Below the pieces are notes generated by a model, which was not told the origin of the DNA, did no database searches, and saw only the letters and a program-made list of their open reading frames with translations. The translations under genes were made by a program, and so were the position numbers. Of a stretch of 42,918 nucleotides of DNA, positions 1 to 42,918 are shown piece after piece. Location of the stretch: the NCBI GenBank assembly GCA_902570675.1, contig CACFYZ010000009.1, forward strand, positions 1-42,918. Reading direction: 5' to 3'. Source of the stretch: an uncultured Pelagibacteraceae bacterium. GTDB lineage: Bacteria; Pseudomonadota; Alphaproteobacteria; Pelagibacterales; AG-422-B15. The first letter of the stretch is position 1. Every line of letters starts with the position of its first letter.

Positions 1-1202
1 ATCACAAACATATATTAGATTATAATTCAATCAGCGCACTTAATTCTTATTATGGAGAGTATATTGAACAATTAACACGTTGGAATATTAGCGATAATAA
101 TTTTCCTGATCCAAGATATCTTTATGACGACTTTATAAATTCTCTTAATTATTGGTATAATTTCTTAAAATATTTTGATATTACTGAAATATATATCTAT
201 GAAGACCCTCACCGCGCATATGATTTATTAGTTTATGCGTTAGCAAAGTTTTTAAAAATAAACATTTTTATATTTTCTGACTTAAATACTGGATACAGAA
301 CATTTATAAAGCAAAATATATATGATAATTTACTTGATGTTAAAGGCAATTTCCCATTTGCAAACAGAGAAATATCTAATGAACTAAAGTATAATCATTT
401 TAAATCACAGTTCGCTCATAAAAATTTTATTGAAAAAATATATGATTTAATAATAAGAATACCAAAAGTTTTTAAGTATCATGATACATATATTTATTCC
501 AATAGAGTGGCTTTTATTAAAATCAATCCATTTAGATTTGTTATGTGGAAAATCAGAAGATATATAAAAACTATTAATTATAAACTTTATTTTAATAAGT
601 ATGCAAAGTCTTTTTCAGTATCTGATGAGGATATTGTATTCTTTTTACATTACGAGCCCGAACGTACTTCTAATCCTGTTTCTGGAGTGGGCAGAAATCA
701 GTTATACTGTATTAAAATGTTAAGAAAATCTTTCCCTCAAAAAAAGATATATATTAAAGAACATCCTACTCAATTACATCTAAAAAACTCACATCAAAAT
801 CGACAATATCGGGATAGAAAATTTATAGATCAACTTCTATTAATTTCTGACGGTATAGTATCTAAAATTTCAAACGACTCTAAATTTATCGTGGCAACTT
901 TAAACGGAACTGCAGGGTTAGAATACTCTCTTAAAGGTCATAATGTTATTTGTTTTGGTAATCCCTGGTATAGTTTTTTGCAAAATGTATATAGTATAAA
1001 AAGTAGTATAGAATTAAAGAATATAAAATTTAGTCACAATAATCCCCATGAAATCAATAAAGAACTTAATAATATTTTATACACTAAATCTGTCAAAGGA
1101 AGCATATCTAATAAATTCGAAAAAGTTGGTGATAATGACGAGTATGCTCGCGATGATACTGAGCTTTTGAATTATATTAAATGGTATTTTGATATACCTT
1201 AA
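1..1202 (+). CDS. Capsule polysaccharide biosynthesis-like glycosyltransferase (5' end missing)
   Basis: The frame is open from the left edge to the TAA at 1200-1202, so the start lies outside the window. About 399 residues are visible. A GTG at 507 could be mistaken for a start, but the same frame runs unbroken upstream of it. The C-terminal third has features of capsule-synthesis and polysialyltransferase-like GT-B enzymes: a KEHP motif, then a stretch reading TLNGTAGLE followed by VICFGNPWY, which in such families forms the sugar-nucleotide site. No membrane segment or signal peptide is visible. It probably transfers a sugar or sugar-phosphate during surface glycan assembly in the cytoplasm, consistent with the glycan genes that follow. 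The family assignment rests on motifs and the substrate is unknown. It is very AT-rich, like its neighbours. Confidence 0.6.
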   Translation, partial: HKHILDYNSISALNSYYGEYIEQLTRWNISDNNFPDPRYLYDDFINSLNYWYNFLKYFDITEIYIYEDPHRAYDLLVYALAKFLKINIFIFSDLNTGYRTFIKQNIYDNLLDVKGNFPFANREISNELKYNHFKSQFAHKNFIEKIYDLIIRIPKVFKYHDTYIYSNRVAFIKINPFRFVMWKIRRYIKTINYKLYFNKYAKSFSVSDEDIVFFLHYEPERTSNPVSGVGRNQLYCIKMLRKSFPQKKIYIKEHPTQLHLKNSHQNRQYRDRKFIDQLLLISDGIVSKISNDSKFIVATLNGTAGLEYSLKGHNVICFGNPWYSFLQNVYSIKSSIELKNIKFSHNNPHEINKELNNILYTKSVKGSISNKFEKVGDNDEYARDDTELLNYIKWYFDIP

Positions 1203-1246
1203 AGTTTAGATAAATTCATAAAAGCAATAAAGCAATACGAACATAA

Positions 1247-1885
1247 ATGTTAAAATTTTATAATAATTTTTTAGTTAAGTTTAAGACAAAATTAAAAAAA
1301 TTTAGAAAATTTAATGCTTTAAATCATATAGATAAAAAAATGTTAGATTATATAAATTTTTCCAATGGTTTTTTTATAGAGTGTGGAGCAAATGATGGGA
1401 TTAATCAATCTAATACATGGTATTTTGAAAAGTATTTAAACTGGCATGGGCTGCTAATTGAACCTTTAGAAGATAAATTTGTAGAATTAAAAAAGAATAG
1501 AGGTGATCGTAATTATTTTTATAATGTTGCCTTATCAGATAGCATAGATAAAAAATCATTACTGATTTTAGATAATAATTTAGAGTCTAAAGTTGTTGAT
1601 AAAGCAAATAATGAAAAGAATATTTCAAAATTCAAAAGTTCAACTCTAACAAAAATTTTAGAGGAAATCGCTGCACCTAAATTAATTGATTTTTTTTCAT
1701 TAGACGTAGAAGGGTTTGAAGAACACGTAATTAAAGGGATAGATTTTAAGATATATAAGTTTAAGTTTTTATTAGTTGAAACTAAAAATGAGAGAGTGAT
1801 TAAATTTTTAAAAGATAATAATTATGAGTTTGTGAAGAAAATGAGTCATCATGACTATCTTTTTAAATTTAAAGAGGGACTTTAA
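1247..1885 (+). CDS. FkbM family methyltransferase
   Basis: A 212-aa SAM-dependent methyltransferase of the FkbM/Methyltransf_21 type. The SAM-binding loop FIECGANDG lies at about residues 43-51, an acidic ribose contact (IEPLED) follows, and the family motif SLDVEGFEE lies near residue 150. The short basic N-terminus is not a signal peptide. In polysaccharide clusters, FkbM enzymes usually O-methylate a sugar of the repeat unit. That role fits the position between two glycosyltransferases but is inferred. The ATG at 1247 lies 44 nt after the previous stop and the preceding sequence shows no strong Shine-Dalgarno. Length is normal for the compact members. Confidence 0.85.
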   Translation: MLKFYNNFLVKFKTKLKKFRKFNALNHIDKKMLDYINFSNGFFIECGANDGINQSNTWYFEKYLNWHGLLIEPLEDKFVELKKNRGDRNYFYNVALSDSIDKKSLLILDNNLESKVVDKANNEKNISKFKSSTLTKILEEIAAPKLIDFFSLDVEGFEEHVIKGIDFKIYKFKFLLVETKNERVIKFLKDNNYEFVKKMSHHDYLFKFKEGL

Positions 1886-1954
1886 TTTCAAGTATATTAA
1901 TTGTATACTTTAGATAGGTATTATTTCTAACAGGATTAATGAATAAATTAAAAT

Positions 1955-2863
1955 ATGAATCTGGCTCCAATAATACTTTTTGTTTATAATCGTAAATGGC
2001 ATACAAAAGAAACTATAAATGCTCTAAAAAAAAATCACTTATCATCTAAAAGTGAATTATTTATTTATTCAGATGGACCAAAAAATAAAAAAGATTTGGA
2101 TAAAGTTAATGAGGTAAGACAATACTTAGAAACAATTCAAGGTTTTAAAAAAGTAACCATCATTAAAAAAGAAAAAAATCAAGGCTTAGCTACTTCAATT
2201 ATATCAGGGGTAACAGAAATAATTAACAAATATGGAAAAGTTATTGTTCTCGAAGACGATTTAGTCACAAGTCCATACTTTTTGAATTTTATGAATAAAG
2301 CGCTTGATTATTTCGAAGATAATGAAAAAGTTTGGCATATTTCAGGATGGAGTATCCCCATAGATCTAAATAATGAAAGTGATGTTTATTTGTATCGAGT
2401 TATGAACTGCTGGGGATGGGCTACCTGGTCAAAACACTGGAAGTATTTTGAAAAAAACACTAGCAAACTTTTAGATCAATTTTCTACGAATGATATAAAA
2501 CTCTTCAATCTTGACGGTACGTACAACAATTTTTGGAAACAAGTAGTTTTAAACCATAAAAATAAATTAGAAACTTGGGCAATATTTTGGTACGCAGTTA
2601 TCTTTAAAAATAATGGCTTATGTTTAAATCCATGTAAAAGTTTTGTAAGAAATATAGGTTTTGATGGCAGTGGGAATCATACATTTGATACAAATTATGA
2701 TGATAATATTAAGTTAAATAACAAAGAGCTTATTAATTTTGATATTGAGATTAAAGAAGACAGCCTTGTTATTAATCAAATAAAAAATTATTATAAAAAT
2801 ACAAATAATAATTTTTTATCAGTGTTATTCGATAGAGTAAAAATATTTTGGTCTCGTAAGTAG
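1955..2863 (+). CDS. GT2-like glycosyltransferase
   Basis: A 302-aa protein that begins with a GT-A style N-terminus (APIILFVYNR, then IYSDGP). An acidic VLEDD at residues 98-102 is the likely metal and nucleotide-sugar binding motif, and a Trp-rich acceptor region (NCWGWATWSKHW) follows around residues 150-160. This architecture is seen in GT2-related sugar transferases of O-antigen and glycan loci. No transmembrane segment is evident, so it should act on the cytoplasmic face of the membrane on a lipid-linked acceptor. Donor and acceptor cannot be told from sequence. It sits between the FkbM methyltransferase and the Wzy-like polymerase on the same strand and is probably co-transcribed with them. 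Confidence 0.75.
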   Translation: MNLAPIILFVYNRKWHTKETINALKKNHLSSKSELFIYSDGPKNKKDLDKVNEVRQYLETIQGFKKVTIIKKEKNQGLATSIISGVTEIINKYGKVIVLEDDLVTSPYFLNFMNKALDYFEDNEKVWHISGWSIPIDLNNESDVYLYRVMNCWGWATWSKHWKYFEKNTSKLLDQFSTNDIKLFNLDGTYNNFWKQVVLNHKNKLETWAIFWYAVIFKNNGLCLNPCKSFVRNIGFDGSGNHTFDTNYDDNIKLNNKELINFDIEIKEDSLVINQIKNYYKNTNNNFLSVLFDRVKIFWSRK

Positions 2864-2905
2864 AAATTATTAAATTAATTGAATTTAAAAAAAAATAGAT
2901 AAATA

Positions 2906-4255
2906 ATGTTAGTTTACCCTTTTCCTAATAAAACCTTATCCACTTTATCATTACTTATCATTCCCATAGCTATATCTATAATTTATATCAGCTCGTTTGA
3001 ATTTAATTTCTATTTATATTTATTTTTAGTTGTATCAATTTTCTTACTGCTTTTTACAAAACATAATATCAAGGCATGGTTCTGGCTATCTTTATTTTTG
3101 ATAATTTATTCATTTCCCCACTTCACAGAATATTATTTCTTTGAAGGTAATAACATGATTACTGCGAAAAAATATAATTATATAATTAATGAAAGTACAT
3201 ATAATTTAGAAGCGATCAGATTGTTATTAAGCTTTATTTTAAGTTTGGTTTTAGGCAGTAATTTATTTAGTTTATTTAATGTTAGGTTAAAAATTGAGGA
3301 ATCCAAAAAAAAATTACTAATCAATATTAGACCTAAAATGAGTATATATAAAAAAATTATCTTATTCTCATTAATGTTTTTTTTGGCAATTTACTCAATA
3401 TCAGTAATTGATTTCTCAGTTCAGAGTCAGGGTTATAGTTTAGGGGGATTTAATATTTTATTTGGAGTATGCTATATATTACACTTTTTTCTTCTCTATC
3501 AATTTCTTAATATTAAAGATAGATACAAATATTTCATTTTAATTCTAGTATTATATTCAATTATACTTGGATTCTTTGGTGTTCGCCAGGTTCTATTCTG
3601 GTTATTTGTTTCACTATTAATAGCATATTTTTTTAAGTCATATATTGCAAATAAAAAAATTAACTGGATAAGGATCTTTTTTTATTTATCTCTAGTTACA
3701 GTTTTTTTCGCTATAATTTTAGCCTTCAGAAATCAAAAATTGCTAGATGCAACAGTTTTATCAAGAACAGGTGAAATGATTTTTTTTGGATTACGCGCTG
3801 AAACAAATTATACGTTTTATAACATGTTTTCATCAATTCATGTAAGTGAAAATGAAGATTTATTTTTTATGAAAAGCTTTAGAGATACCTTGTATTATCT
3901 TATACCTAGGCCAATTCTTCCGAATAAATATGAATTTATAACTCTATATCAATTTATTAAAAGTCATGACCTTAGTCCATTTGGATCTTCATTTTATCTA
4001 GGAGAATTAAAACTTACTCTAAGATATGATGTTCTTATCTTACTATTTGGATTAATAATTAGCTTTGCTTCTGAATTTTTTTTGTTGCACACTTTAAAGA
4101 AAAAGGACATTTTACTTTTGACTTTGTATATATCCTTTCTTGTGATGGTTTTTATCTATCCTATAAGAGGTCCAATTGGAGGAGGGGTTAAAGTTTTCAT
4201 ACAATATAATTTAATATTTTATATCTTTTTAAAATACCGATTTATTATTAAGTAA
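2906..4255 (+). CDS. Wzy-like O-antigen/oligosaccharide repeat-unit polymerase
   Basis: A 449-aa polytopic membrane protein with roughly ten to twelve hydrophobic segments and few other landmarks. A longer polar loop around residues 290-360 carries Arg-rich and aromatic residues (LSRTGEMIFFGLRAETNY, LIPRPILPNKYEF), as expected for the periplasmic loop of Wzy-type polymerases. The C-terminus is again hydrophobic. Sequence conservation in this family is poor, so the call relies on topology and on the neighbouring glycosyltransferases. It would polymerise undecaprenyl-linked repeat units at the periplasmic side of the inner membrane. An OpgC-like or other polysaccharide membrane protein is possible but less likely. 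Base composition is among the most AT-rich in the window. Confidence 0.6.
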   Translation: MLVYPFPNKTLSTLSLLIIPIAISIIYISSFEFNFYLYLFLVVSIFLLLFTKHNIKAWFWLSLFLIIYSFPHFTEYYFFEGNNMITAKKYNYIINESTYNLEAIRLLLSFILSLVLGSNLFSLFNVRLKIEESKKKLLINIRPKMSIYKKIILFSLMFFLAIYSISVIDFSVQSQGYSLGGFNILFGVCYILHFFLLYQFLNIKDRYKYFILILVLYSIILGFFGVRQVLFWLFVSLLIAYFFKSYIANKKINWIRIFFYLSLVTVFFAIILAFRNQKLLDATVLSRTGEMIFFGLRAETNYTFYNMFSSIHVSENEDLFFMKSFRDTLYYLIPRPILPNKYEFITLYQFIKSHDLSPFGSSFYLGELKLTLRYDVLILLFGLIISFASEFFLLHTLKKKDILLLTLYISFLVMVFIYPIRGPIGGGVKVFIQYNLIFYIFLKYRFIIK

Positions 4256-4278
4256 ATAATTTATAGTTAATACTAATT

Positions 4279-5022
4279 ATGAAAATAAATATAATTACAG
4301 CAACCTATAATAGAGAAGATACGATTGAAAGAGCGCTTACAAGTGTAAAGAAACAAACTTATCAAAATATACAAAGTATTATTATAGATGGTGCATCTAC
4401 AGATAATACAATCAATTTAGTCAATTCTCTAATAAGTCAAAATGATATCTTAATATCTGAACCTGATAGTGGCACTTATGATGCGCTTAATAAAGGAATT
4501 CAAATATCAAAAGGAGATGTAATTGCCTTTCTACATTCAGATGATTTTTATAGTGACACAAATGTAGTTAGTCGTGTTATGAAATTTTTTTTAAACAATG
4601 AAATTGACATTGTTTACGGAGATGTGTCATTTTTTAAAAAAAATAAAATAGAAAAACCAATTAGAACTTATAGGTCTGACCAACTTTCAAAGAAAAATTT
4701 AGCGCGTGGAAAAATGCCTGCTCATCCCGCAATGTTTATTAAACGTGAAGTTTATGAAAAAGTTGGTCTTTTCAATACTAGCTATACTATTGCCGGAGAC
4801 TATGAATTCTTATGTAGATTGATCATGAACTACGAAGTTAAAACAATATATTTGCCTGAAATTTTAGTCAAAATGCAAATTGGAGGACGCAGTACTCAAG
4901 GTATAAAAAGTAAATATATTTTAAATAAGGAAACTTATAGAGCTATTACGAGTAACGGGATCCAAACAAATATTTTTTTGTTTCTATCTAAATATTTTTC
5001 AAAGATTAGACAATTAATATAA
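4279..5022 (+). CDS. Glycosyltransferase family 2
   Basis: A 247-aa classic GT2/GT-A enzyme. The N-terminus reads INIITATYNRE, IIDGASTDNT lies at residues 35-44, the metal-binding HSDD at about 86-89, and the catalytic-base region AGDYEF near residue 174. It has no membrane anchor. It resembles the WcaA/PgaA-like group that adds a single sugar to a lipid-linked intermediate, but the sugar is unknown. It starts 23 nt after the polymerase stop. The gene ends at a convergent junction with the WecA-like gene, and the 56 nt between them contain no clear terminator hairpin. Confidence 0.88.
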   Translation: MKINIITATYNREDTIERALTSVKKQTYQNIQSIIIDGASTDNTINLVNSLISQNDILISEPDSGTYDALNKGIQISKGDVIAFLHSDDFYSDTNVVSRVMKFFLNNEIDIVYGDVSFFKKNKIEKPIRTYRSDQLSKKNLARGKMPAHPAMFIKREVYEKVGLFNTSYTIAGDYEFLCRLIMNYEVKTIYLPEILVKMQIGGRSTQGIKSKYILNKETYRAITSNGIQTNIFLFLSKYFSKIRQLI

Positions 5023-5078
5023 ATTTAAATAAAAGCTAACATATTTATAAATATGGCAATAACTTAAAACTTTAATAT

Positions 5079-6068
5079 TTATTTTGCGTACCTATTTCTT
5101 AATAATAAAAAGATAATAAAAAAAGTTATAAATAATACTAATGAGGCTAAGGAACTCATAATTAAGAAACTTAGGTATCCAATTAAAAATAATATCAGAT
5201 TTAATGTAGTGATAAAAAAATTAGTGAATAAAATAGATTTTGTTTTATGAAATATTATGTGATGTAGATGATCTTGCCCTGCCTTGAAAGGGTTTTGATT
5301 ATTTCGTAATCGAATGATATTAATCGAGAGAAATTCATATACATAGATAACTATTGTCCATGCAAGTAGGATTGGATGTATTAACTCTCTATTTGCAAGA
5401 TATATTAAAAAAAATGATATTATAAAGCCAAGTAGTAAGCTGCCACTATCTCCTAGAAACATTTTAGGCAATTTTAGAAAAGAAAAATTAAAAAATAGAA
5501 AAATACAAATCGGTATTAAAAGAACTAATAGAAATGATTGAAATTCCTGATCTGAAATTAAAAAATATAGAATACCTAATACAGAAATAGATGTGAGACT
5601 TAAAGTACCATCAAGACCATCAAAATAATTAAAAGCATTAATCAAAAATAATGAACAAAGTATAGTTAAAGGTATTGAGAAAGAACCAACATCTAATATA
5701 AAATAGTTATAATCTCCTAATTGCCTTAAAGCTAAATTTTCAAAAACACATAAATAAAGTATTGGGAATAATTGAAGAATTAACTTATTGCCGACATTTA
5801 AATGAAATTTATCGTCAATTAAACCTATTATAGACATCAAAAATGCCATTGATATGATAAGGCTTAAATTTTCATTAGAGATTTCAAATAATAAATTTGC
5901 AATAATTAATGAAGTAGAGACTCCAATACCGCCAGTAAAAGCAGTGGCATAATAATGTATCTTTCTGTTATCAGGTAAATCGACTAAATTTAATTTGTAC
6001 GAAATTTTTGAGCATAAAAAAAATAGAATAAAACTTAATAATGCATAAATTATTATTGAAAGGATCAT
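5079..6068 (-). CDS. MraY/WecA-family undecaprenyl-phosphate glycosyl-1-phosphate transferase
   Basis: A 329-aa polytopic membrane enzyme of the polyprenyl-phosphate N-acetylhexosamine-1-phosphate transferase family. Diagnostic motifs are visible: LIDDKF at 83-88, NAFNYFDGLDG at 144-154, FLGDSGSLLLGF near 204-215, and a histidine-rich DHLHHI loop near the C-terminus. About ten TM helices are apparent. Family members (WecA, TagO, WbpL) load the first sugar-phosphate onto undecaprenyl phosphate and so start repeat-unit synthesis. This is a plausible initiating enzyme for the surrounding cluster, although it is transcribed in the opposite direction. MraY of peptidoglycan synthesis is less likely in this context. 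The upstream region contains a (TAA)6 tract. Confidence 0.88.
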   Translation of the reverse strand: MILSIIIYALLSFILFFLCSKISYKLNLVDLPDNRKIHYYATAFTGGIGVSTSLIIANLLFEISNENLSLIISMAFLMSIIGLIDDKFHLNVGNKLILQLFPILYLCVFENLALRQLGDYNYFILDVGSFSIPLTILCSLFLINAFNYFDGLDGTLSLTSISVLGILYFLISDQEFQSFLLVLLIPICIFLFFNFSFLKLPKMFLGDSGSLLLGFIISFFLIYLANRELIHPILLAWTIVIYVYEFLSINIIRLRNNQNPFKAGQDHLHHIIFHKTKSILFTNFFITTLNLILFLIGYLSFLIMSSLASLVLFITFFIIFLLLRNRYAK

Positions 6069-6090
6069 TAAGTTTTTTTAATACCTTGTT

Positions 6091-6108
6091 TAATAATAAT
6101 AATAATAA
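6091..6108. repeat. (TAA)6 trinucleotide tract
   Basis: Six uninterrupted TAA units lie in the 216-nt divergent gap between the WecA-like and WaaL-like genes, about 25 nt upstream of the WecA-like start codon. Otherwise the gap (6069-6284) is AT-rich, with no gene and no clear RNA structure. It should contain both divergent promoters, but none stands out above the background. Confidence 0.85.
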
Positions 6109-6284
6109 TCAAAATGTTTAAACCATTTTTGTTTCTTAAATTTATTACAAATTATCGCTAATTTAACTTCATAAAAATACTTAAATTTTTAAAATTTATT
6201 TTTTTTTAAGATTTAAATTAAACAATATCTTTATAGCTGTCATTCTGATATTTATAATATATTTCTAATTATTCTAGATAAAAT

Positions 6285-7532
6285 ATGAATATAAGTATTA
6301 ATATCGCTTCAATATTATTTTATTTAATACCATTAGCACTTTTGTCAGGTCCTTTTTTACCTGACCTTTTCCTTTCAACGATTTCTATAATATTTTTAAT
6401 TAATGTTTTATATTACAGACAATATTTTTACTTTAAAAGTTACTTTTTTATATTATTTGTTTTATTTTATATTTATATAGTTGCAAATTCTATTTTTTCT
6501 GATTATCGATTACTATCTCTTCATTCTTCATTATTTTATTTTAGGTTCGGATTGTTTGCTTTAGCAACATGGTATTTGATAGAAAATAATAAACATTTCA
6601 TTAATTATTTTGGTCAAATACTGCTCTTAACAATACTATTAGCTTTAGTAGGTGGATTTTTTCAATATTTTACTGGAGTAAATTTTTTAGGTATTTCGTC
6701 TGAAATGCAATCTAGGTTGACTCTAACATTTGATGATAAATTAATTATTGGTGGATATATTGCAAGATTGTTACCACTCCTAGTTGCAATAATTTTAATT
6801 GGGTCAAGTAAATTAAAATATAAATATATTATTATTAGTGTTTTATTCGTTTTCTCAGATGTTCTTATTTATTTGTCTGGTGAACGTACAGCACTGGTAC
6901 TAATTACTATTTTAACATTATTTTTACTAGCTACTATGTCTCAGTTAAAGTTGCTTAGGATTTTAAGTATTATATTGTCAATCGGTTTAATTGTGGGAAT
7001 ATCAATTTATAATCCTGAAACAAAAAAAAGAGTTGTTGACTTAACGATAGAACAAAATTATCAGGAAGAAAGTGTGAAAAAATTCTATTATTTTTCACCT
7101 GTACACGACTCATTAGCAAGAACTTCAATAAATATATTTAGAGATAACCTAGTCTTTGGCAGTGGACCTAATACATTCAGAGAAATGTGTAGTAGATCAG
7201 ACTATAGAATTGATAAGCATTCATGTTCAACTCATCCTCATAACATATATCTACAGCTAGCATCTGAAACTGGAATAATAGGTTTATTACCAATTTTATT
7301 AATTATTTTTTATTTAGTTTATATTATATCAAAGCATCTTTATTCAATTATTACTTCTAAAGAAAAAAAGTTTTTATCTGACTATCAATTATGCCTTATC
7401 TCATGCTTTGTTTTAACAATGTGGCCTTTATTACCAACCCAAGATTTCTTTAATAATTGGATAAATGTAATTTTTTATATACCGATTGGATTTTATTTAT
7501 CATCCATTTATAGTAACAACTATGGTAAATAA
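6285..7532 (+). CDS. O-antigen ligase family protein (WaaL-like)
   Basis: A 415-aa membrane protein with about ten to twelve hydrophobic helices and a periplasmic loop in the second half. The loop carries the Wzy_C/WaaL signature: a GER motif near residue 198 (LSGERTALVL) and the conserved HPHNIYLQLASETGIIGL near 318-335, where a histidine is functionally important in the family. O-antigen ligases move the finished glycan from undecaprenyl diphosphate to lipid A-core in the periplasm. A Wzy polymerase of the same superfamily cannot be excluded, but a separate Wzy-like gene exists upstream. Its last 11 nt overlap the preferred start of the SET-domain gene, so the two are probably co-translated. 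Confidence 0.8.
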   Translation: MNISINIASILFYLIPLALLSGPFLPDLFLSTISIIFLINVLYYRQYFYFKSYFFILFVLFYIYIVANSIFSDYRLLSLHSSLFYFRFGLFALATWYLIENNKHFINYFGQILLLTILLALVGGFFQYFTGVNFLGISSEMQSRLTLTFDDKLIIGGYIARLLPLLVAIILIGSSKLKYKYIIISVLFVFSDVLIYLSGERTALVLITILTLFLLATMSQLKLLRILSIILSIGLIVGISIYNPETKKRVVDLTIEQNYQEESVKKFYYFSPVHDSLARTSINIFRDNLVFGSGPNTFREMCSRSDYRIDKHSCSTHPHNIYLQLASETGIIGLLPILLIIFYLVYIISKHLYSIITSKEKKFLSDYQLCLISCFVLTMWPLLPTQDFFNNWINVIFYIPIGFYLSSIYSNNYGK

Positions 7533-8031
7533 AAGTCGCTTAATAGAAACAAACTATATAGTTAAACATTCAAAGATTCATGGTACTGGCATTTATGCTT
7601 ATTCAGAAATAAAAAAAGGCACAAAAATAATTGAGTATGTGGGTGAAAAAATCTCCAAAAAAGAGGGTGATCGAAGATCAGAAGCACGAATAAAAAAGTA
7701 TTTAAATTCAAAGAAAACTGGCTCAGTATACATATTTGAATTAAATTCAAGATACGATGTTGATGGATCAAAAAAATACAATAAAGCAAGATACATAAAC
7801 CATTCCTGCAATCCTAACTGTGAAGTTGATATTATTAGCGGAAAAATCTGGATAATTGCTATAAAAAACATTAAAAAAAATATTGAATTAACTTATGATT
7901 ATGGATATGAATTCGATAAAACAGATTTTGAAGATCACAAATGTTTGTGTGGTTCAAATAATTGTATTGGATACATTATCGCAAAGGATGATTGGCCTAA
8001 ACTTAAACGGTTTCTTAGTAAGAAAAATTAA
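7522..8031 (+). CDS. SET-domain protein-lysine N-methyltransferase
   Basis: A 169-aa stand-alone SET protein. Visible signatures include the N-flank HGTGIYAYSEIKKGTKIIEYVGE, the pseudoknot motif RYINHSCNPN, the core ELTYDYGY, and a post-SET zinc-type cluster ending in CLCGSNNC. All the elements expected for SAM binding and lysine methylation are present. The ATG at 7522, inside the end of the ligase gene, is preferred. An upstream in-frame TTG at 7486 would add 12 residues without homology. It also overlaps the downstream Wzz-like gene by one base (TAATG), so it lies inside a tight three-gene unit. Bacterial SET proteins methylate lysines in ribosomal, nucleoid or other proteins. The target here is unknown, and the link to glycan assembly is only positional. 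Confidence 0.88.
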   Translation: MVNKSRLIETNYIVKHSKIHGTGIYAYSEIKKGTKIIEYVGEKISKKEGDRRSEARIKKYLNSKKTGSVYIFELNSRYDVDGSKKYNKARYINHSCNPNCEVDIISGKIWIIAIKNIKKNIELTYDYGYEFDKTDFEDHKCLCGSNNCIGYIIAKDDWPKLKRFLSKKN

Positions 8032-9401
8032 TGAATAATCAAAGCGACAATATAATAGAAATAAATTTTTTTAAATTTTTTAAATATTTTTCAAATAATA
8101 TTTTCTATTTTGTTCGCAATTTTCTTACGATTTCAATTTTATCTATAATAATATTTATCTTATACTTAATTATCAAACCCAATGAATCAGTATACATACA
8201 AGGCAATCTTTTAATTCAATCAGAGGAGGTCGCAAATAATATCGATCAAAAATTTTTATTTAATGCAGAGATATTTACCAAAGCTATAAATGAAAGTGGT
8301 CTTGGTGACAAGATTACAGTGGATAAGAAATTTATGAATTCTTTTGAGCTTGTTCCTGGACATACGGGTATGAACAAACTTATAAATCATTATATGGAAC
8401 AAGATTTTGATCTTCTTGTTAAACAATTGAAACATAAACGAGAAAATATTGATAAGCTTTTAAATGAAATGATACAAGCTAGTTCGCAATATTTAATAAT
8501 AACTGCAGATGTAAACAATCTTAATCTTGATGATATAGAGATTAAATTATTTATTAAGAATTTGGTTGACTCAATGAATGTATTTTTGAGAAAAGAATAT
8601 GATTCAAGTAACATCGGGTTAAAATTTATTGGACCAATAAAAATCGATTCACCTATTTCCTCACTTGATGTTAACCACATAAACTCTAGATTAAACTTGC
8701 TCAATAGTTACATTAGTATTCTGAACTTAAACTACAAAAGTTTTGCGCCTGAGATAAATTTAGACGACCTATCTAATGATTTGGATGATGTGAATGATGT
8801 ATTTAATTATATAATACAAGAAAATGATTTGTATGTTGATTTGGTAGGACAAAAACTTGATCTTGAAATTGAGTCATTTGAAAAATTATTATTAGCCAAT
8901 TCAGAGAGACTATCTGTAATGGGTCTGAGCTCAACTAATCAAACAACTTTCGGAACGGCCTCTGGTACAGGTAATATAAGCTATGACTCAACTTTTTTAG
9001 ATACAATTTTAGACTTAGGAAATCGGGCATCAGGAGCGGAAGATAGAAATATTGTTCTTCAGAAAGCAGCTGATCTCAATGCACAAATCGTTGATCTTCA
9101 GAGACGTAAATCGGAATTGACTGTCAAGTACCAACTTGGCTTGACACAAGAAGAAGCAATGACTTTTCTGACAAATATGCTCGATCAAACTGCTGAGCAA
9201 ATTAATCAGTACATCTTAAGTGTTCAAAGTGGATTAAGAATGAATGAGCCAGTTAAACTAGTCTCATTGTTAACATCAAATGCAGCATCTTTAACAGAAA
9301 TAATGCTAAGACCAATAATAATAATATTTATATTTTCAATATTAATATCACTTATAATCTCTTCTTTCGATTTTAGTCGGCAATCTAATACAAACTATTA
9401 A
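8031..9401 (+). CDS. Two-TM Wzz-like chain-length/polysaccharide co-polymerase candidate
   Basis: A 456-aa protein with one TM helix near the N-terminus (about residues 29-49) and one near the C-terminus (about 424-446), enclosing a large polar, partly helical periplasmic domain. This is the layout of Wzz-type chain-length determinants, although no clear Wzz proline-rich motif precedes the second helix. The middle has long predicted helices (residues about 245-300 and 335-415) around a Gly/Ser/Thr-rich stretch. It overlaps the SET gene by one base and follows the ligase. I infer that it regulates glycan length or export. Sequence similarity to any named family is weak to my eye, so the call rests on topology and context. 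Confidence 0.5.
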   Translation: MNNQSDNIIEINFFKFFKYFSNNIFYFVRNFLTISILSIIIFILYLIIKPNESVYIQGNLLIQSEEVANNIDQKFLFNAEIFTKAINESGLGDKITVDKKFMNSFELVPGHTGMNKLINHYMEQDFDLLVKQLKHKRENIDKLLNEMIQASSQYLIITADVNNLNLDDIEIKLFIKNLVDSMNVFLRKEYDSSNIGLKFIGPIKIDSPISSLDVNHINSRLNLLNSYISILNLNYKSFAPEINLDDLSNDLDDVNDVFNYIIQENDLYVDLVGQKLDLEIESFEKLLLANSERLSVMGLSSTNQTTFGTASGTGNISYDSTFLDTILDLGNRASGAEDRNIVLQKAADLNAQIVDLQRRKSELTVKYQLGLTQEEAMTFLTNMLDQTAEQINQYILSVQSGLRMNEPVKLVSLLTSNAASLTEIMLRPIIIIFIFSILISLIISSFDFSRQSNTNY

Positions 9402-9412
9402 TCTTAAAAATC

Positions 9413-10339
9413 TTATATTTTTTTAAAATTATGGTTTAGACCTTTTTTGTTAAGTATGTCAATTTGCTTTTGCCTCATAACAGAGCCCTCTTTTTGTTTT
9501 TTTGTACGTTCATTATAGCAATATGAACAATGAACTCCTTTTAAATATTTTTTTGATTTTGCATCTTTTTTAGTTAAAGGTCGTCTGCATCCATAACACT
9601 GAATATAATTACCGCAAATAAAATTTTTTTTTATTGATACCCTATTATCAAACACAAAGCATTCGCCTTTCCAAGCACTTTTTAATTCGAGATCTTTGTA
9701 ACTATTAAAATAATTTAGAATTCCTCCTTCCAATTGATATATTTTTTTATAACCTAGCGAAAAGAGATATGCTGAGGCTTTTTCACATCTTATACCACCT
9801 GTACAATACATAGCTATTTTTTGATTTTTGTTTATTTTTAATTTTACAAACTTCTTTGGAAACTCTCTAAACGAATTTGTGTTGGGATGGATTGAGTTAC
9901 CAAATTTACCAATTGGTATCTCGTATATATTCCTTGTATCAATTAATTTTACATCTTTTCTTCTAATAAATTTTTCCCAACTTTTTGGATTTATATAATT
10001 ACCAGCGTAATCAGAAACATTTATATTTTTTACACCTAAAGAAACAATTTCTCTTTTTATTCTTATTTTTATCCTATTAAACGGTAAAAAATTTATATTG
10101 TTTATCTTGAGTGAAATTTTTCTTATTTTTAAAATTTTTTTTACAAACTTCAAAGATTTTTCAATTTCATTTTTCTTCCCAGAAATGGTACCATTACATC
10201 CTTCTTTTGCAATTATAATTGTGCCTCTAATAAGTTTATCACAAATAAAAGTTTCTAATGTTTTTTTAATACTTTTTAAATTTTCAATTTTTTTAAATCG
10301 ATAAAATGACGCTATTGTGTATTCTTCTCGATTAATCAT
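9413..10339 (-). CDS. trhO: tRNA uridine(34) hydroxylase TrhO (YceA family, rhodanese domain)
   Basis: A 308-aa member of the TrhO/YceA family, whose members hydroxylate U34 in certain tRNAs in an oxygen-dependent step towards cmo5U/mo5U. It has an N-terminal acylphosphatase-like domain (FYRFKKIEN through residue ~100). The rhodanese domain follows, with the active loop MYCTGGIRCEKA (Cys179 as the catalytic position and Cys185). A C-terminal Cys-rich segment (CGNYIQCYGC, CSYCYNE) resembles the metal-binding tail of the family. The length is typical. Its first 8 nt overlap the end of the upstream acyltransferase gene on the same strand, so the genes from 11.8 down to 9.4 kb probably form one transcript. 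Confidence 0.9.
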   Translation of the reverse strand: MINREEYTIASFYRFKKIENLKSIKKTLETFICDKLIRGTIIIAKEGCNGTISGKKNEIEKSLKFVKKILKIRKISLKINNINFLPFNRIKIRIKREIVSLGVKNINVSDYAGNYINPKSWEKFIRRKDVKLIDTRNIYEIPIGKFGNSIHPNTNSFREFPKKFVKLKINKNQKIAMYCTGGIRCEKASAYLFSLGYKKIYQLEGGILNYFNSYKDLELKSAWKGECFVFDNRVSIKKNFICGNYIQCYGCRRPLTKKDAKSKKYLKGVHCSYCYNERTKKQKEGSVMRQKQIDILNKKGLNHNFKKI

Positions 10340-11156
10340 TTTTTGCTAATTTATATGTTTCAAACTTTAAATAGTTTATTAATTTGTTTCGATCATCTAT
10401 TGATTTTATTTTATTAAATTCAATAATTTCGCCAATATATATAATTATCTCTTTGCCAATTTTTTTTCGAGTTTCGTGAATATATGAAGAATATTTTAAT
10501 GTTTGATTTTTTAATTTATCCGCAAATATATTGAATAATAAACCGTTTTTTCCGTCAAAATATATTGGTAACACGTTGGTTTTTGTTTGTTGAATTATTT
10601 TTGCTGTGAATAATTTCCAATCATCATTAATTAGTGCTGTCTCAGGATTTTTAGCATTAGAGACCCCACCTGACGGAAATATTATAAGTAGACCTTTTTC
10701 AATAAGATGTTTTTTAGCTTTTTTTGTTGTATCGATATTTTTCTTTATAGAATTTTTATCTTTTTCTTTAAATTCAATTGGAAGAATAAATTGATCTAGT
10801 TCAGGAAGTAATTTCAAGGTTTCATGAGTAATAATTTTAAAATCAGAACGAACATTTGAAGCTAAAGAACATAATATTAATCCATCAATTATTCCAAAGG
10901 GATGATTTGCTATAATTAGTAAAGGACCTTCAGCTGGAATTGATGAAAATTTTTTTGATTTATTAATAATTTTGATATCCATTGACTCAAGAATCCCTGA
11001 CCAAAAAAATGTTGGATCATGGTTTTTTTTTGAAAAATTTTCATAAATTTTTTCTAACTTTTTCTTTCCGGTTAAATTTTCAATTGTTTTAATTATAAGT
11101 CTCTGCGCAAAATTATGTTCTAATTTGGAAGCATATGAAAAACTAACTTTTTTCAT
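10332..11156 (-). CDS. Lysophospholipid/1-acyl-glycerol-phosphate acyltransferase family
   Basis: A 274-aa PlsC-superfamily acyltransferase. The catalytic histidine-aspartate motif is NHPFGIIDG (His85, Asp91, the HX5D spacing of one subfamily) and the substrate-binding FPSGGVS motif follows near residue 160. It has no obvious signal peptide or strong TM helix, so it is likely membrane-associated on the cytoplasmic face. Members acylate lysophosphatidic acid, ornithine lipid precursors or similar lipids, and the substrate here cannot be assigned. It starts one base after the stop of the AlkA-type gene and overlaps trhO, which suggests a three-gene operon of mixed function. Confidence 0.8.
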   Translation of the reverse strand: MKKVSFSYASKLEHNFAQRLIIKTIENLTGKKKLEKIYENFSKKNHDPTFFWSGILESMDIKIINKSKKFSSIPAEGPLLIIANHPFGIIDGLILCSLASNVRSDFKIITHETLKLLPELDQFILPIEFKEKDKNSIKKNIDTTKKAKKHLIEKGLLIIFPSGGVSNAKNPETALINDDWKLFTAKIIQQTKTNVLPIYFDGKNGLLFNIFADKLKNQTLKYSSYIHETRKKIGKEIIIYIGEIIEFNKIKSIDDRNKLINYLKFETYKLAKND

Positions 11157-11157
11157 A

Positions 11158-11778
11158 CTAATACTCTACAGGTATTGGATCTAAGCTTCTCCAAAAATAC
11201 CAAGTAGCAACAGACCTCCAAGGCTTCCATTTCTGAGATATTTTTACTGCATATTCTTTTGAAATTGGATATTCAAGATTGTAGCAAATACATATTCCTT
11301 TTAATAGACCCAAATCATCTTCGGGAAAAACATCTGGTCTACATAAATTAAATATAAGAAACATTTGTGCAGTCCATCTTCCTATACCTTTTACTTTAAT
11401 TAGTTTATCTATTATTTCATTGTCTGTAGCTGATTTTGATTTTAAAATTTGAAGTTCTTTACTTATGAATGCAGAAGCTAACGATCTAAGATATTTAATT
11501 TTTTGTCTCGAGAGACCACAGGATTTCAAAGACATATAATGCATAGATAATGTGTTATTAGGAGTAACAGATTCAATTTTTTTTTCAAACCTGTTCCATA
11601 CTGCTTGTGCAGCCTTAACTGAAATTTGCTGACCAACAATTGCCCTAGCCAAGGTATAATATGGGTCCGACTTAGTAAATAAAAAATCTCTTGGATATGA
11701 TTTGATGATTTTACCAAGCCGTGCATCTTTTTTTATTAATTGAGCTTTTGCTTTTTCCCAAAAATGAGGTTTTTTCAT
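11158..11778 (-). CDS. DNA-3-methyladenine glycosylase II (AlkA-like, HhH-GPD)
   Basis: A base-excision repair glycosylase of the HhH-GPD superfamily. The core has GQQISVKAAQ near the start, a helix-hairpin-helix (LIKVKGIGRWTAQMF), then the catalytic segment FPEDDLGLLKG with the conserved Asp. It should remove alkylated purines from DNA. The ATG at 11778 (MKKPHFW) is preferred because homologues I know start near this point. In-frame ATGs at 11808 and 11835 would add 10 or 19 weakly conserved residues. A TATAAT hexamer sits only about 10 nt upstream of 11778 on this strand, which would give a near-leaderless message if used. There is no C-terminal Fe-S cluster, unlike MutY and Nth. Confidence 0.85.
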   Translation of the reverse strand: MKKPHFWEKAKAQLIKKDARLGKIIKSYPRDFLFTKSDPYYTLARAIVGQQISVKAAQAVWNRFEKKIESVTPNNTLSMHYMSLKSCGLSRQKIKYLRSLASAFISKELQILKSKSATDNEIIDKLIKVKGIGRWTAQMFLIFNLCRPDVFPEDDLGLLKGICICYNLEYPISKEYAVKISQKWKPWRSVATWYFWRSLDPIPVEY

Positions 11779-11862
11779 TGTTTGTGTATTATAATTTTGT
11801 ATTGACATATATATTGTAAATTGTTTTATTTCCATTCTAAATAAAATAATGGAGAAATAAAT

Positions 11863-12177
11863 ATGGCTGACGTAGCAAGTTTACTAGCTGAATTCCAAAA
11901 AGGTATTGAAGGAAAAGATACTGGTCTTGGAGCAACAGTTAAATTTGATTTTGAGGGTGCTGGATGCATTTTCTTAGATGGAAAAGCTAATCCAAATACA
12001 GTATCTGATGAAGACAAAGATGCTGATTGTACACTCTCAATGTCTCTTGAAACTTTTGAGCAAATGAGATCAGGCGAGGTTGATGGCACATCTGCATTTA
12101 TGCAAGGCAAATTGAAAGTTTCTGGCGATATGTCGATCGCAATGAAATTGCAATCTGTAATGGACGCTTTAGCATAA
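11863..12177 (+). CDS. SCP2 sterol-binding domain protein
   Basis: A 104-aa single-domain SCP2-like lipid carrier. It shows the usual pattern of an amphipathic N-terminal helix, VKFDFEGAGCIFLDGK, then CTLSMSLETFEQMRSGEVDGTSAFMQGKLKVSGDM, which matches the conserved end of SCP2 domains. It is cytosolic, with no signal peptide. Family members bind hydrophobic acyl compounds, and the physiological ligand in bacteria is generally unknown. A GGAG ribosome-binding site lies 9 nt before the ATG. A TTGACA at 11802-11807 could be its -35 box, without a convincing -10. The gene ends just before a strong terminator. Confidence 0.9.
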   Translation: MADVASLLAEFQKGIEGKDTGLGATVKFDFEGAGCIFLDGKANPNTVSDEDKDADCTLSMSLETFEQMRSGEVDGTSAFMQGKLKVSGDMSIAMKLQSVMDALA

Positions 12178-12201
12178 AAAAATTTATAAATAGATTTTTA
12201 T

Positions 12202-12232
12202 AAACCCAGCTAAACTAGCTGGGTTTTTTTTT
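12202..12232 (+). terminator. Strong intrinsic terminator, possibly bidirectional
   Basis: A perfect 11-bp stem (arms 12202-12212 and 12216-12226, core ACCCAGCTA/TAGCTGGGT) with a 3-nt loop runs into nine T residues (12224-12232). It terminates the SCP2 gene. The stop codon of the convergent hisN lies in the hairpin (12215-12217), and the minus strand is also moderately U-rich after the stem, so it may serve both genes. Confidence 0.9.
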
Positions 12233-13012
12233 GTTCAATATTTTTCTTGCATCATCAAAAAGAAATTTGTTTGTACACGCTATTATTTTTCCGCCATTTA
12301 AAACTTTTTTATTATCCCAAGTTTTCAATATACCTCCTGCATTCTTTATTATCGGCTCAAGAGCGCGGATATCCCACGGTGATAACCCACTTTCTACAAC
12401 AATATCCACATGACCATCCGCTAACAGACAATAACTATAGCAATCACCACCCAATCGTGTACTTTTTGCTTTCTTAGATAAACGTTCAAAAGCATTCTGA
12501 TCACTTTTGACTGTAAAGACGTAGGGTGATGTTGTGTTTAAAATTGCATTTTTTAATTTTTTATTTTTTTTAACTTTTAATAAAGATTTTTTTCCATTCA
12601 CAAATTTGTAAGCAGTTTTTTTAAATCCTATGTATCTTTCATCAAGTGCAGGTATATCTGCCAAACCTAATATTATTTCGTCCTTTTTGGATAAAGAAAT
12701 TAATGTTCCCCATAAAGGAACGCCTTGTATATAAGACTTTGTTCCATCAATTGGATCAATACACCATTCAAAATCTGACTTATTTTCAATGCCTAGTTCT
12801 TCACCTAGAATCGAGTGATAAGGATACTTATATTTTATAAAGTTATTAATTTTTTTTTGGACAGTAAGGTCTGCAATAGTAACAGGATCAAACTTTGTTT
12901 TGCTTTTAGATTTAATATTTAATTTTTTTTTAAAATAAAATAATGAAATTTTGCGTGCTTCATCAGCAAGCTTGTTAGCAAACTTAACAAATTTATCTAT
13001 ATCCGTGCTCAC
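12215..13012 (-). CDS. hisN: Histidinol-phosphatase (inositol monophosphatase family)
   Basis: A 265-aa Mg-dependent phosphatase of the IMPase fold. Metal-site motifs are present: GEELG near residue 70, WCIDPIDGTKSYIQG near 82-96, and LSPWDIRALEPI near 215-225. The Y-x-Q-G-V-P-L-W-G-T stretch and overall length fit the HisN-type histidinol-phosphatase of alphaproteobacteria better than SuhB-type enzymes, a second copy of which lies at 24.2-24.9 kb. It would convert histidinol phosphate to histidinol in histidine biosynthesis, although other his genes are not nearby. Its 3' end lies inside the terminator hairpin shared with the SCP2 gene. Confidence 0.82.
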   Translation of the reverse strand: MSTDIDKFVKFANKLADEARKISLFYFKKKLNIKSKSKTKFDPVTIADLTVQKKINNFIKYKYPYHSILGEELGIENKSDFEWCIDPIDGTKSYIQGVPLWGTLISLSKKDEIILGLADIPALDERYIGFKKTAYKFVNGKKSLLKVKKNKKLKNAILNTTSPYVFTVKSDQNAFERLSKKAKSTRLGGDCYSYCLLADGHVDIVVESGLSPWDIRALEPIIKNAGGILKTWDNKKVLNGGKIIACTNKFLFDDARKILNKKKPS

Positions 13013-13057
13013 TGAAAAGGTATTTATAATTGTTTAAATTGTTCAATCTTGTATCAT

Positions 13058-14341
13058 ATGATTATGATTAAAAAAATTATACTTTTAATATTTTTTACTT
13101 TAAATGCATCAATTTCAATTGCTGAATTTGATTTTTTATCTTTAGATATACCAGAAAGACAGCCAATTAAGTCACCAATAACTAAATATGATCCTAATAT
13201 GAATTCATATCCTGACCCATTTTCTGAAGATGAGATTATTTTTACAATAGACCAAAATAACTACATTTATTATGCGAAAGATTTATTAACACCTGGTCAA
13301 AAGGAAATGTTTAAAACTTATCCTGAAACATTTAAAATGCATGTATATGAGTCTAGAAGAAGTTGTGCTGTTCCAAAGGAAGTAACTGAATTAACAATTC
13401 AAAATGCCACATTAATAGACCAAGGCGAAGGTATAAAAGGTGTAGTTGGAAGTATTCCATTTCCTGAACCATTTGAAGCTCTCCATCATGTATGGAACCA
13501 CATATTGCGCTACAGAGGTGTAGAGATATTTGGGGCATCTCCCTTTTATATAATTAATCCAGACGGATCAATTACATATGGCGCTGGTGAGGCGATTGCT
13601 AAAAATTATTGGAATCCATTTACTCGTAATGATAAAGGTCTTCAGGGAATGTTAATGACTAAGGTAACTCATCCGCCTCGATTAGCAGATGCGTCGGCAC
13701 TTGTGATTGAGTCACTAAATGCATTTGCTACACCTCGTAGGGCCTGGGTTTACAATCCAGGCACCCGAAGAGTAAGGAGAGCACCGGATATTGCTTATGA
13801 TTACAAACCCAGTGCTAGCCAAGGATTAACAACAACAGATCAATTTGACGGATTTAATGGTGCGAAAGATAGATACAATTGGACTAGTAAAGGAGTACAA
13901 TTAAGACTTATGCCATATAACGCCTATAAATTTCATGAAACACCAATTGAAGAAATACTTACCCCGTATCATGTTAACCAAGATCACTTGAGATACGAAC
14001 TCGTAAATGTCAATGTTGTGCAAGCAGATCTTAAGAAAGATAAAAGACATATTCTTCCTCATCGAACAATGTATTTTGATCTAGACAGTCATAACATGAT
14101 AGTGGAAGAAACTTTTGATGATAATGATAATATTATGGCTTACAGAGAATTTCCAATAATTAATTATTATGATCAGCCAATGTGTTTATCCATTCATTCA
14201 GCAACTTATGATTTTGCGACAAGACGTTATCAATTACAAAATGTGAGATCAATTGATATACCAAAGATTCAATGGCGCCTTGAAAAACCTCACAATGAAA
14301 AAATGTTTACACCAGAAGGTTTAAAAAGATTTGCCCGTTAA
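13058..14341 (+). CDS. DUF1329 family secreted protein
   Basis: About 427 aa, beginning with a signal peptide (basic MIMIKK, hydrophobic core, cleavage plausible after SIA). The body matches the DUF1329 family: it has an outer-membrane lipoprotein-sorting-like fold with repeated beta strands, and segments such as ATPRRAWVYNPGTRRVRRAPD and YDQPMCLSIHSATYDF are typical. DUF1329 proteins are periplasmic or outer-membrane associated and often lie beside DUF1302 and RND lipid-transport genes in other bacteria. Those partners are absent here. The ATG at 13058 is preferred, 13064 is possible, and a TTG at 13049 is less likely. Function is unknown beyond a suspected role in lipid or sterol handling. 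Confidence 0.85.
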   Translation: MIMIKKIILLIFFTLNASISIAEFDFLSLDIPERQPIKSPITKYDPNMNSYPDPFSEDEIIFTIDQNNYIYYAKDLLTPGQKEMFKTYPETFKMHVYESRRSCAVPKEVTELTIQNATLIDQGEGIKGVVGSIPFPEPFEALHHVWNHILRYRGVEIFGASPFYIINPDGSITYGAGEAIAKNYWNPFTRNDKGLQGMLMTKVTHPPRLADASALVIESLNAFATPRRAWVYNPGTRRVRRAPDIAYDYKPSASQGLTTTDQFDGFNGAKDRYNWTSKGVQLRLMPYNAYKFHETPIEEILTPYHVNQDHLRYELVNVNVVQADLKKDKRHILPHRTMYFDLDSHNMIVEETFDDNDNIMAYREFPIINYYDQPMCLSIHSATYDFATRRYQLQNVRSIDIPKIQWRLEKPHNEKMFTPEGLKRFAR

Positions 14342-14385
14342 ATATAGAAGAGAAGGAAATTTTGATATATACGTTAACATTCTTT

Positions 14386-14460
14386 GGGCACGTAGCTCAG
14401 TGGTAGAGCATCACGTTGACATCGTGGGGGTTGTTGGTTCGATCCCAACCGTGCCCACCA
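14386..14460 (+). tRNA. tRNA-Val (anticodon GAC)
   Basis: A complete cloverleaf. The acceptor stem pairs GGGCACG with CGTGCCC, the D arm is GCTC/GAGC, and the anticodon stem TCACG/CGTGG holds the loop TTGACAT with anticodon GAC. A 5-nt variable loop follows, then the T arm GTTGG/CCAAC with loop TTCGATC. The 3' CCA is encoded. It stands alone between the DUF1329 gene and the small ORF preceding rpmJ. Confidence 0.97.
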
Positions 14461-14516
14461 TAGATAAATAAAACTTGTTGTTTTTTTTTTCTATTTATAT
14501 AAAAGGTCGCTTAATT

Positions 14517-14651
14517 ATGAAAAAACCTAATAAAATAAGAGAAGCTCGACTTAATAAAAAAAGGTCAAGAAAAAAAAATATACGTAAAGCAAAAGTTAGG
14601 CTAAAAAAAATTGAAGAGGCTAACGCGCCTCAACCGGAGCCTCAGCAATGA
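14517..14651 (+). CDS. 44-aa lysine/arginine-rich small protein upstream of bL36
   Basis: A 44-residue ORF (ATG 14517, TGA 14649-14651) whose product is extremely basic in its first 32 residues (start [15 protein letters not shown]) and ends in an acidic, Pro/Gln-rich tail ([12 protein letters not shown]). An AAGG lies 10 nt before the ATG. The stop overlaps the start of rpmJ as ATGA, a classic translational-coupling arrangement that supports real translation. I recognise no family with confidence, although short basic DUF4169-like proteins of alphaproteobacteria look vaguely similar. It may bind RNA or the ribosome, but this is inferred from charge and neighbour only. Confidence 0.55.
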
Positions 14652-14773
14652 AAGTAAGAAGTTCTCTCAAAAATCTTAAAACTAGAGACAGAAATAATAA
14701 GCTTATCAAAAGAAAAGGTCGCTTGTATGTAATCAACAAGCGTAATCCCCGTATGAAAGCTCGTCAGGGCTAA
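14648..14773 (+). CDS. rpmJ: 50S ribosomal protein bL36 (cysteine-free type)
   Basis: A 41-aa protein, [11 protein letters not shown] to NPRMKARQG, matching bL36 of alphaproteobacteria (YkgO-like). The zinc-ligand cysteines and histidine of the classical form are absent, so it should be zinc independent, as is usual in this class. It is a component of the large ribosomal subunit. Its ATG overlaps the stop of the 44-aa ORF by four bases, and the next gene begins 6 nt downstream, giving a compact small operon. Confidence 0.93.
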
Positions 14774-14779
14774 TAATAT

Positions 14780-15478
14780 TTGTCTATTAATTATAAAAAG
14801 AGAATTCTTTTTATAGCAGACCATGCATCAAATTATATTCCTGATTCATTAAATAATTTAGGTCTTACCAAAAATCTAATTGATACACACATTTCATTTG
14901 ACCTTGGTATAAAAGATTTATGCATTAGCTTATCCAAATCATGTAATGCAAAATATATCGTCGGCGACCACTCAAGACTTATAATTGATTTAAATAGAGG
15001 CATTTCTGATCCTACTCTGATTCCAGTAATTGTAGATAAAAAAGTCATACCAAGAAACATTAATTTAAGCGACTATGAGAAAAGAAAAAGAGTTTTAAGG
15101 ATTTACAAAAAATATCATGACGAAATTAGAAAAATTATTAAACGTGATAATATTAACATATTAATTTCTCTACATTCATTCAATCCGATATTTAAAAATA
15201 AGAAAAGGAATATTCATTTTGGGATATTATCAAATCAAGACAGAAAACTAAGTGAAGTTATACTTAATGAAATGAGGCGAAAAAAAATAAGCGTTGGTGA
15301 TAATGAGCCTTACAAGGGTAATCTTATTGGGGATACAATGTATAAACATGGCCTTCAAAATCATATGCATCACTCTTTAATAGAAGTCAGAAACGATTTA
15401 CTTTCATCCTCAACTAAGATAAATAGAGTTTCTGTACTCTTGAAAGAAATAATAGACGAATCAATAAAAAGAATTTGA
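14780..15478 (+). CDS. N-formylglutamate amidohydrolase family protein
   Basis: A 232-aa protein of the FGase family. The N-terminal signature FIADHASNYIPDSLNNLGL holds the conserved DHASN, followed by a VGDHSRLIIDLNRG segment and ISLHSFNP, which carries a likely metal-binding His. C-terminal features include GDTMYKHGLQNHMHHSLIEVRNDL. These match enzymes that hydrolyse N-formylglutamate in histidine breakdown, but many alphaproteobacterial homologues are not linked to hut genes and their substrate is uncertain. The start is a TTG only 6 nt after the rpmJ stop. No in-frame ATG would preserve the DHASN motif. Possible co-expression with rpmJ is inferred from spacing. Confidence 0.85.
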   Translation: MSINYKKRILFIADHASNYIPDSLNNLGLTKNLIDTHISFDLGIKDLCISLSKSCNAKYIVGDHSRLIIDLNRGISDPTLIPVIVDKKVIPRNINLSDYEKRKRVLRIYKKYHDEIRKIIKRDNINILISLHSFNPIFKNKKRNIHFGILSNQDRKLSEVILNEMRRKKISVGDNEPYKGNLIGDTMYKHGLQNHMHHSLIEVRNDLLSSSTKINRVSVLLKEIIDESIKRI

Positions 15479-15483
15479 AGGCA

Positions 15484-16386
15484 ATGACACAACCTGCACC
15501 AAAATGGTTTGAAAAAGCAATTTCTAATAATCCTGAAATACGATCTACTACAATAAAAGGAACTAAAATTGTCTATAACGCTTGGGGTGATAAATCTAAA
15601 CCGGGGCTGATTTTTATCCATGGAGGTATGGCACATGCCGAATGGTGGAGTTTTATAGCACCATATTTTGCTAAAACTCATAGAGTAATTGCTATGAATT
15701 TGGGTGGAATGGGTGATAGCGGATGGAAGAAGAAATACTCAGTCGAGTCGTGGGGCGCAGAAATTGTTGGTGTATGCAAAAAAGAAAAATTAAAAAAACC
15801 TATTTTCATTGGGCATAGCCTTGGTGGAATGTGTGGCGTTTACGCAGCCTCCTTGATGAAAAAGAGTCTTTACGGTTTAGTGATAGTCGATACAGCAATT
15901 ATGCCACCAACAGATAACCCACCCAAGTTTGATCTAAAAGTTAGAGCTAACAATGTTTATAAAAAAATGTCTGATATTATTGATCGTTTTAGGTTAGTGC
16001 CCTCTCAGAGTGATGCTTTAGATTACGCTATGAAATTTATAGCTGAAAAATCAATAAAAAAAGTCAGAGGTGGCTGGACATGGAAGTTTGATCCAAGCTA
16101 TATGAAAATTTTCTCCAGTGATAACTTTGCAGAAAGACAAGCTGTTTTAAGGAAAACTCTTAAAGGTCTAAAGTGCAGAGTGGCGGTATTTAGAGGTGAA
16201 AAATCCTCTATATTTCCGGGATTTAGTGCAAAATATATGAATGAACTCATGGATAAAAAGTCCCCTATAATTAATATTCCTGAGGCTCACCATCATATTA
16301 TGGTTGATCAGCCTTTAGCTCTTGTTTCAGCATTGAGATCATTAATTATTGATTGGGATCATTCAAAGCCATCTAAAGCATTGTAA
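15484..16386 (+). CDS. Alpha/beta hydrolase
   Basis: A serine hydrolase of the alpha/beta fold, about 300 aa. The oxyanion-hole region FIHGGMAHAEWW lies near residues 45-56 and the nucleophile elbow GHSLGGMCG near 115. The distal catalytic His is in EAHHHIMVDQP near residue 275. No signal peptide. The fold resembles haloalkane dehalogenase/esterase-like and proline-iminopeptidase-like groups, and the substrate cannot be inferred. The ATG at 15484 is preferred. An in-frame TTG at 15475 overlaps the upstream stop and would add three residues. It probably belongs to the same transcript as the amidohydrolase-like gene. Confidence 0.85.
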   Translation: MTQPAPKWFEKAISNNPEIRSTTIKGTKIVYNAWGDKSKPGLIFIHGGMAHAEWWSFIAPYFAKTHRVIAMNLGGMGDSGWKKKYSVESWGAEIVGVCKKEKLKKPIFIGHSLGGMCGVYAASLMKKSLYGLVIVDTAIMPPTDNPPKFDLKVRANNVYKKMSDIIDRFRLVPSQSDALDYAMKFIAEKSIKKVRGGWTWKFDPSYMKIFSSDNFAERQAVLRKTLKGLKCRVAVFRGEKSSIFPGFSAKYMNELMDKKSPIINIPEAHHHIMVDQPLALVSALRSLIIDWDHSKPSKAL

Positions 16387-16412
16387 ACTATACACAATTT
16401 AGAAAGTTCTAT

Positions 16413-16446
16413 CAGTATTTTAACTTAAAAAAATACTGTTAAATTT
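16413..16446 (+). terminator. Probable intrinsic terminator after the hydrolase gene
   Basis: A 9-bp perfect stem pairs CAGTATTTT (16413-16421) with AAAATACTG (16430-16438), with an 8-nt loop. It is followed by a T-rich but interrupted tail (TTAAATTTTATTTTT). The stem is AT-rich, so strength is modest. It separates the hydrolase gene from the cox/pnt operon. Confidence 0.5.
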
Positions 16447-16475
16447 TATTTTTAGAAATATATTATCATTTCATC

Positions 16476-16585
16476 ATGGACATATCAGAACAAAAAAAAC
16501 ATATAACTTTTTCGGTAAGCTCATTTTGTGGGGATCAATTGCAGTTGTCGTTGTTCTGGTTTTTATGGCGATTTTTTTAATTTAA
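16476..16585 (+). pseudogene. aa3-type cytochrome c oxidase subunit IV-like small protein, frameshifted at poly-A
   Basis: From ATG 16476 the frame gives MDISEQKK, then an A8 run (16492-16499). In the original frame the rest is nonsense (HITFSVSSFC...) and ends at 16580. Shifting one base at the A-run gives TYNFFGKLILWGSIAVVV and on to a stop at 16583-16585. That yields a 36-aa single-TM protein typical of the bacterial aa3-oxidase subunit IV family (COX4_pro_2 type). In other alphaproteobacteria this small gene commonly lies just upstream of the transhydrogenase alpha gene, as here. Adding one A (A9) restores the full protein. It could be a sequencing or assembly indel, a real mutation, or a gene rescued by slippage on the poly-A. 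No alternative start exists in the second frame. Confidence 0.75.
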
Positions 16586-16597
16586 AAGAAATTTTAT

Positions 16598-17719
16598 ATG
16601 CACGCTTATATCTTAAAAGAGAGTGGCCCTGAATTGCGAGTTGCTGCATCTCCAGAAAGTACAAAGAAGATGGTAGAGATGGGTCTCTCTGTAAGTGTAC
16701 AAACAACCGCTGGTGATAAGTCAAATTTTTCAGATGAAAGTTATGCTGCAAGCGGTGCAGAAATATTTGAGAATACGACAGAAATTACAAATGCAGATAT
16801 AGTAATAAAAGTAAATAAGCCAACTAATGAAGAAATTTCCTCGATGAAAGATGGTGCCTTATTTATTGGTTCATTAGATCCATACAACAGTAACGAGACT
16901 ATCAGCAACTTAAAAGAAAAGGGAGTCACTTCATTTGCAATGGAACTTATGCCAAGAATTACACGCGCTCAATCTATGGACATACTTTCTTCACAGTCTA
17001 ATTTAGCTGGTTATAAAGCTGTAATTGACGCGACGCATCTTTTTAACAAGGCGATGCCTATGATGATGACTGCAGCTGGTACTATTGCACCTGCTAAGGT
17101 AATGGTATTTGGCGCTGGAGTTGCCGGATTACAAGCAATTGCGACAGCTAAAAGGCTTGGTGCAATTGTATCTGCTACGGATGTTAGAATGGCTGCAAAA
17201 GAACAAGTTGAAAGTTTAGGTGGTAAATTTGTAATGGTTGAAGATAGCGAATCACTAGATGCAGAAACATCTGGAGGTTATGCTAAGGAGATGAGTGATG
17301 AATTTAAAGCTAAACAGGCCCAACTTATTTCTGATACTCTTGCGACGCAAGATATAGCTATCTGTACGGCTCTTATTCCAGGAAAAAAAGCTCCTATATT
17401 AATTTCAGAAGAACAAGTTAGATCAATGAAATCAGGGTCTATTATAATTGATCTGGCAGCTGAAAGTGGCGGCAATTGTGAGTGTTCTATTGCTGGAGAA
17501 ATAAAAAATATTAATGGCGTACTTGTCGTTGGTTCAAAAGATATTACTTCGACTATTTCTGAAGATGCTTCTGCATTATTTTCAAAAAATATTCTAAATT
17601 TTTTATCATTGCTAATCGATAGCGAGAGTAAAACAATCAATATCGATTGGGAAGATGAAATTATTCAGGGAATACTTGTTACTAAAAACAAAGAAATTGT
17701 TCATAAGGAGTTGGTATAA
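16598..17719 (+). CDS. pntAA: NAD(P) transhydrogenase subunit alpha part 1 (NAD-binding)
   Basis: A 373-aa AlaDH/PNT-family soluble domain I of proton-translocating transhydrogenase. It has an N-terminal PNT domain and a Rossmann fold around VFGAGVAGLQAIATAKRLGA (near residues 170-190). An RQD-loop-like segment precedes it, in which RAQSMDILSSQSNLAGY is the NAD-site loop. Together with pntAB and pntB it couples the proton gradient to hydride transfer from NADH to NADP+ and supplies NADPH. The gene is split, as usual in alphaproteobacteria, with the membrane part of the alpha chain encoded separately. The stop overlaps the next ATG (TAATG). The frameshifted oxidase subunit gene lies 12 nt upstream. 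Confidence 0.95.
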   Translation: MHAYILKESGPELRVAASPESTKKMVEMGLSVSVQTTAGDKSNFSDESYAASGAEIFENTTEITNADIVIKVNKPTNEEISSMKDGALFIGSLDPYNSNETISNLKEKGVTSFAMELMPRITRAQSMDILSSQSNLAGYKAVIDATHLFNKAMPMMMTAAGTIAPAKVMVFGAGVAGLQAIATAKRLGAIVSATDVRMAAKEQVESLGGKFVMVEDSESLDAETSGGYAKEMSDEFKAKQAQLISDTLATQDIAICTALIPGKKAPILISEEQVRSMKSGSIIIDLAAESGGNCECSIAGEIKNINGVLVVGSKDITSTISEDASALFSKNILNFLSLLIDSESKTINIDWEDEIIQGILVTKNKEIVHKELV

Positions 17720-18042
17720 TGGAAGCAATTGATCCAAATATATTTAGATTGACCATCTTTGTTTTATCAATTTTTGTAGGATATTATGTCGTTTGGAGTG
17801 TAACTCCGGCATTGCATACACCTTTGATGGCTGTCACCAACGCTATTTCTTCTGTTATAATCGTTGGTGGTTTATTTGCACTTGTTGCAAGCTCAGATCA
17901 AACATTATTAGGAATATTATCAAAAAGCTTTGGCTTTATCGCTGTGCTCCTTGCAGCAATCAACATTTTTGGTGGTTTTTTAGTCACTCAACGAATGCTG
18001 GCAATGTATAAAAAGAAACCCAAAACCAAGGATAAAGAATAA
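17719..18042 (+). CDS. pntAB: NAD(P) transhydrogenase subunit alpha part 2 (membrane)
   Basis: A 107-aa membrane protein with three to four hydrophobic helices. It carries the conserved segment WSVTPALHTPLMAVTNAISS (residues about 26-45) that forms part of the proton channel in domain II. The C-terminus is basic (KKKPKTKDKE). It overlaps pntAA and pntB by one base each, indicating tight translational coupling and a fixed stoichiometry within the inner-membrane complex. Confidence 0.95.
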   Translation: MEAIDPNIFRLTIFVLSIFVGYYVVWSVTPALHTPLMAVTNAISSVIIVGGLFALVASSDQTLLGILSKSFGFIAVLLAAINIFGGFLVTQRMLAMYKKKPKTKDKE

Positions 18043-19439
18043 TGCATAATCTTGTAGCGGTAGCGTATGTTGTATCAGGCATATTTTTTATTATTGCTTT
18101 GAGGGGTTTGTCATCACCAGAGAGTTCTCGACGAGGAAATATTTTTGGGATGCTAGGCATGCTAATAGCTGTATTAGCAACGCTGGTTTCAGTAGATTTC
18201 TTCACATCTAATATTCAAACTATAAGCTTAGTTCTTGTTGCAATCATTATTGGCGGATTAATAGGTTCAGTTATTGCCAGAAAAATTGCAATGACAGCGA
18301 TGCCACAACTTGTTGCCGCCTTCCACAGTTTGGTTGGGTTGGCAGCTGTATTCGTTGCGCTTGCAGCATTTTATGCACCTGAAGCTTTTAATATTGGAAC
18401 ACTCGGTAAAATTAAGACTCTGAGTCTGGTTGAAATGTCAATTGGAGCTGTTATTGGCGCTATTACTTTTTCAGGTTCAATTATAGCCTTTGGTAAGCTA
18501 CAAGGGATTATGTCTGGCTCACCGATTGTATTTAAGGGTCAACATTTATTAAACCTATTTATTGGCATAATTATTATCGTAGGCATTGTCTATTTTTGTT
18601 TTAATCAAGACCAAAATATTTATTTAGCAATTATTGCTCTTTCTTTTTTGATTGGATTTTTAATTATTATTCCGATCGGTGGAGCTGATATGCCAGTTGT
18701 TGTCTCAATGCTTAATTCATATTCTGGTTGGGCTGCAGCGGGAATTGGTTTTACTCTTGGAAATACTGCTTTAATAATTACTGGAGCTTTAGTAGGATCA
18801 TCTGGAGCTATCCTCTCTTATATTATGTGCGCGGCCATGAACAGATCTTTCATAAGCGTCATACTCGGAGGTTTTGGAACAGAAGATGCTGCAATTTCAA
18901 AAGATGTTGAACAAAGACCAGTTAAGGAAGGAAGTGCAGATGATGCAGCGTTTATAATGAAGAATGCAGGATCGGTTATAATTGTTCCCGGTTATGGAAT
19001 GGCCGTTGCACAGGCACAGCATGCACTAAAAGAAATGACTGAAGCATTAAAGGCAAATGGAGTTAAAGTTACTTTTGCAATTCATCCTGTAGCTGGAAGA
19101 ATGCCGGGACATATGAATGTTTTATTAGCTGAAGCAAATGTTCCTTACGATGAAGTTTTTGAATTAGAAGATATTAATTCTGAATTTTCTCAAGCAGATG
19201 TTGCTTTTGTAATTGGAGCTAATGACGTCACCAATCCAATAGCTAAAACTGATCCAGCCTCACCAATTTATGGCATGCCGATTCTTGATGTAGAAAAATC
19301 AAGCACAGTTTTATTCGTAAAAAGAGGAAGGGGCCTTGGATACGCTGGCATTGATAATGATTTATTTTATCGCGACAATACCATGATGTTGTTCTCTGAT
19401 GCTAAAAAGATGGTTGAGGGGATTGTAAAAGCTTTATAG
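18042..19439 (+). CDS. pntB: NAD(P) transhydrogenase subunit beta
   Basis: A 465-aa subunit with about nine TM helices in the N-terminal half (domain II) and a soluble NADP-binding domain III at the C-terminus. Domain III shows IIVPGYGMAVAQAQHALKEM (near 312-330), HPVAGRMPGHMNVLLAEANVPYDEV and GANDVTNPIA, all characteristic. The protein completes the proton-pumping transhydrogenase of the inner membrane. Length is normal. The gene ends two bases before the convergent rpsU, with no terminator hairpin between them. Confidence 0.96.
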   Translation: MHNLVAVAYVVSGIFFIIALRGLSSPESSRRGNIFGMLGMLIAVLATLVSVDFFTSNIQTISLVLVAIIIGGLIGSVIARKIAMTAMPQLVAAFHSLVGLAAVFVALAAFYAPEAFNIGTLGKIKTLSLVEMSIGAVIGAITFSGSIIAFGKLQGIMSGSPIVFKGQHLLNLFIGIIIIVGIVYFCFNQDQNIYLAIIALSFLIGFLIIIPIGGADMPVVVSMLNSYSGWAAAGIGFTLGNTALIITGALVGSSGAILSYIMCAAMNRSFISVILGGFGTEDAAISKDVEQRPVKEGSADDAAFIMKNAGSVIIVPGYGMAVAQAQHALKEMTEALKANGVKVTFAIHPVAGRMPGHMNVLLAEANVPYDEVFELEDINSEFSQADVAFVIGANDVTNPIAKTDPASPIYGMPILDVEKSSTVLFVKRGRGLGYAGIDNDLFYRDNTMMLFSDAKKMVEGIVKAL

Positions 19440-19441
19440 AG

Positions 19442-19639
19442 TTAGCTATAAATTTTTCTTCTAGCCATTTTTCTTGAGCGCCGAATATTTTCTGCTTTTT
19501 CACGAAGTTTTTTTTGACTAGGTTTCTCAAAGTAAGTTCTCATCTTCATTTCTTTAAAAATGCCTTCTCGTTGCATCTTTTTTTTAAGAATACGAAGAGC
19601 ACCCTCTACATTATTATCTTTTACACTTACTTCTACGAT
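19442..19639 (-). CDS. rpsU: 30S ribosomal protein bS21 with apparent ATC start
   Basis: A 65-aa product matching bS21: (I/M)[43 protein letters not shown], then a basic tail ending MARRKIYS. No ATG, GTG or TTG occurs in frame before residue 22. The codon that aligns with the initiator Met of other bS21 proteins is ATC (19639-19637), 7-8 nt after a perfect AAGGAGGG Shine-Dalgarno (plus-strand positions 19547-19654 region, exactly 19647-19654). In the same frame upstream there is a TAA stop before any start. The gene therefore seems to begin with a rare AUC codon unless the base is a sequence error. It helps the 30S subunit select translation start sites. Confidence 0.9.
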
Positions 19640-19646
19640 TGTCTTA

Positions 19647-19654
19647 CCCTCCTT
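19647..19654 (-). promoter_or_regulatory. Shine-Dalgarno of rpsU that fixes the ATC start
   Basis: On the minus strand the sequence reads AAGGAGGG, fully complementary to the 16S rRNA tail, with a 7-nt spacer before ATC. No other in-frame start is near, so this site decides the start of rpsU. Confidence 0.8.
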
Positions 19655-19725
19655 AAGAGCACCAAAATTTGAGAGCTTTTAACACTTGCTTAGATTATTG
19701 TCTAGTAAAAATAAACTGATATGAC

Positions 19726-20802
19726 TCATGAAATAAAATTGATGTGGCCCATTTTTCGACCTTTCTTTATTCTTTTCTTTCCATACTTGTATTGTTTACT
19801 TCTTTTAAAGGATCGATATTTTTTTTGAGAGCTTATATGACCAATTTTAATTATTTCGCTTCCGACTAAATTTCTCATTAATCCTTTTTTTAAAATACTT
19901 GGTTTAATAATAATACGGCCAGTAATTGATTTTATATGTAGATCAAATTGACTGATATTTGCATTATCTAATGTTATGTGACCAGAATTATGAACTCTTG
20001 GAGCTATTTCATTTACGTAGATTTTATTATTGTCATCTAAAAAAAATTCAATTGTCAGTAATCCAATATAATTAAGTTTATTAATAATTTTTTTTGATAC
20101 TTTTATTAATTGGTTGTTTATTTCTTTTTCTACTTGTGAAGGAGAAATTGTTTCAAACAAAATATGATTCTTATGTATATTTTCAAATGGAGAATAAAAA
20201 TAAGTATTTTTTTTTACATCTCTTGCACATATTACTGATAATTCTTTTTTGAAATTTATTATCTGTTCAATAACACATGGCTGATGGTCCAGGCTTTTCC
20301 ATATATTTTTAAGTTCAGAAATATTTTTAATTTTATATTGTCCTTTTCCATCGTATCCAAATCGACATGTTTTGAGTATTACTGGAAAACTAATTTTCTT
20401 TTGAAAATTTTCAATATTTGAGGTTTTTTTTAAAAAAAATAATCCTGCGTGATTAATTTTATTTTTTGAAAAAAATTTTTTTTCTTTTTCACGGTCTTGG
20501 CTTATTTCTAGTGCTTTAATAGGAGGGTATATATCAATTGTTTTATTAATTTTTTTTAAAGTTTTAATAGCAACATTCTCAAATTCATACGTTAACAGGT
20601 CAACTGAAGCTTTAAATTTATCTAATTTTTCATAATCTTCAAAAGACCCATAAAAAATTTTCTTAGCGTATCTTTTCGCTGGTGCATCTTTTGTATCTGA
20701 GTAGATGTGAACATTTAAACCTATTTTTTTACATGATTGCGCAAGAAACATCCCTAATTGCCCGCCACCAATGATTCCTATAGTCGAAATTTTTGAAACC
20801 AT
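19726..20802 (-). CDS. purK: 5-(carboxyamino)imidazole ribonucleotide synthase
   Basis: A 358-aa ATP-grasp enzyme. The N-terminus IGIIGGGQLGMFLAQSCKKIG is the PurK signature. The central ATP-grasp has PVILKTCRFGYDGKGQYKI and the catalytic region YVNEIAPRVHNSGHITLDNANISQFDLH near residues 260-290. It converts AIR, ATP and bicarbonate to N5-CAIR in purine synthesis. It overlaps purE by one base and follows it in the same operon. The length is normal and the gene is rich in Lys and Ile, like other AT-rich minus-strand genes here. Confidence 0.96.
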   Translation of the reverse strand: MVSKISTIGIIGGGQLGMFLAQSCKKIGLNVHIYSDTKDAPAKRYAKKIFYGSFEDYEKLDKFKASVDLLTYEFENVAIKTLKKINKTIDIYPPIKALEISQDREKEKKFFSKNKINHAGLFFLKKTSNIENFQKKISFPVILKTCRFGYDGKGQYKIKNISELKNIWKSLDHQPCVIEQIINFKKELSVICARDVKKNTYFYSPFENIHKNHILFETISPSQVEKEINNQLIKVSKKIINKLNYIGLLTIEFFLDDNNKIYVNEIAPRVHNSGHITLDNANISQFDLHIKSITGRIIIKPSILKKGLMRNLVGSEIIKIGHISSQKKYRSFKRSKQYKYGKKRIKKGRKMGHINFIS

Positions 20803-21287
20803 TATTTTGGTTTCTTTTTAACTGTCTTAGTTTGTTTAGAGCGCCAATAAGAATATCTCTTTTTAAGTTTAGGATCTTGATCACTTAGAATCGATATTGC
20901 AAACAATGCTGCATTTTTAGCACCAGCCTCTCCTACAGCAAGAGTGCCGACAGGTATACCAGCTGGCATTTGAGCAATCGACAGTAAACTATCTAAACCG
21001 TTTAAATTTTTAGTATTTATTGGAACCCCAAGAACTGGAAGATTTGATATAGCAGCAGCCATGCCCGGTAAATGTGCTGCGCCCCCAGCACCAGCAATTA
21101 TCACCCTAATCCCTCTTGTTTCAGCATTTTCTGCATATTCATATAGTCTCTTTGGCGTTCTATGAGCAGAGATTATTTTTGTTTCATGCTTAATTTTGAA
21201 CAATTTTAATATTTTTGATGCTTGCTTCATTGTTGGCCAATCAGATTGACTGCCCATTATGATACTTACCAATGTGGGGTTTTTCAT
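20802..21287 (-). CDS. purE: N5-carboxyaminoimidazole ribonucleotide mutase
   Basis: A 161-aa class I PurE. It shows [15 protein letters not shown] (residues 10-24), [31 protein letters not shown] and the conserved [37 protein letters not shown]. It isomerises N5-CAIR to CAIR, the step after PurK, and works as an octamer in the cytosol. A start at 21287 gives the usual N-terminus. It lies 11 nt after the stop of the trcR gene. Confidence 0.97.
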
Positions 21288-21298
21288 TTTAGTATTTA

Positions 21299-21940
21299 TT
21301 AATTATCTAGAGCTGTAATCTCAGATTCATTTGCGTTAGAAACTTGCTCATTCATTTCTTGTAATTTTAATTTCTCTTCTTTTTCCTTTTTCTTCTCAGC
21401 TCTTTTTATTGATCTCTCTGCTTTTGCAAGCGCTTCATCAAGCTCAATTTGCCTACAAAGTCCAAGACCAATTGGATCTTGCGGTCTAATATTTGCCATG
21501 TTCCAATGAGTTCTTTTTCTGATTGCATCAATTGTATTCTTAGTACTTCCCACTAATCTTGCGACTTGAGAGTCTTTTAATTCAGGGTGATTTCTTATAA
21601 GCCAATAAACTGCATCAGGTCTGTCCTGTCTCTTTGAAAGAGGTGTATATTTCTTTTTCTTTTTTGATTGTTCAGTTTTCTCCGAAATTTCATTTTCAAT
21701 AATTTTTAGTGATTCATCTTCATTATTTGTACATCTATCTATTTCATCTTTTGATAACTGACCACTAGTAATAGGATTAAGTCCTTTAATGCCAATACCA
21801 ACTTCACCGTCAGCTATGCCTTTGATTTCGAGTTCATGCATACCGCAGAAATCACCTATCTGCCTGAATGAGAGTGAGGTATTATCAACAAGCCATATTG
21901 CAGTGGCTTTTGGCATTAATGGTAATTTTGCTGTCTTCAT
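21299..21940 (-). CDS. trcR: DUF1013 family RNA polymerase-associated regulator TrcR
   Basis: A 213-aa protein of the alphaproteobacteria-specific DUF1013 family. The conserved N-terminus [47 protein letters not shown] contains a helix-turn-helix-like segment. The middle [24 protein letters not shown] carries a second HTH-like region ([23 protein letters not shown]), followed by [21 protein letters not shown]. The C-terminal tail is acidic and charged. The Caulobacter member TrcR associates with RNA polymerase and affects cell-cycle transcription. The function here is inferred from that. It probably heads the purE-purK transcript. Confidence 0.9.
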
Positions 21941-21991
21941 ATTAATAAAGAGCCTCTTATATGTTAATTTTTCTTTTTTTAAAAGGATATC

Positions 21992-22966
21992 CTAAAATTT
22001 AAGCAGTAATTTACCAATATTCCTATTATTTTCCATGTATTGATGTGCTTTTTGAACATTACTGAAATCAAATCTTTGGTCAATGTGCAATTTAATATTT
22101 TTACTTTCTATTAATGGCCAGACATGTTTTTTAAGATTATCAGCAATATTTTTTTTTTCTTCATTACTCCTTATTCTTAATGTTGAACCAGAAATTGTCA
22201 ATCGCTTCAACATAATTGGCAATAAGTTTACCTCAACCTTTGATCCCTTTAAATATGCAATATTAAGAAGCCTGCCTAGTCTTGTAAGAATATTAATATT
22301 TTTTTGAAAATAATCTCCTCCTACCATGTCGAGTATTACATCAACCCCTTTAAATTCGTTTTTGATTATCATTTCAAAATCTTCAATGTTATAATTAATT
22401 ACTCTTTCTAATCCTAAACCCTGAAGATATTTATATTTCTCGTCTGATCCTACAGTCGCAATACATTTAATTTGCATTGCTATTGCAATTGAAATAGCAG
22501 TTAAACCTATACCACTAGCACCACCGTGCACTAGCAATGTCTCGCCACGTTTTAAATTTGCCTGATCAAATAGATTTGTCCAAACTGTAAAAAAAGTTTC
22601 AGGAATTGTACAGGCGTCAGTTATTGAAATACCTTTTGGTATTGGAAGAATTGTTGAGGTATGACATTTTACAAACTCTGCATAACCTCCACCAGGTACA
22701 AGTGCACAGACTTTGGTATTAAGTAAATTCTTATTTATATCCTCACCAACATCAACGATTTCTCCTGAGACTTCTAAGCCTAATATTGTTGATACACCAG
22801 GTGGCGGTGGATAACCTCCAGATCTTTGAAGTATATCTGGTCGATTTATACCTGCCGCATGAACTTTTATTAAAACCTCATCTTTGTCAATTTTAGGCAT
22901 TTCAACATTATTAGAGACTTCTAAAACCTCGGGTCCACCAAATTCTTTGTGTAATACTGCCTTCAT
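21992..22966 (-). CDS. NAD(P)H quinone oxidoreductase (zinc-free MDR, PIG3/QOR type)
   Basis: A 324-aa medium-chain dehydrogenase/reductase. The N-terminal GroES-like domain has MKAVLHKEFGGPEVLEV and GINRPDILQRSGGYPPPPG, which is typical of the PIG3 subfamily. The nucleotide-binding loop is LVHGGASGIGLTAISIAIA near residue 145. The catalytic zinc ligands of alcohol dehydrogenases are absent. It would reduce quinones or reactive carbonyls with NADPH in the cytosol. Length is normal. A 9-bp hairpin lies just upstream of its start, in the gap to the hsp20 gene. Confidence 0.9.
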   Translation of the reverse strand: MKAVLHKEFGGPEVLEVSNNVEMPKIDKDEVLIKVHAAGINRPDILQRSGGYPPPPGVSTILGLEVSGEIVDVGEDINKNLLNTKVCALVPGGGYAEFVKCHTSTILPIPKGISITDACTIPETFFTVWTNLFDQANLKRGETLLVHGGASGIGLTAISIAIAMQIKCIATVGSDEKYKYLQGLGLERVINYNIEDFEMIIKNEFKGVDVILDMVGGDYFQKNINILTRLGRLLNIAYLKGSKVEVNLLPIMLKRLTISGSTLRIRSNEEKKNIADNLKKHVWPLIESKNIKLHIDQRFDFSNVQKAHQYMENNRNIGKLLLKF

Positions 22967-22974
22967 TTTATTTT

Positions 22975-22999
22975 AGGAGCCATATTGATAATGGCTCCT
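22975..22999. other. 9-bp inverted repeat between hsp20 and the oxidoreductase gene
   Basis: AGGAGCCAT pairs perfectly with ATGGCTCCT around a 7-nt loop. There is no U-tract on either side, so it is not a classical intrinsic terminator. On the minus strand the distal arm ends about 9 nt before the oxidoreductase start. It might stabilise the hsp20 mRNA end or affect translation of the next gene. Function is unproven. Confidence 0.5.
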
Positions 23000-23008
23000 G
23001 ACTCTTGG

Positions 23009-23437
23009 TTAGTTAATTTTAGAATTAATTTCAATTTTTCTAGGTCTTTGATGTTCTGGAATTTCTCGTTCTAGAAAAATGTGGAGTAATCCATTTTCGC
23101 AATTTGCATCAGAAACTTTTATTGTATCAGCTAATCTAAATTTCCTCTCAAAATTTCTACCTGCTATACCCCGATGCAAAAATTCGACTTCCTTATTTGC
23201 GTCTTTAATTGAACCTTTAATTACCAATTCATTTTCCTGAACAGATATATCTAGATCTGCCTTTGAAAATCCAGCAACAGCTAATGAAATAGTATAATTA
23301 TTGCCTGATTTAACGATATTATATGGCGGATAAGCTCCACTGGACTCATTTAAATTAAACACTGAGTCAAAAATGTTATCGAAGGCATCGAAACCAATAC
23401 TAGAGCGTAGTAATGGTGATAAGTCATATGTAGTCAT
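23009..23437 (-). CDS. Small heat-shock protein Hsp20 (IbpA-like)
   Basis: A 142-aa class A small heat-shock protein. The N-terminal region LLRSSIGFDAFDNIFDSVFN precedes an alpha-crystallin domain with YPPYNIVKSGNNYTISLAVAGF, FLHRGIAGRNFERKFRLAD and the signature NGLLHIFLEREIPE. The C-terminal I-x-I-like tail is RKIEINSKIN. It binds unfolding proteins in the cytosol. A perfect AGGAGG lies 8 nt before the ATG, buried in a predicted hairpin that resembles a ROSE thermometer. A sigma-70-type promoter is visible upstream. Confidence 0.95.
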   Translation of the reverse strand: MTTYDLSPLLRSSIGFDAFDNIFDSVFNLNESSGAYPPYNIVKSGNNYTISLAVAGFSKADLDISVQENELVIKGSIKDANKEVEFLHRGIAGRNFERKFRLADTIKVSDANCENGLLHIFLEREIPEHQRPRKIEINSKIN

Positions 23438-23439
23438 AA

Positions 23440-23516
23440 TTTAATCCTCCTAAAGCGATTAAAAAAATTTGCTTACTCATTGTGAGCTAAGCTTTATTTG
23501 CTGACGCAAAATGCCA
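23440..23516 (-). promoter_or_regulatory. ROSE-like RNA thermometer candidate in the hsp20 leader
   Basis: Reading the minus strand, three hairpins follow one another. The first is TTTGC/GCAAA with loop GTCA. The second is GCTTA(G)CTC-ACAAT-GAGTAAGC (plus coordinates 23471-23492), followed by a T7 run. The SD hairpin has arms TTTAATC and GATTAAA (23440-23463). In the last, TCGCT, a match to the UYGCU core of ROSE elements, faces the AGGAGG, leaving one bulged G followed by C-G, U-A and U-G pairs. Known ROSE elements of alphaproteobacterial sHsp genes mask the SD in this way and melt on heating. The match is by eye. Confidence 0.6.
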
Positions 23517-23525
23517 CCAGCCATT

Positions 23526-23555
23526 GGTATATTGTGACTAATTATAAATTTTCAA
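23526..23555 (-). promoter_or_regulatory. Probable sigma-70 promoter of hsp20
   Basis: On the minus strand TTGAAA (23555-23550) is followed by an 18-nt spacer and TATACC (23531-23526). This gives a transcript start about 80 nt before the ATG, long enough for the proposed thermometer. No convincing RpoH (sigma-32) boxes are seen. Confidence 0.45.
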
Positions 23556-23570
23556 TGCTTGAAGTTTGAA

Positions 23571-23789
23571 TTATGTTTTAAGATTACTAAATCTTTTTTT
23601 GAAACGACTAACTTGGCCTTTATCCTGAATTTTTTGTTGCCCACCTGTCCAAGCTGGATGAGATAAGGGGTCTATGTCTAATGACATTGTATCACCTTCT
23701 TTTCCCCATGTAGACATAGTCTCAAATTTTGTGCCATCAGTCATCATGACAGTTATTTTGTGGTAATCAGGGTGTTTATCTTTTTTCAT
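23571..23789 (-). CDS. rpmE: 50S ribosomal protein bL31 (cysteine-free type)
   Basis: A 72-aa bL31. It shows [46 protein letters not shown] and a C-terminal [11 protein letters not shown], which match the alphaproteobacterial form. No Cys residues are present, so no zinc is bound. It bridges the two ribosomal subunits. The gene is monocistronic by position: the hsp20 leader lies on one side and a divergent small gene on the other. Confidence 0.95.
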
Positions 23790-23876
23790 ATATGTTCTAT
23801 TTTTTATGAGTAGTTATCCTATATAGTATTATTGATCAATAATTATTTGTTAAATTTTATGAATATAATCTCAATT

Positions 23877-24161
23877 ATGATGAGGAGACTTAATATTCAG
23901 AGTTTCTATCAATTTATGGTCATCATGTTGATATTTGCGATAACAGGGTCTCTGTCGTTATATATTACTGTTGAGTTATTTCAATTTATTGGACTTCAGG
24001 CAGAAAATTTAAATCCAGTAATTTTTTGGCCAATCAGAATAATATTACTTTTTATAATCTATCAGGTCTTACTGTTACTTGTTGCATTACCATTTGGTCA
24101 ATTTCAATATTTTTGGAAATTTGAAAAAAAATTTTTAAATAGATTTGGATTTAAACTATAA
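23877..24161 (+). CDS. Small two-TM membrane protein (DUF6787-like)
   Basis: A short protein (94 aa from ATG 23877, with in-frame alternatives at 23832 TTG and 23859 ATG). It has two hydrophobic segments: FMVIMLIFAITGSLSLYITV and the region around WPIRIILLFIIYQVLLLLVA. The end, PFGQFQYFWKFEKKFLNRFGF, resembles the conserved C-terminus of DUF6787 proteins. It is probably an inner-membrane protein of unknown function. The 3' end overlaps the convergent suhB-type gene by 6 bp. Start choice is uncertain because the region upstream has no clear Shine-Dalgarno. Confidence 0.65.
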   Translation: MMRRLNIQSFYQFMVIMLIFAITGSLSLYITVELFQFIGLQAENLNPVIFWPIRIILLFIIYQVLLLLVALPFGQFQYFWKFEKKFLNRFGFKL

Positions 24162-24944
24162 CCTAATTATTTTTTGAAGCTTTTCATGAATTCTAAAGTT
24201 AGATGCTAATATTTTTCCAGTTTTTAGGTAGTCCTCTTTTCCATCAAAATCAGTTACCTTTCCACCGGCTTCTTTCACAATTAGTGAACCAGCTGCAATA
24301 TCAACCAACTTTAGATTTTTTTCCCAATAGCCATCAAATTTTCCTGCAGCCACATATGCTAAATCTAATGATGCAGAACCAAATCTCCTGACGCCACATA
24401 CTTTTTCCATAACCTGCTTTAAACCAGGAATATATTCATCATGGCCTTTCATACCTTTATGAGGAATACCTGTTCCAATCATACAGTCTTTAAGATTTTC
24501 TTTTGATGATACCCTTAATCTTAGATTATTGCAGTAGGCGCCCCTTCCTTTAACCGCCCAAAAGAATTCATCGGTAAGAGGCTGATACACACCTCCGACT
24601 ACTACTTCATCATTTTTTTCAAGAGCGATTGATATAGCGAAGTGTGGAATGCTAAATACAAAGTTGCTAGTGCCGTCAAGTGGATCAATAATCCATCTAA
24701 TATTTTCCTCAGAATTTTTTATAACGCCTGTTTCCTCTGCAATTATATTTATTTTTGGGTATGAATAAGTTAGTTCTTTAATTAACATTTTTTCAGCTTT
24801 TGTATCCGCTAATGAAACAAAATTAGAAACACCCTTTAATGATACTTGAAGTTTTTCAACCTCTCCAAAATCTCTGATAAGGTTCTTACTTGTTTTTCTG
24901 CAAGCTAAGAAAATTGCATTGATATAAGGATCTGAGTAGCTCAT
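24156..24944 (-). CDS. suhB: Inositol-1-monophosphatase family protein (SuhB-like)
   Basis: A 262-aa Mg-dependent phosphatase. Its motifs are IIAEETG near residue 70, WIIDPLDGTSNFVFSIPHFAISIAL near 82-106, GSASLDLAYVAAGKFDGYWEKNLKLVDIAAGSLIVKEAGG near 190-230. The pattern fits SuhB/inositol monophosphatases. The enzyme dephosphorylates inositol monophosphate, and in E. coli SuhB also has a role in rRNA transcription that may not apply here. It overlaps the efp stop by one base, an adjacency I know from other alphaproteobacteria. It differs from the HisN-type paralogue at 12.2-13.0 kb. Confidence 0.88.
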   Translation of the reverse strand: MSYSDPYINAIFLACRKTSKNLIRDFGEVEKLQVSLKGVSNFVSLADTKAEKMLIKELTYSYPKINIIAEETGVIKNSEENIRWIIDPLDGTSNFVFSIPHFAISIALEKNDEVVVGGVYQPLTDEFFWAVKGRGAYCNNLRLRVSSKENLKDCMIGTGIPHKGMKGHDEYIPGLKQVMEKVCGVRRFGSASLDLAYVAAGKFDGYWEKNLKLVDIAAGSLIVKEAGGKVTDFDGKEDYLKTGKILASNFRIHEKLQKIIRL

Positions 24945-25507
24945 TAGTCAACTCTTTTTGAATAAGATAGGTCCTCGGTATTAATTTCTATCTTCTCGCC
25001 CTGTTCAATAAAAGGTGGGACCATAACTCTAATACCATTTTCAAGAATGGCAGGCTTATTTGATGAAGCAGCTGTTTGACCTTTAACTACAGCTTCTGTC
25101 TCATTAACAATAAAAGATAAGGTTTTAGGAAGCTGAATTCCTATTGGCTTTTCATTATACATTTCTAATATCACTTCGTCGTTTTCACTCATTAAAACAA
25201 GTTTTTCGCCAATTATTTTGTCATCAACTTCAATTTGTTCGTATGATGTACTGTTCATAAAGAAAAGTTTTTTGTCTTGCTTATAAAGGTACTGGTATTT
25301 TTCTTCATCTACTCTAACCCTCTCCACCTCTTCTGATGCCCTGAAACGTTCATTTAATTTCGTGTTATTTTTAATATTTTTCATTTCAACTTGGTTAAAA
25401 GCACCACCTTTACCAGGTTTTACAGACTGAGATTTATTTACAACCCATAATTCTCCCTTGTGTTCAATAATCATTCCAGGTTTAACAACATTTCCGTTAA
25501 TTTTCAT
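24944..25507 (-). CDS. efp: Elongation factor P
   Basis: A 187-aa translation factor. The KOW-like N-terminal domain holds VKPGKGGAFNQVEMKNI with the modifiable lysine at about position 33. The OB domains follow, with QYLYKQDKKLFFMNSTSYEQIEVDD, and the C-terminal PPFIEQGEKIEINTEDLSYSKRV is typical. EF-P relieves ribosome stalling at polyproline stretches. No epmA/epmB modification genes are visible in the window. It starts 5 nt after the aldolase stop, as part of the same minus-strand run. Confidence 0.97.
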   Translation of the reverse strand: MKINGNVVKPGMIIEHKGELWVVNKSQSVKPGKGGAFNQVEMKNIKNNTKLNERFRASEEVERVRVDEEKYQYLYKQDKKLFFMNSTSYEQIEVDDKIIGEKLVLMSENDEVILEMYNEKPIGIQLPKTLSFIVNETEAVVKGQTAASSNKPAILENGIRVMVPPFIEQGEKIEINTEDLSYSKRVD

Positions 25508-25512
25508 TTTTA

Positions 25513-26526
25513 TTAGTTTTCGAGAGATTTATCCCACTGTCCTTCTGCAGCCTTCATATTCATTATAGCTCTGTGACTAAATGCCATTTGAGCAGCTTCA
25601 AGCTTACTATCGTTGCCTGCCCAAGTTTTAAGAGCTGCTTGTTGTAAAGCTCTTCCATAGGAAAAACTCAGTTTCCATTTGAAGCCACCTATTTTATTCA
25701 TAGCGTCAAGATGCGCTGTTGCATCAAGATCAGACTGGCCACCAGATAGAAAGACAATTCCAGGCAATTCATCTGGAACAGATGATTTCAGGCATTGTAT
25801 TGTTTTATTTGCAACCTCTTGAATAGTGGCTTGATAACTATTTTCTGTTCCAGAAACTACCATATTTGGTTTGAGAAGAGTTCCTTTGATATTAACATTT
25901 TTTTTATCCAGCATTTCAAATAAAATTAATAGTACTTGATTAGTAACTACATGACACCTTTCCACAGAATGGGATCCATCCATAATAACCTCAGGCTCTA
26001 CAATTGGTACCATATTGTTTTGTTGAGCAATCAAAGCATATTCAGCCAATGCATTCATATTTTCTCTTATACATTTGTCTGACGGTAAATCGTCACTAAC
26101 ATGAATAACAGCTCTCCATTTTGTAAACTTTGCTCCAAGTTTATCATATTCCTGACACCGTTCGTGAAGCCCATCTAAACCAGTTGTAATTTTCTCGTTA
26201 CTACCGCTTTCAAGTTCTTTAACTCCCTGGTCAACTTTGATACCTGGTAGTGAGCCGTGATCAAGAATGACTTCTCTTAGATAGTTTCCATCGCTAGCTT
26301 TTTGTCTTAGAGTTTCATCAAAAAGTATTACACCACCAATCGCCTCTGCCATTGCTGGAGATCTAAACAACATTTCTCTATACTTTCTACGATTATCTTC
26401 AGTCGATTCAACATCAATTGACTTAAATCTTTTTTCAATTGTTCCTGTACTTTCATCTGCCGCTAGAATCCCTTTACCATCACGAACAATATAATTTGCA
26501 ATCTCCTCTAATGTTTTTGGTATCAT
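25513..26526 (-). CDS. Fructose-bisphosphate aldolase, class I
   Basis: A 337-aa class I (Schiff-base) aldolase of the eukaryote-like type. It has KGILAADESTGTIEKRF near residues 18-34, ILFDETLRQKASDG, and VPIVEPEVIMDGSH. The Schiff-base region is GTLLKPNMVVSG, with the lysine near residue 219, and the end reads LSFSYGRALQQAALKTW. It cleaves fructose 1,6-bisphosphate in glycolysis and runs in reverse for gluconeogenesis, without metal. A strong AAGGAG lies 8 nt before the ATG. It follows pgk in the tkt-gap-pgk-fba order. Confidence 0.97.
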   Translation of the reverse strand: MIPKTLEEIANYIVRDGKGILAADESTGTIEKRFKSIDVESTEDNRRKYREMLFRSPAMAEAIGGVILFDETLRQKASDGNYLREVILDHGSLPGIKVDQGVKELESGSNEKITTGLDGLHERCQEYDKLGAKFTKWRAVIHVSDDLPSDKCIRENMNALAEYALIAQQNNMVPIVEPEVIMDGSHSVERCHVVTNQVLLILFEMLDKKNVNIKGTLLKPNMVVSGTENSYQATIQEVANKTIQCLKSSVPDELPGIVFLSGGQSDLDATAHLDAMNKIGGFKWKLSFSYGRALQQAALKTWAGNDSKLEAAQMAFSHRAIMNMKAAEGQWDKSLEN

Positions 26527-26539
26527 TTTTTTCTCCTTT

Positions 26540-27736
26540 TTACAAAACCCCTAGGGCAACTAAACCAGGCAATTTCTTACCTTCTATTAACTCAAGTAGT
26601 GCTCCTCCGCCAGTAGAAACATAAGTAAATTTTTCTTTGACGGCTGCCATGTTTAGTGCAGAAATCGTATCTCCACCTCCAGCAAAAGACCGTAAATTAT
26701 TCTTCATAGTAATTTCAGCAATGTATTTAGCAATTTCAAATGTACCCCTATGAAAAGGGCTAGATTCAAAAACACCAACCGGTCCATTCCAGAATACTGT
26801 CTCGCATTTAGAAATTTCACTCTTAATCAATTCAACAGTTTCTTTGCCTATATCTAAAATCATATGATTGTCTTTAATTGAATTAACAGTACATTCGTTA
26901 ATACTTGCAGTATCAGAAATTTCCTCAGCCGTTATTACGTCTACAGGTAAAATTAACTTGCAGTTTTGTTCATTTGCGAATTCAATGATCTCTTTTACTA
27001 GATGGCCTACATCACTTTCTATTAATGAATTTTTTGTATCATTACCTAAATATTTAAGAAAATTATTTGCCATTCCACCAGCAATGACAACTGAGTCCAT
27101 TTTCTTTAAAAGGTTTTTTATGACTATAATTTTTGTAGAAATTTTTGAACCCCCGATAATTGTTAATGCTGGCCTGTTAGGATTATTAACTACCTCATTT
27201 AAATTTAATATTTCTTCATGGAATAGCTCTCCACAATAAGAAGGCATGTAATTTGTTATTGCGTCAATAGAAGCATGAGCTCTATGAGAGCATGCAAACG
27301 CATCATTAATATAAACGTCTGCTAATTTTGATAATTTAGATGCAAATAGATTATCGTTTTTCTCCTCGCCTTCGTGAAATCGACAATTTTCAAGAAGAAT
27401 TAATGAGTCTTGGCTTAGAGAATTTATTTTTTTCTCAACTTCATCACCAATACAGTTTGAAAGAAATATAATTTTTTTTTGCAGTACATCTTCCAGTAAG
27501 TTGACTATTTGTTTAAGTGAAAGTTCATCATCTTTCTTACCTTTTGGTCTTCCTAGGTGAGATAAAATTATAACTTTATTTTTTTTACTGAGAAGGTTGT
27601 GTATCGGATTTTTAATTCTTATAATTCGATCACTTATAGCAGAGCTTTCTTCATTAAGTGGGATATTTAAATCAAAACGAATAAGTACAGTTTTATTTTC
27701 TTCAGTAAATGTTTTTAAAGCTTTAACATTCAGCAT
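26540..27736 (-). CDS. pgk: Phosphoglycerate kinase
   Basis: A 398-aa enzyme with the two-domain PGK architecture. N-terminal substrate site: VLIRFDLNIPLNEE and ILSHLGRPKGKKDDELSL. Centre: PALTIIGGSKISTKI. C-terminal nucleotide site: VFWNGPVGVFESSPFHRGT and the glycine loop FAGGGDTISAL near the end. It makes ATP from 1,3-bisphosphoglycerate in glycolysis. The gene starts one base after the gap stop, giving near-coupled translation. Confidence 0.98.
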   Translation of the reverse strand: MLNVKALKTFTEENKTVLIRFDLNIPLNEESSAISDRIIRIKNPIHNLLSKKNKVIILSHLGRPKGKKDDELSLKQIVNLLEDVLQKKIIFLSNCIGDEVEKKINSLSQDSLILLENCRFHEGEEKNDNLFASKLSKLADVYINDAFACSHRAHASIDAITNYMPSYCGELFHEEILNLNEVVNNPNRPALTIIGGSKISTKIIVIKNLLKKMDSVVIAGGMANNFLKYLGNDTKNSLIESDVGHLVKEIIEFANEQNCKLILPVDVITAEEISDTASINECTVNSIKDNHMILDIGKETVELIKSEISKCETVFWNGPVGVFESSPFHRGTFEIAKYIAEITMKNNLRSFAGGGDTISALNMAAVKEKFTYVSTGGGALLELIEGKKLPGLVALGVL

Positions 27737-27737
27737 T

Positions 27738-28748
27738 CTATCTTGATCTTTTCATCGCAACCGCAGTATCACACATTCGATTTGAAAAACCCCATTCATT
27801 ATCGTACCAACTTAAAACTCTTCCAAATTTACCCTCAATTACCTGCGTTTGCGTTAAGTCAAAATTAGACGAGGCAGGGTTATGATTAAAATCAGACGAA
27901 ACTAGTGGCTTGGAGTTTACACATAGGATTCCATTTAGTTTATTTGATTTTGCAGCAGTTGCCATAGCCTTATTGATGCTATCGACTGTCATTCTTTTTT
28001 TTGAAACAAATTTAAAATCTATAAGTGAAACATTGGGTGTTGGGACTCTTATTGCAGTTCCGTCTAACTTGCCAGATAGTTCAGGCATAACAAGTCCCAC
28101 TGCTTTTGCAGCTCCTGTTGATGTAGGTATCATCGATAATGACGCGGCTCTAGCTCTTCTAAGGTCTGGATGAAATGTATCGAGAACACTTTGATCTCCA
28201 GTAAAAGCATGAATTGTTGTCATATAGCCATGCACAATTTTAAACTTATCGTGTAGAACTTTCGCAACAGGTGCTAGACAATTTGTTGTACAAGATGCGT
28301 TTGAAACAACCAGATCTTGCTTTGTAATCTCCTCCTCATTCACTCCATATACAATAGTTTTGTCAGCATCAGTACACGGAGCTGAAACTAAAACTTTTTT
28401 TGCACCTGCCTTAATATGCATTGAAGCTTTATCTTTAGAGGTAAACAATCCTGTACATTCAAGAGCGACGTCAATTTTCAATCTTTTCCATGGAAGTTTT
28501 TGAGGATCTTTCTGACTTAATACTGTAATACTTTTTCTACCAATTAATATCTTATTACGTTTGAATGATACTTTTTCATTAAGAGGGCCGTGGACTGTGT
28601 CATTTGCAAGTAAAAATGCATTTGTCTCGATCGGAGCTAAATCGTTAATAGCGACAACATTTATATCTTTCCTTTTACTCTCAATGATTGATCTTAGAAC
28701 CAGTCTCCCAATTCTTCCAAATCCACTTATTGCAACATTTACTGCCAT
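27738..28748 (-). CDS. gap: Glyceraldehyde-3-phosphate dehydrogenase, type I
   Basis: A 336-aa GAPDH. It begins with the Rossmann motif VAISGFGRIGRLVLRS. The catalytic region is SNASCTTNCLAP with Cys153 and the conserved following Thr residues, and the C-terminal SWYDNEWGFSNRM is complete. Asp36 occurs in the NAD-specificity region (VVAINDLAP), in keeping with an NAD-preferring enzyme. It oxidises glyceraldehyde 3-phosphate. It lies between tkt and pgk, and the order is common in alphaproteobacteria. Confidence 0.98.
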   Translation of the reverse strand: MAVNVAISGFGRIGRLVLRSIIESKRKDINVVAINDLAPIETNAFLLANDTVHGPLNEKVSFKRNKILIGRKSITVLSQKDPQKLPWKRLKIDVALECTGLFTSKDKASMHIKAGAKKVLVSAPCTDADKTIVYGVNEEEITKQDLVVSNASCTTNCLAPVAKVLHDKFKIVHGYMTTIHAFTGDQSVLDTFHPDLRRARAASLSMIPTSTGAAKAVGLVMPELSGKLDGTAIRVPTPNVSLIDFKFVSKKRMTVDSINKAMATAAKSNKLNGILCVNSKPLVSSDFNHNPASSNFDLTQTQVIEGKFGRVLSWYDNEWGFSNRMCDTAVAMKRSR

Positions 28749-28760
28749 ATTGAGTAACTC

Positions 28761-30758
28761 CTATATTTTCTTACTTATTAATTTGAATATTTTTTTTGCT
28801 GTAATTCCATAAAAATCATACAGCTTTTGATAAGGTGCACTTGCCCCAAAATCTTTCATACAAATATTTAATGTATTTTCAGGACATATTTGGCTCCATC
28901 CGAAACTTGATCCTGCCTCTATTGAGATATTAAGTTCTGAGTTTCCTCTAATCATTTTTTGATAAGTTTTATTTTGGATTTTAAACTGCTCCATACAAGG
29001 AACCGATACAACTCTTACTAATTTTTTCTTCTTTTCCAATGTTAACATTAATTGAAGCCCAATTTCCACTTCAGATCCTGAGGCAAAGATTGAAATATTA
29101 GGTTTTTTTGAATTACTTTTTATTTCATAAGCTCCTTGGGCGCTAATATTTTTTGCCAGATACTTTTTTCTAATCATCGGAAGCTTTTGTCTTGTTAAAG
29201 CAATTACACTTGGTCCCTTTGAATTTGAGAGTGCTAATTCCCATGCTTCTGCAGTTTCAATTAAATCAGCTGGCCTAAAGACTTTCACATTTGGCGTAGC
29301 TCTTAATGATGCAAGCTGTTCAATTGGTTGATGTGTTGGGCCATCTTCACCAAGTCCGATTGAGTCATGAGTTAGTATATAAATTGCTCTTTGTTTCATT
29401 AAAGCTGCAAGACGAAGAGATGGCTTACAATAATCTAAAAAAATCAAGAAGGTTCCACCAAATGGAATAATACCTTTATGAAGTGACAAGCCATTCATGA
29501 TGGAGGCCATACCATGTTCCCGAATACCATAGTAAATATAATTACCATTGTAGTTTGTAGAATTAATAACTCCCATTTTAGCGCCTTTTGTATTATTTGA
29601 GCCAGTTAAGTCTGCTGAGCCTCCCACTAATTCAGGTAGAGTTGATGATATTGCGTTTATTACCATTTCAGACGCTTGTCGTGTAGCTACATCAAGAGGT
29701 TTTTTTATATATTTTTTCTTAAACCGATTAAAGTTTTGATTTAATTTTAATGGGAGCTTTCCATCAATTCTTCTTATGTATTGAGCTTTCTTATTCTTTG
29801 GAAGTTTTTCATAATTTAATTTCCAGGTTTTATATTCATCAATTGATTTTTTACTGAGACTTTTCCACTCATCGAGAATATTTTTTGGAACTGTAAATGG
29901 TTTGTGTGGCCAGTCTAATTTTATTCTAGTAAGTTTTACTTCATTTTCTCCAAGTGGTGAACCATGTACTGATGATTTCCCTTGTTTATTTGGAGATCCA
30001 AAACCAATTTTTGTTTTACATAAGATTAATGTTGGCTTCTTTGATCTTTGAGCCTTTTTTATTGACTGTATTATTTCTTTAGGTTTGTGACCATTAATTT
30101 TAGAGGTATTCCAACCATAGGCTTTAAATCTTTCAGATGTGTTTTCTGAGTTTGCAAGTTTTACGGGTCCATCTATTGAAATTCCATTATCATCAAAAAA
30201 AACAATTAGTTTATTAAGTTTTAGATGGCCTGCAAAAGATGCGACTTCATGTGAAATTCCCTCCATCAAATCTCCATCACTTGCAATAACATACGTGAAA
30301 TGATTAACAATTTTTTCTCCAAATTGTTTTCTCAAAATTTCCTCTGCTAATGCCATTCCAACTGCATTACCGATACCCTGGCCAAGTGGCCCTGTTGTTG
30401 TTTCGATTCCTTTTGCGTGCCCGTATTCTGGATGACCAGCACATTTACTACCCAGCTGTCGAAATTTCTTAATTTCCTGTATCGTCATGTCCTTATGATC
30501 AGTTAGGTAGAGCAATGAATATAAAAGCATTGATCCATGACCAGCTGAAAGAACAAATCTATCTCTGTCGTGCCAATTTGGGGCACGTGGATTGAACTTC
30601 AAAAATTTTGTAAAGAGTATGGTCGCTACATCAGCCATTCCCATTGGTAAACCGGGATGTCCACTTTTAGCTTTTTCTACAGCGTCTACTGATAAAAATC
30701 TGATAGCATTAGCCAAATCCTCATGGCTGACAGATGACTGGTCTTTTTTACTAGACAT
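28761..30758 (-). CDS. tkt: Transketolase
   Basis: A 665-aa thiamine-diphosphate enzyme. N-terminal domain: AIRFLSVDAVEKAKSGHPGLPMGMADVATIL, and the TPP-binding IASDGDLMEGISHE about residues 150-170. Centre: HDSIGLGEDGPTHQPIEQLASLRA near 455-480. The C-terminal domain carries the usual regulatory fold. It transfers two-carbon units between sugar phosphates in the pentose phosphate pathway. It heads the minus-strand tkt-gap-pgk-fba-efp-suhB run. Its start faces the DUF4164/zapA genes across a 159-nt divergent gap (30759-30917). Confidence 0.98.
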   Translation of the reverse strand: MSSKKDQSSVSHEDLANAIRFLSVDAVEKAKSGHPGLPMGMADVATILFTKFLKFNPRAPNWHDRDRFVLSAGHGSMLLYSLLYLTDHKDMTIQEIKKFRQLGSKCAGHPEYGHAKGIETTTGPLGQGIGNAVGMALAEEILRKQFGEKIVNHFTYVIASDGDLMEGISHEVASFAGHLKLNKLIVFFDDNGISIDGPVKLANSENTSERFKAYGWNTSKINGHKPKEIIQSIKKAQRSKKPTLILCKTKIGFGSPNKQGKSSVHGSPLGENEVKLTRIKLDWPHKPFTVPKNILDEWKSLSKKSIDEYKTWKLNYEKLPKNKKAQYIRRIDGKLPLKLNQNFNRFKKKYIKKPLDVATRQASEMVINAISSTLPELVGGSADLTGSNNTKGAKMGVINSTNYNGNYIYYGIREHGMASIMNGLSLHKGIIPFGGTFLIFLDYCKPSLRLAALMKQRAIYILTHDSIGLGEDGPTHQPIEQLASLRATPNVKVFRPADLIETAEAWELALSNSKGPSVIALTRQKLPMIRKKYLAKNISAQGAYEIKSNSKKPNISIFASGSEVEIGLQLMLTLEKKKKLVRVVSVPCMEQFKIQNKTYQKMIRGNSELNISIEAGSSFGWSQICPENTLNICMKDFGASAPYQKLYDFYGITAKKIFKLISKKI

Positions 30759-30864
30759 TTTTTTGTTATAAAGATTTAGGATAATATAAGCAATTATCGT
30801 AAAAGAGTCTTAATTTTTAGCAATTTATTCACAAAAAATTTTTTTAAGATTGTTATATTAAAAG

Positions 30865-30894
30865 TTGACTGTGAACAAAAAAGACAGTTAAACT
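30865..30894 (+). promoter_or_regulatory. Possible promoter for the DUF4164-zapA operon
   Basis: TTGACT at 30865-30870 is followed after 18 nt by TAAACT at 30889-30894, about 24 nt before the ATG of the next gene. The -35 is good and the -10 is weak. The spacing fits, but the AT-rich background makes chance matches likely. Confidence 0.35.
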
Positions 30895-30917
30895 CGCTTA
30901 AAGTTTGAGGGTTATAA

Positions 30918-31181
30918 ATGTCAGGTATTCAAGAGTCTAAAGATAAATTCAATGATGCAATTGACAAACTTAGTGAAGAAATAGACAGACTTTCAAAAAA
31001 AGCTCAAAGAGTAGTAGATTTAGAAAATCAAAATTCAAAATTACAGGAAAATAATGATCACTTAGAAAATGAGATTAAAATTCTTAAGTCTGACTTCATG
31101 GAACTAAAGAATATAGCCGGCAATATTTCATCTCAGCTTGATGAAAATATATACACCATCAAAGACATACTGGATTCCTAA
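30918..31181 (+). CDS. Coiled-coil protein, DUF4164-like
   Basis: An 87-aa protein that is almost entirely an amphipathic coiled coil: heptads run through residues 10-75, with Lys/Glu/Asn-rich sides. It has no membrane segment. DUF4164 genes of alphaproteobacteria lie directly before zapA, as here, with only 2 nt between the genes. By analogy with ZapB-like coiled coils I infer a cell-division role, but this is unproven. A GAGGG lies about 7 nt before the ATG. Confidence 0.75.
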   Translation: MSGIQESKDKFNDAIDKLSEEIDRLSKKAQRVVDLENQNSKLQENNDHLENEIKILKSDFMELKNIAGNISSQLDENIYTIKDILDS

Positions 31182-31183
31182 AA

Positions 31184-31546
31184 ATGCCTGAAATTATAGT
31201 AAATATAAACGATCAAGATTATGCTATTGTCTGTGATCCAGGGGAGGAAAATCACCTTAAACAGTTAAGTTCAAGAATAGATTTTAAAGTAAGAGAACTA
31301 ACAAAAAGATTCGGCAAAATTGGTGAGACTAGGCTGATGGTAATGGCATCTCTACTAATTGCAGATGAGATTCATGACCTAAACCAAAAATTGAAAATAA
31401 ATTTGGATAAAATAAGCTCACTTGAAGACGATTTAAATACAAAAGAAAATCTCATTTTAGATCAGCAAAAAGATAATCAAAAACATCTTGAAGCAGGAAA
31501 TGAAAAGCTATCAGATCTTTTGTCTCGTTTATCACTGGTAAATTAA
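31184..31546 (+). CDS. zapA: Cell division protein ZapA
   Basis: A 120-aa ZapA. The N-terminus EIIVNINDQDYAIVCDPGEENHLKQLSSRIDFKV is the family beta-strand/helix unit, followed by GETRLMVMASLLIADEIHD. The rest is a coiled coil with heptads to the end. ZapA binds FtsZ and promotes filament bundling at the division site. It lies 2 nt after the DUF4164 gene and 26 nt before fthC. A 6S RNA gene, which is often found at this point in related bacteria, does not fit in this gap. Confidence 0.92.
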   Translation: MPEIIVNINDQDYAIVCDPGEENHLKQLSSRIDFKVRELTKRFGKIGETRLMVMASLLIADEIHDLNQKLKINLDKISSLEDDLNTKENLILDQQKDNQKHLEAGNEKLSDLLSRLSLVN

Positions 31547-31572
31547 TTACCGACAAAGTTCGATTCTAAGTA

Positions 31573-32145
31573 ATGACGAAAAGGATAAGTCTTAGCGAGA
31601 AAAGAATATTAAGAAAATTTCTCGATAATCGAAGGTCAGAAATGAGTGTAATCTATGAGAGCAAAAATAATACACACATTCATTTAAAACCATTAATACA
31701 GAATATAAAAAATGAAACTATTGGTACCTATATTAATTTCAGAAATGAAATAGATACAAAAAAATTAAATCAATATTTATTAAAACGAAATATTAATCTC
31801 GCGCTACCCGTAATAGATTTTGAAAATCAAGAAATGAATTTTTTTAAATATGATGATAATACCGAATTAGTAAAAAATAAATACTGCATACTTGAACCTA
31901 AATACCAAAAACAAATTATATTCCCAAAAAAAGTATTAATTCCATTACTAGGATATTCACTCAATGGTAAAAGACTTGGTTATGGTGGAGGTTATTACGA
32001 TAAGTATTTTGCAAAGTATGGTGAACGAGTACAAAAAATTGGACTTGGATTTACATTTCAAGAAGTAAAAGATCTGCCTACAGAAAAACATGATATAAGA
32101 CTGGATTGGATTTTGTCAGAGAAACATTTATATAAAGTTAGATGA
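31573..32145 (+). CDS. fthC: 5-formyltetrahydrofolate cyclo-ligase
   Basis: A 190-aa enzyme of the YgfA/MTHFS family. It shows GTYINFRNEIDTKKL near residues 50-65, LPVIDFENQEMNFFKY, and the C-terminal signature IPLLGYSLNGKRLGYGGGYYDKYF near 133-156, which is the ATP/folate site. It reactivates 5-formyl-THF to methenyl-THF and feeds one-carbon metabolism. Its end overlaps the next ATG by 4 bases (ATGA), consistent with coupling. Confidence 0.93.
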   Translation: MTKRISLSEKRILRKFLDNRRSEMSVIYESKNNTHIHLKPLIQNIKNETIGTYINFRNEIDTKKLNQYLLKRNINLALPVIDFENQEMNFFKYDDNTELVKNKYCILEPKYQKQIIFPKKVLIPLLGYSLNGKRLGYGGGYYDKYFAKYGERVQKIGLGFTFQEVKDLPTEKHDIRLDWILSEKHLYKVR

Positions 32146-32942
32146 AAATAATATTTTTGGGTGATATCATGGGTAGATCAGGTAGGCATGCATTGAGGGA
32201 TCATTTGCCTGGTCTTATTAATGAACACCAAATAGATTTTGTAATTGCCAATGGTGAAAATTCTGCAGGAGGGTTTGGTATAACCGAACCAATTTGTAAA
32301 GAGCTATATAGCTACGGTGTGAATGTCATCACAACTGGAAATCACTTGTGGGATCAGACTGACATCAGCAATTATATTGATAAAGACAATAAGCTCTTAA
32401 AACCATACAATTTTGCAGAAGGAACGCCAGGATTAGGTTTTAATACCTATATAGACAAAAACGGTAAAAAAATTGCAGTGATTAATATAATGGGAAATTT
32501 ATTTATGCGTTCTTGTGATAATGCTTTTTTTAAAGTCGAAGAAGTTCTTAAAAATATAGATACTCAAGATTTGTCCTTTATTTTTGTAGATTTTCATGCC
32601 GAAGCAACAAGCGAAAAAATGGCTATGGGACATTATCTCGATGGGAGAGTTACAGCAGTTGTAGGGACTCACACCCATGTTCCAACAGCTGACGCAGTGA
32701 TTATGGAGCATGGAACTGCCTTTCAAACAGATGCTGGAATGTGCGGAGATTATGACTCAGTTATTGGTACAAAAAAATATGAATTTGTAAGAAAATTTGC
32801 AACTCAAGATACTCAAAGAAAACGTATCGCTCCTGCAGATGGTGAAGGAACCTTGTGTGGTGTTATAATTGAGTCTAATAAAGAAAACTATTTAGCTCAT
32901 AGTATTATGCCAATTCGTGTTGGTGGAAAAATTGGTTTTTAG
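32142..32942 (+). CDS. YmdB/TIGR00282-type metallophosphoesterase
   Basis: A 266-aa binuclear metallophosphoesterase. Metal-site motifs: FLGDIMGRSGR (Asp8), ANGENSAGG with Asn and Glu, TTGNHLWDQ, FVDFHAEATSEKMAM, and VGTHTHVPTAD near residue 175. Family members include Bacillus YmdB, which hydrolyses 2',3'-cAMP and affects mRNA turnover. The physiological substrate in alphaproteobacteria is not known. It directly precedes yebC: the stop codon and the yebC ATG are adjacent. Confidence 0.92.
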   Translation: MKIIFLGDIMGRSGRHALRDHLPGLINEHQIDFVIANGENSAGGFGITEPICKELYSYGVNVITTGNHLWDQTDISNYIDKDNKLLKPYNFAEGTPGLGFNTYIDKNGKKIAVINIMGNLFMRSCDNAFFKVEEVLKNIDTQDLSFIFVDFHAEATSEKMAMGHYLDGRVTAVVGTHTHVPTADAVIMEHGTAFQTDAGMCGDYDSVIGTKKYEFVRKFATQDTQRKRIAPADGEGTLCGVIIESNKENYLAHSIMPIRVGGKIGF

Positions 32943-33686
32943 ATGGCAGGTCACTCAAAATTTAAAAACATCATGTATCGCAAGGGTGCACAAGATAAAA
33001 AAAGAGCAAGTTTATTTTCAAAGTTATCAAAAGAGATTACAGTAGCAGCCAAATTAGGATCACCTGATCCTGAACAGAATGCTCGTCTAAGATCAGCTAT
33101 TCAGCTTGCTAAATCTTCAAGTTTCCCAAAGGAAAATATAGACAGAGCTATAAAAAAATCTTTGGATAAAGATACAGTTAATTACGATCAAATGAGATAC
33201 GAAGGTTTTGGTCCCAATGGCACATCAATTATTGTTGAAGCATTGACTGATAACCGCAATAGAACCGCGTCAAATGTGAGATCTACATTTCAAAAATTTG
33301 GTGGTTCAATGGGTGAAAGTGGTTCAGTATCTCATGCTTTTAATCATTATGGATTTCTTCGTTATAATAAGACTATTGCTATTGACGAAGAATTTTTCAA
33401 TTATTCTATTGAGAATGGAGCGGAAGATTGTTTTTTAGATGAAGAAACTTACGAAGCTGTTTGCACACCTGAGCAATTATCAAATTTTTATAGAATTCTT
33501 GAATCGAAATATGGAGAACCTGTGTCATCAGGTTTTCAATGGAAGCCAACTTCCTACGTGAATATTAAAGGTGATAAACTTAAATCTCTTATTAATTTAC
33601 TGAATGAATTAGATAATGATGAAGATGTTCAGCAAGTCTTCTCAAATTTTGAGGCACCAGATGAAGAATTAGCAGTGTTTACCTAA
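32943..33686 (+). CDS. yebC: YebC/PmpR family translational/transcriptional regulator
   Basis: A 247-aa YebC protein. It has MAGHSKFKNIMYRKGAQDKKRASLFSKLSKEI at the N-terminus, RYEGFGPNGTSIIVEALTDNRNRTASNVRSTFQKFGG in the middle and the usual three-domain layout. YebC proteins are linked to translation of difficult sequences and to gene regulation. It is commonly the gene before ruvC in proteobacteria, and here the next gene is instead a PD-(D/E)XK nuclease. No gap separates it from the YmdB-type gene. Confidence 0.96.
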   Translation: MAGHSKFKNIMYRKGAQDKKRASLFSKLSKEITVAAKLGSPDPEQNARLRSAIQLAKSSSFPKENIDRAIKKSLDKDTVNYDQMRYEGFGPNGTSIIVEALTDNRNRTASNVRSTFQKFGGSMGESGSVSHAFNHYGFLRYNKTIAIDEEFFNYSIENGAEDCFLDEETYEAVCTPEQLSNFYRILESKYGEPVSSGFQWKPTSYVNIKGDKLKSLINLLNELDNDEDVQQVFSNFEAPDEELAVFT

Positions 33687-33752
33687 TTAATTCACTTTCA
33701 AAAAAAAATATATGAATTAGTCTTAATTAATTAAGTAATTCTGATTCGCTTT

Positions 33753-34133
33753 ATGCCAGGTAGTTCTCCAAAAAGAAAAGGTGACGGTTATGAGAGAGAG
33801 CTTGCAAAATATTTCAATAAAAAAATATTTGACGGTGAAGATAAGGTTCAAAGAATGCCACTATCTGGTGGTGGTGCAATAAAATCTTCAGGAGGTAGTG
33901 ACTTAAAGAATACACCTCATATTTATGTGGAAGCTAAAAGAACTGAAAAATTTAAAATTCACGAGTCTATGAAGCAAGTCATTGATAATATAGAAACATC
34001 AAAGTCCGAGTCTATGCCAGTTGTAATTACCCGCAGAAACCGAGAGTCAACCGGTGACTCACTTTGCATATTGAAACTGGATGATTTTATTGAATTGTAT
34101 CGAATATTAATTGATAGCAAAAAGAGATCTTAA
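33753..34133 (+). CDS. Small PD-(D/E)XK nuclease, Hjc-like Holliday junction resolvase candidate
   Basis: A 126-aa protein of clear PD-(D/E)XK pattern. It shows KRKGDGYERELAKYF with Glu14, a Gly/Ser-rich stretch with SGGG at residues 38-41, then GGSD with Asp50, YVEAK with Glu60 and Lys62, and Gln75 in the following helix. Order and spacing resemble archaeal Hjc and phage-type resolvases (G-x-x-x-E-R-E, S-G-G, D, E-x-K, Q). VRR-Nuc or other PD-(D/E)XK nucleases are possible. It lies between yebC and tolQ, a position where ruvC, ruvA, ruvB and ybgC are often found. None of these is in the window. I infer that it might stand in for RuvC. Confidence 0.65.
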   Translation: MPGSSPKRKGDGYERELAKYFNKKIFDGEDKVQRMPLSGGGAIKSSGGSDLKNTPHIYVEAKRTEKFKIHESMKQVIDNIETSKSESMPVVITRRNRESTGDSLCILKLDDFIELYRILIDSKKRS

Positions 34134-34177
34134 GATTTGCCCTATTTAAGACAATATTTAGCATTAGTTGAAGTTAT

Positions 34178-34882
34178 ATGGAAAATGAAGATCTAGTTAG
34201 CGTAAGTCAAGTAAATGACGAATTTACTTTAATATCACTTTTTTTTAGAGCTGACTTAGTAGTTAAACTAGTCATTTTAATTTTATTTGCTTCATCGATT
34301 CTGTCATGGACTATTATTATTCATAAAATACGATTATTCAGATCACTAAAAAGTATTAGTAAGCAGTTTGAAGATGAATTTTGGTCTGGTCGTTCAATCA
34401 AAGAAATTACGAATAGCACTAAAGATTTACCTGATAGTCCTATTAAATATGTATTCTCTGAAGCTGTTGATGAGGTTGAAAAATCAAATAAAGAAACAAC
34501 AAAAAAAATTGATAGTCTGATTGATCGTTTAAACAGAGTGATGGAAGCTGCTATTGACTATCAAAATGAAAAGCTTTCTGAGTATTTTAGTTATCTCGCT
34601 ACAATTGGTGCTACCACACCTTTTATTGGATTGTTTGGAACAGTTTGGGGTATTATGAATTCTTTTCAATCGATTGCAATATCTAGAAATACATCACTCG
34701 CAGTTGTTGCACCAGGAATAGCTGAAGCATTATTTGCTACTGCTCTAGGCTTGTTAGCTGCTATCCCCGCGGTTATTGCGTATAATATTTTCACTAGTCA
34801 AGTGAATGACGAAAACGCTCGGATGTATCGTTTTAAAGAACACTTTAATGTAATTTTTTCTAGAGGCTTAAATACAAATTAA
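34178..34882 (+). CDS. tolQ: Tol-Pal system protein TolQ
   Basis: A 234-aa inner-membrane protein of the ExbB/TolQ/MotA family with three TM helices. The first lies near residues 28-48, and the second and third flank the conserved YLATIGATTPFIGLFGTVWGIMNSF and LAVVAPGIAEALFATALGLLAAIPAVIAYN. With TolR it forms the proton-driven motor of the Tol-Pal envelope complex, which keeps the outer membrane intact at division. It starts the tolQRAB-pal-cpoB run. The usual ybgC gene is not upstream. Confidence 0.96.
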   Translation: MENEDLVSVSQVNDEFTLISLFFRADLVVKLVILILFASSILSWTIIIHKIRLFRSLKSISKQFEDEFWSGRSIKEITNSTKDLPDSPIKYVFSEAVDEVEKSNKETTKKIDSLIDRLNRVMEAAIDYQNEKLSEYFSYLATIGATTPFIGLFGTVWGIMNSFQSIAISRNTSLAVVAPGIAEALFATALGLLAAIPAVIAYNIFTSQVNDENARMYRFKEHFNVIFSRGLNTN

Positions 34883-34893
34883 GAAAATTATTA

Positions 34894-35301
34894 ATGGTAT
34901 CACGAAACATCAAATCCAAACCATTCAGCGATATAAATGTGACACCATTTGTTGATGTAATGTTAGTTTTGTTGGTTATTTTTATGGTAACTGCACCATT
35001 GTTGACAGTAGGAGTCCAGGTTGATTTACCTGAAACAAACGCTGATACTTTACAATCTGACAATGAACCACTTGAAGTGACAATAGACTCAAGTGGAATA
35101 ATATTTATTCAAGAGACTAAGATTGGTCTTTCAGAGCTAATTCCTAAAATGAAGGCAATTACTGAAAATAGGTTTGATACAAAAATTTATGTTAGGGGTG
35201 ATGAAAAAATCGATTACGGGCAAATTATGATGGTTTTAGGGGAATTATCTGGTTCAGGATTTTCGAAAGTTGCTCTGATTACTAAGCCATTAAGCAAATA
35301 G
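34894..35301 (+). CDS. tolR: Tol-Pal system protein TolR
   Basis: A 135-aa ExbD/TolR family protein. The N-terminal cytoplasmic part SKPFSDINVTPFVDVMLVLLVIFMVTAPLL includes the TM helix with the functional Asp (VTPFVDVML) that carries protons. A periplasmic domain follows, with VQVDLPETNAD and VYVRGDEKI-like residues (here IYVRGDEKIDYGQIM). It pairs with TolQ. Spacing of 11 nt to tolQ and 16 nt to tolA supports one operon. Confidence 0.96.
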   Translation: MVSRNIKSKPFSDINVTPFVDVMLVLLVIFMVTAPLLTVGVQVDLPETNADTLQSDNEPLEVTIDSSGIIFIQETKIGLSELIPKMKAITENRFDTKIYVRGDEKIDYGQIMMVLGELSGSGFSKVALITKPLSK

Positions 35302-35317
35302 TTAATGCGATTATTAT

Positions 35318-36130
35318 ATGAGAATTTCTGTTTTAGGGTCTATTTTATTTCATATTTTTATACTTTTATTCACAATTTTGTCATTGCCACTTTTTAATAA
35401 TAATAATCTAGACATGCCGCCTGTTATACAAATTGAATTAATTGAGATCGCAGAAAAAACAAATATTCCTGAGATCAGTAAAAAAATTGACGAGCAGAAA
35501 AAATTGTTTGAGGAAAAAAAAGAGGAAACAAAAATTAATCAGCCTATTCAAAAACCTAAAGAAGAAATATCAAATGAGAAGGTAAAAGATCCGAGTGAGT
35601 CAGAAAAAATCGAAAAAACTAGAATTGAAGAAAAAATGTTACAAAATATGCCAGTTAGGAAGCCCGAGAACAAAAAGAAAGATAAATTTGATCCACTTAA
35701 ATTAGCAGAATTAATTGATAAACAAAAAGATACATTACAGAACAATCCCGAAGACATCGTGGAAAAAGATTATGAGGCTCTTGACTCAACTCCAAGTCTG
35801 GATAAACGATTAACACTCTCGGAGGAAGATGCAATTAGAGCTCAGTTCATGCAATGCTGGAGCATTCCTCTTGGAATTCCATACGATGATACTATGGTTG
35901 TTAAGATAAAAATTTTTCTTAATACCGATGGCTCCCTATTAAAACCACCAGAAGTTATTCAGCATGAAAGAATGAATAAACCAAGTGAAAAATACTTTAG
36001 AACTCTCGCTGAAAGTGCTTTAAGAGCTGTGAGGAGATGTGACCCAATTAAAGTGCCAGACCCTGAAAGATATGATAACTGGAAAAACCTACAGTTGAAT
36101 TTTGATCCAAGGGAGATACTACGGAGTTAG
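35318..36130 (+). CDS. tolA: Tol-Pal system protein TolA
   Basis: A 270-aa TolA with a single N-terminal TM helix (residues about 4-26). A Lys/Glu/Pro-rich linker lies at residues about 45-150, and the C-terminal periplasmic domain includes [43 protein letters not shown] and [11 protein letters not shown]. The linker is much shorter than in E. coli TolA, as in many alphaproteobacteria. It links the inner-membrane motor to Pal/TolB at the outer membrane. Confidence 0.92.
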
Positions 36131-36132
36131 CT

Positions 36133-37455
36133 ATGAAAAAAATTTTACTAATTTTATTTTTTGTAATTTTTTTATCAAAAGTATCTCATGCAATCATTGA
36201 AATTGATATCACAGAGGGCAACAGAGAGCCTTTGCCAATTGCAATTACAGAATTTTTTCATGATGACAATAATGAATTATTGAAAAATGATATCCCAAAC
36301 CAAATTCGTAAGGTAATTGTTGACGACCTAGAAAGAAGTGGTTTGTTTGAGTCACTTGATCAGAAGGCATTTATCCAGCAGAACAAAGCCATGCACATAA
36401 ATCCACGTTTTGCTGATTGGAGACTAATAAAGGCCCAGGGATTATTAACTGGAGATTTATCAATAGAAAATGAGAGATTAAAAGTAGAATTTCGTCTATG
36501 GGACACTCTATCCGAAAAAGAAATTGAGGGACTTGTTCTTATTACTACAATAAATAATTGGCGAAGAATAAGTCACATGATAGCCGATAAAATCTATGAG
36601 AGATTAACGGGTGAGGAAGGATACTTTGATACAAGAATTGTATATGTTGCAGAAGAAGGCCCAAAGAACAAGAGAATTAAAAAGCTTGCTATTATGGATC
36701 AAGATGGTGCCAATCATAAATTCTTAACAAGTGGCAAAGAATTAGTTTTAACTCCTAGATTTAATCCGGTGCGTCAGGAAATAACCTATTTGTCGTACTT
36801 TAAAAATTTACCGCGCGTTTATCTTTTAAATATTCAAAATGGGATACAAGAAGTTGTTGGCGATTTTCCTGGTATGACTTTTGCTCCTAGGTTTTCCCCT
36901 GATGGTAATAAAATTATAATGAGCCTAGCAAAAGATGGAAATTCTGACATTTATGTAATGGATATGATTTCAAGAGTAGTAGAGAGACTTACTGATAGTC
37001 AAGCTATTGATACATCACCAAGTTATTCGCCTGATGGCAAAAAAATTACCTTTAATTCTGATCGGGGAGGTTCACAACAAATATATGTAATGGATAGTAA
37101 TGGAAGAAATCAGAAGAGAATTTCTAAAGGGACAGGTAATTATGCAACACCAGTTTGGTCACCTAGAGGTGATTTAATAGCTTTTACTAAAAATTTTCAA
37201 GGACAGTACTTTATTGGTGTAATGAGAACTGATGGGACTGGTGAAAGGCTTTTGACTGAAAATTGGTATCAGGAAGCACCATCCTGGTCTTCAAATGGAA
37301 GAGTTTTAATTTTTTACAGGGAAACAAAAGCTAATGATGCTGGAGATGGCCATTCTTCATCTATATGGTCAATTGATTTAACCGGCTTTAATGAACGAAA
37401 ACTTGAGACTCCATTAGATGCTTCTGACCCTTCGTGGTCGAAATTAATACAATAG
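36133..37455 (+). CDS. tolB: Tol-Pal system protein TolB
   Basis: A 440-aa periplasmic protein. The signal peptide [20 protein letters not shown] is followed by the N-terminal domain ([15 protein letters not shown]) and a six-bladed beta-propeller. The propeller shows repeated D-G-x-x-x units such as [41 protein letters not shown] and [12 protein letters not shown]. It interacts with Pal and modulates its contact with peptidoglycan. It starts 2 nt after tolA. Confidence 0.97.
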
Positions 37456-37590
37456 TTAAAACTAGACAAAATTTACCCAAAAAACCGATAAAATTTTATA
37501 TATTTACAATAAATTTGGTCTAGACTTGTTTCATTTAAATGAATAGAGTATCAGCCTGGGCTTACAAAAATATTACGGGAGTACTTAATA

Positions 37591-38115
37591 ATGTCATTTA
37601 AATTTGAAAATTTCACTAAATATTTGGTGATTATGTTTATAACTCTTTTTTTAGCTGCATGCGAAACCACGCCAAAAGATGATGTGTTGTCCTCAGCTTC
37701 ATCATCAGTTTCATCATCAGGTGCAGTTGAAGTGGTAGACGGAGTATATGTTGGATCTGAAACCGTTGAAATGTTGGCTGTTGATGTGCCAGATAGGGTT
37801 TTCTTTGCTTATGACAGTTATTCATTAACTAATGCTGCTCAAGACACTCTCGCTAAGCAAGCCAAATGGCTTAAGGCAAATGGATCAGTCACAATAGCAA
37901 TTGAGGGTCATGCTGATGAACGTGGAACGAGAGAATACAACTTAGCATTAGGTGATCGAAGAGCAAATGCAGCTAAGGATTATTTGATGACACAAGGAAT
38001 TAGTTCAAGCAGGATTACTACGATTAGTTTTGGTAAAGAAAAACCAGTAAATAATGCTTCTAATAATAAGGCTTGGGCACAAAATAGAAGATCAGTTACT
38101 GTAAGAACAAATTAA
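37591..38115 (+). CDS. pal: Peptidoglycan-associated lipoprotein Pal
   Basis: A 174-aa lipoprotein with a signal sequence and lipobox LAAC (Cys24 acylated). A Ser-rich linker follows, then an OmpA-like domain: RVFFAYDSYSLTNAAQDTL, IEGHADERGTREYNLALGDRRANAAKDYL and FGKEKPVNNASNN. It tethers the outer membrane to peptidoglycan. A 135-nt gap (37456-37590) separates it from tolB, with no hairpin terminator but enough room for its own promoter. A GGGAG lies 9 nt before the ATG. Confidence 0.97.
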   Translation: MSFKFENFTKYLVIMFITLFLAACETTPKDDVLSSASSSVSSSGAVEVVDGVYVGSETVEMLAVDVPDRVFFAYDSYSLTNAAQDTLAKQAKWLKANGSVTIAIEGHADERGTREYNLALGDRRANAAKDYLMTQGISSSRITTISFGKEKPVNNASNNKAWAQNRRSVTVRTN

Positions 38116-38152
38116 TCAATTTCTATCGCCTTTTTTTGGACAAAAAAGTAAG

Positions 38153-38172
38153 TTTAATCTAAATAGATTAAA
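38153..38172 (+). other. Inverted repeat over the cpoB ribosome-binding region
   Basis: TTTAATCT and AGATTAAA form an 8-bp stem with a 4-nt loop, ending 3 nt before the cpoB ATG (38176). No Shine-Dalgarno is visible. It is all A/T and C/G 2 pairs, so stability is modest. It may dampen or couple cpoB translation, but chance is possible in this AT-rich sequence. Confidence 0.4.
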
Positions 38173-38175
38173 TTG

Positions 38176-39201
38176 ATGTATAAATGTATTTTCATATTTT
38201 TTGTAAGCTTAATTTTTTTTGCTAATTTAAATCTATCTTCAATAGCTGAGGACTTAAATATTGAGAAGCTCATAGAACGTCTCAATACAATTGAAAACCG
38301 TATGAAGGTTTTAGAAAAAGCAACGTTTAGTAGAACAACGTCAGATTTTAATAACAATGTCAGTCTTGATGACTATCAATCAATCATTACGAAACAATCA
38401 ATTCAAATTTCGGAGTTACAGAATGAAATACAATTTTTAACTGCAAAAGTAGAAGAGATGATATTCACAATGCAATCAACGGTTAATAATTTTAATACAT
38501 TTAAAGAAGATACAGAATTTAGATTTATAGATATAAATAATAAAACGGATAGTATCGAAAAAAATCAGAAAAGTGCTGAAAGTGATTTTTTATTTCCAGA
38601 ACAAGAAACACTTACAGATACTAATCAGGCTGAATTACAACCCAAGTCTCTTGGGACTATTCAGGTAGTTCAGGACGAAAATCAAAATTCGCCATTCGAA
38701 ATTAAAAAACCTGAAGAAAATGCAGAACAAGAAATTATTGGAACAATAGCCCAAGATAATATTGTTATGTTGGAACAGCAAAAACCAGTATTAAGCATTC
38801 TCCCGGAAGGAGATGAGTTAGGACAATATGAATATGCTGTGAATATATTAAAACAGGGTGATTACATTACTGCAGAACAGGCTTTTATTGAGTTTATTTC
38901 AATTGGTAAAGATAGCAATTTGCTAAGTAATTCAAATTTTTGGCTAGCTGAAACTTATTATGTCAGGGAAAATTACAAAGAAGCTGCAAAGAATTATTTA
39001 AATTTATATCAGGCCTATCCAGAAACATCAAAAGCTCCAAATGCTTTACTCAAATTAGGTATTTCGTTAGTCAATATGGGAGAGCTAGAACAGGGCTGTA
39101 TAACTTTTTCACAATTACAAGATGCATTTCCTGATGCCAATTCATCGATAATAGAAAGAGGCAATTTGGAAATCGAAAAAAATAACTGTGAAACTACTTA
39201 A
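38176..39201 (+). CDS. cpoB: Cell division coordinator CpoB (YbgF)
   Basis: About 341 aa. It has a signal peptide (basic MYKC, hydrophobic IFIFFVSLIFFANLNL, cleavage near SIAED), an N-terminal coiled coil (residues about 25-115) and a low-complexity Gln/Glu/Pro-rich linker. The C-terminal TPR region is GQYEYAVNILKQGDYITAEQAF and WLAETYYVRENYKEAAKNYL. CpoB coordinates peptidoglycan synthesis with outer-membrane constriction together with Tol and PBP1B. ATG 38176 is preferred over an adjacent in-frame TTG. The end overlaps tilS by 14 bp. Confidence 0.9.
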   Translation: MYKCIFIFFVSLIFFANLNLSSIAEDLNIEKLIERLNTIENRMKVLEKATFSRTTSDFNNNVSLDDYQSIITKQSIQISELQNEIQFLTAKVEEMIFTMQSTVNNFNTFKEDTEFRFIDINNKTDSIEKNQKSAESDFLFPEQETLTDTNQAELQPKSLGTIQVVQDENQNSPFEIKKPEENAEQEIIGTIAQDNIVMLEQQKPVLSILPEGDELGQYEYAVNILKQGDYITAEQAFIEFISIGKDSNLLSNSNFWLAETYYVRENYKEAAKNYLNLYQAYPETSKAPNALLKLGISLVNMGELEQGCITFSQLQDAFPDANSSIIERGNLEIEKNNCETT

Positions 39202-40273
39202 GCCAATTAATTATAGAAATATTAAAAACATCAATCTCGATGATTTTCATAAAAAAATGGAGCAACTAGGTGTTGATAAAAGTTTTGTCGTGGCTACTTC
39301 AGGTGGGCCAGATAGCTTAGCATTGATGTTCTTGGCTAGAGAATATGCATTAAAAAAAAATATCAAATTTTTTATATTTTGTTTTAATCACGGTTTAAGG
39401 AAAGAATCTGAAGATGAAGTAAAATGGTTAAAAAAAATTGCAAGAAAAGAAAATATTAACTTTGCTACAAAAACTGTTAGAAAGAAAATAGATGGCTCAG
39501 ATATCTTATCTCAAGCTAGAAAAGTGAGATATCAAGAAATTGTTAATTTTTGTAATACAAAAAAAATTAAATATTTACTGACGGCACATCATCTTGATGA
39601 CGAAATTGAAAATTTTTTAATGAGACTTATAAGGGGCAGTGGTTTAAGAGGTCTCTCATCTCTTAAAGAGAAATCTAGATTTAAAGACTCTAACATATTC
39701 ATAATTAGACCTCTTTTATCTTATCCAAAGAAAATGCTGATTAAATATTTAGCAAAAATCAAACAAAATTATGTTTATGATATAACAAATAAAAATATTT
39801 TATTCGACCGCTCTCGAATTAGAAAATTATCAAATGAGTTGATAAATGAGGGGTTAGATAAAAAAAGATTGAGTAGTGTATTTAAAAATCTAAAAAGTGC
39901 TGAAAATGCTATTAATGTCTCAGTAGACAAATTTCTTATTAAAAATATTATTAAAAAAAATAACAATAGTATTTCAATAAATAAAAAAAAATTAATGATA
40001 CAGCCAAAAGAAATTCAACACAGGGTTATAATTAAATTATGTCGGCTAATTGGTATGAATGATAAAAATCCAAGATCAAGCTCCGTCATTCGCCTTATTA
40101 ATAATTTTCAAGAGAAAAAATGTACAAAATTGACACTTAACGGCTGTATATTTCAAGCTCAGAAAAATAATATACAAATCTCAACTGAAAAAAGAAGCCG
40201 TGCTAAGAGTAAATTAGACCTAGCAAAGTTGTTTAATAACAAGGAATGGCCTGAATTAATTAGGCATTTCTAG
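39188..40273 (+). CDS. tilS: tRNA(Ile)-lysidine synthetase TilS
   Basis: A 361-aa PP-loop ATPase. The P-loop SGGPDS lies at residues 38-43, FNHGLRKESEDEVKWL follows, and the conserved TAHHLDDEIENFLMRLIRGSGLRGL lies near residues 136-160. A short C-terminal domain is present. It converts C34 to lysidine in the CAU tRNA-Ile, needed for reading AUA, a codon common in this genome. It begins with GTG inside the 3' end of cpoB, so translation is probably coupled. Confidence 0.93.
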   Translation: MKLLKPINYRNIKNINLDDFHKKMEQLGVDKSFVVATSGGPDSLALMFLAREYALKKNIKFFIFCFNHGLRKESEDEVKWLKKIARKENINFATKTVRKKIDGSDILSQARKVRYQEIVNFCNTKKIKYLLTAHHLDDEIENFLMRLIRGSGLRGLSSLKEKSRFKDSNIFIIRPLLSYPKKMLIKYLAKIKQNYVYDITNKNILFDRSRIRKLSNELINEGLDKKRLSSVFKNLKSAENAINVSVDKFLIKNIIKKNNNSISINKKKLMIQPKEIQHRVIIKLCRLIGMNDKNPRSSSVIRLINNFQEKKCTKLTLNGCIFQAQKNNIQISTEKRSRAKSKLDLAKLFNNKEWPELIRHF

Positions 40274-40388
40274 CTTAATTATTGATTTTATTCGAGAATT
40301 AAATGATATTTAAACTTGCATGCAAAAAAATAGTTATTACTTATAAATATACAATCTAAAAATATGATCAAAGAGACAATTTAAGGAT

Positions 40389-42302
40389 ATGATGAATTTA
40401 AGAAACGTAGCACTTTGGATTTTTATTGCACTTATTGTATTTGGGCTTTTTAACCTATTTAGCAATACTAGTACTGAAAGAAAAAATATTGATCTTTCAT
40501 ACTCTCAATTTCTTGATGAAGTTGAAAGTGGATCTATTAAAGACGTAGTTATTAGGGGCAATAATATAAATGGCTCATTTGACGATGGAAGAGCATTTAA
40601 AACATATGCTGCAAATGATCCAACTTTAGTTGATAGATTAAATGAGCGGGGTGTAAATATTTCTGCTGCTCCACTTGATGATGGATACCCTTCATTACTT
40701 GGGGTTTTAATTTCTTGGTTTCCAATGCTTTTACTGATCGGTGTATGGATTTTCTTCATGCGACAAATGCAAGGTGGCCGTGGTGGTGCTATGGGTTTTG
40801 GTAGATCAAAAGCAAAACTACTAACTGAAAATAAAAATAAAGTTACATTCAACGATGTTGCTGGAATTGACGAGGCAAAAGAAGAGTTGGTTGAAATTGT
40901 TGAATTTTTGAGAGATCCAAGAAAATTTCAAAAGTTAGGAGGCAGAATACCTAAGGGCGCTTTATTGATTGGACCTCCCGGAACTGGTAAAACTCTATTA
41001 GCGAGAGCGGTTGCAGGTGAAGCAGGAGTCCCATTCTTCACAATATCAGGCTCTGATTTCGTTGAGATGTTTGTAGGTGTAGGCGCGTCAAGGGTTAGAG
41101 ACATGTTTGAGCAAGGCAGAAGAAATGCCCCTTGTATTATTTTTATTGATGAGATTGATGCAGTTGGAAGAAGTAGAGGAGCTGGTTTAGGGGGAGGAAA
41201 TGACGAGCGTGAACAGACGTTAAATCAAATACTTGTTGAAATGGATGGCTTTGATACACAAGAAGGCATCATCCTTGTTGCTGCAACTAATAGGCCCGAT
41301 GTACTAGATCCCGCATTACTTAGACCTGGACGTTTTGATAGACAAGTTGTCGTACCTAATCCAGATATACTAGGTAGAGAAGCAATACTTAAGGTTCATA
41401 TTAAAAAAATATCTGTAGCGCCAGATGTTGATATTAGAACAATTGCAAGAGGAACTCCTGGATTTTCTGGTGCAGATCTAGCTAACATTGTTAATGAGTC
41501 AGCATTGCTTGCTGCTAGAAAAAATAAAAAGATTGTCACAATGATAGATTTTGAGGAGGCTAAAGACAAGGTTATGATGGGGTCTGAGAGAAGATCTCTT
41601 GTTATGAGTCAAGAGGAAAAAGAGCTAACCGCCTATCATGAGGGTGGTCACGCGATTGTGGCTCTTAATCAGTCTGCTTCTGACCCAATTCATAAAGCTA
41701 CAGTTATTCCTCGTGGAAGAGCACTTGGCATGGTAATGCGTTTACCTGAGAGAGACCAACTTTCTCTACCAAGAGAAAAAATGTTAGCTGATATTACAGT
41801 AGCAATGGGTGGAAGGGTAGCTGAAGAAATTATTTTTGGAGACAAAAAAGTTACATCTGGTGCCTCATCTGATATAGAAATGGCAACCAAAATGGCTCGT
41901 AATATGGTTACAAAGTTTGGCATGAGTGAAAAACTTGGCCCGCTTCAATACGGTGAAAATGAAGAAGAGGTATTTCTAGGAAGATCCGTTCAAAAACATC
42001 AAAATGTTTCAGAAGAAACAGCTAAATTAATCGATTCTGAAATCAGAAAGATTGTAGATAGTTGTTATGATCTCGCAAAGAAAATATTAAACGATAAAAT
42101 AAATGACCTTCATACTTTAGCAAAGGGTCTTATAGAATACGAAACGCTGAATGGTGACGAAATTAATGCTTTGTTAAAAGATGGCAAAATAGACCGCTCA
42201 AATCCTGAAGAAGAAATAAGCAATGCAGGTCCATCGGTTCCAAAAAGTGGAAAATCGTCTTCTGCAACGCCAAGTTTTAAGCCTAAACCGCAAGCAACAT
42301 AA
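40389..42302 (+). CDS. ftsH: ATP-dependent zinc metalloprotease FtsH
   Basis: A 637-aa membrane protease. It has two N-terminal TM helices (about residues 5-24 and 103-124). The AAA+ domain has Walker A GPPGTGKT at 195-202, Walker [14 protein letters not shown], and the SRH region [10 protein letters not shown]. The protease site HEGGH at 417-421 carries the HExxH zinc ligands. It degrades membrane proteins and unstable regulators. The C-terminal tail is Ser/Pro-rich. An AAGGA lies 4 nt before the first ATG, so the start could also be the second ATG of the pair. Confidence 0.98.
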
Positions 42303-42314
42303 ACATACCATTTA

Positions 42315-42918
42315 ATGTTAATGCAACGTAATTCGCATAGATATTACGTGCGCCCAATTTTCAGTAAAATTAAAAAGAAAAACTCACTTTTTCTTGGATC
42401 CTCAAAATTATTTTTTAATGAAATTGAAATCATTCACAGAAGTAAAGACAAAATTCACAGAAAATTTTTGACTCTCGAGGAGGTTGAAAATCAGCCAATG
42501 CATATAAAAAAAATCATAAATGAACAGATTAAAAATATAACAAGTAAAAGACAAGAAATTGGGAAGATACACCTAGATAGACCAGTCCTAATGGGCATAC
42601 TTAACGTTACCCCAGATAGTTTTTTTGATGGGGGAAAATATTTATCAATAACAAAAGCAATCGATCAAACTAAAATACTTATCAAAGAAGGAGCTGATAT
42701 TATTGACATTGGTGGTGAGTCCACTCGACCAGGGTCAAAGCAGATAAGTATAAAAGAAGAGATTAAAAGAGTTGTACCAGTCATCTCACGAATAAGAAAA
42801 CTACAAAAGAAAGTTTTTCTATCAATCGATACCAGAAAATCAGCAGTCATGAAAGAAGCATTAAAGCACAAAATAAATCTCGTAAATGATGTTTCAGGAC
42901 TTAGATACGATAAACAAT
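42315..42918 (+). CDS. folP: Dihydropteroate synthase (3' end missing)
   Basis: The frame is open from ATG 42315 to the right edge (201 codons). After an N-terminal extension of about 92 residues, commonly seen in alphaproteobacterial FolP, the catalytic domain begins with VLMGILNVTPDSFFDGG, followed by EGADIIDIGGESTRPGS and FLSIDTRKSAVMKEAL. These are the pterin- and pABA-site loops. The enzyme joins 6-hydroxymethyl-dihydropterin diphosphate with pABA in folate synthesis and is the sulfonamide target. It begins 12 nt after ftsH. FtsH-FolP order is widespread in bacteria. Confidence 0.92.
   Translation, partial: MLMQRNSHRYYVRPIFSKIKKKNSLFLGSSKLFFNEIEIIHRSKDKIHRKFLTLEEVENQPMHIKKIINEQIKNITSKRQEIGKIHLDRPVLMGILNVTPDSFFDGGKYLSITKAIDQTKILIKEGADIIDIGGESTRPGSKQISIKEEIKRVVPVISRIRKLQKKVFLSIDTRKSAVMKEALKHKINLVNDVSGLRYDKQ

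Follow-up and report, generated by a model that had tools for sequence, protein, structure and literature searches.

Gene organization of the locus

The stretch of DNA analysed here (the window, 42,918 nucleotides) comes from a 1.03-Mb genome with a completeness of 77.65%, of the SAR11 order, which comprises the most abundant bacteria of the ocean. The order consists of two families, referred to below as the window's family and the sister family. In the window, a single gene is located between yebC and tolQ, 66 bp downstream of the former and 44 bp upstream of the latter, all on the same strand. The features of the locus are the following:

32943–33686, + strand: yebC, upstream edge of the ruvCAB slot (gene neighbourhood)
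33753–34133, + strand: gene for a PD-(D/E)XK nuclease of 126 aa, a putative Holliday-junction resolvase (Pfam, PHROG, AlphaFold2 and fold matches)
33792–33794, + strand: codon of Glu14, first acidic residue of the predicted catalytic pattern, helix 1 (sequence; invariant in a 36-row alignment)
33864–33875, + strand: invariant Ser38-Gly39-Gly40-Gly41 loop (flexible, modelled at low confidence by AlphaFold2)
33900–33902, + strand: codon of Asp50, predicted metal-binding Asp of PD-(D/E)XK (invariant)
33930–33938, + strand: Glu60-Ala-Lys62, the (D/E)XK motif, on strand 57–62 (invariant; model)
33975–33977, + strand: codon of Gln75, helix 69–82 (invariant; model)
34178–34882, + strand: tolQ, downstream edge of the ruvCAB slot, with tolRAB next (gene neighbourhood)

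The row reads zapA-fthC-ymdB-yebC-[nuclease]-tolQ-tolR-tolA-tolB. The residues that the earlier note had listed for this 126-aa open reading frame (E14, SGGG at 38–41, D50, E60-x-K62 and Q75) agree exactly with the sequence, and the solitary position of the gene between yebC and tolQ, also remarked there, is the same in all four genera of the window's family. The GC content of the gene is close to that of its neighbours, and its operon holds no other phage genes. No terminator was found around the gene, and promoter-like sites are no commoner there than expected by chance. Elsewhere in the window, positions 507–9398 hold a run of putative surface polysaccharide synthesis and glycosyltransferase genes.

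The yebC–tolQ interval and the absence of RuvABC

The order yebC-ruvC-ruvA-ruvB-(ybgC)-tolQ, which the earlier note had given as common in proteobacteria, was observed in 13 of the 20 alphaproteobacterial RuvA loci sampled, with parts of the row in others. These 13 rows are usually preceded by zapA-fthC-ymdB and followed by tolRAB. Since the ruv row runs from yebC to tolQ in other Alphaproteobacteria, the nuclease of the window's family stands precisely where ruvCAB belongs. The upstream neighbour is yebC in both SAR11 families, in a HIMB59-like genome (G326) and in genome G345, both described below, and in most of the RuvABC-bearing alphaproteobacterial genomes read.

The ruv genes were searched for in the window genome and 96 relatives of the order (n = 97, 56 of high quality), with control genomes positive for each model. 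Neither RuvC (PF02075) nor RuvA (PF01330) was found in any of the 97 genomes, and no RuvB match (TIGR00635) exceeded the cut-off, the best one reaching 34.5 bits against 299. Because the window genome is only 77.65% complete, the evidence for absence comes chiefly from its relatives. The earlier note had left open whether ruvAB were moved or lost, and had named an intact ruvCAB elsewhere in the genome as evidence against its proposal; these searches indicate that they are lost and not moved, and no such set was seen in the 97 genomes. RecG, which it had also suggested searching for, is retained in nearly all genomes of the order; in the window genome it lies at G000:C12:16684-18528 and scores about 646 bits, slightly under the strict cut-off of the model. 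As judged from the sequence searches, RuvABC has been lost throughout the SAR11 order. RuvA was detected in 257 of the 289 genomes that were sampled from Alphaproteobacteria as a whole (218/234 of the good ones); two of the 16 good genomes without it belong to SAR11. Other RuvA-less genomes of the class are G313, G380, G398, G403, G414 and G429.

The nuclease gene is present in 43 of the 53 genomes of the window's family, in all four genera; every one of the 25 genomes with a completeness of 80% or more carries it, and the ten genomes without it all fall below that value. The orthologues at this locus share 74–96% identity, and gene order is constant wherever it could be read. The dN/dS values of the nuclease (0.04–0.18) are comparable with those of ymdB, yebC, tolQ and tolR. 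The gene is thus fixed at the locus and, like the housekeeping genes on either side, evolves under purifying selection. With the ruv genes absent and a putative substitute fixed exactly in the ruvCAB position, the locus very probably represents an in-place replacement (non-orthologous displacement), as the earlier note had supposed for RuvC.

Family and predicted fold of the nuclease

The window protein is a member of Pfam family PF24608 (PDDEXK_15, phage putative PDDEXK endonuclease), with 35.4 bits and an E-value of 1.3e-8 for a cut-off of 27, which is exceeded in 43 of the 53 genomes of its family. It is also matched by PHROG 244 (phrog_244, 3.3e-20), whose "RusA-like" name is a mere label, the resolvase name of this phage family being an annotation. 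The Pfam scan gave only PDDEXK_15 and a sub-threshold match to Hjc (PF01870; 12.5 bits, E 0.14, curated cut-off 21.1), and the RuvC domain PF02075 is absent from the protein; the best of its relatives reached an E-value of 0.0033 with the Hjc model. The Pfam models of RusA, VRR-Nuc and RecU did not match at E-values up to 10, NCBIfam has no family for the protein, and sequence searches of the PDB with the single protein or with a 36-row profile gave nothing significant.

The 36-row alignment, composed of 28 phage relatives and eight rows of the window's family, presents K7, K9, G10, D11, E14, R15, R34, S38–G41, D50, E60-A-K62-R63, E65, Q75 and R94 as invariant. E14, D50, E60, K62 and Q75 are invariant throughout the window's family and these phage relatives. 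In the AlphaFold2 model (pLDDT 84.8, low at residues 4–9 and 39–46) together with the alignment, the pattern follows that of Hjc: a Glu in a helix (12–25), then the Asp, then E-x-K on strand 57–62. Archaeal Hjc and Hje account for 12 of the 13 best PDB matches in the fold search (probability up to 0.99), although the best E-value (0.015) and the TM of about 0.45 are modest; the RecU structure 1zp7 ranks 14th. Of the earlier note's proposal of an Hjc-type or phage-derived resolvase, the phage type and the Hjc-like motif were borne out, whereas the Pfam Hjc cut-off was missed and VRR-Nuc, the other family named for comparison, was unmatched. The window protein is therefore described here as Hjc-like in motif and nearest to Hjc in predicted fold, and formally a member of the phage family PDDEXK_15.

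Phage relatives

The nearest relatives outside the window's family are marine phage proteins with 44–54% identity, among them gp22 of Roseobacter phage CRP-810 (48% identical to the window protein), which is annotated as a Holliday junction resolvase. In unrooted trees, the nucleases of the window's family form one clade, supported at 98/91, which clusters with some of the phage sequences. The phage relatives adjoin a primase-polymerase and a Sak4-like annealing protein, with an integrase in some, and the cellular flanking genes occur at none of the viral loci. Such a replication-recombination module is a place where a junction resolvase is expected. On the unrooted trees, a transfer from phage to cell would be the natural reading.

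The shared viral layout consists of the Sak4-like annealing protein, a primase-polymerase of ~667 aa and then the resolvase, in contigs L129, L134, L139, L141, L146, L147, L156, L168, L172, L184, L196 and L200; its gene families were checked for L134 and L168. Both L134 and phage CRP-810 also have an identified integrase.

The slot in the sister family

In the 20 genomes of the sister family in which the yebC–tolQ interval was read, it holds one gene encoding a protein of 159–165 aa, with ybgC in addition in some of them. This slot gene lies, for example, at L058:2226-2717, and the same interval is found in L055–L074. Its product starts with IGIDPG or FSIDPG, and AMPGQGVTSMFNFGQ is present in nearly all of the proteins. 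It matches PHROG 1770 (~1e-36) and the chloroplast resolvase MOC1 (6kvn, E 1.9e-13), a proven Holliday-junction resolvase; the Pfam RuvC model fails to detect it. Its identity is 42–51% to phage proteins and mostly 20–25% to canonical RuvC, and in the unrooted tree a grouping with canonical RuvC was not rejected (p-AU 0.54). The comparison of the locus in sister genomes that had been suggested earlier thus revealed a constant slot within the window's family, and an unrelated RuvC-like gene of the MOC1/phage type in the sister family. The chromosomes of G058, G059, G065 and G056, of the latter family, measure 1,308,759, 1,456,888, 1,343,202 and 1,237,371 bases.

Over 297 genomes, the two genes are strictly mutually exclusive: the MOC1-type resolvase-like gene occurs in 230 of 244 genomes of the sister family and in 0/53 of the window's family, and the PDDEXK nuclease in 43/53 of the latter and 0/244 of the former. 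The 14 sister-family genomes without the MOC1-type gene were considered together with two odd ones. In 13 of these yebC is missing, and in two it sits at a contig end; the slot of these 15 therefore falls in an assembly gap. In the last of them, G136, the MOC1-type slot gene is broken in frame. No intact yebC–tolQ interval without a resolvase-like gene was seen among the SAR11 genomes examined. G141, a sister-family genome with no yebC, gave a MOC1-type match of lower strength (1e-32), which may be a phage copy at another site.

Two further RuvA-less lineages

Two RuvA-less genomes from outside SAR11 were opened, and both present a phage-type nuclease after yebC:

L342:1782-2150, − strand: slot gene of G326, 122 aa, with an E...D...ExK pattern, between yebC and tolQ
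L483:7436-7942, − strand: PDDEXK_15 protein of G345, 168 aa, 76.8 bits, directly after yebC

The HIMB59-like genome G326 is a single contig of 1,410,127 bases with 32.3% GC. A tblastn search of the whole chromosome gave no ruvA or ruvC, only weak AAA matches for ruvB, and a recG. Its slot protein, of the PD-(D/E)XK type, matches PHROG 2002, labelled Holliday junction resolvase, at 1.5e-8 and has viral relatives up to 76% identical. The motifs of the window nuclease and this protein can be aligned, but a profile comparison between the two did not reach significance.

In G345 the row reads zapA-fthC-ymdB-yebC-[168-aa nuclease]-tilS-ftsH-glmM, and no tol genes were found at the locus or elsewhere within the 836 kb read. 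The relatives of its nuclease are jumbo-phage proteins (44% identity) and one viral contig (63%). A single origin of this nuclease and those of the window's family was rejected, as they do not form one clade (p-AU 8e-11).

It is likely that at least four small-genome alphaproteobacterial lineages lost RuvAB, each carrying a different phage-type single-subunit resolvase after yebC, which would be a recurrent replacement site. The enzyme types in this likely scheme would be the marine-phage PDDEXK_15, the MOC1/RuvC-like type, the PHROG 2002 PD-(D/E)XK type and the jumbo-phage PDDEXK_15.

Proposed function and alternative explanations

We propose that the gene very probably encodes the cell's own phage-type Holliday-junction resolvase, which replaced RuvC at its native locus in the ancestor of the window's family, with RuvAB lost. 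By analogy with Hjc, a homodimer of PD-(D/E)XK subunits would bind the four-way junction, E14, D50 and E60 would hold the metals and K62 would assist catalysis, and paired nicks in two opposed strands would release two duplexes. With no RuvAB motor, the enzyme would have to locate and cleave junctions by itself, like archaeal Hjc and many phage resolvases, and branch migration would depend on RecG. Having taken over the position of ruvC, the gene would keep the same expression context. Junction cleavage, dimerization and independence from RuvAB are here predicted from these analogues.

The protein might instead be a branched-DNA or flap nuclease whose substrates are broader or different, such as reversed forks and gaps, and which is kept for replication repair, with junctions resolved by another enzyme such as YqgF or left to a RecG-led pathway without resolution. 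According to PMC3864405, viral resolvases are typically more promiscuous on branched DNA; RecG is present; and in the rare genomes without RuvC and RecU, YqgF was suggested to take over (PMC1193525). Yet YqgF co-occurs with RuvC or RecU, and its resolvase activity was undemonstrated at the time of that survey (PMC1193525); moreover, the gene occupies the very place of ruvCAB, and the slot of the sister family is filled by a protein of the MOC1 type, for whose relatives junction activity has been proven. We consider this reading improbable.

Divergence of SAR11 proteins and the incompleteness of the window genome could suggest that the models overlook a highly diverged ruvCAB, the nuclease being an addition rather than a replacement. 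This is very unlikely, considering that three independent models were negative in the 97 genomes (56 of high quality) with positive controls, that matches to the RuvB model stay at or below 34.5 bits for a cut-off of 299, and that the native locus is filled by another gene. Just as slight is the chance that the gene is left over from a phage or prophage, or serves against phages, and lies near tolQ by accident with no housekeeping role: its nearest relatives outside the family are indeed phage proteins (44–54% identity), but it keeps one locus in four genera, with dN/dS of 0.04–0.18, a GC content like its neighbours and an operon free of other phage genes, and other lineages have unrelated resolvase-like genes in the slot. 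The best explanation is that single-subunit phage-type resolvases, which would work without RuvAB, have repeatedly replaced RuvABC in place.

Relation to known systems

The window protein resembles the PDDEXK_15/PHROG 244 phage proteins in sequence membership, motif and length, and its nearest relatives are marine phage proteins; it differs from them as a fixed chromosomal gene in a housekeeping row, in a family without RuvABC. With archaeal Hjc/Hje (PF01870; 2wcw, 1ob9, 1gef) it shares the E-D-ExK pattern, and they are the nearest matches to its predicted fold, but it falls under the Pfam Hjc cut-off, has the invariant SGGG loop, and is bacterial and phage-related. Its likeness to the RuvABC resolvasome lies in genomic position and, by inference, in biological job, whereas it is one gene, of a different fold, with no RuvA or RuvB partner. 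MOC1 and the phage RuvC-like proteins fill the same slot in the sister family, but have an RNase H fold and are unrelated to it. RecU of Firmicutes is likewise a resolvase unrelated to RuvC in the place of RuvC, which is already known (PMC1193525), but it works with RuvAB, and the window protein has no Pfam RecU match.

RuvAB ranks with the most widespread functions of recombination: in a survey of 117 bacteria, it was missing from only two RecA-bearing genomes, and it was considered that prophage proteins might supply resolvase function (PMC1193525). No report of RuvABC replacement or loss in SAR11 was found in the open-access literature, though other publications may mention it. Two things are new as far as this literature shows: across SAR11, phage-type enzymes of different folds are fixed at the position of the entire RuvABC set, which they would replace, and the same has apparently recurred in other lineages.

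That a dominant ocean order lacks RuvAB and has phage-type enzymes at its position suggests that a single gene can take over from the bacterial resolvasome. The replacement bears on how SAR11 completes recombination, the rate of which has been reported as high (Vergin et al. 2007, as cited in PMC7318151). If the proposal is true, the most abundant bacteria of the ocean would recombine with phage-type resolvases and no RuvAB motor.
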